Origin: Methylocaldum szegediense
GTDB lineage: Bacteria > Pseudomonadota > Gammaproteobacteria > Methylococcales > Methylococcaceae
Assembly: GCF_949769195.1 (NCBI RefSeq)
Contig: NZ_OX458333.1
Coordinates: forward strand, 3,539,001 to 3,603,000
Reading direction: 5' to 3'
Length of the DNA stretch: 64,000 bases
Position 1 is the first letter of the stretch. Each line of letters starts with the position of its first letter. Made by a program: the position numbers and the translations under genes. A model generated the notes under the pieces. The model worked only from the letters and a program-made list of their open reading frames with translations. It ran no database searches and was not told the origin of the DNA. Below, in pieces: positions 1 through 64,000 of the stretch.

Positions 1-184
1 TCGGCAAGCCCCGGCATTGATCTTTGTGGTTTCGGGCGACTCGGAGTTGAAGGTGAGAGTGGAGGGAAGACACGTCCACGGTCTTGAGGTTGCCGTCCTA
101 GAAAAGGATGGTATGGCTGACGCCGTTGCCGTCGACATAGACATCGGCCTTATTGAGGACGCTGACGTTTTCGAATTGCGGCAT
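1..184 (-). pseudogene. ppnP: Broken ppnP-like (DUF1255) nucleoside phosphorylase, 5' part
   Basis: Reading leftward from ATG at 184, the peptide starts MPQFENVSVLNKADVY and continues to SHTILF, the N-terminal pattern of the small cupin-fold pyrimidine/purine nucleoside phosphorylase PpnP. Codon 29 is TAG (98-100) where homologues carry a sense codon before DGNLKTV. A few codons further the frame shifts: LPSTLTFNSESPE, the expected continuation, is read in another frame, consistent with a 2-nt loss near base 70. The gene runs off the left edge. Two independent lesions in under 70 codons make decay more likely than sequencing error, though that cannot be excluded. The family call is from memory of the family pattern. 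Confidence 0.7.
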
Positions 185-358
185 ATAAGCTCGTTCGGAT
201 AAAGGCCAGCACTGTACGTGACCGGCTGATGGCTAGCGCGCATCTTGAACGATTTCGCCAAGAGGTTGAGATAGGTCGATGGATGGGAATCCAGGCAGGT
301 GGCCAGAAATGTCATTGCCGATTAACATGAAGGGTTTTGTAAGCCTTGTAACCCTCGA

Positions 359-1333
359 ATGTTTGAGCAACTTTTCTGGTCTCTAACCCATCGTCCTTAT
401 ATCACGCTTTTTCTGATCACGTTTTTGCTTCTTTCCTGGCTGGAGCAAGGCAAGCTGCGAACGGGGATTTGGGTGATCAGCAGTTATCTCGTGGCCTTGC
501 TTGCCGAGTGGGGAAGCATCAATTATGGAATTCCTTTCGGTAGATATGTTTATCACTATGAGGCGCTGAGCAACGATTTGGTCGTTTTCGGCGTTCCGTT
601 CTTCGACAGCCTGTCATTTTCGTTTCTCAGCTATGTCAGTTTTTCGTTGGCCCAGTTTTTCATGTCTCCCCTGTGGATCAAGGCGTACGACGTGCAGCGT
701 GTAACTCCGGCCGAGGTTCGAAATTCCGTGCCAGTGCTGCTGCTCGGCGCGTTTCTGATGCTCGTCGTTGACCTCATCGTCGATCCCATCGCCAATCTCG
801 GCAGGTATTGGTTTCTAGGGGATATTTATCATTATCCGGAGCCGGGTGTTCACTTCGGCGTAACCCTGGCGAATTACGCGGGGTGGTACATCGTCGCAAC
901 GGTCACGATTTTCTTGAATCAACGCATCGATCGTATCTTGATGAACCGCGAAAGAAGGCGGGGGGAACCTGTCAGGTTGGCTTATATGCCGTGCAAGGGA
1001 TTGTTCGCCTTATGTTTTTGGAGCGGCATCGTGATTTTTCAGCTGGGTGTGACTTATTGGTTGGCGTACGGAGGAGAGCCGATTCCGGATCAAGACCGGC
1101 TGAAACTACAGGCGCTCACCGGCAGTTTCATCATCGCGCCTATTCTGGTCCTCGCCGTGATGCAATTGCTCAAACCCTCCAACCGTGTACACGGCGACGA
1201 TGTTCGGGAGCAGATCAGCACTCATCCGGTAGGGGCGTCGGTTCAAGACAAGGCTGAAGCGTTGGGGATGTCGCCGCCGTCATCGCTTCTTACCGCGGCG
1301 CGGGGCAACGAGAGCTCGCGATCTGCTCGCTAA
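359..1333 (+). CDS. cruF: CruF-like carotenoid biosynthesis membrane protein (DUF422)
   Basis: A 324-residue polytopic membrane protein with about seven hydrophobic segments. It carries features of the DUF422/CruF family: EWGSINYGIPFGRYVYH near residue 50, an acidic-rich helix DLIVDPIANLGRYW near residue 140, and a following FGVTLANYAGW. CruF enzymes hydrate the 1',2' double bond of acyclic carotenoid ends (bisanhydrobacterioruberin hydratase in archaea, gamma-carotene hydratase in cyanobacteria). The C-terminal 50 residues are polar and divergent. No other carotenoid gene is nearby and no good ribosome site precedes the ATG at 359, so the start is uncertain. The family call is firm to moderate; the substrate is unknown. 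Confidence 0.65.
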   Translation: MFEQLFWSLTHRPYITLFLITFLLLSWLEQGKLRTGIWVISSYLVALLAEWGSINYGIPFGRYVYHYEALSNDLVVFGVPFFDSLSFSFLSYVSFSLAQFFMSPLWIKAYDVQRVTPAEVRNSVPVLLLGAFLMLVVDLIVDPIANLGRYWFLGDIYHYPEPGVHFGVTLANYAGWYIVATVTIFLNQRIDRILMNRERRRGEPVRLAYMPCKGLFALCFWSGIVIFQLGVTYWLAYGGEPIPDQDRLKLQALTGSFIIAPILVLAVMQLLKPSNRVHGDDVREQISTHPVGASVQDKAEALGMSPPSSLLTAARGNESSRSAR

Positions 1334-1386
1334 GTTAGGAAATTGACGGCTTGCTGCATTAGACCTGGGAATGTCTCGACTCGGCT

Positions 1387-3942
1387 TCATGCCGGGTTGC
1401 GCACCGTTTGCATCTGTCGGTTTTCGCGCGACTCGGCAAGCGCGTAGCGCCAGGTCAACCCCAAGGAGGTTTGCAGGCTCTTCAGCAGGTCCTGGAGATC
1501 CACGGGCTTGGTGATGAAGTCATCGAAGCCTGATTTGAGGCACATTTCCCGGATGTCGTCGAAGGCGTGCGCCGTTACCGCGATCACCTTGACCTCTTGG
1601 CCGGAATCCATCCGGCGTAGATGCTTCACGGTTTCCGCTCCGTCCATGCCGGGCATCAGGAGATCGACCATGATCAAGTCGGGCCGGAATGTAGCGAGCT
1701 TGTCCAAGCATTCTTTGCCGCTCGAAGCTGTCTCCACGATAAAGTCCAGCGATGCCAAGAGCGCCGATAACATCGCCAGATTATCCGAATTGTCGTCCAC
1801 GATCATGATTCTTCGCGTCTTCCCTTCGTAGCCAATGATCTGGGTATCGTCGACTTCTGATCTCGACGGATTCGACGCCGGCGGCAATGATAGGGAAACC
1901 GTAAAGATGCTGCCTTGGCCAGCCGTGCTTTGCACATCGATCCGCCCGCCCATAGCATCTATCAGCCGCTTACTGATCGCCAATCCCAAGCCTGTCCCTT
2001 CCGTAGAGTCATGATCCGCCAACTGTTCGAACGCGAGAAAGATCCGTTCCATGTCTTTTTCGGCGATTCCGAGCCCGGTATCTTCGATCTGAAAACAGAC
2101 CGTTGTTCCGCGATTGAAGACTTTCAGTGCGGCATAGCCTTTATGCGTAAACTTGATGGCATTGCCCAAGAGATTAATTAGTATCTGCCGTAAACGTTTC
2201 TCATCGCCGAAGACGTATTCGGGTAAAGTCGGCGCTTTTTCATATTTGAATCCGATGCCCTTGCTGGTCGCCCGGAGGTCGAACATTTCGGCAATGCCGT
2301 CAAGAAACTCCGGTAAATGGAAAACCGAATTTTCGATCTCCAATCGTCCCGCTTCTATCTTGGACAAATCGAGCAGATCGTTGATCAACATCAATAGATG
2401 ATGCCCGGAGCGGCTGATATAGTCCAAATATTCACGGTGTTTCGGAGTGATATCGGTCTGTTTTTGAAGTATTTGGGTAAATCCGAGTATTCCGTTCAAA
2501 GGTGTTCTCAGCTCGTGACTGATATTGGCGAGGAACTCAGTTTTCGCCCGATTTGCCGTTTCGGCGGCTTCTTTAGCTTCTTTTAGTGCAAGCTCAGCTT
2601 GCTTGCGCTCCGTGATATCGATACAGGTTCCAATGGCTTCTATCATGTTGCCATCGGAATCCTTGAGCAGCCTGAGCTTATCGTGAAACCAGCGGTACGA
2701 GCCGTCCTTGTGACGAAACCGGTATTGAATCGTCAGCTCACCGTGAGTGAAAAGCTGCTTTAGGTTTTCCAGGGCGGTGGCTCGATCGTCGGGATGAACA
2801 CGGTCAATCCAAAATCTCTCGTCGCGATACCATTGGTGCGGTTCGTAACCGGTAACCCGGGTAATAGTTTCGCCTATGAACTCGACCTTGAATGGCCACT
2901 CCGGATTATCTGTGCGTGAAAGTATGTAAATTACAGAGGGGCTGGTATTCACGATATATTCGAGTCGATGCTGCGACTGCTCCAATTTCTTTTGTTGGGT
3001 GCGCAGTGTGAGCTCCAGTTGCTTGTAGTTCGTGATATCGGTAAATACCGCTTGAATCAATTGTTTTTGATTGAGTTGAATAACTTTCGCGTTGACGCGG
3101 ATATTTCGTACAATACCAGTTTTCGTAATATGCTCCGTTTCGAATATGTCTCCCCCGGTATCTCGAATTTTCTCGATATGCCGTCTGACATCCTCCTCCG
3201 ACTCCTGCCGGTCGATATCGCAGATTCGCAGCTTGCTGAATTCATCTCGGCTGTATTCGAGGTTTTGATAAGCCTTTGGATTGAAGTCGATCAACGCGCC
3301 GCTTTCGATATCCACTAGAAGCAGCGCATCCGGCATTTGCTCGAAAAGGGTACGGTAGCGATTTTCCGATTCGCGCAACGATTCCTCGATACGCCTGCGT
3401 TCCCGGATCTCGTCCTCGAGTTGAGCATTGGCCGCGACCAGTTCCGCCGTACGTTGCTCCACCATCTTTTCCAGATTGGCGTTCAGTCGTCTGATTTCCC
3501 ACTCCTTTCCCTTGCGCTCTTCGATTTCATGCTGCAACCGCCGATTCGCCTCTTCTAGTCTGGCAGGACTCGGGAGTTTGAGTGCATAGGGTATCAGCGG
3601 CCATAAGAGCACCGAGGTCGCGATCGAGACGAGCCCTGTAAACAGCTTGATGACGCCTTCAAGAACATAGTCCGGGCGCCAAAGTGTCCAAATTTCCATT
3701 AAATGCGTAGTCCCGCAGGCGGTGATGAAAATGCCGAAGAGAACGAAGATTCCCCGGAACTCGAGATCCCGGCGCTTGATGACGAAGTAGATGAGTGCGG
3801 CAGGAATGGAGTAATAAGCGGCGGTGATCAGCGAGTCCGACAAAACGTGAAGAAGAAGCAAATCTGATCGCCAGAGCAGACAGTTCCCATGAGGTATAAA
3901 TTCTTTAATGGCCTGAGAACCGAAGAGATTTTGAAAGAACAT
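1387..3942 (-). CDS. Hybrid histidine kinase with ethylene-receptor-like sensor domain
   Basis: An 851-residue hybrid kinase. Residues 1-120 form a three-helix membrane domain closely resembling the plant ETR1 ethylene-binding domain: Asp36, Tyr43, Pro47, Cys76 and His80 correspond in identity and spacing to ETR1 D25, Y32, P36, C65 and H69, the last two being the Cu(I) ligands. A coiled coil (125-190) and two PAS domains (about 190-310 and 325-445) follow. Then come a HisKA H-box with His476 in NISHELRTPLNG, an HATPase domain with GTGLGLAIS, and a C-terminal receiver with VDDN, the acceptor Asp in MVDLLMPGMDG and a late Lys-Pro. Cyanobacteria have similar receptors that bind ethylene. No output gene adjoins it; the ligand here is inferred. 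Confidence 0.85.
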   Translation of the reverse strand: MFFQNLFGSQAIKEFIPHGNCLLWRSDLLLLHVLSDSLITAAYYSIPAALIYFVIKRRDLEFRGIFVLFGIFITACGTTHLMEIWTLWRPDYVLEGVIKLFTGLVSIATSVLLWPLIPYALKLPSPARLEEANRRLQHEIEERKGKEWEIRRLNANLEKMVEQRTAELVAANAQLEDEIRERRRIEESLRESENRYRTLFEQMPDALLLVDIESGALIDFNPKAYQNLEYSRDEFSKLRICDIDRQESEEDVRRHIEKIRDTGGDIFETEHITKTGIVRNIRVNAKVIQLNQKQLIQAVFTDITNYKQLELTLRTQQKKLEQSQHRLEYIVNTSPSVIYILSRTDNPEWPFKVEFIGETITRVTGYEPHQWYRDERFWIDRVHPDDRATALENLKQLFTHGELTIQYRFRHKDGSYRWFHDKLRLLKDSDGNMIEAIGTCIDITERKQAELALKEAKEAAETANRAKTEFLANISHELRTPLNGILGFTQILQKQTDITPKHREYLDYISRSGHHLLMLINDLLDLSKIEAGRLEIENSVFHLPEFLDGIAEMFDLRATSKGIGFKYEKAPTLPEYVFGDEKRLRQILINLLGNAIKFTHKGYAALKVFNRGTTVCFQIEDTGLGIAEKDMERIFLAFEQLADHDSTEGTGLGLAISKRLIDAMGGRIDVQSTAGQGSIFTVSLSLPPASNPSRSEVDDTQIIGYEGKTRRIMIVDDNSDNLAMLSALLASLDFIVETASSGKECLDKLATFRPDLIMVDLLMPGMDGAETVKHLRRMDSGQEVKVIAVTAHAFDDIREMCLKSGFDDFITKPVDLQDLLKSLQTSLGLTWRYALAESRENRQMQTVRNPA

Positions 3943-4021
3943 AAAGGGCTCGCTTGGGGTGAAACTTTACCTGGAACCGTTTCCGGTTCCTGCGATTAAA
4001 TGGAGTGTCTAGGCAAGCCCG

Positions 4022-4489
4022 TCAAGGATTGACCTTTAGGAGTTCCACGTCGAAAATCAACGCCGCGTTAGGCGGAATGACCCGACCCGCCCCACGCGCG
4101 CCGTAAGCCAATTCCGGGGGAATGAAGAAGCGATACTTGGCGCCTTCCTTCATCAGTTGCAAACCTTCGGTCCAGCCGCGAATCACCCCATTTAACGGAA
4201 ATTTAACGTTCTCGCCACGGTCGAACTCCTGACCCGAAATCAGGCTGCCGCGGTAGTTGACGAGTACGGTGTCAGTGGCTTTGGGGGAAATGCCGTTGCC
4301 CTCGTTGAGGACTTGATACTGCAACCCGCTCGGGGTACTTACGATACCGGGTTTTTTCTCGTTTTCGACCAGGAATTTCAAGCTTTCCCGCTTGTGTTTT
4401 TCGGCATCCGCGGATGGCGACGGGGTGCAGGCGGAAAGCCAAAGTAGTACAAGCACGGATGCTCGGGCAAAAAATCCGAGTTTCTTCAT
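4022..4489 (-). CDS. FKBP-type peptidyl-prolyl cis-trans isomerase, lipoprotein
   Basis: A 155-residue protein with a lipoprotein signal: hydrophobic stretch VLVLLWL then lipobox LSAC (Cys21), so it should be lipid-anchored facing the periplasm. After a short charged linker the FKBP fold runs from about residue 50 to the end. It has the typical TPSGLQYQVL entry, VNYRGSLISGQEFD, VIRGWTEGLQLMKEG and the IPPELAYGARG active-site segment, closing with FDVELLKV. This is the FkpA/Mip class of periplasmic folding catalysts without the N-terminal dimerisation helix domain. It stands alone, convergent with nothing and 79 bases from the kinase gene. Confidence 0.9.
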   Translation of the reverse strand: MKKLGFFARASVLVLLWLSACTPSPSADAEKHKRESLKFLVENEKKPGIVSTPSGLQYQVLNEGNGISPKATDTVLVNYRGSLISGQEFDRGENVKFPLNGVIRGWTEGLQLMKEGAKYRFFIPPELAYGARGAGRVIPPNAALIFDVELLKVNP

Positions 4490-4616
4490 TGTGATTTACT
4501 CCATTTTGGATCTGACGGCTGAACCGGACGCGTGTCGTGTCGGGTGCCCCCCTATTAAAAGAAAGAATCGTTAGGAACGGCCAGTGAGCAACGCGTCCGC
4601 CGAGTGAGTCACGTTT

Positions 4617-6494
4617 TTACTCGGCTGGGCTACCATGTGCAAGCATGGCTTCCGGCAAGTTGTCTCCCCGGCGTTCAGCGTAGGGCCGGGCATCGGCTCT
4701 CGTATCCGGAAGAAAGCCTCCGGCCTGCATGGTCCACAATGTGTAGTAAAAGCCTTTTGCCGCGAGCAGCTCCGCGTGATTTCCGTCCTCGACGATACGG
4801 CCCTGGTCGAAGACCAGAATACGGTCCAAGTGCGCGATCGTTGATAGGCGGTGAGCGACGACGATGACCGTTTTCTTGCCCATCAGCTGGTCCAGACTAT
4901 CCTGAATCGCTTTCTCCGTTATTGAGTCGAGACTGGACGTAGCCTCGTCGAGAATTAATATCGGTGGGTCTTTGAGCATGACTCGGGCGATCGCGATACG
5001 TTGCCGCTGACCACCGGACAGTTTGATGCCGCGTTCGCCTACCAGCGAATCGTAGCCGTCTTTTAGCCCTTCGATGAACTCGTGGGCATGTGCCATTCGG
5101 GCGGCAGCGATGATTTCGGCATCGTCGGCGTCGAGGCGGCCGTACCGAATGTTGTCCCGCAGCGATCGATGGAACAGGCTGGGATCTTGTGGAATTAACC
5201 CGCCTTGCTCGTGAAGCGAATCCTGGGTCACCCGGGCGATGTCGGTGCCGTCGATCAAAATTTGACCGCCTTGAGGTTCATAGTACCGGAGGATCAATCC
5301 CACGAAGCTGGATTTTCCCGAGCCCGAGAACCCGACTAACCCAACCCGTTGACCGGGTTGGATGACCACGTTCAATCCGTCGAATACCCACTGCCCGGGC
5401 GTATAGCCGAACCGGACGTCACGGAATTCGATTCGTCCGCGCGTGACGTGCAAAGGCTGAGCGTTCGGCGCATCAACGATGTCATGAGGTTTGACGATGG
5501 TCCTTACGCCGTTACTGACATTGCCTACGTACTCGAAAAACTCCAGAAATCGCCGGCTGAGGTTGCGGGCATCGCCGATGATGAGAAGCGCGAGACCGGC
5601 GCTCATCGAGAAGTCTCCGACATCGATCAAGCCTTGGCCCCAGAGCCTTAAAGCTAAATAAATCGTGCCTACCTTCAAGGTGGCAGCCGAAATGAATTGA
5701 AACCAGCGTACTCGCTCCATGTACCAGAAAGTCCTGCGTCCGGCGTTGACCTCCGTTTCCAGAAAACGGTTCAGATACTCCCGCTCGTGGCGTAGCCGAG
5801 CGAACAATTTGACATTCAGAATATTGGTCACAGAGTCGACGATCTTGCCGTTCACAAGGCTCCGAGTTTCGGCATACGCCTGAGCGTAAGGCCGGCAGCG
5901 CTCGGCCAGCCAGAACGACACGCCTACATAGACCAGCACCCACGCCGCTACGAACCAGCCGAGACTCGTGTGAGTTTTGAAGAGGAGGGTGACCGACACG
6001 GTGAATACCACTCCGATCGGCCAGAAATCGAAGAGCACGGCCCAGACGGTGTGGTTGAGGCTCATGGCCGTCTCCGTGATTCGATGTGCCAAAGCGCCGG
6101 CGAAACGTTCGCTGAAGTAGCGGACGGAATGGTGCTGGAGATAGGCGTAAAGCTTTTGCGTCGTTCGCTGGCGCAAACGGGGGCCCACCATGATAAGACA
6201 TGCGCCGCTGGCTCGGCTGAACAGTATCTCGGCGATATTTAAGGCGGCGAAAATCATCAAAGGAAGGCTTAGGCGCTCTATCGGCGGAACCGAGCCGCCG
6301 TTTGCTTGGGTTACCCCGTCGATGATCTGCCCGATCGCATAGGGTATGAGAATGTTGCTCACCGCCTGACCCGTTTCCAGGGCCAGCATGAACAGAAACC
6401 ATCCGCGAAACCCGGCTATGCAGTGAACAATGAAGCGAAAGGTCGTGTCGGGTAAATCGGGGGCGTCTGCCGCTCGATTAAACGAATGCGTCAT
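4617..6494 (-). CDS. ABC transporter, fused permease and ATPase (MsbA-like exporter)
   Basis: A 625-residue half-transporter of the type IV (MsbA-like) exporter fold. Six membrane helices occupy roughly residues 30-320; the nucleotide-binding domain follows with Walker A GFSGSGKSS, Q-loop LIPQDPSLF, signature LSGGQRQR, Walker B ILILDEATSSLD and the H-loop AHRLSTI. Length and order are normal for a homodimeric exporter. The substrate cannot be told from sequence; related proteins export lipids, peptides or drugs. It is a single-gene unit on the minus strand with no visible co-transcribed membrane-fusion protein. Confidence 0.9.
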   Translation of the reverse strand: MTHSFNRAADAPDLPDTTFRFIVHCIAGFRGWFLFMLALETGQAVSNILIPYAIGQIIDGVTQANGGSVPPIERLSLPLMIFAALNIAEILFSRASGACLIMVGPRLRQRTTQKLYAYLQHHSVRYFSERFAGALAHRITETAMSLNHTVWAVLFDFWPIGVVFTVSVTLLFKTHTSLGWFVAAWVLVYVGVSFWLAERCRPYAQAYAETRSLVNGKIVDSVTNILNVKLFARLRHEREYLNRFLETEVNAGRRTFWYMERVRWFQFISAATLKVGTIYLALRLWGQGLIDVGDFSMSAGLALLIIGDARNLSRRFLEFFEYVGNVSNGVRTIVKPHDIVDAPNAQPLHVTRGRIEFRDVRFGYTPGQWVFDGLNVVIQPGQRVGLVGFSGSGKSSFVGLILRYYEPQGGQILIDGTDIARVTQDSLHEQGGLIPQDPSLFHRSLRDNIRYGRLDADDAEIIAAARMAHAHEFIEGLKDGYDSLVGERGIKLSGGQRQRIAIARVMLKDPPILILDEATSSLDSITEKAIQDSLDQLMGKKTVIVVAHRLSTIAHLDRILVFDQGRIVEDGNHAELLAAKGFYYTLWTMQAGGFLPDTRADARPYAERRGDNLPEAMLAHGSPAE

Positions 6495-6651
6495 GATGAG
6501 GGTAAGCGTGTATGGAGAACCGAAAGCGGGGCCGCTGCCAAGGCGAGTCAGGGAATTTTCGTTGACTGCGGCTAGCGAAGCAAGTCGATGAGGTTGTGGC
6601 GAATACGGAAGGACCGGGGCGTCCTGAGACCTAGCGGTGTGTGGGCATTAA

Positions 6652-6698
6652 CTTCGTTGCCCGAACCCGTTCGGGCAACGAAGCGAGGCTGCGCCTCG
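6652..6698. repeat. Paired perfect palindromes (REP-like)
   Basis: Two adjacent hairpins. The first (6652-6683) is a perfect 15-bp inverted repeat with a 2-base centre, arms CTTCGTTGCCCGAAC and its complement. The second (6684-6698) is CGAGGC-TGC-GCCTCG. There is no T-run on either side, so this does not look like an intrinsic terminator. It lies between the small gene ending at 6768 and the ABC transporter start, a typical place for REP/BIME-type extragenic palindromes. No second copy was noticed in the window. Confidence 0.6.
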
Positions 6699-6767
6699 AT
6701 TCCTCGGGGTTGTTAAGAAGGCTGAAAGGCTTGGACGAGCAGGATGGCTTCAATCTAAACCAATCCG

Positions 6768-6953
6768 CTAACCGGCCTGCGCATGGAAGCCTGAGTCTAG
6801 GCCGACCGAATGGGGGCGTTCGTACCGGTCTTCGTCATCGGCTTCCATCGCGTCATCGGGTTGGATCCGGATGTCCAGCCTGTCAACATCGTCTGCCCAT
6901 TTATCCAAGAGTGCCGGCAGACTCTTCCTCAAATAATCTCCTTTGATTCTCAT
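6768..6953 (-). CDS. Small conserved-looking hypothetical protein
   Basis: A 61-residue acidic protein beginning MRIKGDYLRKSLPALLDKW. The ATG at 6953 is preceded by AAGGAAA at good spacing, so this start is preferred to the longer reading that begins at 7001. The N-terminal half looks helical and amphipathic; the C-terminal half is rich in Asp, Glu and Arg and probably unstructured. No domain or function is recognised. Neighbours give no clue. Confidence 0.5.
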   Translation of the reverse strand: MRIKGDYLRKSLPALLDKWADDVDRLDIRIQPDDAMEADDEDRYERPHSVGLDSGFHAQAG

Positions 6954-7089
6954 GGCACTTTCCTTATTTTGAGTTGACGAACAAGTCCTGCACCTCAGCA
7001 AAGCATCGGTAGCTCATTTATAAAAAAAATCAAGGTATGGGTAAATCAGAAGTCCTTATGATTTCTAGAAGACAAATAAGCTCTATCGA

Positions 7090-7791
7090 TTATTCGTGCT
7101 CGGAATGGAGGCACTTGAGCACGGCGCGCAGGGGCAGATGATCGGAGGTTTCCCGCGCCAGCGGGGTGGAATATGCGGCAATTTCAACAAGAAGTTCGCG
7201 CGGTTTGACCCATATTCGGTCAAGTGCAAACAGCGGCAATATCGAGGGATAGGTCGCGATGTCCGGTATGTGACCGAAATGGTTGCGTAGCCAGCGTAAT
7301 GGTCTTCCCCACAGAAACCATTCGTTTAAATCCCCAAACAGAATGACCGGGGGAGGGGCTGCAGCGAGGATGCTTAGAATTCGGGTCATCTGTTTCCGCC
7401 GCTCGCCTGGAAACAGCCCCAGATGAGTGCCGATTGCGCGGAGGGGTCCGCAAGGACTATCGACCGACAAGTCGATCGCCGCCCTTGGCTCTCGGTGGGG
7501 GATGCTGAGATCGACGCGTCGGATGTTCCGGACCGGCAGCCGGGTAAGAATGGCGTTGCCATAATGTCCGTTGCGGCGTAGCAGTGTGGGGCCAGGTATT
7601 GCGCGATAGTGTAATCGGTTTGCGAAATGCTGAAGCAGATCGAGAGCGACTGATGGTTCCCATTGCAGCTCTTGGAGCGCAATGAGGTCAGCGTCGAGCT
7701 CGCGGATAATAGTCAAGACCCGTTCCGGATCGTAACGTCCGTCGCGCCCGATACAATCGTGGACATTGTAAGTGGCAACGACCAACGACAT
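7090..7791 (-). CDS. Endonuclease/exonuclease/phosphatase family protein
   Basis: A 233-residue cytoplasmic protein with the exonuclease-III/DNase-I/sphingomyelinase (EEP) fold. Visible motifs are VATYNVHDCIGRDGR at the N-terminus, the metal-ligand Glu in ALQELQW, GTHLGLFPGERRKQ, FGDLNEW and the terminal TSDHLPL with catalytic Asp-His. Family members cleave phosphodiester bonds in nucleic acids, phospholipids or inositol phosphates. The start at 7791 is chosen because it begins at the conserved core and lies 16 bases after the stop of the phospholipase D gene, so the two are probably co-transcribed. A role in phospholipid or nucleotide phosphodiester cleavage is plausible; the substrate is unknown. 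Confidence 0.82.
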   Translation of the reverse strand: MSLVVATYNVHDCIGRDGRYDPERVLTIIRELDADLIALQELQWEPSVALDLLQHFANRLHYRAIPGPTLLRRNGHYGNAILTRLPVRNIRRVDLSIPHREPRAAIDLSVDSPCGPLRAIGTHLGLFPGERRKQMTRILSILAAAPPPVILFGDLNEWFLWGRPLRWLRNHFGHIPDIATYPSILPLFALDRIWVKPRELLVEIAAYSTPLARETSDHLPLRAVLKCLHSEHE

Positions 7792-7807
7792 GACCGGGCA
7801 GGCTCGA

Positions 7808-9976
7808 CTAACCGGCTGAGCCTTCCGGGCAAGAGGCCGTTTCGGTTTCGCGATGCCGCAGCCAGCGGTGCGTGGTGAATGCGGCAACCCCGATAATGCC
7901 CGCGGAGCCGACGAGCAACGCGATGTTGATTGGGCTCGGCCGGTAGATAGCGGCCGCCAGGCGGTCCGAAAATACGGTGATGGCAATGACACCGGGCACC
8001 ATGCCGAAAATCGTTCCGAGCAGAAAATCGCGGAAACGGATATGGGATGCCCCCGCGACCAGGTTGACCACCGTGAACGGCGCGACGGGTATCAGTCGGA
8101 CTGTAAGCATGGCGAGTAAGCCTCTACGGCTCAGCCATCGGCTGAGTGTGTTGAGTCGGGCGCCGCCCAAGCGCCGCACGATATCCCGCCCGACAACATG
8201 GCCGAGAGCAAAAGTGAGCGAGGCCCCTATCAGCGATCCTAGAAGCGCGTAAACGAAGCCCTCGGTTGGGCCGAACACGATCGCCGTCGTAAAGATGACC
8301 AAGGTGATCGGTATGGCCGTCAAAGCGGCGAGTATATAAGCCCCGATGACCCATAGAGGCGTTGCGGGCGCGTTCTGTAGTGTACGTCCGATCGCGACCA
8401 ACGTTTCCTTATCGAGCCATTCGTGCAGCGGTCCCCAACGCCATGCGGCAGCGAGGGATCCGATACCAGCGAGTAGGCTGAGGGTGGCGATGATGCGTTT
8501 GCGGGCGGACGGGCGATGTTCGACAGGAATGAGTTCATCGATCAAGCGGTCGGGATCGATGGGCGCTTCCGGATCGACCACACTTGCCTCCGGCAACAGG
8601 GCATCGGCTTCTGGCGACACTTCGCCTTTGAGGTGCCGAAGCGTGCGTCTATGCCCACGCAAGCTTTCAATCGCGGAAATGAGCGAGCCGTGCCGTTCGA
8701 TGGCGCGTGCCAATTGATCCGTTTCGATGCCTAGATGCTCGGCCAGTAGGCGATTTCTCAAGTCTGCCAACGCCCTCGCTGTTTGGGGCTCGGTTGCTTC
8801 GATCGCAAGATTGCATTCTGTGTCCAATCCCATCGAACGATTGTTCAGATTCGCCGAGCCGACCAGTGCCAGGCGGTCATCCACGACCATCAGTTTTGAA
8901 TGGACATTAATGCACTGATCCTTCAAGCCCTCGCAGTCCGGGTAGTAGATTCGGAATCTGCCATATCGATCGGCCGTGCGAAGGCGGCGAAGCAGCCGTG
9001 CTCGCAATACTTCCATAGTTGTTTGTTCGAGCCAACCCCCGCCGGTTAAACGGGATACGACGACAATCTCCGGTGAATCCGGCTCGCGCAGTCGCGATTC
9101 GAGCAAAGCGCCGATTGAGGAAGCCGTCAGATACTGATTCTCGATGTATATTGTGTTTTTCGCCGCTTTGATTGCGTCGAGGTATAGCTGGCGGAGTTCG
9201 ACGATTTCGGGGGCGCCGTTGAATCGGGGAGCCGTTCGGGCGATGGCGACGTCGACGTCGGTGATATCCGGGACGAGCCACGGCGGCCAGGGATCGCTCT
9301 CGGTGTGACCGCCGACCGGAATTTCGGAGCCCGTCGCATAGCGCCAGCGCTCACGGACGAGTTCGCCGAGTGCCGCCGCGGCGTCACCGTCCACGACCAT
9401 TTGCACATCGTGAACCGGAGCGTATGCTTGTCCATTAGACCGTCGGCGGTACGGCGCATTAGGCTCGTGGGCCGGCGTGTCCCAACGTTCCTGCGCAAGG
9501 TCCATGCCGCCGACAAAAGCCACGGCATCGTCTATGACCACGATTTTCTGATGGTGCGAGGCGCCCACGGGATGCCGTCCGTCCAGATAAAAATGTAGAT
9601 GCCGATGGCGTTGCCAGCCGAGCGTGTAGATAGGCAGGACTTCGCGGCCTGGGGCGTAAAGCATCGCGAAGTCCCAGTTCAAAATATAAACGTCCAGCCC
9701 GCGACGGCATTCGATGAGCGCTTTCAGAAAGTCGCCGAGCTGTACCGGAAATCCGTCGTTGGCACCATCTTGAACCAGACGGGTTCGGCTGTCGATATCC
9801 CAACCGACGATGACAATGGATCGCCGAGCCCGAATCGCCGCTGCGCGCAAAACGGGAAAGTACGCCGAACTGTCGATCAAGAAGGAAACCCGATCAGCAT
9901 GGGCACTGCGCCAATAGTTGCGTCCCGGCTCGAGAATGCGTCTCTCGTTTTTTTGATGGGCGTCGAAATTCCTCAT
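7808..9976 (-). CDS. Phospholipase D-like protein fused to a VTT/SNARE-associated membrane domain
   Basis: A 722-residue fusion. The first 500 residues hold a phospholipase D/cardiolipin-synthase superfamily enzyme with two HxKxxxxD motifs: His142-Lys144-Asp149 and His359-Lys361-Asp366, each followed by the usual GG or GSAN loop. After a linker, residues about 510-715 form a DedA-relative VTT (SNARE-associated, TVP38/TMEM64) membrane domain with FGPTEGFVYALLGS and RLIPVAPFTVVN. PLD enzymes hydrolyse or transfer phosphatidyl groups; VTT proteins act in lipid handling, including scrambling in eukaryotes. Fusing both suggests phospholipid processing at the membrane. It heads a likely two-gene operon with the EEP-family gene. 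Confidence 0.88.
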   Translation of the reverse strand: MRNFDAHQKNERRILEPGRNYWRSAHADRVSFLIDSSAYFPVLRAAAIRARRSIVIVGWDIDSRTRLVQDGANDGFPVQLGDFLKALIECRRGLDVYILNWDFAMLYAPGREVLPIYTLGWQRHRHLHFYLDGRHPVGASHHQKIVVIDDAVAFVGGMDLAQERWDTPAHEPNAPYRRRSNGQAYAPVHDVQMVVDGDAAAALGELVRERWRYATGSEIPVGGHTESDPWPPWLVPDITDVDVAIARTAPRFNGAPEIVELRQLYLDAIKAAKNTIYIENQYLTASSIGALLESRLREPDSPEIVVVSRLTGGGWLEQTTMEVLRARLLRRLRTADRYGRFRIYYPDCEGLKDQCINVHSKLMVVDDRLALVGSANLNNRSMGLDTECNLAIEATEPQTARALADLRNRLLAEHLGIETDQLARAIERHGSLISAIESLRGHRRTLRHLKGEVSPEADALLPEASVVDPEAPIDPDRLIDELIPVEHRPSARKRIIATLSLLAGIGSLAAAWRWGPLHEWLDKETLVAIGRTLQNAPATPLWVIGAYILAALTAIPITLVIFTTAIVFGPTEGFVYALLGSLIGASLTFALGHVVGRDIVRRLGGARLNTLSRWLSRRGLLAMLTVRLIPVAPFTVVNLVAGASHIRFRDFLLGTIFGMVPGVIAITVFSDRLAAAIYRPSPINIALLVGSAGIIGVAAFTTHRWLRHRETETASCPEGSAG

Positions 9977-10507
9977 TCTTGTTCCTTAATGGTGATCGTA
10001 AGGCATCGAACTCGCCGGAGTACGTCTCCGGCTTTGTGATCGAGATCACGGAGATTGCGGTCCGACGTTTTTTGAAGCTTTGACAAGCTCCGGCGCCCAT
10101 TTCTCACAGCTGGGTACTGCAGGTGCCAATACAATCGCGGCTGGCGTTCCGATCACTGAGGAGGTGGATTCTCGGGGCGAGCGGTTCTTCTGCGGGAAGT
10201 TTGTCGTCGCCATTAAGGGGCGAGAGCCATGGACAAGGACAGGTTGCTAACAGTCGATCGGTCCATTAGGACGATTGACCGATGTCTCGCGAAGGTACAG
10301 TACGTAATATTCCTAAGCTATGGTCGGTGATCAAAAAAGCTTTAAGCCTAATAGTTTACAGAGCCGTATTTCAGGCGATACGATACCTTGTTTACCAGTA
10401 AATGTCGGGCTGGTTTGGCGGCATATTCGTATATACAAATGCATGACCTTCATGGAAAATACCGACCGCGTACCCTCGAAACCATACTAATCGAAAAGGC
10501 GTTAGAT
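9977..10507. other. Intergenic region between divergent genes
   Basis: About 530 bases separating the PLD-VTT gene from the FixJ-like regulator. It should contain both promoters. No convincing open frame, RNA gene or strong hairpin is seen. A longer in-frame reading from 10388 upstream of the regulator has no conserved sequence and is treated as untranslated. Confidence 0.5.
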
Positions 10508-11122
10508 ATGGCTGTTAATGGACTAACAGTTTTCATCGTCGATGACGACCCCGATGTATGCGATGCCTTGGCAGCATTGTTGAGGGCTGAGGGCTTTGTG
10601 GTCGAAACCTATTTGTCCGGACCGGATTTCTTGGCTGCGGTCAAGCCGGAACAACAAGGATGCCTGATCCTCGATATTCATCTCCCTCAGATTTCCGGGT
10701 TGGATCTGCAGCAGGTCCTGACCGAGAGAGGCTACAATCTTCCTATCATCTTTCTGACGGGATTTGGTGACGTGCCTAAGTCGACCGCCGCTTTCAAGGG
10801 CGGGGCCGTGGATTTTCTCGAAAAACCCGTGGATGCCGATGTCTTGATACCGGCGATAAGAAACGCGCTAGCTCTCAGTTATCAGCGTTTCGAAGAGAAA
10901 TCGCGTCAGCACGAACTCGATGCTCTTTACTCCAGCCTCACGCCTCGTGAAAAGGAAATCTTGGTGTTTCTGGCTCGAGGCTACTCGGCTAAACAGGTCG
11001 GCAAAGCATTGGGCATCAGTCACCGTACTGCTGAAATTCACCGCGCCCGAATCATGGAGAAGCTAGGCGTCCAATCGCTCGCCGATCTCGTGGCGCTCGC
11101 CATACAGATGGGGATTCGCTAA
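10508..11122 (+). CDS. FixJ/NarL-type response regulator
   Basis: A 204-residue two-component regulator. The receiver domain (1-125) has the acidic pocket VDDD at residues 11-14, phosphoacceptor Asp56 in LILDIHLP, the switch Thr in FLTGFGDVP and Lys in EKPVD. The FixJ-like TGFGD pattern is clear. A linker leads to a LuxR-type helix-turn-helix (about 140-204) with LTPREKEIL and SHRTAEIHRARIMEKLGV. It binds DNA as a phosphorylated dimer. ATG 10508 is preferred because the receiver fold begins there. The sensor kinase at 11496 on the same strand is a likely partner, though 373 bases separate them. Confidence 0.85.
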   Translation: MAVNGLTVFIVDDDPDVCDALAALLRAEGFVVETYLSGPDFLAAVKPEQQGCLILDIHLPQISGLDLQQVLTERGYNLPIIFLTGFGDVPKSTAAFKGGAVDFLEKPVDADVLIPAIRNALALSYQRFEEKSRQHELDALYSSLTPREKEILVFLARGYSAKQVGKALGISHRTAEIHRARIMEKLGVQSLADLVALAIQMGIR

Positions 11123-11495
11123 TCGGCAAAATATCATTCTGTCCGCTCGCGCTCTGCCGCCGGCAAGCCGTATAGCCTAGTCCGGAAGATACGTAAGAGT
11201 ACGTGCATTCCAATCTCCGTTCGGTGGCTACTCTACGGCGACAGAGTGTTCGAGTCTTTCATAGAACCGGAGTCCAACAGAACTCGGCGTGACCGGGGGA
11301 GTCGGTCTCATCTTCGCGGTACAAACCGTAGATCATCGCGGTGCGAATAGTACGGCGGCGATAACGGATTATTGAGTCCTCATCGGCTACAAACAACGAG
11401 GAGATCTCGCTTCACGCCCAACCCAGGATTGGGGTGGATGAACATGCTCGGCACTTGGGAGGCGTTGTTCGGGGATATAGGAACGGAGGTTAGTC
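11123..11495. other. Intergenic region
   Basis: A 373-base gap on the same strand between regulator and kinase. The last 30 bases hold the kinase ribosome site (GGAGG before a GTG start). A short stem CCCAA/TTGGG occurs near 11421. No gene is seen. Confidence 0.4.
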
Positions 11496-13703
11496 GTGTC
11501 CAACTTCATTAAATCCAACGATGCCTTGAATCACAGGGATCCATTCGACGTTCTCAAGCCAAATCTCGCGGTCGTGGCTTCACTCTCCGTTGTTCTGGGT
11601 TTGATTGCCGCCGTGCCGGCGCTGAGCAGCCCGGTGCCGGTAAGTTTTTTGTTGCTGATTCCGGTCTTGATTGGCGCGTTGCTAGGCGGACTGGGCATCG
11701 GCTTATTTGCCATGCTCCTCGCCGTGGCGGCTGCCCATTTGCTGCCGGGAGAGTCGGCTTTCGATCTCCGGCAACAATTTCCGGACGTGGATCAGCGGGT
11801 TCGGTTTGTTTTTTTTATCGCCGAGAGCTTGTTGCTGATCTGGATCGGTCGAAGGTATCGGCTATCCAGGTTCGAGGCGCGGGAAGCCTCGCGCCATCAG
11901 CTCATGCTGGAGCAAGAAACCGTCCATCGGCAGAAGTTGGAGGAATCGCTCGTACGAAGCCAACGTACCGTCAAATCGCACATTGCCGAAATCGAAAACA
12001 TCTATGCCGCTGCCCCCGTCGGTCTCTGCTTTCTTGATCGAGAACTCCGTTTCGTTCGCATCAATCGGCGCTTTGCTGAGATAGTCGGGTGTCCTGTCGA
12101 AGTGGGTATCGGAAAGAGCATGCTTGAAGCGGTTCCGGAGCTCGGAGAGGCGCTCTATCCGCTGCTGCAGCGCGTGATCGTATTGGGACAGCCGATCCTG
12201 GAAAAAGAGATCCCCGGCATGGAGAGAAGCGGTGCTCAAACGGAGTCGGCCTTCCTAGCGAGTTTTTTGCCCATAAAGGAAGAAGATGGCTTCGTAACCG
12301 GCGTAAATGTTGTCGTGAAGGACGTCACGCGGCAAATTGAATCCGGCGAGAACGCCTCGCGAGAGAACGAGACTCGTCTGCAACTTGCCCTTGAAGCGGG
12401 GCGAATGGCGATCTGGGAGCGCGATTTGGCGAGCGGCCGAATGACATGGTTGGATCCGGCGAACATTCACTCGGCGATCGATTTCGAGCAGCAATTTTTG
12501 GGCTGGGTGCAGAACATTACCGAGGGAAATTCGTTCGACGTTTCCGAGGCCGGAGAGCGGCCGGTCGAGAGCTGGCGCCGGGAGTTCCGCATCGTCATGC
12601 CGGACGGACAGTGGAATTGGGTCGAAGCGTGCGCATTGCGAGTGCTTAATTGCCGGGAAGGCGGCCGCTGTTTGGTCGGTGTTCTTGCCAACGTTACTGA
12701 TCGAAAACGTGCCGAGGAAAGTTTGAGTCAAGTCATAGAAGCTGAAGAAGCCTTGCGCGAAGCAGGCCGTAGAAAGGACGAATTCATCGCGCTCCTGGCT
12801 CACGAGCTTCGCAATCCGCTAGCGCCGATCTTGACATCGGCACAGCTCTTGAAGCGCCGCGGTTCCGAACGGCCGGAACTGATCGCGTCCGCCACCGAGA
12901 GTATCGAACGTCAGGTCAGATATCTGACCCGACTGATCAACGACCTCCTGGATATATCGCGGGTTGCTAGAGGCAAGCTGAATCTGAATTTTGAAATGAC
13001 TGATATGGCGTCGATCGTCGCTCATGCTATCGAACTCTGTCGGCCGGTTATCGACAAGAATCAACAGGAGTTGGTGCTCAGCGGGACCGATCAATCGCTT
13101 TATCTCTGGGGCGATCCGGCCCGACTCTCGCAAATTATCGCGAACTTGTTGATGAATGCCGCGAAATTTACGCCGGTAGGCGGTCGGATTGAATTGGCGG
13201 TGAGACGGAGGGAACGGGAGGTTTCGATCAAAGTGCAAGACAATGGAATCGGAATCGAGCCGGATGCGCTGGAGCATATCTTCGAGCCGTTCGTGCAATT
13301 TGAACGGCCGCTGCACGACGGGCACAGTGGCCTTGGCGTCGGCCTGGCGCTTGTAAAAAGCCTGGTGGAGATGCACGGTGGCAGAATTTCGGTCGCCAGC
13401 CACGGCAAACATCGAGGTAGCGAGTTTTGGGTTCGATTGCCGTTGTACGACCAATCGTCACAGCGAAGAGCAGGCCGGACGGAGCACGATGGTCGGGGGC
13501 AGCCTGTCCAGGCGCCTCTTGGGTGTGACCAAACCCACTCTCTCGTGGTTTTTGAAAGCCTGGGCGCAGACGGTTGCGGCGAGGCTTCCGCGTCAGATCT
13601 TGAGAAACAATCTGACCGGGTCTTCCAGCAGTTCCTTCAAGGTGAACAGAAAAGTCACCGCTTCGCGGCCGTCAATGATGCGATGATCATAGGAAAGGGC
13701 TAG
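11496..13703 (+). CDS. Membrane sensor histidine kinase with two PAS domains
   Basis: A 735-residue kinase starting at GTG 11496 behind a strong GGAGG. Residues 25-120 hold a compact multi-helix membrane domain of the KdpD/DUF4118 type. Coiled coil and two PAS domains follow (about 165-285 and 295-405), then HisKA with His436 in [12 protein letters not shown] and an HATPase domain ending at LPLYD near residue 650. The last 85 residues have no kinase homology and overlap sucB on the other strand by 111 bases, so the original stop was probably near 13450. There is no receiver domain. It may signal to the FixJ-like regulator upstream. Confidence 0.85.
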
Positions 13704-14840
13704 ATAAATCATTGGCCTGATCACAATCTGCCCGTTTTCCACCACAGGTCGCTCCTTGATGGCATGCATGCCGAGAATGGCACTCTGCGGCGGATTGAGG
13801 ATGGGGGTCGAGAGCATGGAGCCGAATATACCGCCGTTGGTGATGGTGAAGGTACCGCCGCTCAGTTCTTCGAAACTGAGTTTGCCGTCTCGAGCCCTCT
13901 GCGAAAAATCGACGATGGCCTTTTCGATCTCGGCGAAATCGAGACGGTCGGCGTCACGTAGGATTGGCACCACCAGTCCACGATCGGTCGATACCGCAAT
14001 ACCGATGTCGTAATAATCGTGGTAAACGATATCGTTTCCGTCGACTGAAGCATTGATGATCGGAAAGCGTCTGAGTCCCTCTACCACCGCTTTGACGAAA
14101 AAGGACATGAGGCCAAGCTTGATCTTATACCGCTGCTCGAAGCGAGCTCGGTGCTCGTTCCGCAGGTCGAAGATCTTCTGCATATTGACTTCGTTGAAGG
14201 TGGTCAGCGTCGCAGTCGTATGCTGCGCCTCGATCATGCGCTCGGCAATACGGGCACGGAGCCTGCTCATGGGCACACGCCGTTCGCCCCGACCTTCTGG
14301 CGCAGGGGCCGACGGTTTCTCCTTTGCTGCCGGTTCCGGTTCCGGTTTCGGTGCTGGCGCGGTTTCTTCGAGGGCTTTGCGTTTTCGGGATTCCAGATAA
14401 TCCAGGACGTCTTGCTTGGTCAGACGGCCCTCCCGTCCCGTGCCTTTGATCTGTGTCGGGTCGAGGTTGTGTTCCAGGATCAGCCGGCGTACTGAGGGGC
14501 CCATGGGTTGGGCAAACGTCGCGGGCCTGGGAGCCGCTTCGGGTACGGCCGCTGGTTCCGGCTTTTTCGGAGGCGCTGCGGTCTCGGCGACCGCGGGACG
14601 GACCTCGGTTTCGATCACTGCGAGGAGGTCGCCGCTTGCAACCACGTCCCCTTTGGCGTGGTGAACTTCCTGCAATACGCCATTATCCGGCACGGGTACT
14701 TCGAGGATGACCTTCTCGGTTTCCAAGTCGACGAGTGTCTCGTCCTTCTGCACCGTGTCGCCTGGCTTCTTATGCCAGTCGAGCAGGGTCGCGTCGGTAA
14801 CGGACTCGGGCAGGTTAGGCACGGTGACTTCGATGCGCAT
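13593..14840 (-). CDS. sucB: Dihydrolipoamide succinyltransferase, E2 of 2-oxoglutarate dehydrogenase
   Basis: A 415-residue E2 enzyme. The lipoyl domain (1-75) carries the lipoylated Lys in [12 protein letters not shown]. An Ala/Pro-rich linker leads to a peripheral subunit-binding domain (about 110-150, [20 protein letters not shown]). After a second linker comes the catalytic domain with the active-site motif [10 protein letters not shown]. It transfers succinyl groups to CoA in the tricarboxylic acid cycle. Its start overlaps the end of sucA by 26 bases in a different frame, pointing to translational coupling. No lpd (E3) follows; the 3' end instead overlaps the convergent kinase gene. 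Confidence 0.96.
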
Positions 14841-17646
14841 GAACGATTCCTAAAGGCTCTTGACGGGGCACGGTTCCAAACAATGCGTCTTCGACGACTT
14901 TCTTTTGCTGTTCCAAATGCCGGTGGAATTGGCCCACTGCAGGGGCCGCCGACATTGGACGCCCAGCATAGCTGAGGATGATGTCCTTTTCCAGAAGACT
15001 CAGGAAGCGGTGCTTGATCTGGTGCCAGGCGCCCTGATTTTCCGGTTCTTCCTGACACCAGATCAATTCCTTCATTTGCGGATAGGCTGCCAGCTCTTGC
15101 ATAAAAGTGTCGTAAGGGAAGGGATAGAGCTGCTCGATACGGATAATCGCGACATGATGGAGACCTTCCTTACGCCGCGTTTCCAAGAGGTCATAGAACA
15201 CTTTGCCGGTGCAGAGAACGACGCGTGTGATCTTAGCGGGGTCATGGGCATCGATCTCGCCGATGATGTTTCGGAAACTGCCGGTTGATAATTCGTCCAG
15301 CCGAGAAGTTGCCAGCTTGTGCCGCAACAAACTCTTGGGTGTCATGATGATCAGCGGCTTGCGATAGTGCCTAAGCATCTGCCGGCGCAAGAGATGAAAG
15401 ATTTGGGCCGGCGTTGTCGGTACGCAGACTTGAATGTTCTGCTCGGCGCACAGTTGCAGATAGCGCTCGATCCGGGCTGACGAATGTTCGGGGCCTTGGC
15501 CTTCGTAGCCATGAGGCAGAAACATGGTCAGTCCGCTGAGCCTTCCCCATTTGGTTTCGCCGGATGTGATGAACTGATCGATCACGACTTGGGCATTGTT
15601 AGCGAAGTCGCCGAACTGGGCTTCCCAAATGACCAAGGTTTCGGGCTCGGAACTGCTGTAGCCGTATTCGAACCCGAGTACGCCTTCCTCGGACAGCAGA
15701 GAGTCGTAGATGTAAAAACGAGCCTGTGTGCTGCTGAGGTTCTGAAGTGGAATGTAGGTATCACCAGTATTTTGATCGTACAAGATCGCGTGACGATGGA
15801 AAAACGTGCCGCGCCCCACGTCCTGGCCAGTCAAACGTACGCTGTACCCTTCCGTCAACAATGAGGCATAGGCCAAGGTTTCGGCATAACCCCAGTCCAG
15901 CGGGATCTCCCCCGCTGCCATTTTTCGCCGGCTCTCCATGATCGCGGCCGCGCGTGGATGAAGGGCGAACCCCGGCGGGATTTCGATCAGACGCTGGGAG
16001 AGATCTTGAATCCTTTTCGGGTCTATACCCGTCTCGCAGGGCTGGGTCCACTCGGTGCCGATATAATGATTCCAGCGGGTCTTGGCATAATTCATGGCGT
16101 CGTGAACGACCGGCCGCAGGAAGGTTTCGTCTTTCTTAAGGCCGTTCTGGTAATCCTCTTCCATGCGTTGGACTTCATCTGGAGTCACCACCCCTTCGGC
16201 AATCAGGCGATCGGCGTACAGCTTCCGTACCGTCGGATGGTTACGGATGAAACGGTACATCAAAGGTTGGGTGACAGCCGGTTCGTCCGCCTCGTTATGG
16301 CCGTGGCGCCGGTAACAGATCAGGTCGATCACCACGTCCCGCTTGAATTTCATCCGATAATCGAGCGCGAGCCGTGTGACGTAGAGCACCGCTTCTGGAT
16401 CGTCGCCGTTTACGTGGAACACCGGGGCCTGGATCATGTTAGCGACATCGGTGCAGTACAGCGTAGATCGGGCATCGAACGGATTGCTGGTAGTGAAGCC
16501 GATCTGATTGTTGATGACGATATGTATGGTTCCGCCCGTCGTATATGCTCGGGTTTCGGACATATTGAGCGTCTCCATGACGACGCCTTGCCCCGCGAAC
16601 GCGGCATCGCCGTGGATCAGCACCGGAAGCACCGCCTTCTCGCCGTCTTCGTGCTGGCGCCTATCCTGGCGCGCGCGTACCGAGCCTTCCACCACCGGAT
16701 CGATGATTTCGAGGTGTGAGGGGTTGAAGGCGAGAGCAAGATGCACCGTGCCGCCCGGGGTTTCGATGTCCGACGAGAAGCCCATGTGATATTTCACGTC
16801 GCCTGCACTGGCATACGGGGGCGAGTTCGGATAGATCCCCTCGAATTCCTGAAACAGCGAGCTGGGTTTTTTTCCTAGGATGTTGATGAGTACGTTCAGG
16901 CGGCCGCGGTGGGCCATGCCCATCACGATTTCCTTGGAACCTTTTTCGCCGGCCCGTTGGATCAGTTCATCTAACAGCGGGATCAGAGTTTCCGCCCCTT
17001 CGAGCGAAAATCGCTTCTGTCCCACGTATTTGCGGTGCAGGTATTTTTCGATTCCTTCGGCGGCGGTAAGAAGCCTCAGGATCCATCGCTTTTCGTCGGC
17101 ATCGAAGTTTCCGCGTGCACGTGTGCTTTCCAACCGCTTTTGAATCCATTGTTTGATATCGCTGTCGACGATGTGCATGTACTCGGCACCGACCGGGCCG
17201 CAATAGGTCTCCCGGAGCATCGACAGGATTTCGCGCAAAGGCAGCCGTTCCGAACTTCGTAGAATGTCGATGTAGAACAGTCGGTCCAATTCCTCTTCGC
17301 CCAGACCGTAATAGGCCGGATCTAAATCTCTCAGGCCCGGCGGGGGCGACAGCTTCAACGGATTGTTGTCGGCCGCCTGGTGGCCGCGGGTGCGGTATTG
17401 GCAAATCAGCCGGTCGACCGCGGATTGCTTGCGCAGCAAGTCTTCTGCTTCGGATTTCCCGATGACCTTTTCGGCGTAGGGCTCCGCCTTTGCCAATTCG
17501 TATTGGATCGACCGGAACTGTTCGCGCCAGCTTTCATCGACAGACTCGGGATCCCGCAGGAATTTCTCGTAGAGATCCTCGAGAAAACCGATATTGTCCT
17601 CGCTAAAAGCCGATGCTTCTCTGAGAAGTTGTAAGAGTTTATTCAT
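14815..17646 (-). CDS. sucA: 2-oxoglutarate dehydrogenase E1 component
   Basis: A 943-residue thiamine-diphosphate enzyme of full E1 length. Recognisable blocks are the N-terminal E2-binding segment, [11 protein letters not shown], the thiamine diphosphate site [16 protein letters not shown] followed by NNQIGFTT, the catalytic [11 protein letters not shown], and the C-terminal MTPKSLLRH. It decarboxylates 2-oxoglutarate and passes the succinyl group to the SucB lipoyl arm. It is first in the sucAB unit. Type I methanotrophs were long thought to lack this activity, so an intact sucAB would matter if the host belongs there; the host identity is not proven. Confidence 0.96.
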
Positions 17647-18076
17647 TCGATGGTCTCGTGTGTCCGTCCCGTGTTTTAAGATTTTCGATGATGGTTTTTG
17701 CCTACCGTGACACGTTCAGTCCATTTGGTCAGGCTGTGGGACGCGTATATTAAAGACAATTTTGAGCCGAGTTTTATCTCCGATAAAGCTGGGAAAATCA
17801 TCCGAGTTTCGGTAGTCAGACGAGCGGGCCCGCGCCGGACTTGCCGCTTCCCGCCCGATGCCACAATCGGTCTTTGGGGTCCGGTTACTTCTCAAGACTT
17901 AAGTCTACGCCAGTTTATTCTGATGCAGGCTGAGTGAGCGACGGTCCGGCGATTTTAGCCTTTCTGGGGAATGGCAGCGACGGGTAGGTCGCGTGAAAGC
18001 GCCGGTACGTGAATGATTCTTGTGCTAGCCTCTTGTGCATGTTTTGTTGTCGGTCGAAACAAGGCGGGGGATAGCA
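17647..18076. other. Intergenic region between divergent genes
   Basis: About 430 bases holding the upstream regions of sucA (minus) and of the EAL-HDOD gene (plus). No gene or strong hairpin is visible. The apparent frames here lack ribosome sites and known motifs. Confidence 0.4.
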
Positions 18077-19282
18077 ATGTTTGACGGGTTGATTGGTCGT
18101 GTGCCCATTTACACGGGCACTTTTGATGTTTTTGGCTATGAGCTCAGCGTTTGCAGCGGCGAAGCACTCAGCACCGGAACCAAGGACAGCGAAGACCAAT
18201 GGGCCGAGACAGTGCGGCAGGCGGGTCAGACAGTGGACTTGAAAGATCTGGTCGGTGACGGCCGCGCCATGCTTCGAGTTCCATTTGCTTTTCTGAGCGT
18301 GTGCGAACGATTGGCATGGCCGAAATCTCAGATGGTTGTGGCGGTATCGGGAGACGTCCTGAATGACAACACGGCCCAGCAAGCAGTGGCCAGGCTGGCG
18401 GAGGAGGGGTTTACCATCGCGCTCCACAATCCGTCCTGCGATCTAGCGGAGCTTCGGCACACGGCCGGTTTCGCGTCGATTTGCTCTCTGGATGCCCGCA
18501 GGCTGAACGATTTCAAGGCGCGTTGGACGGCGAATCCCGGTCGGGCACTGCGCCTTCTGGTGCGCGATGTGGAGACACCGGACCAGTACGATCGTTTTTG
18601 CAAGCTGGGTTTCGATTACTACGAAGGTGTGTTCTTCGAACGCCCCAGACCGATACACAGCAGCGACATACCGGGAAATCGCCTGGCCGTGCTCGAATTG
18701 CTGGGTCGGCTCCACGATCCGAATGCTGAAATCGCCGACGCCGAGGCGATCATTACGCGTGACCTGACCTTAAGTTATAAGCTTCTCCGCTTGGTCAATT
18801 CTGCATTTTTCGGCGTTACGAAACGTGTTGATTCGATCCGGCGGGCGGTGACTTTCCTAGGCTTGCAACGGGTCAAGAATTGGGCGTCCGTAATCCTGGT
18901 CAATTCCGTCGACTATCGGCCGCGTGAATTGCTGATCACGGCAATGGTGCGGGCGCGCGCCTGTGAGCTATTGGCGGAACAGCTGAAACGGCCCGATACC
19001 GAGCGGTATTACATCGCGGGGCTGTTTTCGTTGCTGGACGCGATCATGGATGTTCCTATCGGGAACATCTTGCGACACCTGAATCTCGACGACAGCATCA
19101 ATGAAGCGCTGCTGCGCGGCAGTGGTCCGATCGGGGAGATTCTCCGCGCTGTAATCGCGTTCGAACGTGCCGAATCGGGTCAAATCCACGGCTGCGGGTT
19201 CGAACCGGGTGTGCCAGCCCGGGTTTACCTGGAATCGATTCGCTGGGCGACGAGCGCTCGAAGAATTCTGGAAACCGCTTGA
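18077..19282 (+). CDS. EAL-HDOD domain signalling protein (YuxH type)
   Basis: A 401-residue protein starting at ATG 18077 behind GGGGGA. The N-terminal half (1-195) resembles an EAL domain in fold (VFGYELSV, FAFLSV, FDYYEGVFFERP) but the catalytic Glu-Ala-Leu and most metal ligands are replaced, so it is probably not an active c-di-GMP phosphodiesterase. The C-terminal half is an HDOD domain with LLRLVNSAFFG and RAVTFLGLQRVKNW. Proteins of this layout act as signalling scaffolds rather than enzymes. It sits alone upstream of moaA, separated by about 115 bases. Confidence 0.85.
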   Translation: MFDGLIGRVPIYTGTFDVFGYELSVCSGEALSTGTKDSEDQWAETVRQAGQTVDLKDLVGDGRAMLRVPFAFLSVCERLAWPKSQMVVAVSGDVLNDNTAQQAVARLAEEGFTIALHNPSCDLAELRHTAGFASICSLDARRLNDFKARWTANPGRALRLLVRDVETPDQYDRFCKLGFDYYEGVFFERPRPIHSSDIPGNRLAVLELLGRLHDPNAEIADAEAIITRDLTLSYKLLRLVNSAFFGVTKRVDSIRRAVTFLGLQRVKNWASVILVNSVDYRPRELLITAMVRARACELLAEQLKRPDTERYYIAGLFSLLDAIMDVPIGNILRHLNLDDSINEALLRGSGPIGEILRAVIAFERAESGQIHGCGFEPGVPARVYLESIRWATSARRILETA

Positions 19283-19396
19283 CACTGGCCTTCGGGAGGA
19301 GGAGCCTGGATAAATCCTGAGTAAATTACTTGGCTATAGGACGGTTTCGTGCAAAAATCATAAGTTCCTCGAGCTGATCCGATTAGAACTAAGGTT

Positions 19397-20398
19397 ATGG
19401 CGGCTTTATCCACGCAATTGATTGACCGTTTCGGGCGGCGCGTCAGTTATGTTCGTATTTCCATCACCGACCGCTGCGACTTCCGCTGCCTTTATTGCAT
19501 GAACGAAGACACGGTCTTTCTGCCGCGTGCCCAGATCCTGACGCTCGAGGAAATCCTCACCGTCGCTAAGGCATTCGTGGAGCTCGGCGTGGAAAAGATC
19601 AGGATCACGGGCGGAGAGCCGCTGGTCCGCAAGGGTGCGATCGATCTCTTGCATGAAATCGGAAAGTTGCGGGGGTTGAGAGAGCTGGTCTTAACTACCA
19701 ACGGCTCGCAACTGGAAAAGACCGCTCCTCTGCTGAAGTCGGCCGGAGTCAAGCGCATCAATGTCAGTCTCGATTCGTTGAAGCCCGATCGATTCCGGGA
19801 AATGACCCGCGTAGGTGACTGCGCCAAAGTGCTGCGAGGCATCGATGCCGCCCTGGATGTGGGTTTTGAGAGACTCAAGATCAATTCCGTCGTACTCAAG
19901 AACCGCAATCACGACGAAGTGGGTGATTTGGTTGCCTATGCGATCGCCAAGGGTATCGACATCAGTTTCATAGAGGAAATGCCCTTAGGTCTGGTCGAGG
20001 GGCATGATCGTGCCAGCGAATATTATTCTAGCGATGAGATCAAGCGCGATCTCGACCAGCGGTTTACCTTGCTGCCCACTCCGGAAACGACAGGCGGACC
20101 TTCCCGATATTATCGGGTGTCCGGTACCAATACCCGTGTGGGGTTCATTTCCCCGCACAGCCACAATTTCTGCGCAAGCTGCAATCGCGTTAGAGTGACG
20201 GCAGAAGGGCGATTGCTGCTCTGTTTGGGCAACGAACACTCAATCGACCTAAAACGGGTTTTGCGCGCCAATCCCGGCGATATGCCAAAGCTGAAACACG
20301 CGATCGTCGAATCGATGTCGATCAAGCCCGAGCGGCATCATTTCGACATCAAGGCTCAGCCCGTCATTTTTCGCCACATGAACGCCACCGGCGGCTGA
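19397..20398 (+). CDS. moaA: GTP 3',8-cyclase, molybdopterin synthesis
   Basis: A 333-residue radical SAM enzyme. The first 4Fe-4S cluster is held by Cys27, Cys31 and Cys34 in CDFRCLYC; ITGGEPLVRKG is the SAM-binding loop; the C-terminal cluster ligands appear in FCASCNRVRV and LLLCLG. The protein ends in Gly-Gly, needed for activity in the family. It converts GTP to 3',8-cyclo-GTP in the first step of molybdenum cofactor synthesis. moaB lies 1.1 kb away on the opposite strand with two unrelated small genes between, a loose Moco neighbourhood. Confidence 0.96.
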   Translation: MAALSTQLIDRFGRRVSYVRISITDRCDFRCLYCMNEDTVFLPRAQILTLEEILTVAKAFVELGVEKIRITGGEPLVRKGAIDLLHEIGKLRGLRELVLTTNGSQLEKTAPLLKSAGVKRINVSLDSLKPDRFREMTRVGDCAKVLRGIDAALDVGFERLKINSVVLKNRNHDEVGDLVAYAIAKGIDISFIEEMPLGLVEGHDRASEYYSSDEIKRDLDQRFTLLPTPETTGGPSRYYRVSGTNTRVGFISPHSHNFCASCNRVRVTAEGRLLLCLGNEHSIDLKRVLRANPGDMPKLKHAIVESMSIKPERHHFDIKAQPVIFRHMNATGG

Positions 20399-20440
20399 AC
20401 CCTGCGGTTCAGTGGCGACCACGCGTATCGCCGCGGGTAC

Positions 20441-20647
20441 CTACTCCAGAGCGATTTCGCCTTCTATGACGTGGCGGATGTTCAGCCCCGGTACTTCCAA
20501 CATCATTTTTGCGGCAAATTTTTCGTTTCCGGCCAGCTTGCCGGCTTGCAATGCATCGTGGACAGCCAGCTCGATTTCCCGTTGCGAAGTGACGCCGACT
20601 CTTTTCAGAAACTTGCGGACATCCATATTGAAGGTATCGTCGTTCAT
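20441..20647 (-). CDS. DUF6494 family small protein
   Basis: A 68-residue protein starting MNDDTFNMDVRKFLKRVGV. The pattern, with TSQREIE, then a helix, then a closing VIEGEIALE, fits the DUF6494 family of short proteobacterial proteins of unknown function. ATG 20647 is chosen over the preceding in-frame GTG; GGGAG and AAGG lie just upstream. It is convergent with moaA, leaving 42 bases between stops. Confidence 0.7.
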   Translation of the reverse strand: MNDDTFNMDVRKFLKRVGVTSQREIELAVHDALQAGKLAGNEKFAAKMMLEVPGLNIRHVIEGEIALE

Positions 20648-20729
20648 CACCTTGACTCCCTGATTTCAATGATCTCAAGTTTCGATGCAAAATTCGGGGA
20701 CCTTGATTCCGATGTCTCGAGCGACGAGC

Positions 20730-21410
20730 TCAGAAGAGCGGCGAAACTCCAAACAGTGAGCTATGGAAGTGCATTAGTGCGAAGTAGAGTACCAGGGCCA
20801 GTGCAATGCGCCACCAGCCGATTTCAGCCCATTCAAGTCGGTTGCGCCTCTCCAGGATAGCGTAAAACGGAATGTTGGACGTCGCCGCCGCGAATTTCGC
20901 CCATCGATCCCCGAATTGCCTTTGACGCTTGGTGTCTATCGAACGGGTTCCACCCAAGGTCAAGATAAGAAAGGACCCGAACAGTACGAGCGCCGCGGCA
21001 TCGCCGTTGGCGATCAGATGCACGGCAGCCCAGAGGGCGATTCCCCACAGGAAGGGATGCCGGGTGATCCGTAGCATACCTTGCGCCGGTTCGGCTTCAT
21101 AGAGCAGAGGCTCGCCGTCGACCGCAGTTGGATTGGGTGTCGTTACGCCGGCTACAGCCAGGATGAATGCGATGAGCATCAGAAACGCAGCGATCGGCTT
21201 GAACCATTGGAGTTGTCCCCAGGTCTCGATGTAAGGTGCCTGACGATAGGCATAGATCAACCAAACGAGACCTGCCAGCGAAAGGATCGAAAAACCGCCG
21301 CGGTAGATGCGTTCGCCGTATCTCGTGATCAGCCGGTCCCGCCATCGGGTGCCGGCGATCAGGAAATGAATGCCGACGAAAAACGCAGCTGCAAACGTAA
21401 GCTGGATCAT
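20730..21410 (-). CDS. NnrU family membrane protein
   Basis: A 226-residue integral membrane protein with about six helices. The internal RITRHPFLWGIALWA and ERIYRGGFSILS are typical of NnrU, first noted in denitrification gene clusters and related to isoprenylcysteine methyltransferase-like membrane folds. No nitrogen-oxide gene is next to it here. Its biochemical role is not established in the family. It is probably independent of the DUF6494 gene downstream (82 bases). Confidence 0.85.
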   Translation of the reverse strand: MIQLTFAAAFFVGIHFLIAGTRWRDRLITRYGERIYRGGFSILSLAGLVWLIYAYRQAPYIETWGQLQWFKPIAAFLMLIAFILAVAGVTTPNPTAVDGEPLLYEAEPAQGMLRITRHPFLWGIALWAAVHLIANGDAAALVLFGSFLILTLGGTRSIDTKRQRQFGDRWAKFAAATSNIPFYAILERRNRLEWAEIGWWRIALALVLYFALMHFHSSLFGVSPLF

Positions 21411-21504
21411 AGGCGGGCTCCGGATCTGAAGTTCGTTACAGTTCAGCGAAAGTTTTTGCCGACACGCTTGACGTCTAGCTGAAGCGCCTTTGCTGCTGCT
21501 CGGC

Positions 21505-22026
21505 TCACTTCTCGAGTAAGCGGGGCATTAGTTCGACAAGATTGCACGGACGAGTACGGTAATCGAGCTGATCTCGAATGAGGTGATCCCATGCGGTTCG
21601 GCATGCACCCGAGGAGCCCGGCAGGCAGAAGATATAGGTGCCGTTGGCTACACCGGCTATGGCGCGGGACTGAATGGTGGAGGTCTTGATGTCCTGGTAG
21701 GAAATGGCTCGAAAAACTTCGCCGAACCCGTCCAGAGTCTTGTCGAACAGGACCGACACCGCTTCGGGGGTGCCGTCACGCCCGGTAACGCCGGTGCCGC
21801 CGGTGGTGATGACGACATGAATTGCTTCCGCGGCAATCCACTCCGACACCACGGCGCGTATTCGGTAAATATCGTCGGGCACGATGCGCTTGTCCGCAAG
21901 ATGGTGCCCCGCCGCGCTCAGCCGGTCGACCAGGGTTTTTCCCGACGTATCCGTGTCTTCCGTCCTCGTATCGGAGACCGTCAATACGGCGATGTTGAGG
22001 GGAATGAAGCCTCTTTCTTGGGACAT
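21505..22026 (-). CDS. moaB: Molybdenum cofactor biosynthesis protein B
   Basis: A 173-residue protein of the MoaB/MogA fold. The molybdopterin-binding signature TTGGTGVTGRDGTPEA is intact, and AVLTVSDTRTEDTDTSGK opens the fold. Related enzymes adenylylate molybdopterin; in E. coli MoaB itself appears dispensable and its role is less clear than that of MogA. Size and motifs match MoaB rather than the larger MoeA. It lies near moaA but on the other strand. Confidence 0.93.
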   Translation of the reverse strand: MSQERGFIPLNIAVLTVSDTRTEDTDTSGKTLVDRLSAAGHHLADKRIVPDDIYRIRAVVSEWIAAEAIHVVITTGGTGVTGRDGTPEAVSVLFDKTLDGFGEVFRAISYQDIKTSTIQSRAIAGVANGTYIFCLPGSSGACRTAWDHLIRDQLDYRTRPCNLVELMPRLLEK

Positions 22027-22568
22027 AAGCGATGCTTTCCTGTGAATACGTGTTGTAAATTCGGCTCGTCAGGCGGTTCTCCGCCTCGCCGTAAGCTTGT
22101 AGGAGATCCTGCGAGTATTTATCGATCCAGCCGGCAAGTACTCTCCCGAAATTTCGTGTCTCCGTGCTGGGGCCCCAATCCAGGATTGACTAGCCCGATG
22201 CTTTCTTATGTATGGCCTTAATAAAGCTATCGAACATCCTGAGGGCGGGCAATCCTCAAACCGAAAAATCCGAACTGAATTAAACATTAGTAATACAGTG
22301 AACAGATCGCGATTGAAGGGCGGTCGATCTGCGGAAGGCGCCTATTTCTCCCGGATCGGTGATCGAGCCACGAATCAAGGAAGATTGTCGAGCATTGAGG
22401 CGCAAACGGGTAAGGAGCAAGCGCAGGATATGAATCTTTAAGCGTTCCCGGTCGGAATTTTGGGCCGCATTCGCCACCTGTCTGACCGGGTTTGGGACTG
22501 GGCCGTCGTCGACGCGTGGGCGGAGACAAGTGTCCGCTGTCTACTCGGGCTCGAGGAAGCGCTCAAAC
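22027..22568. other. Intergenic region upstream of a decayed pump gene
   Basis: About 540 bases without a convincing gene. The right part probably contains further unrecognisable remains of the RND pump gene that follows. No RNA gene or clear regulatory site is seen. Confidence 0.35.
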
Positions 22569-22858
22569 ATGGTCGCGCTGGCCCGCATCCTGTGCGCAAT
22601 TCCATCATTCTCATCGACTTCATTGGGCCGGAGCAAACCCCTGGTCGATTCCCTGACCGAAGCCGGCGCTCTGTGACTCCGCCCAATCTTTCTCACCGCG
22701 GCCGCTGTGCTGTTTGGCTCTTTCGTCACCACGCTCGATCCTATCTTCTCCGGTCTCGCGGGAGCTTCATTTTCGGCATCTTCGCGTCGACCGCGTTGTC
22801 CCTTTACGTTGTGGCCGTGGTCTATTTCCTGCTAAAGAATCGTAAAACGGCGCAATAG
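22569..22858 (+). pseudogene. Remnant of an RND efflux pump inner-membrane subunit, C-terminal part
   Basis: Pieces of an AcrB/CusA-like transporter are spread over different frames. VRNSIILIDFIGPEQT near 22590, then VDSLTEAGAL followed by TGA and LRPIFLTAAAVLFGSF near 22690, then FGIFASTALSLYVV and the terminal FLLKNRK. Together they match the helix 10-12 end of RND pumps (RNSIILIDF, RLRPILLTAAA, LYVVPVVYFL). At least two frame changes and one in-frame stop separate them. The rest of the pump is absent, so this is a relic. Confidence 0.75.
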
Positions 22859-23125
22859 CGGCCCTAGAAATCGCGCCTTGTTTGGTGCTCGCTCGACGAG
22901 GTGCCTTCCTCGGCGACGGACCTCCGCCCTCCGGTTAATTAGATTCTCATCTCGAATTTCTTAATCCGCACCGCGGCCGCTTGCCTTTTCGGCGTTGACC
23001 GGGCCTTTACTCGAGCAGAGCCGCTTATTTGCAACAAATTGTTGACATAGAGCAACAAAATTTGCCGCATGTGTGAACTAATGGACGGCAACGCAGTCTA
23101 TAGCTATGTGTTCTTCCTCCTCTTG
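22859..23125. other. Intergenic region with possible promoter/operator
   Basis: No clear gene. At 23031-23065 two GCAACAAA-type half sites flank TTGACA, a possible promoter -35 with an operator; a good -10 is not obvious. A 22-codon frame at 23069-23137 (rich in Tyr, Phe and Leu) runs into the terminator downstream but lacks a ribosome site. It could be a small transcript or leader of unknown role. Confidence 0.25.
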
Positions 23126-23148
23126 ACCCACCGTTAGGTGGGTTTTTT
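23126..23148 (+). terminator. Intrinsic terminator
   Basis: Stem ACCCACC/GGTGGGT with GTTA loop followed by a run of T. It is oriented to stop rightward transcription, although no clear rightward gene precedes it within 250 bases, hinting at a short unrecognised transcript. Confidence 0.7.
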
Positions 23149-23214
23149 ATATTTCAAGGAATGAGGAACGGCGGATAAAACCGGGTTTGGGCGGGTAAGA
23201 AAGGCTTGCAGCTG

Positions 23215-23496
23215 TCAGTCTTCTGTTGCGTTGAAAGCCGAAAACGGGAAAGGCATACGTTCTGTGCTATAGGACATAAAAAGCATCATATTGAAAATCC
23301 ACGCCGACAGGGCCTCGCCCCATTTCACACCAATCCGGGTGGGGCGGCCGGTAAAAACGTGGGACATAAACTGGAGCAGCACGACAGTCCACAATGCAAA
23401 ACGCACGACACCGAAAAGTGCAAAACACAGTGCCATAAATAACAGGCGCCTAAAGGCATTCATGGGGACTTGATTATTGTTGATAGAGGCTTTCAT
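23215..23496 (-). CDS. DUF4389 family membrane protein
   Basis: A 93-residue protein with two hydrophobic segments (about 18-48 and 64-76). The pattern RRLLFMALCFALFG, LLQFMSHVFTG, and the closing YSTERMPFPFSAF fits the DUF4389 family of small proteobacterial membrane proteins of unknown role. It is a single gene facing left, with the next rightward gene divergent. Confidence 0.75.
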   Translation of the reverse strand: MKASINNNQVPMNAFRRLLFMALCFALFGVVRFALWTVVLLQFMSHVFTGRPTRIGVKWGEALSAWIFNMMLFMSYSTERMPFPFSAFNATED

Positions 23497-23680
23497 ACGG
23501 CCGAAAGAATAAGAAGCAAAGTGGAGCTACTCAAAGGGTATTGTCAACGGTAGCGCATGACAGCCGGCACCGAATGACGAAAAGGTTCAGGGTGGTCGGC
23601 AGCATCATCAGCCAATCGTGCAGTCGCAAGTCCGATTTTTCCGGAAGCCGGCGGGCACGGATTTTAGGAGGGGCATCACC

Positions 23681-24196
23681 ATGGGGCAACTTTTACCTGG
23701 AAAGCGCAACAGCGTCGTTGAGCCGTCACACTTGCAAGACGGGCTACGTGTGATCGCGATAGTCGAGTTCATCAAAGGCATACTGATCCTGCTGGCGGGA
23801 TTCGGAGTTCTCTCTCTCATCCATCATGACGTACAACTGTTGGCCGAGGAAATCGTCGGCCATTTTTACCTCAATCCAGCCAGTCGATATCCGCGAATCT
23901 TTATCGATCTCGCTGGACAACTTACGGATACGAGGCTTTGGATCCTTGCCGGTTTCGCATTTGCCTACAGCGGTTTGCGGTTTATCGAGGCTTATGGATT
24001 ATGGCGAAGACGGCGCTGGGCGGAATGGTTCGCAGTGGTGAGCGGCGCGCTTTATATTCCGATCGAGCTCTTTGAGCTGTTGGCCGGGCTCTCGTGGATT
24101 AAGGTTTTGACTTTCGCCGTCAATGTAGGGATTGTGTCTTATGTAGGCCTTACACTGTGGCGCTCGCAGAAGAACAATCTGAGTGTGCCGGCGTAG
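23681..24196 (+). CDS. DUF2127 family membrane protein
   Basis: A 171-residue membrane protein with four predicted helices. ATG 23681 follows AGGAGG at ideal spacing, so earlier in-frame starts are rejected. LRVIAIVEFIKGILILLAGFG near the N-terminus and AYGLWRRRRWAEWFAVVSGALYIPIE later are characteristic of DUF2127, a family of unknown function often in stress or surface-related neighbourhoods. It ends 58 bases before the tRNA-Gly gene, which is on the other strand. Confidence 0.8.
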   Translation: MGQLLPGKRNSVVEPSHLQDGLRVIAIVEFIKGILILLAGFGVLSLIHHDVQLLAEEIVGHFYLNPASRYPRIFIDLAGQLTDTRLWILAGFAFAYSGLRFIEAYGLWRRRRWAEWFAVVSGALYIPIELFELLAGLSWIKVLTFAVNVGIVSYVGLTLWRSQKNNLSVPA

Positions 24197-24254
24197 GCGG
24201 CTTGGACTGCGGAATAGCGAGTGGATGTTCAAGGATGCAGGATACGGATCGTGG

Positions 24255-24325
24255 AGCGGGTGATGGGAATCGAACCCACATTGCAGGCTTGGGAAGCCCG
24301 AGTTCTACCATTGAACTACACCCGC
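24255..24325 (-). tRNA. tRNA-Gly (anticodon CCC), intact
   Basis: A complete 71-nt cloverleaf without encoded CCA. Acceptor GCGGGTG pairs with CACCCGC; the D-arm has GTTCAATGGTAGAAC; the anticodon stem CGGGC/GCCTG encloses the loop TTCCCAA with anticodon CCC; the T-arm has GGTTCGATTCC. It reads GGG codons. It is the downstream member of what was a tandem pair: the upstream copy is cut in its anticodon arm by an intron remnant. Confidence 0.95.
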
Positions 24326-24354
24326 CCAATTCCGTCGGAGATGGACGCATTTCT

Positions 24355-24384
24355 CCCCGAAGGGATGCATCCATCCCCTCGGGG
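24355..24384. other. Strong hairpin between intron remnant and tRNA-Gly
   Basis: Arms CCCCGA and TCGGGG outside, GGGATG and CATCCC inside, with a four-base loop. It could be part of intron domain IV, a processing signal, or a separate palindrome acquired at the deletion point. There is no T-run on the minus strand, so it should not terminate tRNA transcription. Confidence 0.5.
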
Positions 24385-24387
24385 GTT

Positions 24388-25140
24388 AGTTGACAGACCT
24401 ATCTCGCGATAGGCCACCACGCGGAAGTCTGCACCCTTTCGGGTCGGGGCGATCATTTCATCCCCTATCCGGTCCATTACAGACCGGTCTTCGCTTTTTC
24501 CGCGATCCTTTACCCACACAGGCATCAGCAGGCCTTACGGGCTGCTTAGTCCTGTTGCCAGGACGCCTGTATGGGCTTACCACGTTCCGTTAAAGTAGCA
24601 AGAGTCGTTAGGGTTCCGCCTTTCCGCCGGTGGTGTTGTTTGTCAGCGTGCCCTTACCAAGCAGAAGAGCAACCTCACCACATCCCATTTTGGGCAAGCC
24701 TGTCAGTCGCCTTTGGCTTGTTCAGCTTAACGACGTTTAACAGCGGTTCGCGTATGCTAACCCTTAGGCTCTGCCTAGCGCCTCAACCAGGTTGCGACTC
24801 CCAGTATCACACTAGACTCCTCACGGAGTTAGTGTACCCCGTAAGGTGGCTACGTTGTCAGTACGCTTAGCACGAGGTCGTTACCAACCCCGCACCGTAG
24901 TTAGGCTACCGGTGGCTGAACACCGGGTCTTGTCAAATCCTGTGATTTGCAAGACAACTACTTAAACGGCTTTCGCCGCGTTGTCGATAAAAGGCCTACT
25001 TCAGAACCAGAGACATCTTAAAGAACTCTTAAGTTGTGGCTCTGCCACCAGGATTGATTAGGCGTGCTGGTGGAACTTCGGCTGTTTCCCTCATTATAAC
25101 GTTGTGAGGAGGCCAGCTACCGACGCGACTCGTGTCGCAC
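24388..25140 (-). mobile_element. Truncated group II intron (domains I-III and start of IV)
   Basis: The element begins at 25140 (minus strand) with GTGCGAC, the group II GUGYG consensus, directly after a half tRNA. Its RNA-like sequence has the blocks of bacterial group II domain I, including AAACGTCGTTAAGCTGAAC, AAGCCAAAGGC and GGAACGTGG. Candidate EBS1 (24657-24662, GCTTGG) pairs 6/6 with IBS1 CCAAGC at the tRNA end (25141-25146), and candidate EBS2 (24723-24728, AAGCTG) pairs 6/6 with CAGCTT (25148-25153), in the normal order. No reverse transcriptase frame and no domain V hairpin are found, so the intron cannot splice alone. The left boundary is approximate. Confidence 0.85.
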
Positions 25141-25179
25141 GCTTGGGAAGCTGAGGTTCTACCATTGAACTACACCCGC
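25141..25179 (-). pseudogene. 5' half of a tRNA-Gly(CCC), interrupted by the intron
   Basis: Thirty-nine bases identical in layout to the 5' half of tRNA-Gly(CCC): acceptor GCGGGTG, D-arm GTTCAATGGTAGAAC, anticodon 5' stem CTCAGC and loop TTCCCAA, then GC. The next bases expected (TGAG, closing the anticodon stem) are replaced by the intron start. The 3' half is missing. It differs from the intact copy in the anticodon stem (CTCAGC versus TCGGGC), so it was a separate gene, not a recent duplicate. Confidence 0.85.
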
Positions 25180-25190
25180 GAATCGCCTCA

Positions 25191-25220
25191 ATTTTACGCA
25201 TTTTTACGAGTCTTGATCAA
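25191..25220 (-). promoter_or_regulatory. Candidate sigma-70 promoter of the tRNA-Gly locus
   Basis: On the minus strand TTGATC (25220-25215) and TAAAAT (25196-25191) are separated by 18 bases and sit 11 bases upstream of the half tRNA. It would drive the half tRNA, the intron remnant and the intact tRNA in one transcript. Confidence 0.55.
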
Positions 25221-25329
25221 TCTTTTTGGACCCTTTGGTGGTCTATAGAACGGAAAGTATGGTGCATGCGGGGGCCGGTTCGATTCTCTCGCATGCTGCG
25301 GTTAGATCACCAAAAATTTGGGACGGAAC

Positions 25330-26757
25330 ATGGGACAAGAGATAGCGAGAGCCCGGTTCTCCGATGCCGATTTCGATGTTTTTCGCCAGCGCTTGCTAGA
25401 GGAAACGGCGTTGCTCGATCGCTATGTCCGCAGGGGCATGTGTTCGTCACGGGGGCCGATCACCGGGTTCGAGCTGGAATCGTGGCTGGTCGATTCCGAG
25501 ATGAATCCCGCGCCGGTCAACGCCGCGTTTCTGGAACGTTTCGGTGACGCGCAGGCCTGCCCGGAACTCGCTAAGTTCAATGTGGAATTTAACAGCGAGC
25601 CGCAGGTCCTTAGCGGGTCTGTACTTTCGTTGCTTCATCTCGAATTGGCCGACCTCTGGCGAAAGGCTAGTTCGGCAGCAGAATCTCTGGGCGTCGCTCT
25701 AGTGGCGATCGGAATACTGCCGACGGTGCCGGCGGCGGTACTCAATCTGAGCAATATTTCCGAACTGAACCGGTTTCGGGCGCTGAACGAGCAGATTTTA
25801 TCGGCACGCCGTCAGGAGCCGTTGAAGCTCGACATTTCCGGCCATCAGCATCTCGCGGTCAAACACCAGGATGTGATGCTGGAATCGGCGGCGACATCGT
25901 TTCAGATTCACCTCCAGGTTCCGCTTGAGAGGGTCAGGGATTATTTCAATACCGCCGTTCTGGTTTCTGCACCGCTAGTGGCGGTTTCTGCCAATTCTCC
26001 CTTCCTGTTCGGAAAGGATCTCTGGGCCGAAACCCGAATACCCTTGTTCGAGCAAGCGGTCGATGTCGGGGGCTTCCGCGAGGCTAGTCAGGGGCCCTTG
26101 CATCGGGTCGGTTTCGGCAGCGGTTATGCCCGGCGTGTGATTACGGAGATCTTCGAGGAGAATTTCGAGCATTATCCGGTTTTATTGCCGATTCTGTCGG
26201 AAACACCGCCTGATCGATTCGCCCATTTGCGTCTGCACAACGGCACCATTTGGCGCTGGAATCGCCCCCTGGTGGGTTTCGATCCTGATGGCTGTCCGCA
26301 CATTCGAGTCGAACATCGAGTCATTCCGGCAGGCCCTAGCATTGTGGATATGATCGCCAACGCGGCATTCTTTTACGGTCTGATGGAAGCGCTTGCGAAC
26401 GAGCCCGGCGAGCCGTTGATTCCGTTCGCTCAAGCCAAGGATAATTTTTACCAGTCGGCTCGATACGGCTTGGGGGCGCATGTGGTTTGGCGTGGCGGGG
26501 TAAAGCTGCCGATCAAGTCATGGCTGCTATATGAACTGCTGCCAAAAGCGGAAACCGGCTTGAGACGATTGGCGTTGGCGGAAGCGGATATCGCTCGTTT
26601 CTTAAGTATTATTGAGCAGCGGATCGTGTCCGGCCAGACCGGCAGCGAATGGCAACGTCGCTTCATAGCGAAACATCCCGGGGAATTTTCGACCATGACT
26701 CGCGAGTATCTGACTTGCCAGAAGAGCGGGGAGCCGGTTCATCGGTGGCCGCTCTGA
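25330..26757 (+). CDS. Glutamate-cysteine ligase family 2-like enzyme
   Basis: A 475-residue protein of the GCS2 (carboxylate-amine ligase) type. FELESWLVD near residue 42, FNVEFNSEPQ, ISGHQHLAVK and IRVEHRVIPAGP carry the Glu, His and Arg residues expected for ATP, Mg and glutamate-like substrate binding. Such enzymes make gamma-glutamyl or similar amide bonds, but the true GshA role is not assured. ATG 25330 is preferred over the upstream TTG. The stop TGA shares bases with the next ATG (TGATG), so the two proteins are coupled, probably acting on one pathway: ligation followed by, or balanced by, hydrolysis. Confidence 0.8.
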   Translation: MGQEIARARFSDADFDVFRQRLLEETALLDRYVRRGMCSSRGPITGFELESWLVDSEMNPAPVNAAFLERFGDAQACPELAKFNVEFNSEPQVLSGSVLSLLHLELADLWRKASSAAESLGVALVAIGILPTVPAAVLNLSNISELNRFRALNEQILSARRQEPLKLDISGHQHLAVKHQDVMLESAATSFQIHLQVPLERVRDYFNTAVLVSAPLVAVSANSPFLFGKDLWAETRIPLFEQAVDVGGFREASQGPLHRVGFGSGYARRVITEIFEENFEHYPVLLPILSETPPDRFAHLRLHNGTIWRWNRPLVGFDPDGCPHIRVEHRVIPAGPSIVDMIANAAFFYGLMEALANEPGEPLIPFAQAKDNFYQSARYGLGAHVVWRGGVKLPIKSWLLYELLPKAETGLRRLALAEADIARFLSIIEQRIVSGQTGSEWQRRFIAKHPGEFSTMTREYLTCQKSGEPVHRWPL

Positions 26758-27788
26758 TGGACGCTCCATTCTTGACCCAATTGGATCATGTTCCGCAAGG
26801 CTTGACCGAGATAAGTGCGGAGTCCCTGCATACGATACTGCCGGGATCCACGCTCATTCACCTTCCGGGCCGTCAGGAAAGACCCTTGTTCGTGTCCGTG
26901 TTGCTTCACGGCAACGAACCTACCGGCCTCTATGCATTGCAGAACCTGCTCCGAAGATATTCGAGCCAGGCTTTGCCGCGCGCGCTCTCAATTTTCGTCG
27001 GCAATGTCAGTGCCGCGCGGGAAGGCGTGCGGAGGCTGGAAGGACAGGTGGACTACAATCGCGTTTGGCCCGGAACCACGCATCCTGCCTGTCCGGAAAC
27101 CGCCATGATGCAGGCTATAGTGGACGAAATGGACCGTCGATGCGTTTTTGCGAGTATCGATGTGCATAACAACACGGGAATAAACCCACATTACGCTTGC
27201 ATCAACCGTCTGGATCATCGGTTTTTCCGGCTGGCTTCCATGTTCAGTCGGCTGGTGATCTATTTCACCTACCCCAAAGGCACCCAAACGTCAGCTTTCG
27301 CCCGGTTATGTCCGGCGGTCACCTTGGAGTGCGGCAAACCCGGCCAAAGACATGGCAGCGAACATGTATTCGAATATTTGGATGCCTGTCTGCATTTGAC
27401 CGACATATCGGATCACCCGGTTGCACCGCAGGACCTGGATTTTTATCACACGGTCGTTCAAGTCACCGTGCGTGACGACGTGTCCTTCGATTTTGGTTCC
27501 CAGGATGCGGACCTGAGCCTGAACGAGGATTTGGATCATCTCAATTTCACGGAATTGAGCGGTGGTACGGCGTTGGGAACGATCAAAGACGGTTCGTCCG
27601 CATTTCCCCTTGTCGCTCGCGACGAATCCGGCGGGGATGTCACGGCGGACTATTTCGAAATTCGCGAGGGACGGTTGGTGCTGAAAAGGGCGGTGATGCC
27701 GTCTATGCTGACACTGGACAAGCGGGTGATCCGGCAGGACTGCCTGTGTTATTTGATGGAGCGAAAAACGCTCAGACCTCGATGGTGA
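26757..27788 (+). CDS. Succinylglutamate desuccinylase/aspartoacylase family hydrolase
   Basis: A 343-residue zinc amidohydrolase-like protein. The zinc ligands appear in VLLHGNEPTG (His, Glu) and DVHNNTG (His); VTLECGKPG supplies the later catalytic Glu. The family removes acyl groups from N-acyl amino acids. The ATG at 26757 overlaps the stop of the GCS2-like gene; starting earlier would run into that gene. The C-terminal 100 residues form a beta-rich extension typical of aspartoacylases. The pair recurs in my recollection of gammaproteobacterial genomes, but its metabolite is not identified. Confidence 0.82.
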   Translation: MDAPFLTQLDHVPQGLTEISAESLHTILPGSTLIHLPGRQERPLFVSVLLHGNEPTGLYALQNLLRRYSSQALPRALSIFVGNVSAAREGVRRLEGQVDYNRVWPGTTHPACPETAMMQAIVDEMDRRCVFASIDVHNNTGINPHYACINRLDHRFFRLASMFSRLVIYFTYPKGTQTSAFARLCPAVTLECGKPGQRHGSEHVFEYLDACLHLTDISDHPVAPQDLDFYHTVVQVTVRDDVSFDFGSQDADLSLNEDLDHLNFTELSGGTALGTIKDGSSAFPLVARDESGGDVTADYFEIREGRLVLKRAVMPSMLTLDKRVIRQDCLCYLMERKTLRPRW

Positions 27789-27939
27789 ACGGTCTCCGAA
27801 TCTCTTGTATCGTACGCTGTTACGAGGTTGCCACCGTGTCGCAAAATATGTACGGCAGATACAGCTTCGTGATAACAGAGCGTAGTATCCGGCAAAAAAA
27901 CATTACGACTACAGCAATAAGATTCGGAGGAGAGGCATA

Positions 27940-28227
27940 ATGATAGGCGGTATCGTCGCGGTATTGATCGCATATTGGTTTTATCGCAGCGCGGAAGATC
28001 GGGGTCTTCCGGTTTTTCATTGGGCGTTCGCGGGGCTCTTGGCGTTCTATATTCCCAATTTCGCTTGGAGCCTGCTCGTCGCCAAGCCATGGGTGGCGTC
28101 ACTCCACGCGCAGCAGCCCACGCTCACGACCGGCCTGATCAACCTCTCGTCAGTCATACTCGGTCTCTTGTGCGCGGTGTTGGTTCGGTATTTCGTTTTG
28201 CTCAAGGCAGCCAAGGCACAGCAATAG
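27940..28227 (+). CDS. Small hypothetical membrane protein
   Basis: A 95-residue protein with three hydrophobic segments (about 3-14, 27-47, 63-88). The ATG at 27940 follows CGGAGGAGAGG, a strong ribosome site. It closes with a short basic tail, KAAKAQQ. No family is recognised. A shared terminator follows, convergent with the peroxiredoxin gene. Confidence 0.65.
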   Translation: MIGGIVAVLIAYWFYRSAEDRGLPVFHWAFAGLLAFYIPNFAWSLLVAKPWVASLHAQQPTLTTGLINLSSVILGLLCAVLVRYFVLLKAAKAQQ

Positions 28228-28237
28228 CCGGAAACAA

Positions 28238-28271
28238 AAACGCCCCGCAGGCTTGTGCCCGCGGGGCGTTT
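28238..28271. terminator. Bidirectional intrinsic terminator
   Basis: Arms AAACGCCCCGC and GCGGGGCGTTT with A-runs on one side and T on the other. It lies between the stop at 28227 and the convergent peroxiredoxin stop at 28298, so it can serve both genes. Confidence 0.85.
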
Positions 28272-28297
28272 GGCATTTAAGCAGGAACTTCCGGGAC

Positions 28298-28903
28298 TTA
28301 CAGGTTGGCGGCGTTCTTGCTCAGATACTCGGCGACGCCGTCGGGGCTGGCACTCATGCCGGATTTGCCCTTGTTCCAGCCGGCCGGGCACACTTCACCG
28401 TGCTCTTCGAAGAACTGGAGCGCGTCGACCATGCGGATGAGTTCATCCATGTTCCGGCCCAGCGGCAAGTCGTTGATGACCTGGTGACGGACGATGCCGT
28501 TCCGGTCGATCAGGAAGGTACCGCGATAAGCCACGGCAGCGCCTTCCACTTCCACGTCATAGGCCTTGGCGATTGCGTGACTGACGTCCGCCACCAAGGT
28601 GTACCGTACCGGTCCGATGCCGCCTTTCTCCACCGGCGTGTTCCGCCAGGCGTTGTGGGTGAACTGGGAGTCGATGGAAACCGCGATGACTTCGACGCCC
28701 CGCTGTTTGAATTGGTCGATACGGTGGTCGAGCGCGATCAATTCGGTCGGGCAGACGAAAGTGAAATCCAGCGGATAAAAGACGATGGCGGCATACTTGC
28801 CTTTAGTTTCCTTCGAGAACCAGTAATTATCGACGATCGTACCATCGCCTAGAACAGCGGCCGCTTGAAAGTCCGGGGCGGGTTTACCGACTAATACGCT
28901 CAT
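28298..28903 (-). CDS. Typical 2-Cys peroxiredoxin (AhpC/Prx1 type)
   Basis: A 201-residue peroxidase. The peroxidatic Cys51 lies in FTFVCPTE and the resolving Cys in EVCPAGW near residue 170, with the catalytic Thr and the Arg of the active site in place. It reduces hydrogen peroxide, organic peroxides or peroxynitrite using thioredoxin or AhpF-type reductants. ATG 28903, behind AAAGGAGA, is preferred; the preceding codon is TTG. No AhpF or OxyR gene adjoins it. Confidence 0.95.
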   Translation of the reverse strand: MSVLVGKPAPDFQAAAVLGDGTIVDNYWFSKETKGKYAAIVFYPLDFTFVCPTELIALDHRIDQFKQRGVEVIAVSIDSQFTHNAWRNTPVEKGGIGPVRYTLVADVSHAIAKAYDVEVEGAAVAYRGTFLIDRNGIVRHQVINDLPLGRNMDELIRMVDALQFFEEHGEVCPAGWNKGKSGMSASPDGVAEYLSKNAANL

Positions 28904-29182
28904 CAAACGTCTCCTTTAATAATCGTGTCAGGTTTAGATGGACTGGCCGTGAGCCACGGAACGCGGTTCAGTAGCTTCGACGGCTTCGGTCATCCGTTGA
29001 AATGACGGCCGAAAAACAAAAATCAAGAGCCACCGATTCTACACAAAACTAGTCAGAAATTCTTCTCGCGATTCGTGTTCAAGACAGTCGGAAAAGCCTT
29101 CACGCTTGGGCCGCCGCTTGTTGTTCAACAGGAGATACAGTGTTTGTTTGTTCGAAACAGCGGCCGGGATGCGGTCGGCGAG

Positions 29183-30160
29183 TCAGAAGAACAGTCCGGA
29201 TTCGGGAGAGGACGCCGAGGCATAGCGGCGGCGCGGCATGCGGCCGGCGAGAAACGCTTCGCGACCAGCTTCCACGGCTTTTTTCATTGCTTCGGCCATT
29301 AATACGGGATTTTTCGCTTCAGCGATGGCGGTATTCATCAACACGCCGTCACAGCCGAGTTCCATGGCGACTGCGGCGTCCGAGGCCGTGCCCACGCCCG
29401 CATCCACCAGAATGGGAACCTTGGCGTTCTCGACGATGGTCAGAATGTTGTAAGGGTTGCGTATGCCGAGCCCGGAACCGATCGGCGCGGCGAGCGGCAT
29501 CACGGCGACGCAGCCGAGTTCCTCGAGCCGTTTGGCCACTACCGGGTCGTCGTTGGTGTAAACCATGACCTGGAAACCCTCTTTGACCAGGATTTCGGCG
29601 GCAGCCAAGGTGCCGGTGACGTCCGGATACAGTGTCTTGGGATCGCCCAGGACTTCGAGCTTGACTAGGTTGTGGCCGTCTAAAAGCTCGCGTGCGAGCC
29701 GGCAGGTACGTACCGCGTCATCCACGGTGTAACAGCCAGCCGTGTTGGGCAGCAGGGTGTAGCGATCCGGCGGAACCGCATCGAGCAGATTCGGCTGACC
29801 GGGATCTTGTCCGATGTTACTGCGGCGTATCGCGATCGTGACGATCTCGGCTCCGGATGCTTCCACGCAGCGGCGGGTTTCGTCCAGATCCTTGTACTTC
29901 CCTGTCCCGATCAGGAGCCTTGAACGGTAGGTGCGGCCGGCGATGACCAGGGGATCGGCCTGTCCGCCGCCGATGGCGTGTACGATTTCTATTTTATCGT
30001 CCATAGCGAGTCGGTAATCTTCATAGTGTCCGTGGGGCACGATTTCGCGGTTCACTTCCACGGCGATGCGTTTGCCGGTCAGCTTCAACTCGGTAATGAG
30101 GTCGGCCAGCGTCGCTCCATCGGCTATGACACGCGGTTCGCCGTTGACAAAAATGCGCAT
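29183..30160 (-). CDS. thiG: Fused sulfur carrier ThiS and thiazole synthase ThiG
   Basis: A 325-residue bifunctional protein. Residues 1-66 are a complete ThiS, ending in the AIGGG tail; the frame then runs without a stop into [22 protein letters not shown], the normal start of ThiG. ThiG motifs include the lysine region of [21 protein letters not shown] and [17 protein letters not shown]. ThiG assembles the thiazole of thiamin using sulfur from the ThiS C-terminal thiocarboxylate, so a blocked ThiS tail is chemically awkward; such ThiSG fusions are annotated in other bacteria. It ends 3 bases after the aroG stop side, suggesting co-transcription with the DAHP synthase gene. Confidence 0.92.
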
Positions 30161-30163
30161 GGG

Positions 30164-31297
30164 TCAAGCACTCGATCGGGTCAGTCCTGCGGTTGTCCTC
30201 TGGCGGCTATGCTGGCGCCGCCTGGCCACGCCTTGGGCCAGACGTTGCAGCAGAGACTTGCTGTCGTCCCAGCCGAGACAAGGATCGGTGATGCTCAGGC
30301 CGTATTCCAGAGGTTTGTGTGGTTCGAGTTTCTGATTACCGGCTTTCAAATGGCTTTCGATCATGACGCCAAAAATACGGTAATCCCCGGCCTCGAGCTG
30401 CGCCACCACATCCATGCCCACGCTCAATTGGCGCAAATAGTCCTTCATGCAGTTGGCATGACTGAAATCGATCATGATGTTGGGCGGCAAGCCTGCCTTT
30501 TCTAGGGCTTTAGCCGTGGCATCTACGCTTGCGGCATCGTAGTTCGGCTCCTTTCCCCCACGCAAGATGATGTGGCTGTCCTCGTTGCCGGTGGTCGAAA
30601 AAATGGCCGAATGGCCCGCCTTGGTCAGCGACAAAAAATGATGTGGACGTCTGGCCGCACCGATGGCGTCGATCGCGACTTTGATACCGCCGTCAGTGCC
30701 ATTTTTGAAACCGACGGGGCAGGAAAGCCCTGAAGCCAATTCGCGGTGCACTTGGCTCTCTGTGGTACGCGCTCCGATGGCACCCCAGGCGATGAGGTCT
30801 GATACGTATTGCGGCGTGATGAGGTCGAGATATTCGGTCGCGGCCGGCATGCCCATCTGATTGAGATTGAGCAGCAGTTCACGGGCCAGTCGGAGCCCTT
30901 TATTGATATTGAAGCTCTCGTCCAGGCATGGGTCGTTGATCAAGCCTTTCCAGCCGATTGTCGTCCGAGGTTTCTCGAAATAGACCCGCATCACGATCAC
31001 CAGGTCGTCGGCCAATTCCCGCTTCACTTCCAGCAAACGACTGGCGTACTCCAGGGCGGCTTTGGGGTCGTGAATCGAGCATGGGCCGATGACGACGAGC
31101 AGGCGGTCGTCCTCGCCGGCGAGAATACGGTGAATTTCCCGGCGCGCTTGCAAGGTCGTAAGCGCGGCATCCTGTGTAATGGGAAATTCTTCGTGGACTT
31201 GTATCGGCGGAATCACTTCCTTGATTTCGCAAATGCGTAGGTCATCCGTGTTGTATTCGTTGTGCATTCCCGCCATGATTTCCGAAAGCTTTTTCAT
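30164..31297 (-). CDS. aroG: 3-deoxy-7-phosphoheptulonate synthase (DAHP synthase, AroG type)
   Basis: A 377-residue class I DAHP synthase, first enzyme of the shikimate pathway. VVIGPCSIHDP, RVYFEKPRTTIGWKGLINDP, GARTTESQVHRELASGLS and ILRGGKEPNY carry the metal, phosphoenolpyruvate and erythrose-4-phosphate residues. Homologues start near MHNEYNTDDLRI (codon 11), so the true start may be 31267. The last 25 residues are basic and unlike E. coli AroG. It precedes thiSG with 3 bases between. Its place next to a pigment cluster that uses a chorismatase suggests, but does not prove, a role in feeding chorismate. Confidence 0.94.
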   Translation of the reverse strand: MKKLSEIMAGMHNEYNTDDLRICEIKEVIPPIQVHEEFPITQDAALTTLQARREIHRILAGEDDRLLVVIGPCSIHDPKAALEYASRLLEVKRELADDLVIVMRVYFEKPRTTIGWKGLINDPCLDESFNINKGLRLARELLLNLNQMGMPAATEYLDLITPQYVSDLIAWGAIGARTTESQVHRELASGLSCPVGFKNGTDGGIKVAIDAIGAARRPHHFLSLTKAGHSAIFSTTGNEDSHIILRGGKEPNYDAASVDATAKALEKAGLPPNIMIDFSHANCMKDYLRQLSVGMDVVAQLEAGDYRIFGVMIESHLKAGNQKLEPHKPLEYGLSITDPCLGWDDSKSLLQRLAQGVARRRQHSRQRTTAGLTRSSA

Positions 31298-31452
31298 CGC
31301 CTTGTCTTACCGCAGAAATCGTCTTGTTTGCCTGACATAGAAGCGCATTAAATAAAAAGTTAGGTATTGTACTCGTCCGAGTAGTGTGGTTCTACCCGAT
31401 GAGGCGTTCTCCTTAAAAAAAGAAACAACCATCGATGCCGCGCAGGTTCAGT

Positions 31453-31893
31453 TCAACCGGGCAGAAAAACCGAGATTCTGCCCAAGAGAAGAGGGCCGTC
31501 GTTCGATTCCATCGATTCCACGGAAAAAGCGTACAGCAAGCCAGTTTCATTTCCGTGACGGATTTCCGCGCGAATGACGAGATCGGATTCGATTTCGTCC
31601 AGGCGATCGACGGCAAGTTCCAGTTCGCGGATGGACGCGAGATAGCCTGGCTTCGCCGGACCGTTTGGTGGTCCGGCCAAGAGACTTCCGTGGATCGCAA
31701 CCGCCTGACCGGCGTATTCGACGCCGCACAGGGCGCTTAGCCCTTCATCGCGGCGCAGCGGATGATCCGGCCGCCGGTGGCTGGTTGCCAAAGCGACGAT
31801 GCGGGTTTCGTCCCAGTCGAGCACACCGTCTAGTAGGCACATCGCTCCGGTATGCGGGAGCAAAGCCGTGAGTTCGCTTTGACTTAGGCGCAT
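31453..31893 (-). CDS. Aryl-polyene 3-hydroxyacyl-ACP dehydratase (ApeP-like)
   Basis: A 146-residue hotdog-fold protein. LLPHTGAMCLLDGVLDWDE at the N-terminus, with the catalytic His and the following Asp, and LCGVEYAGQAVAIHG in the central helix are typical of ApeP-type dehydratases. These remove water during polyene chain extension on an acyl carrier protein. It is last in a five-gene minus-strand block and its start overlaps the upstream ketosynthase-like gene by 10 bases. Confidence 0.85.
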   Translation of the reverse strand: MRLSQSELTALLPHTGAMCLLDGVLDWDETRIVALATSHRRPDHPLRRDEGLSALCGVEYAGQAVAIHGSLLAGPPNGPAKPGYLASIRELELAVDRLDEIESDLVIRAEIRHGNETGLLYAFSVESMESNDGPLLLGRISVFLPG

Positions 31894-32669
31894 GGCGTCA
31901 GTTCGACCCGCAAGTGTCCAAAACTCAGCTTGACGGATTCGCAGCGGGCCAGGGCGGCCAATAGCGGCAGGCTTCGGGCCGCTGGATTGCCGAGGCGCAA
32001 GGCTTCGAGACCCGGATCTTGCATACGTGCGGCATCGTCCGAGTCGGCGTCCGCGAAATCGATTGCTAGTTCCGCAAGTTTGAGCTCCGATGGGGCAGGG
32101 GCAAGCAACAGCGACGCAGCGAACGGTGCCAGCAACGGACGAGCCCGGAGAATCGGCTGCAGCGGCGGAAAATCATAGGCAACCAGCAGGCCCCGGGTTC
32201 CTTCGATCAAAGTCTGTCCGGCCGTTTCCAAAAGTCCCATGGCGAAAGAGTCGTCGAAGCACGACAGGCTGGTGGATGCCTTCCGCGAGCCGGTCGCGAT
32301 GCCCCAGTAGCCAGACGCCGCGTTGTGCACGGAGTTGTGGAACTGGGTTGGCGATATCAACCGTTCGGGGGTTGCCAGTTCTTCGAAAATCCGATGAATG
32401 GTTTCGACTTCGCCTCCGGAGGACGAAAAGACCGTCGCTACTTCAGTCGCGTTCATGTCTGGCGGAAGCGCTTGTTCCGCGGCGTCAATCGCAAGCCGCG
32501 TGACAGCGGTGCTCCTTCGGCGCTCCGCGGTAGGCAACCGTCTGGCTTGGAGCCGCGGCAGCTCGCCGCCCGTGTATGCTCGCCGCCCCGCCAAGATTTC
32601 GCGGCTTTCGTTCCAGCACGGCAGACCAGGGCCGATGATACCTACGCCTTCGACGAATACTCGAATCAT
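31884..32669 (-). CDS. Beta-ketoacyl synthase-like chain-length factor (ApeC-like)
   Basis: A 261-residue protein with the thiolase-fold halves of a ketosynthase but short for a full enzyme (about 400 residues). VFSSSGGEVETIHRIFEEL and FHNSVHNAASGYWGIATGS are typical of the aryl-polyene chain-length factor ApeC. It pairs with the full ketosynthase and probably sets chain length rather than condensing by itself. ATG 32669 overlaps the ketosynthase stop as ATGA, so the two are coupled. Longer upstream reading in this frame is only a shadow of that gene. Confidence 0.82.
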   Translation of the reverse strand: MIRVFVEGVGIIGPGLPCWNESREILAGRRAYTGGELPRLQARRLPTAERRRSTAVTRLAIDAAEQALPPDMNATEVATVFSSSGGEVETIHRIFEELATPERLISPTQFHNSVHNAASGYWGIATGSRKASTSLSCFDDSFAMGLLETAGQTLIEGTRGLLVAYDFPPLQPILRARPLLAPFAASLLLAPAPSELKLAELAIDFADADSDDAARMQDPGLEALRLGNPAARSLPLLAALARCESVKLSFGHLRVELTPCA

Positions 32670-33853
32670 GAGCGTTTCCCGAGAACTAGGCTGGCGTTGT
32701 TTCCGCCAAAACCGAAGGCGTTGCTGAGAACGGTTCGCACCTGCCGTCGCAGTTCCTCGGTCGCGATCCAGGAAGCGATTTCCGGATCGACCCGTTCGGT
32801 GTTCAGGCTGCGCGGCACGAAGCTTTCGCGCAGGCTCAGGCAACTCACGACGACGTTCACGATCCCCGCCGCTCCTAGCGTATGGCCGGTCCAGCCCTTG
32901 ATTGAACTGCATGGGACTCTGGCGCCAAGAATGCGGAATACGGCCTTGTCCTCGGCGGTGTCGTTGGCCTTTGTGGCGGTGCCGTGCAGATTGATATAGT
33001 CGATCGCTTCGCGCTCCATGCCGGCGCGATCCATGGCTTGGGCCATGGCTTCGGCGGCACCGAGTCCGTCCGGATGCGGCGAAGACATGTGATAAGCATC
33101 GGTACTTTCGCCGTAGCCGAGCAGTGCGATGTCGCCGTCGCAGCGATCCGGCTTTTCCAGTAGGGCGAAGCCGGCCGCTTCCCCGATGGAAATGCCATTG
33201 CGTTCTGCATCGGCAGGCCGGCACGGAGTGGAGGAAACCAGTTCGAGTGCAGTGAAGCCATAAAGGGTGGTAAAGCAGAGACTGTCGACGCCTCCGACGA
33301 CCGCCGCATCGCACAGCCCGGTTTGAATCAGGCGTGCGGCACTCGCGAAAACCTTACTACTGGATGAACAGGCTGTGGAGATGACGGAAGCAGGGCCATG
33401 CAAATCGAGATAGCGTCGGGTGAAATCGCCGACGGAAAAGGTGTTCTGGGTTTGCCGGTAGCGGAAATCGGGCGGCAGCGCGCCGGTTTCCGGATCGCGC
33501 CGGCGATAAGCGGATTCAGTTTCCAGGATACCGGACGTGCTGGTGCCTAGGATCACCGCGATTCTTTCCGGCCCGTATCGCCGACGGGCGCTTTTCACGG
33601 CGTCGATAAATCCGTCCTGTTCCAGGCCGATTCGGGCGAGGCGATTGTTGCGGCAATCATAATCGCTCAAGCGTCCTTTGATCGGTTCGTCCTCGATTCC
33701 CTCGACCCGTCCGATATAGGTATCCAGTTCGGCTCCCGGAAAATCGCAATAGCGGAGGCCGCTGCGCTGTTCCCGAAGCGCCGCTAAGGTCGCGGACAAC
33801 CCTCTGCCCAGGCTGCTGGTCAGGGTGAACGCGGAAAGAATCAAAGGCTGCAT
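32666..33853 (-). CDS. Beta-ketoacyl-ACP synthase (ApeO/FabF-like)
   Basis: A 395-residue condensing enzyme. The nucleophile Cys is in STACSSSSK; the two His residues are in NLHGTATKAND and GWTGHTLGAAG; the FGFGGNN loop closes the fold. It elongates acyl chains with malonyl-ACP and, with the chain-length factor, should make the polyene. MQPLILSAF at 33853 is preferred over the longer reading from 33901. Gene order after the exporter and before the chain-length factor matches aryl-polyene clusters. Confidence 0.88.
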   Translation of the reverse strand: MQPLILSAFTLTSSLGRGLSATLAALREQRSGLRYCDFPGAELDTYIGRVEGIEDEPIKGRLSDYDCRNNRLARIGLEQDGFIDAVKSARRRYGPERIAVILGTSTSGILETESAYRRRDPETGALPPDFRYRQTQNTFSVGDFTRRYLDLHGPASVISTACSSSSKVFASAARLIQTGLCDAAVVGGVDSLCFTTLYGFTALELVSSTPCRPADAERNGISIGEAAGFALLEKPDRCDGDIALLGYGESTDAYHMSSPHPDGLGAAEAMAQAMDRAGMEREAIDYINLHGTATKANDTAEDKAVFRILGARVPCSSIKGWTGHTLGAAGIVNVVVSCLSLRESFVPRSLNTERVDPEIASWIATEELRRQVRTVLSNAFGFGGNNASLVLGKRS

Positions 33854-33904
33854 CGAGTCGGTTTGGAGAAAGATAGCGTCAGATTGAGACGTGAGAATCA
33901 AATA

Positions 33905-36220
33905 TTATGCCGAAGACAAATTCCGCCTGGCCAGCATTGCCGCGAAAAGAACCGAGAGAGCCGCACCCATGGCCACGGTGCTACCGATGGCCTTGAGGAG
34001 GCCGACCTTTGACGTGGCCAGAATGCCGAAGGCGGTTACTGCGCTGAAGCTGCAAATGAGCAACGACAGGAGGGTTCGGTTGCGCTCCTCAGGTGTTCGG
34101 CAGGGTTTGTTGAAGAACAAGGCCTGATCCATGCCCAGCCCCATCACCAGGAGCAAGGACACGAGGTGATAGAGCGACAGCCCGCCGTGGAGTCGCATCA
34201 ACACGGCCGCGGTTACGAATGCCGCCGCGGCCATGGGGGTCAAGACCCGCAGCATGCCGCTTACGGAGCGAAGCCCCAAAGACAGCAAGATCACGATGGC
34301 AATGAGACTCGCACCGAGCAGGTGTACGGCTTCGCGCCGGTAATCCCGGAGCAGGCGGCTCGAAGCCTCGCGAAGATCGAGATAGATCAGGTTCCCGTCC
34401 CCCGCGATCGCCGCCTGCAGCGCCGCAGGATCGGTTACCCCGACGAGCGGAACCAGGGCAACCCAGAGCTCGCTGTGTCGGAAGAGAAGCGACTCGACTT
34501 TGAGTCGGAACGACGTCCCGGCAAAGCTCGTTTCGGTTAGCAGCGGCGCCTGTTTCGCCCGCGAGACATCCGCTAGAAAAGGTTCGAACGCATCGGGCTT
34601 GAAAGACGTCTTCCGCAGGGTTTCGTTTAGAGTCCGTCGCAGAGTCTCGGTTTCCGGCAAGGCTGACTGTCTCAAGCTTTGCGTTTCTCGGCTGGGCAGG
34701 TAGAGCGCCGCCATGTCGAAACCGGTCATCGTTCCGTTTTCGACCAACGGCTGCAGAATATCTCTCAGACGCTCGCTCCGGCGCAAGGCAGTCTCATCGG
34801 TGTCACCGGTCACGACGATGAGCTGGCGAAGATCCGGCGCGCCGAGATCGCGACGCAGAGCTTCATCCAACACTTTGCGCGACTCGGGCACTGGGCTTAG
34901 AGTCTCGATGTCGTCATTCCATAACGGCGTGCCAGAACTGGCGATCGAAGCGACCGCGGCCAGAATCAGCAAGGGTGGAACCAGACGGAACCGCCGCAGC
35001 TGATCGAGCAGTTCATCCGCATGCAGCCCTCTGACCACTCGCTCGGATAAATTGATGTGGTCGGGCATGAGCGCCGGCATAATCCAGCGGCAGGTCAGCC
35101 CGGCGGCCAATAGCCCTGTCGCCGCGAAAATGCCCAACTGGGAAAGACCCTCGAATCCGGAAAACAGCATCGCGCTAAAGCCGGCGACGTTCGTGAGTAT
35201 CCCGAGCCGAAGCGTCGGCCAGATCAGCTGCACCGTCCGGCGGCTGCTCTCTCCGCGCCGAATGTGGGTGAACAGGTGATTGGGATAGTCGGCGGCGACG
35301 CCGATCAGGGTCGCGCCGAAACCCAGCGTAATGCCGTGTATCCCGCCGAACCATAGGCTTACCGTGCAGGTGCCGGCCAGCGCTCCGGTCGCCAACGGCA
35401 CCAGCCCGAGCAGGATCGCTCGCAGCGAGCGGTAAATCGCAGCGAGCAGCAGCGTGATGGCCACGGAATTGAGCAGAGACAGCCGCACCGCGTCCTCCGT
35501 GATCATGGCGTTGGCTTCTACCGAAAATGCGCCCGGCCCGCTCAAGATCAGCTTGATCGGACGAGTTCCTTTGACCGCGGCGAAACTCTCCCGAATCGAG
35601 GCCACCGCCTTGGCTTGGGCATCCAGGTCGAAGGCGGGCGCCTTCGTCTCCGCGATGAGCAGCGCCCGGCGGCCGTCCGGCGAAAACCAGACGCTCCGGC
35701 GCAGCGGCGGGCCTGAGGATGTCATCCAGATCCGTAAGACTTCGAAGAATTCGCCGGTCGGGTCGCGAGGCAGGAATTCTTTTCCGAGCAAGCCGGCCGG
35801 CGATGCGAGTTCCGCGAGACGTGCGTCCAGCGCCTGTCTTAACCCTTCCGGGCTGAACCGCTGCTCGGTGACCTTGGGGCTCAAGAGATAGCGGTTTTCG
35901 AATAGAAAAGTCCGGTCGGTGGCCGAAAGCCCCTGGGTTCCGTTGTCGACCCGCACGAACGCGTCGTTCTGCCGCAGCCGCCCCGCCAATTGTTGGCTGA
36001 CCTCTGCGAGATCGGATTCGTCGCTTCCTTCGAGAGCCATAAGTAAAAGGCGGGAAGCCACGCCATGACGTAGCTGCTCGATCAGAATCTGCTCCGCGGT
36101 TCCGGCCTTTTTCGGCAGAAAATGGGTGAGGTCGGTGGACACCGGCGTGCGGAACAACGCGACCCATGCGCCGACTCCCATGAGGACCAGCCAGACGACG
36201 ACTGGGAGGCGCTCCCTCAT
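33905..36220 (-). CDS. MMPL/RND-type exporter of the aryl-polyene cluster
   Basis: A 771-residue membrane protein with two repeats, each a long extracytoplasmic loop followed by about five membrane helices. First-block GFGATLIGVAADYPNHLFTH and second-block LLVMGLGMDQALFF are the usual RND/MMPL helix-4 motifs. Aryl-polyene clusters carry such predicted exporters to move the lipid-linked pigment toward the outer membrane. ATG 36220 overlaps the LolA-like stop as ATGA. About 50 bases follow before the ketosynthase gene. Confidence 0.85.
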   Translation of the reverse strand: MRERLPVVVWLVLMGVGAWVALFRTPVSTDLTHFLPKKAGTAEQILIEQLRHGVASRLLLMALEGSDESDLAEVSQQLAGRLRQNDAFVRVDNGTQGLSATDRTFLFENRYLLSPKVTEQRFSPEGLRQALDARLAELASPAGLLGKEFLPRDPTGEFFEVLRIWMTSSGPPLRRSVWFSPDGRRALLIAETKAPAFDLDAQAKAVASIRESFAAVKGTRPIKLILSGPGAFSVEANAMITEDAVRLSLLNSVAITLLLAAIYRSLRAILLGLVPLATGALAGTCTVSLWFGGIHGITLGFGATLIGVAADYPNHLFTHIRRGESSRRTVQLIWPTLRLGILTNVAGFSAMLFSGFEGLSQLGIFAATGLLAAGLTCRWIMPALMPDHINLSERVVRGLHADELLDQLRRFRLVPPLLILAAVASIASSGTPLWNDDIETLSPVPESRKVLDEALRRDLGAPDLRQLIVVTGDTDETALRRSERLRDILQPLVENGTMTGFDMAALYLPSRETQSLRQSALPETETLRRTLNETLRKTSFKPDAFEPFLADVSRAKQAPLLTETSFAGTSFRLKVESLLFRHSELWVALVPLVGVTDPAALQAAIAGDGNLIYLDLREASSRLLRDYRREAVHLLGASLIAIVILLSLGLRSVSGMLRVLTPMAAAAFVTAAVLMRLHGGLSLYHLVSLLLVMGLGMDQALFFNKPCRTPEERNRTLLSLLICSFSAVTAFGILATSKVGLLKAIGSTVAMGAALSVLFAAMLARRNLSSA

Positions 36221-36849
36221 GGCTGATGCTCGATGATCATGATGGAAATGTCGCCTCCGGTTTCCTCGATTTCGACGCGATCTATGCGGTCGCCGCTGCC
36301 TCGAACGCGAACGAACCGAACCAGCTTGGCCATGTCGGGCTCTATGGGCACCAGGGCAAGCAGCCAATTGCGTTCCGAGCCGCCGAAACTAACTTTGTAA
36401 AACCGGTTCAAGGTCTCGATGTCGCCCGCCAGCGGCGCTCGGATGCCTTCCACGAAAGCCCAGATGGCGGGCTGGGATGCGAGTGAAAGCGTTTGCTTGA
36501 TGCCTTTGCCGGGATTTTCGATAGTGAGTGAATCGCCGTCCACCGTATAGCGCTCCTCGAACGGAGACAGCACGTGTTTTTCGAGAAATGCCGGCGCACG
36601 ATAGCTCAGCGTGCCACTCAGACGCATGGGCTCTTTAAGGAGCGCTATAGTCTTGATTTCGATAAAACGCTTCTCGCCGCCTTCGACCTGGGATAGAGCG
36701 GCCATCAGCGCATCAACATCCCAGCGCTCGGCCGCGGTGGCTAGCGTGGTTGTGAAAAGCAAACCCCATAGAATTCCGAGCCATTGCAAGATTTGCCGTA
36801 TACCGGAGGTCGGGCGGCAAGGCTCGTCCGTTGTCATTTTAGAAGTCAT
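36217..36849 (-). CDS. LolA-like periplasmic carrier of the aryl-polyene cluster
   Basis: A 210-residue protein with a signal segment (WLGILWGLLFTTTLATA, cleavage near AERWD). The mature part resembles the LolA lipoprotein carrier fold: FIEIKTIALLKEPMRLSGTLSYRAPAFLEKHV. Outer-membrane carriers of this kind accompany aryl-polyene exporters. It is the first gene of block 1 and its stop overlaps the exporter start. An alternative start at the fifth codon is possible. Confidence 0.8.
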   Translation of the reverse strand: MTSKMTTDEPCRPTSGIRQILQWLGILWGLLFTTTLATAAERWDVDALMAALSQVEGGEKRFIEIKTIALLKEPMRLSGTLSYRAPAFLEKHVLSPFEERYTVDGDSLTIENPGKGIKQTLSLASQPAIWAFVEGIRAPLAGDIETLNRFYKVSFGGSERNWLLALVPIEPDMAKLVRFVRVRGSGDRIDRVEIEETGGDISIMIIEHQP

Positions 36850-37451
36850 AGCATGCTTATCGCTTTGTGCGGGTAGACAGAAGTCGGCTAAATTTTGGCC
36901 GCGGCGAGATGGTTAAAAAAGTTACGGATAGCGTTATCGGTGATTGCTAAAGGCTGCAGAGGATATGCTGAAAGACGGCCGTTGTGTGATCCAATGTTCT
37001 GTCAAACGTCCACGTTAATGGAAAAGCTTCGGTCGGTATGGAATGGCATTTTGCGCGCGTCGGTAGCAGCCGATTCGTGTTCCGCCCCCTGCCTTTTATC
37101 GCCCTGGTCATCCGTAACCCGTCGCTCGGCCTTCTTGGCGCGGAAACGGATGCGATGTTCCTCCAAGATTTTGTTGAAAAAGTACAAGCAACGGTCTTGC
37201 TCGCTAACTGGCCTCTGGATAGCCTAAATCTCCATTGAGTCATGTTCGGTAAGGCGTTTTCTGATGACTGGGCATGCCATAATGATTCTTATCGTGTTGT
37301 GAACCATATTAATTAATGTTTAGCCGCTTAGGCGGTTCAAAATCTAAGCCACACCCGAACCGCCTTTGAACTTGGCGAAGAGAAAACCGCCGGTAAGGCA
37401 ATTTGAGGTGCTCTAGCATTCCCGAGTTTCGCGTCGAGCGACGTCATTCCG
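36850..37451. other. Intergenic region with an inverted repeat
   Basis: About 600 bases between the divergent LolA-like and AlgI-like genes. AGGCGGTTC (37330-37338) and GAACCGCCT (37357-37365) form a 9-bp inverted repeat with a 18-base loop; it could be a protein site or a leader structure for the rightward gene. Several open frames are present on both strands but none has a ribosome site or known motif. Confidence 0.4.
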
Positions 37452-39014
37452 ATGCTCTTCAACTCCTACCCGTTTATCTTTTTGGTGCTTCCGATTTCTC
37501 TGTTCGGCTTTTTTGCCATCGGAAGCCGCGGGCACCACAGAGTTGCCATTACCTGGCTGATCGGTGTGTCGCTCTTTTTCTACGCGTGGTGGAATCCGGC
37601 CTACTTGGGGTTACTCCTAGCGTCGATATTGTTCAACTATGCACTAGGGGTTTCCCTCAGCAGTGAGGGCCATGCCTCCGCAAGAAAATGGCTACTGATA
37701 TTCGGCGTCGCGGCCAACTTGTCACTCCTGGGATATTACAAGTACGCGAACTTCTTCATCGACAATATCAATTTCGTATTCGGCGATATTCTCGGCGTGG
37801 AGTCCATCATCCTGCCCCTCGGCATTTCCTTCGTCACGTTTCAGACCATCGCCTATCTCGTGGACGCCTACAAAGGGGAAACCAAGGAGTATAACTTTCT
37901 CCATTTCTGCCTTTTCATCACTTTTTTCCCCCAGTTGATCGCGGGGCCCATCGTGCATCACCGGGAAATGATGCCCCAATTCGCCCGGAACGACCTCTAT
38001 CAACTGAGCGTCCGACGCCATGCCGTCGGCTTCACCATCTTCACCATCGGCCTGTTTAAGAAGGTGGTGCTGGCTGATGGCATCGCCGCATATGCCACGC
38101 CGGCATTCCACGCGGCCGATAGCGGCATCGCGCTGACGTTCTTCGAAGCTTGGGCGGGTGCCCTGGCCTACACCTTCCAACTCTATTTCGATTTTTCGGG
38201 TTATTCCGACATGGCCATCGGGTTAGCCAGAATGTTCGGCATTCGGCTGCCCCTCAACTTCAATTCGCCTTACAAGGCGACCAATATCATCGACTTTTGG
38301 CGGCGCTGGCACATGACACTCTCCCGTTTTATGCGGGATTACATCTACATTCCTCTCGGCGGCAACAGGAAGGGCCCGGTAAGGCGTCATGTCAACCTCA
38401 TGATTGCGATGTTGCTCGGCGGCCTGTGGCACGGCGCGGGTTGGAATTTTGTCGTGTGGGGCGGCCTCCATGGCTGCTTTCTTATCATCAATCACGTCTG
38501 GCGAGCGCTGTTCAGCGGTCGCGCTGCCGCTAGCCGGACCGGCAAAGCATTCAGTTGGGCGCTGACATTCGTCGCGGTAGTCGCCGCTTGGGTGCCCTTC
38601 CGGGCGGAGACCATCACGGGGACCAAGAGTATATGGTTGGGAATGATCGGAGCCAACGGCGTGTCTTTGGAACCGGAGGCTCTCCGTGCCCTCGGTCACT
38701 TCGGCGAGTGGCTGCAGGGCATGGGAGTCAGTTTCGACGGGGTTTTCGCGCATGTCCCTGGTGCCAAGCCAGAGGTGGCGGGCGCATGGCTATTGGCATT
38801 GACGGTGTTTGTTCTGTTTCTGCCCAACACCCAGCAGCTCATGCGCAATTATCATCCAGCCTTCGAAACCTATAAGGGCGAGATTCAGCGTCTTCGTTGG
38901 AGATGGATAGAATGGCGGCCGACGGTACTCTGGGCCAACTTCACTATGTTGCTTTTCGTGTTCGATGTACTCAGTCTCACCAAAGTGAGCGAGTTTCTCT
39001 ACTTTCAATTTTGA
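37452..39014 (+). CDS. MBOAT family O-acyltransferase (AlgI-like)
   Basis: A 520-residue polytopic enzyme. LFNSYPFIF at the start, the DFSGYSDMAIGLARMFG block and the GGLWHGAGWNFVVWGGLHG block with the catalytic His are the hallmarks of AlgI-type transferases. Proteins of this kind pass acyl groups (usually acetyl) from the cytoplasm to exopolysaccharide or another surface acceptor. The next gene, 6 bases downstream, is a GDSL/SGNH-like partner as in alginate and cellulose acetylation systems. No polysaccharide synthase is nearby, so the acceptor is unknown. Confidence 0.93.
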   Translation: MLFNSYPFIFLVLPISLFGFFAIGSRGHHRVAITWLIGVSLFFYAWWNPAYLGLLLASILFNYALGVSLSSEGHASARKWLLIFGVAANLSLLGYYKYANFFIDNINFVFGDILGVESIILPLGISFVTFQTIAYLVDAYKGETKEYNFLHFCLFITFFPQLIAGPIVHHREMMPQFARNDLYQLSVRRHAVGFTIFTIGLFKKVVLADGIAAYATPAFHAADSGIALTFFEAWAGALAYTFQLYFDFSGYSDMAIGLARMFGIRLPLNFNSPYKATNIIDFWRRWHMTLSRFMRDYIYIPLGGNRKGPVRRHVNLMIAMLLGGLWHGAGWNFVVWGGLHGCFLIINHVWRALFSGRAAASRTGKAFSWALTFVAVVAAWVPFRAETITGTKSIWLGMIGANGVSLEPEALRALGHFGEWLQGMGVSFDGVFAHVPGAKPEVAGAWLLALTVFVLFLPNTQQLMRNYHPAFETYKGEIQRLRWRWIEWRPTVLWANFTMLLFVFDVLSLTKVSEFLYFQF

Positions 39015-39020
39015 AAATTA

Positions 39021-40385
39021 GTGAATAACTCTGCCACAAAACCCAATTCGGCCTCATTATCCCGTACCCGATTTGCGGGGCCGGCCACGATTTCTTCCCG
39101 GCTCTTCGGCAAGGGACCCGTGACGCCGAGCGAACGCCTATTCGCTGCGTACCTCGATATTATCGGCATCGGTTCCGTTATTCTGTTAACGGTAATTATC
39201 CTGATGAATTATCTGGTAGATCCTTATTCCATTTTCGGTTCTCCGACTTGGGAAGGGATTAACGCCAATAAGCCCGAGTTATTCAAGCACCTCAGGCTGA
39301 CCAAGGCGCACGCCGTTAAAGCACGAAAACCGGACGCACTGGTCATCGGCAGCTCCCGTACCGAGCATGGTCTCGATCCCGAGCATCCGGGGCTTTTCCC
39401 TGAGTTCAATACCTACAATCTGGCACTCAACGGCGCGACTATCTATGAAAATCTACGCTATTTTCAGCATGCGAATGCGGAACGGCGATTAAAGAAAGTC
39501 GTGCTGGCCATCGACTTTTTCCAATTCAATGCTTATAGACCCAATGCTCCGGATTTCAGTGAGGAAAGATTATCCTCGGATATTCAAGGGGATAAGCGAA
39601 ATATCGCTGTGATAACGGATATGTTGGAAACCTTGGCGTCCGTTGACGCTACGACGGCGAGCCTCACGACTCTGTTGCAGCAGTCCAATCGCAAGAACGT
39701 TATTTTGCCGCGCGGGCAAGTGGAACAACCCAACAAAGAAGCCATTATGATGATGCGCGGCGGAAGACGCGAAGCGGCTCTTTTTAGCGAACTGAATTAT
39801 GTGACGCACCTCTATTTCCCAAGGCCACACAAGAAATTCGATTTTGTTTCGGAAGACGGAACTATAAATACATTCGATTATTTCCGAAGGATTCTCGAAG
39901 AGGCTCATCGGAGCAAGATCGAATTTTATATTCTGATTTCACCGGCTCACGCACGGCAATGGGAACTCACGGCCAGCACGGGGCTTTGGGATAAATGGGA
40001 AGCATGGAAAAGAGAAGTTGTTCGGCTCAACGAAGAAGTTGCGCGGGAGCGCCGTCGGAAACCGTTTCCGTTATGGGATTTCTCCGGTTTCAATACCTAT
40101 ACTACCGAAGCCGTGCCGGCTTTAGGTGATAAGGAAACTATGATGCGGTGGTTTTGGGAATCTTCTCACTACCGAAAGGAACTGGGAGACCTGGTGCTCG
40201 ATCGCGTCTTGAATTACTCCGATCCGGACCGCCAAATAGCTGACGATTTCGGCGTTATGCTGACTTCCGAGAATATTGAAAGATATTTGGAGAGTATTCG
40301 CGAGGCGCATCGGCATTATCGTCAATCTCGTCGAGACGAAGTAAAAGAGATCGAAGACCTGGTTAAGAAATATCAGACCCATTGA
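39021..40385 (+). CDS. Membrane-anchored SGNH-like acyltransferase partner of the AlgI-like protein
   Basis: A 454-residue protein with one N-terminal membrane helix (about 45-68) and a large extracytoplasmic domain. LVIGSSRTEHGLDPEHPG places a Ser in a GDS-like first block, and WESSHYRKELGD near residue 376 supplies a late His, both consistent with AlgX/AlgJ-type SGNH folds. The translation begins at GTG 39021, 6 bases after the MBOAT stop. Base composition is lower in GC than the pigment genes around it. Function as O-acetyl transfer partner is inferred from position. Confidence 0.65.
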   Translation: MNNSATKPNSASLSRTRFAGPATISSRLFGKGPVTPSERLFAAYLDIIGIGSVILLTVIILMNYLVDPYSIFGSPTWEGINANKPELFKHLRLTKAHAVKARKPDALVIGSSRTEHGLDPEHPGLFPEFNTYNLALNGATIYENLRYFQHANAERRLKKVVLAIDFFQFNAYRPNAPDFSEERLSSDIQGDKRNIAVITDMLETLASVDATTASLTTLLQQSNRKNVILPRGQVEQPNKEAIMMMRGGRREAALFSELNYVTHLYFPRPHKKFDFVSEDGTINTFDYFRRILEEAHRSKIEFYILISPAHARQWELTASTGLWDKWEAWKREVVRLNEEVARERRRKPFPLWDFSGFNTYTTEAVPALGDKETMMRWFWESSHYRKELGDLVLDRVLNYSDPDRQIADDFGVMLTSENIERYLESIREAHRHYRQSRRDEVKEIEDLVKKYQTH

Positions 40386-40734
40386 GCATTTTGGTCGGTG
40401 GCAACGCGACGATTCAGTACCGTGTCATGACGAGGCAAGTTTCGCGCCTCATATTCGGCCGAAGGCCGGCTAATGAGCGTTGGGCCGAGAGGAAGATCGA
40501 CCCTGCGCCTGAGCTTACACTATTCGCCTGTATATTGAATCAGGAAACGTGTTCCGAGCGGAGAGAGCGAGGTCTGCGTACTGCTTTATAAGGGAACTTC
40601 GGGACGGGCATCGGATCAAAAAAACGACCTTGACTGAGAATTGGCGAGGTGGTAAACAGGTTATGCCTGTCACGGGCAGTCTGTCAGTATCATGATTAAA
40701 TAATTATTTACTGATACCTAAAACGGAGGGAATC
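40386..40734. other. Intergenic region
   Basis: About 350 bases between the SGNH-like gene and the small lipoprotein. The last 60 bases are AT-rich and probably contain the promoter of the lipoprotein gene. No gene is seen. Confidence 0.4.
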
Positions 40735-40857
40735 ATGAAGAAGCTACTTGCTGCGGTGTGTCTCGTTCTTGCTACTATCGGCTTAACGGGATGTGGAAGT
40801 TCGCCAGATGGGGATTCTCAGAGATTATCCAATACTACCGTATCCCCACACCTATAA
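40735..40857 (+). CDS. Very small lipoprotein (40 residues)
   Basis: ATG 40735 follows ACGGAGGG at good spacing. The peptide starts MKKLLAAVCLVLATIGLTGCG, a textbook lipoprotein signal with lipobox LTGC (Cys20). Only 20 residues remain after cleavage, rich in Ser, Asp, Gln and Thr. A strong terminator lies 20 bases after the stop, supporting a real monocistronic gene. It could be an entericidin-like or other minimal outer-membrane lipoprotein; the function is unknown. Confidence 0.75.
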   Translation: MKKLLAAVCLVLATIGLTGCGSSPDGDSQRLSNTTVSPHL

Positions 40858-40877
40858 CTAACACGTGATCCTCCTTT

Positions 40878-40908
40878 AAAAAGGCCTACTTTTAGTAGGC
40901 CTTTTTTT
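40878..40908 (+). terminator. Intrinsic terminator after the small lipoprotein
   Basis: Stem AAAAAGGCCTAC with its complement around a short T-rich loop, then seven T. The A and T flanks make it effective in both directions, but no leftward gene ends here. Confidence 0.9.
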
Positions 40909-41079
40909 GTTGGCCGGGGCAGTCCGGAGGGACGAAAATCCCCGGCTTCGTCCAGTTTGCTGGAACGAGCGTTGACTGGCCGACCCCGTTCTGTTCGGTG
41001 TCCCGACCGCTGCCCCGTCAATCCTGAATCAATGGTAGAAGCGGCGGAGCATGGTCTAAGCGCCGTCCATGGCCGATAC

Positions 41080-43545
41080 TCATCGGTTCGCCATGGCTGT
41101 TGCCAAGATGGTTTGCATAGCGTCAGCCGCGACCGGGCGGCTGAATAAATAGCCCTGGGCGACATCGCAGCCTTGGTGCTTGAGGAATGCGAGCTGGGCG
41201 TCGGTTTCAACGCCCTCGGCAAGCACCTCCAGTTTGAGGGTCTTCGCCATGGCGATGATGGCGGCTACGATCTCCATGTTGGAAGAATCCAGGGGAATGT
41301 CTCTTACGAAGCTCTGGTCGATTTTGAGCTTGTCGATGGGGAAGCGTTTCAGATAGGCCAGCGATGAATAGCCGGTGCCGAAGTCGTCGATAGCGATCCG
41401 GACGCCCAGATCCTTGAGAACCGCCAACTTGGTTTCGTTCTCCGGGCCATCTTCCATGAGAGCGGTCTCCGTGATTTCGAGTTCGAGATGCCGAGACATC
41501 AGGCCGGTTTCGGCCAGAATGGCTCGGATGCGCTCGTGCAGATCGCCCTGCTGGAACTGGCGCGGCGAGAGATTGACCGCCAGCATTTCGAGCGGCAGAC
41601 CGGCGTCCAGCCAGGTTTTCATGCGCGCACAGGCCGTGCGCAGGACCCATTCGCCGAGCGGTACGATCAGGCCGGTTTCTTCCGCCAGGGGAATGAAGCG
41701 ACTGGGGGAGAGGAGACCCACACCGGGGATTTGCCAACGTACCAGGGCTTCCACGCCGAATATCCGGCCGTCCGTCAGCGCCACCAAAGGCTGATAATGC
41801 AGGACGAATTCATCCTGCTCCAGCGCGTGGCGCAGCCGGGTTTCGAGGGCGAGCCGCTCGTTGGCGGATGTGGTCAGCGACTCGGTATAGAAGTGGTAGA
41901 TGCCTCGACCGCTGCCTTTTGCCTGGTAGAGCGCAGCATCCGCGTACTGAATGAGCCGATCCGCGTCGTCGGCATCGTCGGGGAAAATGCTGATGCCGAG
42001 ACTGGCGCCGATGTAGACCTCTTGTTCGCCGGACAGCACGAAAGGCGCGTCGAGCCGGTCGATCAGCTTTTGAGCTACGCTGGCGGCGTTCTCGGGATCG
42101 GGCAGATCCTCCAAGACCACGACGAACTCATCTCCGCCCAAGCGCGCCAGAGTATCGGTCTCGCACAGGCAGGCGCGCATGCGTTGGGAGGCGATTTGCA
42201 GCAGTTCGTCGCCCGTGCCGTGTCCCAGGCTTTCGTTGACGTTTTTGAAACGGTCCAGGTCGAGGAACAGCACGGCACCGCGGGTCTTGTCGCGTCGGGC
42301 GCGCTCCAGGGCGTGGTTCAGGCGGGAGAGGAGCAGAAGCCGGTTGGGAAGGCCGGTCAGCGGGTCGTAATGAGCCAAATATTCCAGCTGAGTTTCCGAG
42401 CGCTTGAGCTGGGTGATGTCGGTAAACACGCCCACGTAATTGACCGCTTGGCCTTGCTCGTTGCGCACCGTGCTGATGTTGAGCCATTGCGGATAAATTT
42501 CGCCGCCCTTGCGCCGGTTCCAGATTTCGCCCTGCCAGGAGCCGACGGTGACAATCGCGTGCCACATGGCATGAAAGAACGAACGGTCATGGCGGCCTGA
42601 TTGCAGAAGGCGCGGATTCTTACCCAATACCTCGGCTTCGGTGTACTCGGTGATCGTGGTAAAAGCCGGGTTGACGGTGAGAATGTTGCCGTCGAGGTCG
42701 GTAATGAGCACGCCCTCCTGGGTGCTGGTGAATACCGTGGCTGCCTGGCGGAGCCGCTCCGCCGCCTGGCATCGCTCGGTGATGTCCGAAGCTACGCCCG
42801 AGGCGAGGACGACTTCGCCGGTCTCGTCGCGTAGCACGTATCCCCGATCGTTGATCCAGTGCAGCGTCCCATCGGGGTGGGCGATGCGGAATTGAATATC
42901 GAAACTCCGGCCTTGGGCCAAATCGTCCATGGCCCGCAATACTTTCGGAACATCGTCGACATGGATCGTTTCCAGCCAAAGCTTGGGGTCGGCATACAGC
43001 TCGGCGCAGGAGCGCCCCCACACATGCTCGAACGCGGGGCTGACATATAGAATGGACCCGAAATCGGGCGAACGTAGCCAGAACACTTCGCCGATCGTTT
43101 CCGCCATCTGGCGGAAGCGCAACTCACTTTCGCGCAGAGCCTTCTCGGCGGCGCGCCGCACCCGCCGTTCCTCCAAATCGCGCAAGCTGCGTTCTATGGC
43201 GGGCCCCAGACGGCCCGGGCGATCCTTTAGGACGAAATCCCAGACCCCCTGTCTGAGCAATTCAACCGCTCTTTCCTCGCCGATGCTGCCCGAGATCAGG
43301 ATCACGGGTAAATCGGGCAGCCGATCCTGGATCAATCGCAGGCTATCGTCGAAATCCATACCGGGCACGGTATAGTCCGAAAGTACGACATTCCAGCCGC
43401 CTTCCGCCAGCGCCTCGTTCAGTTCCCGGCAACTCGCCACCCTCCGGCAGCGAGTATTCAGTCCGTGACGCCGCAATTGGCGCTCGATCAAGATGAAATC
43501 GGTCTCGCTGTCCTCGACGACCAGGACGTTGAGCGGTTCGGTCAT
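41080..43545 (-). CDS. Receiver-PAS-PAS-GGDEF-EAL protein (c-di-GMP turnover)
   Basis: An 821-residue signalling protein. Receiver domain (1-125) with phosphoacceptor Asp in VLSDYTVPG; two PAS domains (about 145-265 and 270-390); GGDEF domain with intact LARLGGDEFVVV; EAL domain with FGVEALVRW, the metal-binding ETALMED, and DDFGTGYSS. Both catalytic motifs are intact, so it could make and break cyclic di-GMP. ATG 43545 opens at the conserved receiver start, 13 bases after the upstream response regulator. It is the last gene of a three-gene two-component operon. Confidence 0.92.
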   Translation of the reverse strand: MTEPLNVLVVEDSETDFILIERQLRRHGLNTRCRRVASCRELNEALAEGGWNVVLSDYTVPGMDFDDSLRLIQDRLPDLPVILISGSIGEERAVELLRQGVWDFVLKDRPGRLGPAIERSLRDLEERRVRRAAEKALRESELRFRQMAETIGEVFWLRSPDFGSILYVSPAFEHVWGRSCAELYADPKLWLETIHVDDVPKVLRAMDDLAQGRSFDIQFRIAHPDGTLHWINDRGYVLRDETGEVVLASGVASDITERCQAAERLRQAATVFTSTQEGVLITDLDGNILTVNPAFTTITEYTEAEVLGKNPRLLQSGRHDRSFFHAMWHAIVTVGSWQGEIWNRRKGGEIYPQWLNISTVRNEQGQAVNYVGVFTDITQLKRSETQLEYLAHYDPLTGLPNRLLLLSRLNHALERARRDKTRGAVLFLDLDRFKNVNESLGHGTGDELLQIASQRMRACLCETDTLARLGGDEFVVVLEDLPDPENAASVAQKLIDRLDAPFVLSGEQEVYIGASLGISIFPDDADDADRLIQYADAALYQAKGSGRGIYHFYTESLTTSANERLALETRLRHALEQDEFVLHYQPLVALTDGRIFGVEALVRWQIPGVGLLSPSRFIPLAEETGLIVPLGEWVLRTACARMKTWLDAGLPLEMLAVNLSPRQFQQGDLHERIRAILAETGLMSRHLELEITETALMEDGPENETKLAVLKDLGVRIAIDDFGTGYSSLAYLKRFPIDKLKIDQSFVRDIPLDSSNMEIVAAIIAMAKTLKLEVLAEGVETDAQLAFLKHQGCDVAQGYLFSRPVAADAMQTILATAMANR

Positions 43546-43558
43546 GAATTCTTCTGTC

Positions 43559-44005
43559 CTATGGCGATACGTTGGTCGCCAACCAGTAGACGCCGAGCCG
43601 AGCCACCGTTTCGGCGAACTCGGTGAAGTCCAGCGGCTTACGGACAAAGCTGTTGGCTCCGTGCGCATAGCTGCCCAGACGATCGCGCTCTTCGTCAGAG
43701 GAGGTGAGAATGACCACCGGCACGAGATTGGTGCGCGGGTCGGCCCGCAGTCGCTCCAGTACGTCCAGACCTCCGACGCGCGGCAGATTGAGATCGAGCA
43801 GAACCACCGTGGGCAAGTCCGGACCTTCGCGTGTCGCGAACTCGCCCTCCCGGAACAGATAATCCAAGGCCTGCTGGCCGTCGCGCACCACGTCAACCCG
43901 GTTGGCCAGGTTGACCTTACGCAGCGCGCGGAGGGTCAGCATTTCGTCCTGGGCGTTGTCCTCCACCAGCAAGATCGTCTTGGCACTCATGTTCTCGATG
44001 GTCAT
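43559..44005 (-). CDS. CheY-like response regulator (Rcp1 type)
   Basis: A 148-residue single receiver domain. ILLVEDNAQDEMLTLRALRK, phosphoacceptor Asp in VVLLDLNLPRVGG, Thr/Ser in ILTSSDEERD and Lys in FVRKPLDF are all in place. The loop between the first helix and acceptor (YLFREGEF) is typical of regulators paired with phytochrome-type kinases. It has no output domain, so it likely relays phosphate to another protein, such as the adjacent receiver of the GGDEF-EAL protein. Its start overlaps the kinase stop by 4 bases. Confidence 0.9.
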   Translation of the reverse strand: MTIENMSAKTILLVEDNAQDEMLTLRALRKVNLANRVDVVRDGQQALDYLFREGEFATREGPDLPTVVLLDLNLPRVGGLDVLERLRADPRTNLVPVVILTSSDEERDRLGSYAHGANSFVRKPLDFTEFAETVARLGVYWLATNVSP

Positions 44006-45711
44006 CGCGTCTCCTCATTGCCGTATGCGGCTGGTAGTGAAAAACTGAACGTGGCGCCTTGGCCCGGGGTGGCAACAGCGCCAATCCTGCCGCCGTGACG
44101 GTGGATGATGCGCTGGACCGTGGCCAGGCCGATGCCGAGTCCCGGAAATTCCTCCTGACGGTGCAGCCGCTGAAAAGGCTGAAACAGCTTGCCGGAGTGG
44201 GTCATATCGAAACCGGCGCCATTGTCCGTCACATGAAAAAGCCGATAGCCGTTTTCCGATACCGGGTCGGCATATACCCGGATCTCCTGTGGGTCGGTGT
44301 TCGCGGTGTATTTCCACGCGTTACCGATGAGGTTTCTCAGGACGACCTCGATCATCCGTGGGTCTCCGTGGGCAGCGAGTCCTTGTTCCACATGCCAGTT
44401 CATCTGCCGGGTCGGTTCCAGCCGGGCGAATTCGGCGAGGATGCCCTCCGCAAGTGCGGAAATATCGACCGGGTCGCGCTGCAATTCGCCTCGGGTAATT
44501 CGCGAGAGCTGGAGTATACCGTCGATCAGCTCACCCATACGACGGCTGGCGAGCATGATCTGATCCAGGTAGACGCGGGCATCGCCTTTCAGAAGTTCGC
44601 CGTAATCTTCCAGTAAGGCCTGGCTGAATCCGCTCATTGCCCGAAGCGGCGCCCGGAGGTCGTGGGAAACGGCATAGGCGAAGCTTTCCAATTCCCGATT
44701 GGCGGCCTGGAGTTCTGCAGTACGCTCGTCTACCCGCCGCTCCAGGTCGATATTGAGACGGCGGATTTCCTCCTCGGCCCGCTTGCGCACGGTGATGTCG
44801 GCAAGCGTAACGATGATATGTAGCTCTCCGCCGATATTCACCGGTCCCAGGCTCACTTCGCAAGGAAACGCCTCCCCGTCAGCCCGAAGGGCGTGTAAAT
44901 CGCGACCTTCACCCATGGCGCGCGTTTCCGGATGGCGGAAAAATTCGGAGGCAAGTCCCGCATGGCGGGCGCGAAAGTGTGCGGGTATGAGGTCTTCTAC
45001 CGTGAGCCCGATCAGTTTTTCGGGCGGACAGCGGAATATCTCGCTCGCGCGCCTGTTCGCCTGAACGATCCGTCGGCGAGCATCGACGACGAGCATCGCC
45101 AACGGCGACGTGTCGAAGATCAAGGCGGCTCGCGCCTCGCTTTCCCGCAGCGCCGCCTCGGCTGCGTCCCTGGCCTGCGCGTAGCTTTCCGCTTCCATGT
45201 GCGCGGCACGTTCCCGTACCGATTCCGTGAGCCGGTCCTGCTCGATTTCCTGCGGTTCGAGCGGAATGACCTCGGTCAGGTCTTCCACACGGTGGACGAC
45301 ATAATCGACCTCGCCGTCTGTTCCCAGTACAGGGGAATTGAAGGATTTCCAGTAGCGCACGGTGAAGCCGCCGCCTTCTTTCTCGGGCAGCGGAATATCG
45401 TACCGCTGCACCGGCATGGTTTCGGCGGTACGGTTCCTGAGCACGCGCTGTAGGGAAGCTCTCAGATTGCGCATGCCGGTTGCATAGGGATCGCCGGGAT
45501 TGTCGGGGAAGACTTCGAGAATACTGCGACCGATGATGTCGTTCCGTCGTGTCCTCGTTGCGTGCGTATATTCGTCGCTGACAGCCGCGATGCGGAGGTC
45601 GGGAGCTAGAACGAGATAAAGACCCGGCAAGGATTCGAACAGGCGCCGGAAATCGGGGTCTGGAATCGGTGCGCCGCGTGCGGCCCGCCTGGCGTCTGAC
45701 CCGGACTTCAT
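44002..45711 (-). CDS. PAS-containing soluble sensor histidine kinase
   Basis: A 569-residue cytosolic kinase. Two PAS domains (about 20-150 and 195-320) precede a coiled coil, a HisKA domain with His in FAYAVSHDLRAPLRAM, and an HATPase domain with GLGIGLATVQRIIHRHGG. It lacks membrane helices and a cofactor-binding GAF/PHY module, so it is not a full phytochrome although its kinase core is of that type. ATG 45711 is preferred since the first PAS begins soon after. It heads the kinase, Rcp1-like regulator, GGDEF-EAL operon. Confidence 0.9.
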   Translation of the reverse strand: MKSGSDARRAARGAPIPDPDFRRLFESLPGLYLVLAPDLRIAAVSDEYTHATRTRRNDIIGRSILEVFPDNPGDPYATGMRNLRASLQRVLRNRTAETMPVQRYDIPLPEKEGGGFTVRYWKSFNSPVLGTDGEVDYVVHRVEDLTEVIPLEPQEIEQDRLTESVRERAAHMEAESYAQARDAAEAALRESEARAALIFDTSPLAMLVVDARRRIVQANRRASEIFRCPPEKLIGLTVEDLIPAHFRARHAGLASEFFRHPETRAMGEGRDLHALRADGEAFPCEVSLGPVNIGGELHIIVTLADITVRKRAEEEIRRLNIDLERRVDERTAELQAANRELESFAYAVSHDLRAPLRAMSGFSQALLEDYGELLKGDARVYLDQIMLASRRMGELIDGILQLSRITRGELQRDPVDISALAEGILAEFARLEPTRQMNWHVEQGLAAHGDPRMIEVVLRNLIGNAWKYTANTDPQEIRVYADPVSENGYRLFHVTDNGAGFDMTHSGKLFQPFQRLHRQEEFPGLGIGLATVQRIIHRHGGRIGAVATPGQGATFSFSLPAAYGNEETR

Positions 45712-46117
45712 TTCTCTAATTCCGGATCGGCGGCGGCTTCCCTCGGTTGTCCGGCTCGGGAGCGGCATGAATTCGAGTTCCGCGCGCCAAAGCCCCGAAC
45801 GGCGCCGTGGGCATAAGACCCGACCGTGCGGAGCCGGCGTCGTGCAGTCTTGATCCGCCGGATGTTGCCCCCCTCTGGCACAGTAGAACGTGACGGAATC
45901 ATCTTCTTGTTATTTTTCATGGTCGTCTCTCACGCGGTCGGTGCCGCCTCGTTTCGAGGCGCCATCGACATTGAGAACTATATAAAAATAGTAGGAAATT
46001 TTGCGCAAGGTGAATTGTTTGCTTGACAAAATCTCCTTCGTGTGACCCTGGAATGGAGCACTAGATTATCCACGTAACCGATCCGCCGGTCTATCGTGCG
46101 CAGTTGGACTGTCCGTC
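45712..46117. other. Intergenic region
   Basis: About 400 bases upstream of the kinase operon and downstream of the second pigment block. A small inverted repeat GCCTCG/CGAGGC occurs near 45949. AT-rich bases at 45975-46030 may hold promoter elements. No gene is seen. Confidence 0.35.
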
Positions 46118-47014
46118 CTATCCGCTCCTATCCCAAAAATCGTAGAAATTGAACCAATTGTAGGGGGCCTCGCGGCAGTAGTGCTCCAGTCGGTCGGCGT
46201 AATGCTGCATGCATTCCCGTATTTTTTCGTCACGCTCGTCACGGGAAAACGCCACGCGATCGGCCAGCAGTTCGAAATGAACATCGTAACGGGCGTCGCC
46301 TTTGTGGAGGCAGACGAACAGAATGACCGGAACCTTGAATAAATTCGCCAGCAATACGGGCGCCGCCGGGAACCAGGCATCCTCGCCGAGAAACCGGCAT
46401 AGGACGCGTTTTTCGCCGTGCACGCTGCGGTCGCCCAGCAGGGCCACCACGCCGCCCCGCGCAACGTGTTCGTCCAGCCCGAGAAGGGCGTTTGCGCTGC
46501 CTACGGAGACGATGTCCTTGAATAAGTCCGGGTTCAGCGTTTTGAAAATGGCGTTGATCTTGGGCGAGTTCTCGCCGTAGACCAGCGCCTTGACCGGCAG
46601 TCCTTTGTGCCGAAGCCCAAGGCCGCGCAGGATTTCGAAGCTGCCGACGTGGGCTCCGACCAAGAGGAATCCTCGCTTGTCGGCGATCAGCTTCTCCAGA
46701 AGTTCGAATCCGTTTACCCGGATTTCGAAGAACTCGTCTCGGTCCGCGAACACGAACACCCGATCGAGCAGCGTTTCGGCGAACGTGTGGTAATGGCGGA
46801 AGATCTCCCGTGCGGTCGGCGCTCTGCCGAGGATGCGCGTGAGATACGCGATGGAAGCTTGCCGCGAGCGGTCCGCGAAGATCAGGAAATAAGCCGTGAT
46901 GGGATAGAGCAGGGCGCGGGCAATCGGGCGGCCGAGGCGCAAGGCGATCCAGACGATCGTTCTCAACCAGAAGCCGGTGCTGCGCTCCTTTTGGGTAATC
47001 CAGCTACGACTCAT
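46118..47014 (-). CDS. LpxL-like lysophospholipid acyltransferase of the aryl-polyene cluster
   Basis: A 298-residue membrane-bound acyltransferase. The LpxL/HtrB-type catalytic motif is seen in LLVGAHVGSFEILRGL (His, then Glu), and LLGDRSVHGE and FPAAPVLLANLF follow. A hydrophobic anchor lies at 28-48. Aryl-polyene clusters encode such enzymes to attach the polyene chain to a lipid carrier. It overlaps the dehydratase gene upstream by 11 bases and is the last gene of block 2. Confidence 0.85.
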   Translation of the reverse strand: MSRSWITQKERSTGFWLRTIVWIALRLGRPIARALLYPITAYFLIFADRSRQASIAYLTRILGRAPTAREIFRHYHTFAETLLDRVFVFADRDEFFEIRVNGFELLEKLIADKRGFLLVGAHVGSFEILRGLGLRHKGLPVKALVYGENSPKINAIFKTLNPDLFKDIVSVGSANALLGLDEHVARGGVVALLGDRSVHGEKRVLCRFLGEDAWFPAAPVLLANLFKVPVILFVCLHKGDARYDVHFELLADRVAFSRDERDEKIRECMQHYADRLEHYCREAPYNWFNFYDFWDRSG

Positions 47015-47309
47015 GGCGCAACGGGCCGAACATCAGGCGCCCTTGGGCGATGCGCCTATCGCCCGAGAAGCAGTCGAAATTCACCGATTCTTGTGCAGCG
47101 GCGTCAAATCGTACCCGGCAGGTTTCGCCGGGACGGAGCACCGAAAGAAACTTGGCGGCGGGAATGGCGGTGAGGCGAAAGCCTGGATGGGCCTTCAACC
47201 AAAGCTGTACGATCTCGTCCAGAATGACCACGCCGGGAACGACCGGATTGCCGGGAAAATGGCCAGGCAGGGCGGAGTGGTCCGGAGAAATGGTAAGGTT
47301 TGCTTCCAT
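47004..47309 (-). CDS. 3-hydroxyacyl-ACP dehydratase (ApeI/FabZ-like)
   Basis: A 101-residue hotdog-fold protein. HSALPGHFPGNPVVPGVVILDE carries the FabZ-type catalytic His and helix. It is shorter than FabZ, as usual for ApeI-type dehydratases, and gives a second dehydratase beside the ApeP-like one in block 1. Its product is the conjugated double bonds of the growing polyene. Confidence 0.85.
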   Translation of the reverse strand: MEANLTISPDHSALPGHFPGNPVVPGVVILDEIVQLWLKAHPGFRLTAIPAAKFLSVLRPGETCRVRFDAAAQESVNFDCFSGDRRIAQGRLMFGPLRHES

Positions 47310-47346
47310 CGGCTGGTCTCGCAGGCGTGCTACGGTGCGCGGCTGG

Positions 47347-47988
47347 TCAGATCTTGCTTGGCGGGATGACGCCCGAGCGGGCGACGGTCGCGATCAGCTG
47401 GAGGATGGACGGATGGCTGTGATGCCGATAGCGGATGCGCCGATAGATATACTCGATTACGAAAAAAGCGCCGACTAAGGCGTAATTTAGCGTATTGGAA
47501 AACAGCAAAAAGGTTTCCACGGGGGCGAACAGCGCCAGCAGGGCCGTTTCTAGGGCCAGCAGACAGAAAAAGACGGCCCAGCCCCAGGTAAGTTTGCGCG
47601 TGTAAATCCGCAACTCCTCAGGCAGCACGCCCCGCCGTTCCAACCGTGCGAAGCGGGTGATCAGCGGCTCCTGTCCCGGTGTGAGTGTCATCAGGAAGAT
47701 GCACGAGAGGATCAGGCCGATGCCGATGGGCGAAAAGTAGATCATCATGTCCGGCCGCAGATAAAAGACCGTCAAGCAGAGGCTGATAGCCGCCGCAACA
47801 GGCCAAAAACGGCCCGCTTTCCTCGAGCCGCTACAGGCCGGTAAACGCGTCGCTGTTAGGATGACGGAGAAGAGCAGGAAGTCGACGAGCCCGAGCCAGG
47901 CCGGCGGCACATCCGAACGGATGGCGGCATAGGAAAGTATCGGAAACAGCACCGCCAGACAGAGGGTCAAGGCCGCTTTTATCTCCAT
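47347..47988 (-). CDS. Predicted membrane protein of aryl-polyene clusters
   Basis: A 213-residue protein with about six membrane helices spread through residues 5-180. LTPGQEPLITRFARLERRGVLP sits between helices 4 and 5. Proteins like this lie next to ACP genes in aryl-polyene and xanthomonadin clusters (COG4648-like). Their role is not established. It lies 5 bases after the ACP stop, so it is part of the operon. Confidence 0.75.
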   Translation of the reverse strand: MEIKAALTLCLAVLFPILSYAAIRSDVPPAWLGLVDFLLFSVILTATRLPACSGSRKAGRFWPVAAAISLCLTVFYLRPDMMIYFSPIGIGLILSCIFLMTLTPGQEPLITRFARLERRGVLPEELRIYTRKLTWGWAVFFCLLALETALLALFAPVETFLLFSNTLNYALVGAFFVIEYIYRRIRYRHHSHPSILQLIATVARSGVIPPSKI

Positions 47989-47993
47989 GCCCC

Positions 47994-48263
47994 TTATTTC
48001 GTGCGCCGTTTCTCGATGGTATCGGCCAGTACCCGGAGCGACGAGAAAATATGGGTGACGTCCGGATCGTCCGATTTGATCTGAAATCCGTAGGTCTTGG
48101 AGATCATCAGCGAAAGCTCGAGCAGATCTATCGAATCGAGACCCAATCCCTCCCGGTAAAGCGGTTTGTCGGGATCGATGTCCTCGGGAACGGCTTCGAG
48201 GTTCAAGGATTCGACGATCATCCGTGCGGTTTCCAATTCCATCGGGGTCAGTTGCGAGGTCAT
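47994..48263 (-). CDS. Acyl carrier protein
   Basis: An 89-residue acidic four-helix protein. The phosphopantetheine Ser is in GLGLDSIDLLELSL. It carries the aryl starter and growing polyene chain. A second ACP, normal for aryl-polyene clusters, is not in the window. Confidence 0.92.
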   Translation of the reverse strand: MTSQLTPMELETARMIVESLNLEAVPEDIDPDKPLYREGLGLDSIDLLELSLMISKTYGFQIKSDDPDVTHIFSSLRVLADTIEKRRTK

Positions 48264-48310
48264 AAGCTATCGATATTCCAGGATTGATTTCTGAAGCCGG
48301 TCAGCCTGGG

Positions 48311-49381
48311 TTACGAACAGGGCAGACGAATGACGCCTTCGATTTCCAGCAGCAGGTCTCTGCGGCAAATGTCACCCTGAAGGAAAATGACCGGGCTTAA
48401 TGGATGCAAGGTTTCCGCGAGCGTTTTCTTAGCCAGGGAGAAATGTTTGCGATGACGCAGATAAATCTTCAGCGTGCAATCCGGTCCCAACTCGTCGAGC
48501 CTTGCTCGGGCATGGCTCGCTTCGTCTAGCACGGTCTGAACGTTGATCAATGTTTCCACAAGTTGTCCGGCTGCATCCTCGGGATGCAGAGTTTCGTGTC
48601 CAACGATGCTCGCGGTTCCGGATAGGTAAAGCTGTCGTACACCGCCGAATTCCATTAGCGTGGCGCGCGAAAAAGACGGGCTGCGCGGCCCGTATCGTAA
48701 GGGATAACGATAGGCGCTTACCTGGCGTGGGTTCTCGATCTGGCGTCCTGGCACCCGGGCCGCGATGAAATAGATCAGCAAGCCGTCCGTTCCGGCGCCG
48801 ATCGCACTGGCAGCGGGGAGATCCCGATCAAACAGGTAGTCGGCTTCGGCAAAGGCTTGATGGCGCCCCAGACAAAACCGTTGGTAGTTTTCGAGCCCGA
48901 GGTACTCGTCGTTGATCCGGGGAAGATAGTTCCACATGCGAACCAAATGCTTGTACCCGGCGACGTGGATCAGATCCAGTATTCGACGATAGGCGCGATA
49001 GGTCCCGGTTTCCACCGCTTCCCGCTCATTCCCGCGTAGGTAGAGCACGCCGAATAGGACCTCCCCGTTACAGGCATAGCGGATGCCCTGGTTTTCGCCA
49101 TGGCTTACCGGCCAAGGGCTTTGCCAAACTTCGCAGAGCTTTTGGTCGTCCAGGTGACTCATGGGCAGCGTTAGAACCGGGTAGGGTGCGTCCCCGGCCG
49201 ATTCGGGAAGGTCACCGAAGCCGACGACACCGAGCACGGTGGCCTGCTCCGTGCTTGTCATGCCGTCCAAGGTTTCGGCAGGAAGGAGGCTGAGATAAAC
49301 GGGGGCATCGAAAACGGACGATCGACTCTTACGAGCGCCCAGGCTCGCGTCGAAATAGCGCATACGTGCTGGCGCGTTCAT
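48311..49381 (-). CDS. Chorismatase (XanB2/FkbO/Hyg5 family)
   Basis: A protein of about 356 residues matching chorismate-hydrolysing enzymes such as XanB2, which makes 3- and 4-hydroxybenzoate for xanthomonadin. Recognisable stretches are VLGVVGFGD near residue 38, HLVRMWNYLPRIND, YFIAARVPGRQIENPRQVSAY cut into its parts YFIAA and NPRQVSAYRYP, LSGTASIVGHET, and YLRHR near the C-terminus with the catalytic Arg. The product would prime the polyene. The start is uncertain: in-frame reading from 49462 overlaps the halogenase, so 49381 is given. Confidence 0.85.
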   Translation of the reverse strand: MNAPARMRYFDASLGARKSRSSVFDAPVYLSLLPAETLDGMTSTEQATVLGVVGFGDLPESAGDAPYPVLTLPMSHLDDQKLCEVWQSPWPVSHGENQGIRYACNGEVLFGVLYLRGNEREAVETGTYRAYRRILDLIHVAGYKHLVRMWNYLPRINDEYLGLENYQRFCLGRHQAFAEADYLFDRDLPAASAIGAGTDGLLIYFIAARVPGRQIENPRQVSAYRYPLRYGPRSPSFSRATLMEFGGVRQLYLSGTASIVGHETLHPEDAAGQLVETLINVQTVLDEASHARARLDELGPDCTLKIYLRHRKHFSLAKKTLAETLHPLSPVIFLQGDICRRDLLLEIEGVIRLPCS

Positions 49382-49403
49382 GTCGGGCGTACGAAGCTGA
49401 GCT

Positions 49404-50684
49404 TCATGAAGCGATGTTTTGCCGTCTGCGCTTGAGGGCAGCGTAGCTGTTGAGCGGGTCAAACAGAGTTTTCAGATAGTAGATCAACTTAAACATGGCA
49501 AGCTTGGACGCAATCGGCGTATTCCGGTACAGATCGCCAGCCAGTAGCGAGATAACGCCTTCTTTGATTCGGAATCGGTTGTTTGGATAAATGATCAGAT
49601 CCCGCATGGCCGGCGTGGTGACGCGATAGATGAACCATGAAAATGTTTTCAGTCCGTGGCGTGCGGATTTTTCATATTGAGCAAGACGTTTCTCGGCGGT
49701 TTCCGGTTCGCGCAGGATGCCGTCCACAGTTTCCGCGCCCGACACAGCACCGTGCAGGGCGAAATGGACGCCACTGGAGAACACCGGGTCGATAAAGGCA
49801 AAAGCATCGCCGATCAGCAAATAGTTCTTTCCCCGCATTCGCCGGGACATATAAGAATAGTTGCCGGTCGCGGTTACCGGCGACACCAGCCGGGCGTTTG
49901 CGAGGCGAGCCTGCACTAGAGGGCATAAGGCGATGGTGTCAAAAAAGAATTGTTCGACCGGCGTGCGGCGGCTTTTCAGGTAATAAGGCCAGCAGACCGC
50001 GCCCACACTCATCAGGTCTCCCTTGAGCGGTATCATCCAAAACCAGCCGTGATCGAACCAATAAATGCTGATATTGCCTTCGTCCAGACCGCTTCTGCGC
50101 TCAGCCCCTTCGAAATGGCCGAAGATCGCGGCGCTGCTGTGTCTTTTGTTGCGTTCCTTGATCCCGAGTCTATCGGCCAAAAAGGTGTCGCGGCCCGAGG
50201 CATCAACCAGGAAGCGCGGCTGCCACACACGTTCCGCGCCGTGTTCGTCGGTAGCTTTCACCGATACCACGCGATCGCCATTCAGTTCCACCGAGGTCAC
50301 GCGGCAGCCCTCGTGTACCTCCACCCCCTTGCGCGCGGCATTTTTAAATAGGACGTGGTCGAATTCTGAGCGCTTGACTTCGAAGGCATAGGGATGGGAC
50401 TTGTCCAGCGCCTCGCCGAACCGGAAGACAGAGCGCTTGCCATGATAGATGGAATCGAACTCGGCGGCGTATTTGCGCAGGCCAATCCTCTCGACCTCGT
50501 CCAGCACGCCTAGTCGCTCCAAATAAGGAAGGCTAAGCGGCAACAGCGATTCGCCGATATGAAAACGTGGGTGTCGGTCCTTTTCGGCCAGTACGACGCG
50601 CCAATTCTTTTCCGCCAGCAAGGCCGCAATGGACGATCCTGCCGGCCCTCCCCCTATGACCAACACATCGCATGACTCGCTCAT
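49404..50684 (-). CDS. Flavin-dependent halogenase
   Basis: A 426-residue FAD enzyme. GGGPAGSS binds FAD; the halogenase-specific WxWxIP motif is at residues 214-219 (WFWMIP); the active-site Lys71 in LRKYAAEF corresponds to the KxGAxF region of carrier-bound phenol halogenases. It uses FADH2, oxygen and halide to put Cl or Br on an aromatic ring. Xanthomonadins are brominated aryl polyenes, so this enzyme probably halogenates the aryl head group made from the chorismatase product. It is first in block 2. Confidence 0.9.
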   Translation of the reverse strand: MSESCDVLVIGGGPAGSSIAALLAEKNWRVVLAEKDRHPRFHIGESLLPLSLPYLERLGVLDEVERIGLRKYAAEFDSIYHGKRSVFRFGEALDKSHPYAFEVKRSEFDHVLFKNAARKGVEVHEGCRVTSVELNGDRVVSVKATDEHGAERVWQPRFLVDASGRDTFLADRLGIKERNKRHSSAAIFGHFEGAERRSGLDEGNISIYWFDHGWFWMIPLKGDLMSVGAVCWPYYLKSRRTPVEQFFFDTIALCPLVQARLANARLVSPVTATGNYSYMSRRMRGKNYLLIGDAFAFIDPVFSSGVHFALHGAVSGAETVDGILREPETAEKRLAQYEKSARHGLKTFSWFIYRVTTPAMRDLIIYPNNRFRIKEGVISLLAGDLYRNTPIASKLAMFKLIYYLKTLFDPLNSYAALKRRRQNIAS

Positions 50685-50844
50685 AGTGATTGAATTCTTA
50701 ATTGGTCTAGCCCCCGAAGCAAATAAGGATAATCCGCGAGCCTGGTGCTGCCAAGCCGCGTTTACGGCGAAGAGAAAGCGGCCCCGCGGGCTTGCCCGCG
50801 AGGCCTGGTTTGGCGAATCGGTGTCGCTTGCGCCATGCGCTACT

Positions 50845-52050
50845 TCAGCTCGCGATCAGGTAGTTCCGGGTGACTGGCACGGGGCCGTGCCGTTTCGCGA
50901 GCTGGAGCTGGAAAACCACCATGTCGCGCCAGCGAAAGGAAGCGTCACATACTGCGAGATAAAACTCCCACATGCGGGCGAAGCGTTCTCCCATCCGGTC
51001 CACAACCTCCGCCCTATGATTCTGGAACCGGCGGAACCATTCCCGAAGGGTATACGCATAATGCAGCCTTAGCACTTCGAGATCGGTCAGCATCAGCTGG
51101 GCACGCTGCATCGCCGGCGACAGATCGGAGAGCAATGGGATGTAACTGCCGGGAAAGATATAGCGGGTAATCCAAGGATTGGCGGGACCACTTCTATGAC
51201 TGACGCCTATGGTGTGAAGCAGCGCGACGCCGTCCGGTTTTAACAGGTTCGCCAATTGACGGAAGAACGCCGGATAGTGGCGGAGGCCGACATGCTCGAA
51301 CATCCCGACGCTGACGATACGGTCGTACAGGCCGGTGTGTTTCCGGTAATCTTCGAGGCGGAAGCGCACCCGGTCTTGGAGTCCCGCCCGTTCGGCTTCT
51401 GCTTGGGCGACACGGAGCTGTTCTTGGGAAAGCGTTATGCCGGTCACGTCGACGCCGGCCTGCTTTGCGAGATAAATCGCCAAACCGCCCCAGCCACTGC
51501 CGATATCGAGGACACGCATGCCAGGTTCAAGGCAGAGTTTTCGGGCGATCAACCGGCATTTCGCGAGCTGGGCCTGTTCCAGGGATTGCTCGGGTTCTTC
51601 GAAATAAGCACAGGAATAAAAAAGGCGTTCGTCTAGGAAGCGGCGGAAAAGCCACTCGTCGAGATCGTAATGGTGTTTCACATTCCGGTAGCTGCGGGCG
51701 ATGGCGTTACCCTGTCGAATCAGTGCGTGCAAGCATCGACGGATACGCCCATAGATCGCGCGTTCAGGCGTGGAGAAATTGCGCATGATGACCTCGAGAA
51801 ACGTCGGCAGCGTCTCGGGCGATCCGGTGTGCCAACCGCCCTCCACATAAGTTTCGCCAAGCTGGAATTCCGGGTCCAACATCAGGCGGCGCAGGACGGA
51901 GACGTCTTGAACGTTCCAGTGCACTTCGGGCTCTCCGTTTCCGAAGCGGCGGCTCGGACTACCCGGCATGTGAAGATGGAGGCAACCTTCCTGAATGCGC
52001 CGGGCCAACAGTCCGCTTGCAGTGTGGTAGAGCATTTTTTTTAACGGCAT
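50845..52050 (-). CDS. cfa: Cyclopropane-fatty-acyl-phospholipid synthase
   Basis: A 401-residue SAM-dependent enzyme. VLDIGSGWGGLAIYLAK is the SAM site, then GITLSQEQL, FSCAYF cut as FYSCAYFEE, VSVGMFEHVG and YIFPGSYIP. It adds a methylene bridge to unsaturated lipid acyl chains. AAGGAG lies upstream of the ATG. It sits 160 bases upstream of the halogenase gene on the same strand; it may be outside the pigment operon. Confidence 0.95.
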   Translation of the reverse strand: MPLKKMLYHTASGLLARRIQEGCLHLHMPGSPSRRFGNGEPEVHWNVQDVSVLRRLMLDPEFQLGETYVEGGWHTGSPETLPTFLEVIMRNFSTPERAIYGRIRRCLHALIRQGNAIARSYRNVKHHYDLDEWLFRRFLDERLFYSCAYFEEPEQSLEQAQLAKCRLIARKLCLEPGMRVLDIGSGWGGLAIYLAKQAGVDVTGITLSQEQLRVAQAEAERAGLQDRVRFRLEDYRKHTGLYDRIVSVGMFEHVGLRHYPAFFRQLANLLKPDGVALLHTIGVSHRSGPANPWITRYIFPGSYIPLLSDLSPAMQRAQLMLTDLEVLRLHYAYTLREWFRRFQNHRAEVVDRMGERFARMWEFYLAVCDASFRWRDMVVFQLQLAKRHGPVPVTRNYLIAS

Positions 52051-52547
52051 TTGTTTTTGACTCCTTTTCTACCGAAGTGTCGAAAAGCCTGTTCGAATTG
52101 CAAAGTGTAATGGCCTGTCTTACCGGTTTCGAATGGTACGTGCCCTAATTCGAGTCGTAGCCCAGTGTTGGCGCTTGTCACCGGTTCCGGTTTCCGCCTC
52201 GATTTACGGTTGATCCTGACTCGAGTATGGATCTCTGCCGCGTTGGGTTTTTCCGAGCACTCGTCATCGGATCGAAGCAAACGATTCAGTTCGGGGGTGT
52301 TCAGGTCGTTTCGGAAAAAGAGATCGCACGGGTTCAGTTCTCCGAGAGCCTGATTGGCCCGAAGTTGGAAGGGACGACCATAACCCCTAGCTGCCGGCAT
52401 CGGAACGAAATACTCTGCGAGTGGAATTGCCATAGGCAGCTGAATTCTCCGGGGCAACGAAACAGAGATTTCGGATGGGAATTTTCTTGCGCCGAAGTTT
52501 TTCCGGCGCGCGTGTGCTCGAAAGCGTCATTCAAGACCCGGTTCCAA
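52051..52547. other. Intergenic region upstream of cfa
   Basis: About 500 bases. A 138-codon minus-strand frame (52041-52457) overlaps the cfa start but has no recognisable motif and no good ribosome site; on present evidence it is not called. The cfa promoter should lie here. Confidence 0.35.
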
Positions 52548-53333
52548 CTACCGATGACGTTGTCTTTCAAGCAGGGAGAGATTGGTTTCGGGCGTCTCCG
52601 CACCAGTGTTTTCCCAGGCGAATTTCGGCAGGTTTTCCAAGGCGAGGATCAAGCCCTCGTTCCATTTCTCGGAAAGCTGCTTGGCGAAGGGGTCGTCCTC
52701 AGCGAGAAACAGCCGGCGGCCTTCAGTCAGGCTGTCTCGCTCGTAGATCAGCAGCTCCACCGGCGGGCCTACGGTCACGTTGCTGCGGATGGTGGAGTTC
52801 ATGGAAACCAGGGCGCAGCGTGCGGCCCGGTCGAGGTCGATATTTCGTTTGATGATCCGGTCCAGAATGGGCTTCCCGTACTTGGTTTCGCCGATTTGCA
52901 GGAACGGATGCTCTTCCGATTCGTGAATGTAGTTGCCCTGCGGGTAGATCAGGAACGTCTCGGGCGGACTGTACCCGATTTGGCCTCCGAAGATGAAGGT
53001 GGCCTCGAAGTTGGTGTTGGCCGTATCGCGACTAGCCTGGTGGCGCTGCAATTGGGTGCTGATCATGCCGACGTAATCTGCGGCTTCGGACAGGCTGGTC
53101 GCCGTCATCAGATTGGGTACCCAGGCCTGCTCGACATCGCGATACATCTTTTTCACCACGGCCTGGGTGGTGGCGAGATTGCCGGCGGAGAGCAAAACAA
53201 AAACCCGCTCTCCCGGCCACACGAACGTGTGCATTTTCGAATAGGTGCCGATGCTGTCCATCCCTGCGTTGGTGCGGGAATCGGAGCAGAACACGAGGCC
53301 GCGTTCCACGTTGATCGAAAGACAGTAGGTCAT
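52548..53333 (-). CDS. Anbu, proteasome-like peptidase
   Basis: A 261-residue member of the Anbu (bacterial proteasome homologue) family. It starts MTYCLSINVERGLVFCSDSR, placing the Thr2 nucleophile after initiator Met removal and Asp18; SAGNLATTQAV and FIFGGQIG follow as usual. Anbu is a self-compartmentalising relative of proteasome beta subunits with weak or no known activity. In many bacteria its gene lies with ATP-grasp, alpha-E and transglutaminase genes. Here it is divergent from the first two. Confidence 0.93.
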   Translation of the reverse strand: MTYCLSINVERGLVFCSDSRTNAGMDSIGTYSKMHTFVWPGERVFVLLSAGNLATTQAVVKKMYRDVEQAWVPNLMTATSLSEAADYVGMISTQLQRHQASRDTANTNFEATFIFGGQIGYSPPETFLIYPQGNYIHESEEHPFLQIGETKYGKPILDRIIKRNIDLDRAARCALVSMNSTIRSNVTVGPPVELLIYERDSLTEGRRLFLAEDDPFAKQLSEKWNEGLILALENLPKFAWENTGAETPETNLSLLERQRHR

Positions 53334-53702
53334 GGCGATATAGGAATGGACTCGGGTTATGGGATTCGATCGATTCTATCGTCAGTCGTTTCAGGAGGAA
53401 ATCATGGCAAAGCATCCGGTTATCGTTAGACCAGGTTAGTTCGGGGTAGGAAGCCCGGGGCGATGGCCGTAAAGACCAGGAGGGTGTTTACCGGCCTGAT
53501 CCATTTCCTATGCAAGACGCGATAAGCCGTAGGGCACTTGCACCTCTATGGTGCGCATAAGGATACGGCCGTGCACCAGATTCGCTTTTTCGCAATGAAG
53601 GCATTCAGGGCCTAGGTTCAGATAGTCCGCTGCCCTCCCGCGTGCGCCGTCTCATTGGCACGGAGGATGCTTTTTCGAAAGTATCAAACCTATCGATCGC
53701 TC
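53334..53702. other. Divergent intergenic region of the Anbu cluster
   Basis: About 370 bases that must hold promoters for Anbu (leftward) and the ATP-grasp gene (rightward). Apart from the 11-codon frame listed separately and a 20-codon frame at about 53464, nothing is seen. Confidence 0.45.
53404..53439 (+). CDS. Possible 11-residue peptide with a strong ribosome site
   Basis: ATG 53404 follows CAGGAGGAAATC, as good a ribosome site as any in the window. The frame encodes MAKHPVIVRPG and stops at TAG. It may be a leader, the stump of a lost gene, or a real small peptide. It lies in the divergent region between Anbu and its ATP-grasp partner. Confidence 0.3.
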   Translation: MAKHPVIVRPG

Positions 53703-55163
53703 ATGTATATCTCCCACGACTACCACGTCAGCGAAGCCTACGACGAACTGTTGGAACCGGGCGGCCGACCGCGTTTCGCCGCTCGTGCTCTGTTTCAATA
53801 TCTTGACTCGCTTCGGCCGGGAGAGTTAGAGGCGCGCCGCCAAGCGGTGGATGCGGCCATCATGACCATGGGCATCACGTTCACCGTGTACAGCGAGGCG
53901 GGCAACATCGACCGGGCCTGGCCTTTCGACATCATTCCCCGGGTGATGGCAAAGCGGGAATGGATGCGTATAGAGGAAGGGCTGAAGCAACGTCTTACGG
54001 CTCTGAATCTGTTCATCAACGATCTGTACAACGAACAGCGCATTGTCAAGGATGGTGTCTTTCCGGCCGAGCTGATCGCCGGTTCGCGCAACTTCAGGCC
54101 GCAATGCCGAGAAATGACGCCCCGGTTTGGGGTGTGGGCACATATCTCCGGTACCGATTTGGTACGCGACAAGGACGGCACGGTTTACGTGCTGGAAGAC
54201 AATCTGCGGGTGCCGTCGGGCGTGTCGTATATGTTGGAAAACCGACAACTGACGAAGCGCCTATTTCCGGAAGTTTTTCAGGCCTGCAACATTCTCCCGG
54301 TCGATGACTATCCGACCCAGCTTTACGACACGCTGGCAGCTCTTTCACCGAGGGGCGGCGAGCGGCCGGTGGTGGCCGTGCTCACGCCGGGGATTTTCAA
54401 CTCGGCTTATTTCGAGCACAGCTATCTTGCCCAGCAAATGGGTGCGTTCTTGGTGGAAGGCTCGGATCTGATGGTGGACGCAGACGACCAAGTTTATATG
54501 AAGACGATATCGGGTCCCCGACGGGTCGATGTGATCTATCGCCGCATCGACGACGATTTTTTGGATCCCGAGGTGTTCCGCCCGGACTCGGTGCTCGGCG
54601 TCCCGGGGCTCATGCGCGCGTGGCGAAGCGGCAAGGTCGGAATCGCCAATGCACCCGGCTCGGGGGTCGCGGACGACAAGGTTGTATATACCTACGTGCC
54701 GAAAATCATTCGTTATTACCTCGATCAGGACCCGATCATTCCCAACGTACCGAGCTACTTGTGCATGGACGACAAGGAGCGATCCTATGTGCTCGCCAAT
54801 CTGGACAAACTGGTGGTCAAACCGGCGAACGAATCCGGAGGTTACGGCATGCTCATCGGTCCGAGGGCCAGCGCCCAGGAGCGCGCGGCGTTCGCCGATC
54901 TGATTCGGGCCAATCCGCGCAATTATATGGCGCAGCCGACCCTGAGCATCTCCACCGCACCCACCCTGGTGGAGGACGGTTTCGCGCCTCGCCACCTGGA
55001 TCTTCGACCTTTCGTTCTGCAATCCAGCCGTCTTTACGCTACCACCGGCGGTCTGACCCGAGTCGCCCTGAAGGCGGGTTCCCTGGTGGTGAACTCGTCG
55101 CAGGGCGGTGGTAGCAAAGACACTTGGATCGTCGATACGGACGACGCATGTTATCCCGCGTAG
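53703..55163 (+). CDS. Circularly permuted ATP-grasp protein (Anbu cluster)
   Basis: A 486-residue protein of the circularly permuted ATP-grasp family (COG2308). AYDELLEPGGRPR at the N-terminus, MGITFTVYSEAG, VYVLEDNLRVPSGVSYMLEN and VVKPANESGGYGM are characteristic. Such proteins are predicted COOH-NH2 ligases in peptide tagging or synthesis systems (Anbu/alpha-E/transglutaminase neighbourhoods). Start choice: ATG 53703 matches where homologues begin; in-frame ATG 53667 and TTG 53655 are alternatives, the former with a GGAGG too close to be used. The end overlaps the alpha-E start by 16 bases. Confidence 0.88.
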   Translation: MYISHDYHVSEAYDELLEPGGRPRFAARALFQYLDSLRPGELEARRQAVDAAIMTMGITFTVYSEAGNIDRAWPFDIIPRVMAKREWMRIEEGLKQRLTALNLFINDLYNEQRIVKDGVFPAELIAGSRNFRPQCREMTPRFGVWAHISGTDLVRDKDGTVYVLEDNLRVPSGVSYMLENRQLTKRLFPEVFQACNILPVDDYPTQLYDTLAALSPRGGERPVVAVLTPGIFNSAYFEHSYLAQQMGAFLVEGSDLMVDADDQVYMKTISGPRRVDVIYRRIDDDFLDPEVFRPDSVLGVPGLMRAWRSGKVGIANAPGSGVADDKVVYTYVPKIIRYYLDQDPIIPNVPSYLCMDDKERSYVLANLDKLVVKPANESGGYGMLIGPRASAQERAAFADLIRANPRNYMAQPTLSISTAPTLVEDGFAPRHLDLRPFVLQSSRLYATTGGLTRVALKAGSLVVNSSQGGGSKDTWIVDTDDACYPA

Positions 55164-56125
55164 CCGAAAACCTCTATTGGACGGCTCGCTATCTGGAGCG
55201 GGCCGAGAACACCGCACGCCTGATCAACACGACGATGGACGTGCTGTTGGATCTCCCGAGGGGTTCCTCGTTCGGGTGGGACGTCCTGCTCAAGGTCGTC
55301 GGCCTGGACCAACTTTTCGAGGAGTGTTACCAGGAGGCGAACGAGTCCAACATTCTGCGTTTCCTGATCCAGGACGAGCGCAATCCTAGCGCTATCGTGT
55401 CCAGCATTCGGCGCGCCCGCGAGAACAGCCGAACGTTTCGCGAAACTCTCCCCAACGAATTCTGGGAGCGGGTGAACGGGCTGTACTTGTATGTCCAGAA
55501 ATCGGCTTCTCTGGCGGTACAGAGCCGGACTCAGCGTTACGAGATTCTCAATCAGATCATCGAGCGCAATCAGTCGTTGGCCGGCCTCTTGATCGGCTGC
55601 ATGAGCCGTGACTTGGCTTACGAATTCATTCGGCTGGGAAGAAACGTCGAACGTGCCGACATGACCACGCGTATCGCGGACATCAACGCGGCCGTGTTGC
55701 TTCCCCGACAGGGCGGTGCCTTGGAGCCTTTTCAGGAGCGGCTTTGGATGAGCGTGCTCAAGGCGTTGAGCGCTTACCAAATGTACCGTCGGCACGTCGA
55801 CGTGCACGTGCGGGGAACGGCGGTGCTGCGCTATCTGCTCCTCGATCCCCATTTTCCGCGAACCGTCAGCCACTGTCTTTCGGAAATCGAGGAATCTCTA
55901 GCGACGCTGCCGAATCACCATGAGATCATGAAGCGGATACGCCGTACCTGGCGGCGGATCAGGGGGGTGCGTTGGGAAGGTCTGACGCCGGCCGTGTTGC
56001 ACGAGTATCTGGATCAGGTTCAGTCTGACCTGGGCGCGATTCACCTGGCGCTATCCGAGCAGTATTTCTATTTCCATACGCAATCGCAGCACACCACCCC
56101 TCCGGCACGAGTGGTCAACGAATAG
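55148..56125 (+). CDS. Alpha-E domain protein (DUF403)
   Basis: A 325-residue all-helical protein starting MLSRVAENLYWTARYLERAENTAR cut here as MLSRVAENLYWTARYLERA, the hallmark of the alpha-E family (COG2307). LGRNVERADMTTRI is the second conserved block. It is the regular partner of permuted ATP-grasp proteins and may scaffold the ligase or its substrate. Translational overlap with the ATP-grasp gene supports a tight functional link. The transglutaminase-like gene often found next is missing here. Confidence 0.9.
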   Translation: MLSRVAENLYWTARYLERAENTARLINTTMDVLLDLPRGSSFGWDVLLKVVGLDQLFEECYQEANESNILRFLIQDERNPSAIVSSIRRARENSRTFRETLPNEFWERVNGLYLYVQKSASLAVQSRTQRYEILNQIIERNQSLAGLLIGCMSRDLAYEFIRLGRNVERADMTTRIADINAAVLLPRQGGALEPFQERLWMSVLKALSAYQMYRRHVDVHVRGTAVLRYLLLDPHFPRTVSHCLSEIEESLATLPNHHEIMKRIRRTWRRIRGVRWEGLTPAVLHEYLDQVQSDLGAIHLALSEQYFYFHTQSQHTTPPARVVNE

Positions 56126-56753
56126 GGAGTGACAGACGCGGTGTTTTCGCCGAATTTTCCCGTTATGGTGACACGACCAGCTCGACGTTTTTCGAGGATT
56201 TCTTGTTCGGATGGTTGTAACACAACAGAGAGAGCGTGTAGGGGGAGTGATCCAATCCGTCAGATCGATGCGTTGAGGATCGTCTTCGAGCCGGGCTCTT
56301 TTGTCTGCGGTTATAAGCCGTTCCTATTTTCTTCTATCGATTCATGATCGATGCTTTGCGGTGCCGCGACAAGGAATGCCTGATCGACGTTATCGGCCCC
56401 CGTGAAGACAACTCAGGCAGATCGTCTCCTACGTTGTGCAATATTCCTCCTTGATCACGAAACACATGAAACATTTCGGCGATTGCCAGGGGCAGCAAGT
56501 TCAATGCCAGTGAATTGGCTCATGCGCTTAGCACCGAAGCGACCCTGCGCTCTGGAGGCAGAGAGCACTTCATAGTTGTTCAGGCATGCGGCCGGATGGA
56601 GGTTTCGCCTCGCCGGCAGACCGACTACCCGTGTGTTACAATCGGGCATTCACATTGAGTCCGATGTACTCGCACGTGCAGCCGGGACCGTCGTTCCGTC
56701 GATTCGCCGTCTAGTCAGCCTGAAGCCGATCAACCCGCACTCGCTACAGTTCC
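56126..56753. other. Intergenic region with no clear gene
   Basis: About 630 bases. Short frames exist on both strands, including a minus-strand one at 56340-56500 (LAIAEMFHVFRDQGG) that looks faintly coding but has no start signal or known motif. It may be the remnant of a lost gene. Confidence 0.35.
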
Positions 56754-57260
56754 GTGAACACCCCTACGACTTGCCCCTGCGGCTCCGAGAAGCCCTTTGA
56801 GGTCTGTTGCGGCCCGTATTTGAAAAGACAATCGGTACCGCCCACCGCCGAAGCCCTGATGCGTTCGCGTTTTACTGCGTTCGAACTGCGCGACGCCGAT
56901 TACCTCAGAGACAGCTGGGACCCAGGGCAGCGGCCGGCGTCTTTGAACTTTGAAGGCGACACCCGCACCTGGTCCCGTCTAGAGATTGTTGGAACTATAG
57001 GTGGCGGCGACAACGACGAGCGCGGTGTCGTCGAGTTCAAAGCCCAGTTTGAGCTGGGAGACGACACTTATTTGTTACATGAAGTCAGCCGGTTTCATCG
57101 GGTAGAAGGACGATGGGTTTATCTGGACGGCACCATCCAATATCACGGCAAAATCGCTCACAAGGGCGAGATTCTCCGCAACGCACCGTGTCCCTGCGGC
57201 AGCGGCAAAAAGTACAAGAAATGCTGCGGCGGTTCGGCAGGACGTTCGAAGAAGGCATAG
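56754..57260 (+). CDS. ychJ: YchJ family protein with two SEC-C zinc motifs
   Basis: A 168-residue protein. CPCGSEKPFEVCCGPY at the start and CPCGSGKKYKKCCGG at the end are SEC-C zinc-binding motifs, as in SecA tails. The middle has SRFTAFELRDADYL and FKAQFELGDDTYLLHEVSRF, the NTF2-like YchJ core. Function is not established; zinc binding and interaction with the ribosome or Sec system are guesses from the motif. Basic residues end the protein. Confidence 0.92.
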   Translation: MNTPTTCPCGSEKPFEVCCGPYLKRQSVPPTAEALMRSRFTAFELRDADYLRDSWDPGQRPASLNFEGDTRTWSRLEIVGTIGGGDNDERGVVEFKAQFELGDDTYLLHEVSRFHRVEGRWVYLDGTIQYHGKIAHKGEILRNAPCPCGSGKKYKKCCGGSAGRSKKA

Positions 57261-57695
57261 CGTTCGTCGTGTATGAGCGACGCTAAAGCATCGAACTGAT
57301 CGAATTTTTGGCCAAACTGAACGAAAAATTGCGGGCTGCCGCAATTCCGCTATCGTCCTGAAATTTCCGAAACGCTTTAACCATGGGCGTTTCGGCAAAT
57401 CGCAACATTCGTTGCGCTATTAATGGCATATGAATTGCGATGTTTATTTCGGCGGCCGGTGAGTGAGAAGGCAGGACGCCACTAATTCCTATCCACTCAT
57501 CGGACCGCACCAAACTCATCGTTTTCCCCCACCCTCCCTCCTTCCCCGACTCGGTGCCGCCGCAAATGGCGACACCGTTTTTTGTTTCGGCGGCTTTGCG
57601 CCATTCTCCGATCGTCTTCCGTTTCATGAAATTTCTTAGATGCATTGATAGCATCGGTGTCGCAGAGATTGAATCGAGCGGACGGAGGATCGGGA
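57261..57695. other. Intergenic region
   Basis: About 435 bases between ychJ and the Kazal-domain gene. A 123-codon minus-strand frame (57283-57654) is open but lacks a ribosome site and known motifs. The rightward promoter for the secreted protein should be near the end. Confidence 0.35.
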
Positions 57696-58637
57696 ATGAT
57701 CAAAGAGCTGGCTTTGTGGCTGACGATTTTTGGCCTTTGGTGGAGCGGTCCGGCGAGCGGCGAAGACGCGCGATACTTCAAAGTGTCGCGCCAGGATCCA
57801 AGAGAGTGCCTTGCACCAACATGCGACAGGGTTTTCGTGAAGGAAGTCAACAAACCGCGAACCCGCTGCGTGGACGGGATTTGGCGTCGAGAATGTTATG
57901 TCGGCATGCTCGACTTTTCCAAAGCGGGCGGTAGTCCGCAGCAAAACGAAGAGTTCAAGAACGAGTTCGTTTTGGGACGCGGCCTGGTGCGAGGAATGCT
58001 CGAAAGGCGTGCGACCGATGCCGGCATGGAAGACAGCGTTCTGGTTGTGCACGAGACATGGCGGGCGCAGGCACAAGCGGTTCCCTCGGGCGCTCTGTAC
58101 CGGGTGAAGGATGTCGGCGGGCCCTGCTCGACCGAACCTTGCGAACACATCGAGGAAGTGCAGCTGAATACGCTCAGCAAGACGTTGATTGCCGAGGTTG
58201 ACCTGCTCGCTTCCGCAGCCGATCCCGAGCGCGTCAATGCCGGATACCGGGCGCTCAAGCAAGGAAGCGTTCTGGTCGCCGGGAGTCACCAAGCTGTCAC
58301 TGGCCCTGCGGGTACGAGCGAATCCCTGGTTGCGAGCGAATTCTATCTGCTGGAATCCCCGGCCCCGGCCACCGGCCAGGTCTGCGGCGGCAATACCGGA
58401 GCGGGATGCCCGCCCGGCCAATATTGTGAAGTCGCAACTCCCAACGCATGCAGCTCGACCAGCGCATTGGGAACCTGCGAGGTTCCGCCTGAAATCTGCA
58501 CCACTGAACACAACCCCGTCTGCGGATGCGACGGCGAAACCTATAGCAACGATTGCGCGCGCCGCCGTGCCGGCGTTCAGCTCGATCACGCCGGCCCCTG
58601 TGCGAAGTCGGCTGTGGCGCCGATGCCGGGGCGTTGA
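57696..58637 (+). CDS. Secreted protein with C-terminal Kazal-type inhibitor domain
   Basis: A 313-residue exported protein. ATG 57696 follows GGAGG. A signal peptide (residues 1-22, cleavage after SGPASG) leads to a 220-residue beta-rich domain of the DUF6748 type, then Cys-rich CPPGQYCEV and a Kazal domain near the end with NPVCGCDGETYSNDC and a final Cys-containing GPC. Kazal domains inhibit serine proteases. The trypsin-like protease gene at 63386 is 5 kb away; a protective link is possible but unproven. Confidence 0.8.
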   Translation: MIKELALWLTIFGLWWSGPASGEDARYFKVSRQDPRECLAPTCDRVFVKEVNKPRTRCVDGIWRRECYVGMLDFSKAGGSPQQNEEFKNEFVLGRGLVRGMLERRATDAGMEDSVLVVHETWRAQAQAVPSGALYRVKDVGGPCSTEPCEHIEEVQLNTLSKTLIAEVDLLASAADPERVNAGYRALKQGSVLVAGSHQAVTGPAGTSESLVASEFYLLESPAPATGQVCGGNTGAGCPPGQYCEVATPNACSSTSALGTCEVPPEICTTEHNPVCGCDGETYSNDCARRRAGVQLDHAGPCAKSAVAPMPGR

Positions 58638-58816
58638 GGAAACTTCGATGATACAGGTCCGCGGGAACTGCAGCTAAGCCCGAGCATCCAACCCAAAATT
58701 AACCAGCGGGTATTTCTTGCGGAAAACTGGCTTTTCGGGCCAGGGAAAGAATCCCAATCGGGCGCTGGGATGTCATGCAGTGCCCCGAACTTACCAGGTG
58801 AAAACCGGAGGCAAAG

Positions 58817-60022
58817 ATGAAGGGAGTCGTTTTTCACGGAGTTGGCGACATTCGTTTGGAAGATATCGCCGAGCCTCGCATCGAAGAACCGACGGATGCG
58901 ATCGTGCGGATCACCGCCAGCGCGATTTGCGGGACGGATCTGCACATGGTGCGCGGGACCCTAGGCGGACTGAAGCCCGGCACCGTTCTGGGGCATGAGG
59001 CTGTCGGCGTGGTTGAATCGCTAGGGTCGAACGTCCGGAATCTCAAGGAAGGCGATCGGGTGGTGGTGCCCTCGACCGTCGCCTGCGGCTACTGTTCATA
59101 TTGTCGGGCGGGCTACTACGCGCAATGCGATTATGCCAACCCGAATGGCATTCTCGGTGGAACGACTTTTTTCGGAGGTCCCGCGATCGCCGGAGGTCTT
59201 AACGGATTGCAGGCAGAAAAAGCGCGTATACCGTTCGCCAATGTCGGGTTGGTCAAGCTGCCGGACGATGTTACCGACGATGAGGCTATAGTCCTCTCGG
59301 ATATTTTGCCGACGGCTTATTTCGGCGTGGAATTGGCGGAGATCAAGTCCGGCGATACGGTGGCCGTTTTTGGCTGCGGTCCGGTCGGGCAGTTTTCCAT
59401 CACCTGCGCCAAGCTGCAGGGTGCCGGTCGGGTACTGGCCGTGGACAACGAGCCCTCGCGTCTCGATATGGCGCGTAACCAAGGCGCCGAGGTCATCAAT
59501 TTCGATCTCGAAGATCCGGTGCAGACGATTCGCGACCTGACCGGCGGCATCGGCGTGGATCGTGCCATCGACGCAGTGGGCGTGGACGCCGAACGTCCCC
59601 GTCACGGGCCAGCCGCGCAAAAGGCCGATGAGCAAAAAGCCCAGTTCGACCAGGAGTTGAGCGAAATCGCACCGGAAGCCCAGCAGCAAGGAGCCCAATG
59701 GCATCACGGCGATAGTCCATCCCTGGTTTTGACCTGGGCGGTCCAGGCTTTGGCCAAGGCCGGAACCTTGTCGGTCATCGGCGTTTACCCGCCGTCCGAT
59801 CGCTTTTTCCCCATCGGCATGGCGATGAACAAGAATCTCACCGTAAAAATGGGGAACTGCAATCATCGCCAGTACATCCCCATGCTGATCGACCTGGTTC
59901 GAAGCGGAGTCATCGATCCGACCGAAGTTCTGACTCAGACCGAGCCTTTGACGTCGGTTATTGAAGCCTACCGTGCCTTCGACGAGCATCGCCCGGGGTG
60001 GCTGAAGGTCGAATTGGTGTGA
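58817..60022 (+). CDS. Zinc-dependent alcohol dehydrogenase
   Basis: A 401-residue medium-chain dehydrogenase. ICGTDLHMVRG and LGHEAVG give the catalytic zinc site; the structural zinc lobe is CGYCSYCRAGYYAQC; VFGCGPVGQF is the NAD(P) site. Residues about 255-305 hold an insertion rich in Gln, Glu and Ala, longer than in classic class III enzymes but typical of one bacterial subfamily with glutathione-independent formaldehyde or alcohol activity. Substrate is unknown. It is monocistronic; AGGTG and GGAGG-like bases precede the ATG. Confidence 0.88.
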   Translation: MKGVVFHGVGDIRLEDIAEPRIEEPTDAIVRITASAICGTDLHMVRGTLGGLKPGTVLGHEAVGVVESLGSNVRNLKEGDRVVVPSTVACGYCSYCRAGYYAQCDYANPNGILGGTTFFGGPAIAGGLNGLQAEKARIPFANVGLVKLPDDVTDDEAIVLSDILPTAYFGVELAEIKSGDTVAVFGCGPVGQFSITCAKLQGAGRVLAVDNEPSRLDMARNQGAEVINFDLEDPVQTIRDLTGGIGVDRAIDAVGVDAERPRHGPAAQKADEQKAQFDQELSEIAPEAQQQGAQWHHGDSPSLVLTWAVQALAKAGTLSVIGVYPPSDRFFPIGMAMNKNLTVKMGNCNHRQYIPMLIDLVRSGVIDPTEVLTQTEPLTSVIEAYRAFDEHRPGWLKVELV

Positions 60023-60841
60023 GATTTAGCCCGGATATTTCGTCAGCTCCCATTCGCGGGGGGCAGGAGCAGGGTGGTGAGCTCAAAGGCGTGCGATAGG
60101 GGAGGTGATTGACCAATATTGAACGGATTTCTGCTCAATCGTCGCAATTTTTCCTTACCCCTTTATTTGTCGTCACGCCGGGGACGGCATTCGGGCCGGG
60201 TCAACTGGCCAAGAGGGGCAGGCGGCGGTGGAGAAGGTCTCACGCAGGGGAGGCTACGAGGCCAGTAGGAACGCAAATAGGACGCCTAGTGCGTGCCGTG
60301 AGGGACCTTTTGGGCCGTTTCGCCCGAATTGTGGCGGCGGTTGCCCGCACCAAACCGGTACCGGCGAGGGTAATCGCGCTTAGGCGCTGCATCCGCGTCT
60401 AAGTGGGGCAGCCACCATCGGGCGTAGCGCGTCGGCGAGGACGTTATGGCAACTGGCGCGGGGACCGAAGAAGTCCCGTTGCGTTTCCTCGATACGATTG
60501 TATTCGTCGCCACTTCGCGGCTCACCACCCTCCGGGCTTTCTGGGGCCTCGTGCCCATTCGATCCGCTCGACTGGATCCGCTTTCCCGCATAGGCAATGA
60601 GCCGGTTGGAGAGGACACCTGCTGGAAGGTCGAACTGGGTTACCGCGAAGCGGGGACTTGGGGCCTTGGAAACCCAACGCCAGCCGGGCGACGAGGTGCC
60701 GCTTCATTGCAAAAGGCCCTTCAGGGGCGGGGTCGGCTGGTGCTCCCAGTCAAGCCGCTTGCAGTGGTAAAGAGGGCGTTGGGTGACTTTGTGATCCTCT
60801 TCTGTCATCTGGTTATCCTCGATGAGCTAATGCGAGTTACA
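60023..60841. other. Unexplained hairpin-rich region
   Basis: About 820 bases rich in GC and short hairpins (for example GGTCTCACG... CGTGAGGGACC around 60236-60308). Open frames exist on both strands but none has a ribosome site or domain. TTAGCCCGGATATTTC at about 60026 has the feel of an insertion-sequence end, from memory only. It could be a degraded mobile element or a structured RNA. Its right border is the IS481-family element. Confidence 0.4.
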
Positions 60842-60866
60842 TGTCGCGTCTCGTGTGATTATTTAC
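60836..60866. repeat. Target duplication and left inverted repeat of the IS481-family element
   Basis: GTTACA (60836-60841) is followed by TGTCGCGTCTCG..., which matches the inverted right end at about 16 of 25 positions, starting with the shared TGTC. Confidence 0.8.
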
Positions 60867-61906
60867 CGAGAAGGAGTTATGCTCTGTTCGAAGCCCGGAG
60901 CCTTCTCCAGGAGATATTCGGTTCGTCCAAGTGAGGTTTCTCTCCATGCAGATTCGTCTTCATAAGAACGCCCGTACCACCCCGGCCGTTCGGCAGGCCA
61001 TTCAAGCGTCCACGTTGAGCGAGCGCGCCTTGGCCCAAAAGCATGGCATTAGCCGAACGACCGTCCGCAAGTGGAAACACCGCTCCTCGGTCGAAGATGC
61101 CTCACACCGGCCCCACACCCTCAGAACCACGCTCACGCCCGCCCAGGAAGCCATCGTGGTCTACCTCCGCCAAGCTCTGCTCCTCCCCTTGGATGATCTC
61201 CTGGCCGTGACCCGGGAATTTCTCAATCCCGCCGTGTCCCGTTCCGGGCTAGACCGCTGCCTGCGCCGCCACGGGGTGGCGTCCCTCAAGACCCTGCTTC
61301 CGCCTACAGAGAAGGCGAAGGTCAAACCCTTCAAGGCCTATGAGCCCGGCTTCCTCCACCTGGATGTTAAGTACTTGCCCGCCATCGACGGCGAACCCCG
61401 CCGATACCTGTTCGTCGCCATCGACCGCGCCACCCGCTGGGGCTATGTCGCCCTCAAGCCCAACCGCACCGCCTTAAGCGCAAAGGACTTCCTCAAAGCG
61501 GTGATTCAGGCCGCGCCTTTCCGCATCCAGAAATGCCTGACCGACAACGGCTCGGAGTTTACCGACCGTTTCCTGATCCGAACTCGGCAGCCCTCGGGGA
61601 CGCATGAGTTTGACCGCCTCTGTACTGAACAAGGCATCGAACATCGCCTGATTCCGCCGGGCCGGCCCCAAACGAATGGCCTGGTGGAACGCTTCAATGG
61701 CCGCATCGAGGAGGTGTTGCAAACCCATCACTTCGATTCAACCGCCGATCTGGACACCACCCTGCACCGCTATGTCGAGCTGTACAATCATCACATTCCC
61801 CAAAAGGCCTTAGGCCATCTCACCCCAATTCAGACTCTCAAAAACTGGCAACTGTCCCATCCTCATCTTTTTCGAAAGAGGGTTTACAATCGTGCGGGAC
61901 TTGACA
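60842..61906 (+). mobile_element. IS481-family insertion sequence, complete, 1065 bp
   Basis: Left end TGTCGCG and right end ...ACTTGACA form imperfect inverted repeats of about 25 bp. The same six bases, GTTACA, flank both ends (60836-60841 and 61907-61912), a target-site duplication marking the exact insertion. One transposase gene fills the element. Length suits the IS481 family. Confidence 0.9.
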
Positions 61907-61974
61907 GTTACACAGTAAACTTGATACCCCTCTCTTGCCATTCCTACCCGATCCAATACTCTCATCGTTCGTGA
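60946..61974 (+). CDS. IS481-family transposase
   Basis: A 342-residue DDE transposase. N-terminal helix-turn-helix (SERALAQKHGISRTTVRKWK), then an rve integrase core: first Asp in FLHLDVKYLPA, second Asp in LTDNGSEF, catalytic Glu in VERFNGRIEEV. ATG 60946 is preferred over the upstream ATG-like readings. The frame passes through the right inverted repeat (ending at 61906) and the target duplication into host DNA, ending at 61974; so the last 22 residues are host-encoded and the stop depends on the insertion site. The core appears intact and probably active. Confidence 0.92.
   Translation: MQIRLHKNARTTPAVRQAIQASTLSERALAQKHGISRTTVRKWKHRSSVEDASHRPHTLRTTLTPAQEAIVVYLRQALLLPLDDLLAVTREFLNPAVSRSGLDRCLRRHGVASLKTLLPPTEKAKVKPFKAYEPGFLHLDVKYLPAIDGEPRRYLFVAIDRATRWGYVALKPNRTALSAKDFLKAVIQAAPFRIQKCLTDNGSEFTDRFLIRTRQPSGTHEFDRLCTEQGIEHRLIPPGRPQTNGLVERFNGRIEEVLQTHHFDSTADLDTTLHRYVELYNHHIPQKALGHLTPIQTLKNWQLSHPHLFRKRVYNRAGLDSYTVNLIPLSCHSYPIQYSHRS
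61882..61912. repeat. Right inverted repeat and target duplication of the IS481-family element
   Basis: GTTTACAATCG...ACTTGACA ends at 61906 and is followed at once by GTTACA (61907-61912), the copy of the left target bases. Confidence 0.8.
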
Positions 61975-62064
61975 ACCGAATTATGTGGCGCAAGTTTTTG
62001 ACGCTTTTCCATCCGGCACCTTCGCCTCATCGTTTTGAAATGCCGGGGCCACGTTCTTTGCAAT

Positions 62065-62325
62065 TCAAGATGCGCGAATCAATTCCTCATAGCTGGGTAA
62101 ATTGATTCCCTCCGCGAGTCCGTTTTCATACTCTTGGCGGAGGGTGTCGAGAATAGTCGTATATTGCTCTATGCACTCTTGTAGTTCATAGCATTCGTTG
62201 ATTTGATCATCGCTCAATTCGCCGCTATTCTCCTCCAGCGCTCGTAATTCTTCGGTCATTTCCCGGATTTTGTTGAATAACAAGGGAATAATCACGGCTA
62301 AGTCTTTTTCGCTTATGCTTCGCAT
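62065..62325 (-). CDS. tsi2: Tsi2-like immunity protein
   Basis: An 86-residue acidic helical protein. The C-terminal part, LRQEYENGLAEGINLPSYEEL, read as LRQEYENGL and INLPSYEEL, resembles the end of P. aeruginosa Tsi2 (LKNAYEQAL and GLPPYDRLI), and the size and helix-hairpin layout agree (Tsi2 has 77 residues). Tsi2 neutralises the Tse2 toxin by direct binding. It lies 24 bases after the toxin gene on the same strand, the same order as tse2-tsi2. The match is by eye. Confidence 0.7.
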   Translation of the reverse strand: MRSISEKDLAVIIPLLFNKIREMTEELRALEENSGELSDDQINECYELQECIEQYTTILDTLRQEYENGLAEGINLPSYEELIRAS

Positions 62326-62349
62326 TGTCAGTCACTCATGATGTCGGAT

Positions 62350-62853
62350 CTAAGAGAAATACAGAGATGCACGTTTCAACTCAGTCGCTTTTGCGATTGC
62401 GGCTCTTGCCAAGTTATTGAGAGCTCCCTCGTAAGCATCCTTTCTCATCAGGTTCTTGCATCGTATCGCGTAGTGGCTTTGATCGGTACCCGTTTGGACC
62501 ACGTCCAGAGAATCGGGGACGGGCGTTCCTTCGGGTAGCAGAAAATAAAACCAGAACTTGTATCCGAATTTACCAGGGGTTGTGCTTAACGAAACACCTT
62601 CATTCCGGCTGACGTAATGCCTCCCGGTTCTCGGATCGGTATCGTTAACGCCTCTTATCCATTCAGTGCCTGTGTCATCGGTGAAGGTCGTTACATCCGG
62701 TGCCCTAAAGGTATTATCTTTTCTCCAAAAACCCGTATAGTCAGGATATAAGAAGCCGGTACCGTGATCGCTATTAAAGTTTTGTTTTATGTCTAAGGTT
62801 TTACGTTTATTTCGTTTGCAAGCTCGATACAAATCAAGTGTCAAGTCAGCCAT
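62350..62853 (-). CDS. tse2: Tse2-like ADP-ribosyltransferase toxin
   Basis: A 167-residue protein. LDLYRACKRN at the N-terminus, TFRAPDVTTF, NEGVSLSTTPG, LPEGTPVPDSLDVVQ and HYAIRCKNLM reproduce the motif order of Tse2 (LYRA, APD, PDGTDIPPDL, HYTIMP). Tse2 is a type VI secretion toxin (158 residues) with an ADP-ribosyltransferase-like fold that stops growth of bacterial rivals. It has no signal peptide or secretion adaptor here. It is first in the toxin-immunity pair. Lower GC than the flanks suggests transfer. No VgrG, Hcp or PAAR gene is in the window. Confidence 0.7.
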   Translation of the reverse strand: MADLTLDLYRACKRNKRKTLDIKQNFNSDHGTGFLYPDYTGFWRKDNTFRAPDVTTFTDDTGTEWIRGVNDTDPRTGRHYVSRNEGVSLSTTPGKFGYKFWFYFLLPEGTPVPDSLDVVQTGTDQSHYAIRCKNLMRKDAYEGALNNLARAAIAKATELKRASLYFS

Positions 62854-63385
62854 AAATTCCCCCTAAAATAAGATACGCATTGATAGATCGGAACGGTAAA
62901 CCGCCAGTACTAGTTGATGCCTAGCGGGTAGTTAAACAGCCATTTTCTATACACTCGGCTTTTCGGAGTCGAATCGATGCACAAGTTATCTATGTCCTTG
63001 GAGTCTTTTTCAGCCGGTTAGCTGTGGACGAAACGACTTTGTTGTGCGGCAAGTCCTTGGTATTTGAGATTCTTGAACCGGAAATTCGAGGAATACGACC
63101 GCAGTTGAGTTTAGCACCATATTGTATTTCTCGCCTGGCCGGTGCCACGACGGCAGTTTCGAATGGTGTGTCGTTTTTCGCTCGTAGGTTTGTAATTCCG
63201 CTTGCCTGTTTCCCAGGAATTCGAAGGGCTTGTTTTCGATATGAAACGTTCCCTGCTATGAATCGAAAAAATGTTGCCGCCTGATCGAGTTTGGCACGAG
63301 GATTGGATCTGGAGGGCCGACTCGCGCGGAATCAGTGGCGGATTGGGCTGTCTGAGAGATAGGGCTAACTCACGGGACGGTCTGC
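62854..63385. other. Intergenic region
   Basis: About 530 bases upstream of the toxin gene (leftward) and of the protease gene (rightward). An 86-codon frame at 63024-63284 begins with GTG, is without known motifs and is not called. AT-rich sequence near 62880-62960 probably holds the toxin-gene promoter. Confidence 0.35.
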
Positions 63386-64000
63386 ATGAACACCTTTGTG
63401 CTGGCGTTTGCGCTTATCGTGGCCGTTTTGTCGGCTGGGCGCGTTTTTGCACTAATCCACGGAGAGCCGTTGCCGATCGGCCGGCAAGCGACCTTGCCGT
63501 TGACGATCGAACTGCGTCACTGGGACGCGTATCAGAAGGTTTGGAAAAACGCGAGCGGCGTTTGCAGTTCCACGGTGCTCGGCACGCGCCCGCTGACTTT
63601 AATCACGGCTGCCCATTGTATGCGCGATGTACGCCTGGAGGGGCCGCTCAAACTACCGGCAGTGCGCTTTCGGGCCGCTCCCTCTGCGGCGGTGTTGAAT
63701 GCCCAGCTGCGCGCGGCAGTGTATCCGAGTTTCGACGTCGTGCAGGAAAACATCGCCGAGGATATCGCTATTCTGGTGTTTGACGCAGATGTCGGGGATG
63801 AGTTGCGGCCTTTGCCTATTGCGACCGGCCATACTCCCGACAAAGCTCTGATTTGTGGCTTCGGTTACGGTTACCGGGAAACGGAAATCGACAGTCCCCG
63901 TTGTGCCGAAAAGCGCGTTTTCGATTTACCGAGCAGCTTCTATCAGTTCGTGCCGAAACAATACGAGGATCTGGATCCCATACTGCATTTGCAATTCCGG
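63386..64000 (+). CDS. Secreted trypsin-like serine protease, cut by the window edge
   Basis: At least 205 residues from ATG 63386; the frame is still open at the right edge. A signal peptide (MNTFVLAFALIVAVLSAG, cleavage near FALIHG) leads to an S1 protease fold: catalytic His in LITAAHCMRD, catalytic Asp in EDIAILVFD, with Cys pairs in GVCSSTV and AAHC. The catalytic Ser would lie beyond the edge. It is exported to the periplasm or outside. The Kazal-domain protein 5 kb away could be an inhibitor of such proteases. Confidence 0.85.
   Translation, partial: MNTFVLAFALIVAVLSAGRVFALIHGEPLPIGRQATLPLTIELRHWDAYQKVWKNASGVCSSTVLGTRPLTLITAAHCMRDVRLEGPLKLPAVRFRAAPSAAVLNAQLRAAVYPSFDVVQENIAEDIAILVFDADVGDELRPLPIATGHTPDKALICGFGYGYRETEIDSPRCAEKRVFDLPSSFYQFVPKQYEDLDPILHLQFR

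What the first reader, a model, noticed from the sequence alone, without database searches (positions are those of the whole stretch)
24255..25179. tRNA-Gly(CCC) anticodon arm used as a group II intron target
Minus strand: half of tRNA-Gly(CCC) ends at the anticodon 3' stem and is followed at once by GTGCGAC, the group II start. Candidate EBS1 (24657-24662) and EBS2 (24723-24728) inside the element pair 6/6 and 6/6 with the last bases of the tRNA half, in the correct order, so the intron was targeted to this anticodon arm. Domains V-VI and the reverse transcriptase are gone; an intact tRNA-Gly(CCC) follows. Bacterial group II introns in tRNA genes are rare; most known bacterial tRNA introns are group I. 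A full-length relative elsewhere would be an intron specialised for tRNA genes, protected by tandem tRNA copies.
Basis: partly seen in the sequence, partly recalled or inferred. Interest (0 to 1): 0.85.

Follow-up and report, generated by a model that had tools for sequence, protein, structure and literature searches.

The report
Group II intron carrying spare tRNA
The window holds the broken remains of a mobile RNA element that inserts into one particular transfer-RNA gene and carries a complete spare copy of that gene inside itself; intact relatives exist in other bacteria, and here the spare is now the only whole copy found.

Summary
In detail: a 5' half tRNA-Gly(CCC) runs into a group II intron start with domain I and matching EBS1/EBS2. 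In three congeners the same locus holds a full-length intron: half tRNA, domains I-III, intact tRNA-Gly(CCC), RT-maturase-HNH gene (broken in two of the three), DV-DVI, other half tRNA. The intact tRNA is cargo inside the intron. The window lost RT, DV, DVI and the 3' exon, most simply by recombination between 28-nt repeats shared by cargo and 3' exon. One RT clade (43 of the 80 loci kept; 42 rows in the tree, support 100/99) has or had this cargo; the other 37 show no tRNA. Joined exons are called tRNA-Gly(CCC) in 35 of 36 cases. In 19 of 20 carrier genomes the cargo is the only uninterrupted copy found. A copy in a helicase-like gene also carries it, so cargo travels with the intron. Three partly deleted copies each keep an intact cargo. 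Most likely the cargo replaces the gene that the intron breaks. Splicing, cargo processing and mobility are inferred, not shown. My searches of an open-access library found no report of this; one bacterial group II intron in a tRNA gene (TeI4h) is in print.

The parts
25191..25220 (-). promoter-like site of the original tRNA gene: TTGATC, 18 nt, TAAAAT
   Evidence: read directly; same hexamers and spacing in G001 and G002; consensus match only
25141..25179 (-). 5' exon: 39-nt 5' half of tRNA-Gly(CCC), positions 1-40 of the tRNA
   Evidence: with the 3' exon of congeners it makes a whole tRNA-Gly(CCC)
25148..25153 (-). IBS2 CAGCTT
   Evidence: pairs 6/6 with EBS2
25141..25146 (-). IBS1 CCAAGC, covering two bases of the anticodon
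   Evidence: pairs 6/6 with EBS1
24326..25140 (-). 815-nt intron remnant: domains I-III and start of domain IV
   Evidence: GUGCGAC start, length, 90-97% identity to full-length introns of three congeners
24779..24927 (-). Rfam RF02012 group-II-D1D4-7
   Evidence: 104.6 bits, E 6.6e-21
24723..24728 (-). EBS2 AAGCTG
24657..24662 (-). EBS1 GCTTGG, same in 40 of 40 clade elements with an undecayed tRNA exon
24252..24325 (-). cargo: complete tRNA-Gly(CCC), inside domain IV in full-length relatives; only uninterrupted tRNA-Gly(CCC) found in this genome
   Evidence: ARAGORN and RF00005; inside the intron in congeners; pattern search
24252..24279 (-). 28-nt repeat shared by cargo and 3' exon in congeners; deletion breakpoint lies inside it
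   Evidence: overlap of the two alignments is exactly these 28 nt against G001, G002 and G003

Best explanation
It is the 5' part of a mobile group II intron of a lineage that inserts after position 40 of tRNA-Gly(CCC) and carries a complete tRNA-Gly(CCC) gene in domain IV, just upstream of its RT-maturase-HNH gene. EBS1 and EBS2 read the anticodon arm of the target. Insertion breaks what appears to be the host's only tRNA-Gly(CCC) gene; the cargo, on the same strand and presumably in the same transcript, supplies that tRNA by ordinary tRNA end processing whether or not the intron splices, while splicing would restore a second tRNA from the joined exons. Shown: anatomy, target, cargo inside the element, cargo moving with it, one-clade distribution. 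Inferred: splicing, cargo processing, the benefit, present mobility. In the window a deletion between the cargo 3' end and the 3' exon removed RT, DV, DVI and the 3' half, leaving the cargo as the only intact copy found.
For: Full-length introns at the same locus in three congeners. Empty site: uninterrupted tRNA-Gly(CCC) beside the same neighbour gene in G024 and G004; the exons of G001 joined equal the tRNA-Gly(CCC) of G051 in 74 of 74 bases. 39 of 80 RT loci have an ARAGORN tRNA-Gly(CCC), all on the intron strand, all in 43 loci of one clade; 0 of the other 37; clade support 100/99, single change, all of 200 bootstrap trees. Joined exons: tRNA-Gly(CCC) in 35 of 36, the miss has masked bases. 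41 of 41 cargos extracted are tRNA-Gly(CCC). Cargo 86% identical across 12 diverse members, 44% in the 74 nt upstream, 63% in the RT start. Stem pairs kept 516 of 527 in 31 unique cargos (at most 460 in shuffles) and 386 of 391 in 23 unique joined exons (at most 356). Sole uninterrupted copy in 19 of 20 carrier genomes. Copy in a helicase-like gene carries cargo. Three partly deleted copies keep an intact cargo.
Against: No RNA data: neither splicing nor cargo expression is shown. tRNA-Gly(UCC) is present in five of the six Methylococcaceae carriers (in G002 not looked for) and by established wobble rules could read GGG, so the need for replacement may be mild. 24 of 36 introns end in CC, not the usual AY, at the 3' site fixed by the tRNA. 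Cargo release would cut the intron RNA. The RT is broken in G002 and G003. Shuffle tests ignore relatedness.
Confidence: 0.8

Rival explanations
1. The cargo is mainly a processing device: tRNA end cuts free the RT message and cut or release the intron RNA in domain IV; tRNA supply is secondary.
For: Cargo ends 14-34 nt before the RT start codon in the 41 loci measured, 17 nt in 25 of them, with a ribosome-site-like GGAGG between.
Against: Any tRNA would do, yet the cargo is the same isoacceptor as the broken gene in all 41 extracted; partly deleted copies without RT still keep it intact.
Confidence: 0.1
2. Passive hitchhiker: a tandem tRNA-Gly copy was caught once in an ancestor and is carried along without function.
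For: One origin fits the tree.
Against: Much better conserved than its flank, with compensatory stem changes, kept where the intron decays, and sole uninterrupted copy in 19 of 20 genomes.
Confidence: 0.06
3. One reading: the intact tRNA is an independent tandem gene outside a truncated intron.
For: It looks so in the window alone.
Against: DV-DVI and the 3' half tRNA lie beyond it in three congeners; it is present in a copy outside any tRNA gene.
Confidence: 0.02

Closest known systems
Mobile bacterial group II introns with RT-maturase-HNH protein (NCBIfam TIGR04416; Rfam RF02012, RF00029)
   Same: Domain I model, DV-DVI model, GUGCG start, EBS/IBS pairing, RT with maturase and HNH domains
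   Different: Fixed target in tRNA-Gly(CCC) and a complete copy of the target gene in domain IV; 37 other RT relatives show no tRNA
TeI4h of Thermosynechococcus elongatus, in single-copy tRNA-Ile(CAU) (PMC2882425, passages)
   Same: Bacterial group II intron in a single-copy tRNA gene with good EBS/IBS pairing
   Different: The passages seen mention no tRNA inside it (not tested here); one intron, not a tRNA-specialised lineage
Chloroplast trnK intron with MatK (PMC4424553, passage)
   Same: Group II intron in a tRNA gene
   Different: Organellar, degenerate RT; no tRNA cargo mentioned in the passage
Intron-encoded tRNA genes in fungal mitochondria (PMC7902536, passages)
   Same: A tRNA gene inside an intron
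   Different: In protein genes (atp6, cox1), so not a copy of the gene interrupted
Genomic islands that integrate into tRNA genes and restore the tRNA (recalled)
   Same: Works alike: the element repairs the tRNA gene it enters
   Different: DNA integrases restore a tRNA end; here an RNA retroelement carries a whole second tRNA gene

Membership tests
Group II intron | 5' GUGYG start | tested here: met
   GUGCGAC at 25140; most relatives alike, G009 decayed to GUGCAAC
Group II intron | Domain I covariance model | tested here: met
   window 104.6 bits; 6 of 6 loci scanned
Group II intron | Domains V-VI | tested here: not met
   absent in the window and its genome; present in G001-G003 and in 6 of 6 loci scanned, so the window is a truncated member
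Group II intron | EBS/IBS pairing with 5' exon | tested here: met
Group II intron | RT-maturase in domain IV | tested here: met
   P0001 of G001: RVT_1, GIIM, HNH, TIGR04416 379 bits against 300; deleted in the window
Group II intron | 3' end AY | tested here: inconclusive
   AC in 12 of 36, CC in 24 of 36
Group II intron | Self-splicing and retrohoming | not testable with these tools
   no RNA or mobility data
tRNA-Gly(CCC) (cargo) | Complete cloverleaf with CCC anticodon | tested here: met
   ARAGORN 41 of 41 extracted cargos; RF00005 in the window and 5 of 5 cargo loci scanned
tRNA-Gly(CCC) (cargo) | Expressed and charged | not testable with these tools
   needs RNA sequencing

The most novel reading that the evidence does not exclude
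Cutting out the cargo tRNA splits the intron at domain IV, so that one transcript is switched between making a spare tRNA and splicing or homing, with natural trans-splicing of the two intron halves in bacteria; and hosts come to depend on the intron's tRNA, which keeps intron remnants, such as the one in the window, in the genome.
Probability: 0.2. Interest if true: 0.92.

Novelty: new variant of a known kind. Interest (0 to 1): 0.85.

Why it matters
A retroelement that brings a replacement for the gene it breaks would explain how such elements can settle in a single-copy RNA gene; most bacterial group II introns sit outside housekeeping genes (PMC4424553, passage). It shows a route by which a selfish element becomes the sole source of a cellular RNA, and gives a concrete place to look for trans-splicing in bacteria, which that 2015 review says had not been reported.

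Tried and rejected
Trans-splicing with a 3' half elsewhere in the window's genome: no DV-DVI found, and the missing part is simply deleted. The internal tRNA as 3' exon of the window's half: anticodon stems do not match (read directly). 'Cargo is immune to its own intron': pair 29:41 is A-U in 33 of 35 exons and 6 of 39 cargos, but by unique sequence 21 of 23 against 10 of 31; total EBS pairing favours the exon over the cargo in 31 of 39, equal in 4, reversed in 4; so a tendency, not a rule. Cargo stem equal to its own exons' stem: 0 of the 35 determined, but shuffling gives only 0.58 on average, so no evidence by itself. A consensus fold around domain IV gave no clear basal stem. The first RT tree held a mis-read outgroup row (G022) and was rebuilt without it. 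Plasmids: 1445 records at E<=1e-100; the 15 best rows are all under 60% identity; 8 records at 60-80% were not listed and not examined. Viral contigs: 6 loci at 48-56% identity, no tRNA by ARAGORN.

Literature: searches of an open-access library gave no group II intron with a tRNA copy of its own target. Passages only were seen of PMC8919778, PMC4424553, PMC3984707, PMC7902536, PMC2882425; other papers only in listings.

Full report
What is in the window. On the minus strand a 39-nt 5' half of tRNA-Gly(CCC) (25179-25141) runs straight into GUGCGAC. Rfam finds group II domain I at 24927-24779 (104.6 bits) and a whole tRNA at 24325-24252, called tRNA-Gly(CCC) by ARAGORN, and no DV-DVI. EBS1 and EBS2 pair 6/6 and 6/6 with the last 13 bases of the half tRNA. 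For this element alone the chance of such a pair of hexamers is about 0.75% (150 of 20,000 shuffles), so relatives were needed.

Full-length form. Three genomes of the same genus have the element at 90-97% identity over about 800 nt, with a DV-DVI match on the same strand 1.8-1.9 kb further on, absent from the window's genome. The order is: half tRNA, domains I-III, intact tRNA-Gly(CCC), RT gene, DV, DVI, other half tRNA. Its RT is open, 555 codons, with RVT_N, RVT_1, GIIM and HNH. In G002 the RT gene is cut by an insert of about 110 bp, in G003 it has stops. The neighbour gene (glutamate-cysteine-ligase-like: Pfam GCS2 24.6 bits against 21, below NCBIfam cut-offs) flanks the locus in the window and all three congeners, and flanks an uninterrupted tRNA-Gly(CCC) in G024 and G004: the empty site. 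The joined exons of G001 equal the tRNA-Gly(CCC) of G051 in 74 of 74 bases.

How the window was made. The window aligns to each of the three congeners through the end of the cargo tRNA and again from inside the 3' exon; in each the two alignments overlap by exactly 28 nt, the stretch that cargo and 3' exon share. In G001 and G002 the repeats lie 1807 and 1910 bp apart. Recombination between them is the simplest account. The remnant is 97% identical to G002, so the loss looks recent.

The lineage. One scan of species genomes with the G001 RT found 357 relatives; the best 80 were kept. ARAGORN calls tRNA-Gly(CCC) in 39 of the 80, always on the intron strand. All 39 are among the 43 loci with RT identity of 61% or more. 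Of the other four, L109 is masked inside the tRNA, L130 has its cargo on another contig of the same genome, and L123 and L125 keep the 3' end of an interrupted cargo. The 37 loci at 60% or less have no tRNA. In the rebuilt tree 42 clade rows (G002's broken RT left out) stand against 36 others (one near-duplicate left out) with one change, support 100/99, in all of 200 bootstrap trees. Record titles put hosts in Rhodocyclales, Gallionellales, Burkholderiales, Methylococcaceae and Lysobacterales, many being metagenome bins. For 25 of the 37 others I could print a DV-like site with its 3' flank; no tRNA half was seen by eye.

Target and exons. Of 42 elements aligned, 40 have an undecayed tRNA-Gly(CCC) 5' exon; EBS1 pairs 6/6 in 40, EBS2 6/6 in 18, 5/6 in 19, 4/6 in 3. 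EBS2 sometimes follows the host stem (L120 AAGCAT with ATGCTT; L126 AAGCTC with GAGCTT), sometimes not (L094, L097, L111). Both junctions were found in 36; ARAGORN calls the joined exons tRNA-Gly(CCC) in 35, the miss having masked bases. In 23 unique joined sequences 386 of 391 stem pairs hold, at most 356 in shuffles. A mismatched stem in several Burkholderiales is a natural allele: 4 of 369 sampled genomes have it uninterrupted.

Cargo. All 41 cargos extracted are tRNA-Gly(CCC). With six more there are 47, 31 unique; 516 of 527 stem pairs hold, at most 460 in shuffles, with compensatory changes in the anticodon stem. Shuffles ignore relatedness. Over 12 diverse members mean identity is 86% in cargo, 44% in the 74 nt upstream, 63% in the first 150 nt of the RT gene. 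Cargo is never identical to its own joined exons (0 of 32 of equal length; median 63 of 74); in several Rhodocyclales loci it is of another type than the host gene, so it came with the element or was exchanged.

Sole copy. In 20 named carrier genomes I searched an uninterrupted CCC anticodon loop followed by a T loop. In 18 the tRNA found is the cargo at the intron; in G686 it is the cargo on another contig; in G685 it is a further tRNA-Gly(CCC) beside a cargo cut after its T-stem. Two extra hits (G684, G686) are not tRNAs by ARAGORN. The pattern would miss a tRNA with another T loop. Among G000, G005 and G009 of the window's family another pattern also finds only cargo as uninterrupted copy; G005 and G009 are 93-94% complete.

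Mobility and decay. In G005 the intron lies inside a DEAD-box-helicase-like gene and carries cargo; its two ends are on different contigs and the joined 49 residues score 24.2 bits against a Pfam cut-off of 26, so the gene name is tentative. Three partly deleted copies (window, G009, G005 contig 106) have lost RT and much of the ribozyme, yet each keeps an intact cargo; in G009 the 5' half itself has decayed.

Mechanism. The best reading is replacement: the intron breaks a gene that appears single-copy and brings the same tRNA. tRNA-Gly(UCC) is also present in five of these genomes, so replacement may be helpful rather than vital. Cargo processing and splicing would cut the same RNA; most natural trans-splicing introns are split in domain IV (PMC4424553), so both may be compatible, but that is inference. 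Frequency: the 5' junction pattern occurs in 3 of 369 evenly drawn genomes of the class, all three with cargo, and, in a longer form, in 4 of 311 of the order, all in the window's genus.

Known or new. A bacterial group II intron in a single-copy tRNA gene is in print (TeI4h, PMC2882425). Searches of an open-access library gave none that carries a copy of its target tRNA. By structure and protein it is a group II intron; the fixed tRNA target and the cargo make it a new variant.

Noticed in passing
L224 (G685, Thauera propionica) 2140-4657; L125: The cargo tRNA is cut after GGGTTC, a second whole tRNA-Gly(CCC) and a phage-integrase-family gene (Pfam PF00589, 61.5 bits) follow, and the cargo 3' end reappears about 22 kb on before the RT: an integrative island nested in the intron's tRNA, bringing its own tRNA copy.
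   Followed up: partly
L123 1-510: The cargo 3' end stands before the RT after unrelated sequence, as in L125: perhaps a second island in a cargo tRNA. The contig ends nearby.
   Followed up: no
36 introns: At the 3' site fixed by the tRNA, 24 of 36 introns end in CC instead of the usual AY, with the spread following host groups.
   Followed up: no
L045 (reverse strand near 3307) and L050 1317: In G005 the intron has EBS2 AAGCCC and sits in a DEAD-box-helicase-like gene whose sequence resembles the anticodon arm: apparent ectopic insertion.
   Followed up: partly
L042 about 4150-4260 and 5810-5920: A repeat of about 110 bp, in opposite orientations, interrupts the RT gene of G002 and lies again downstream; looks like a small non-autonomous mobile element.
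   Followed up: no
   Followed up: no
L087, L088 (G016): In G016 the tRNA between Tyr and Thr genes is Gly(CCC), and Gly(UCC) stands elsewhere, the reverse of other family members seen.
   Followed up: no
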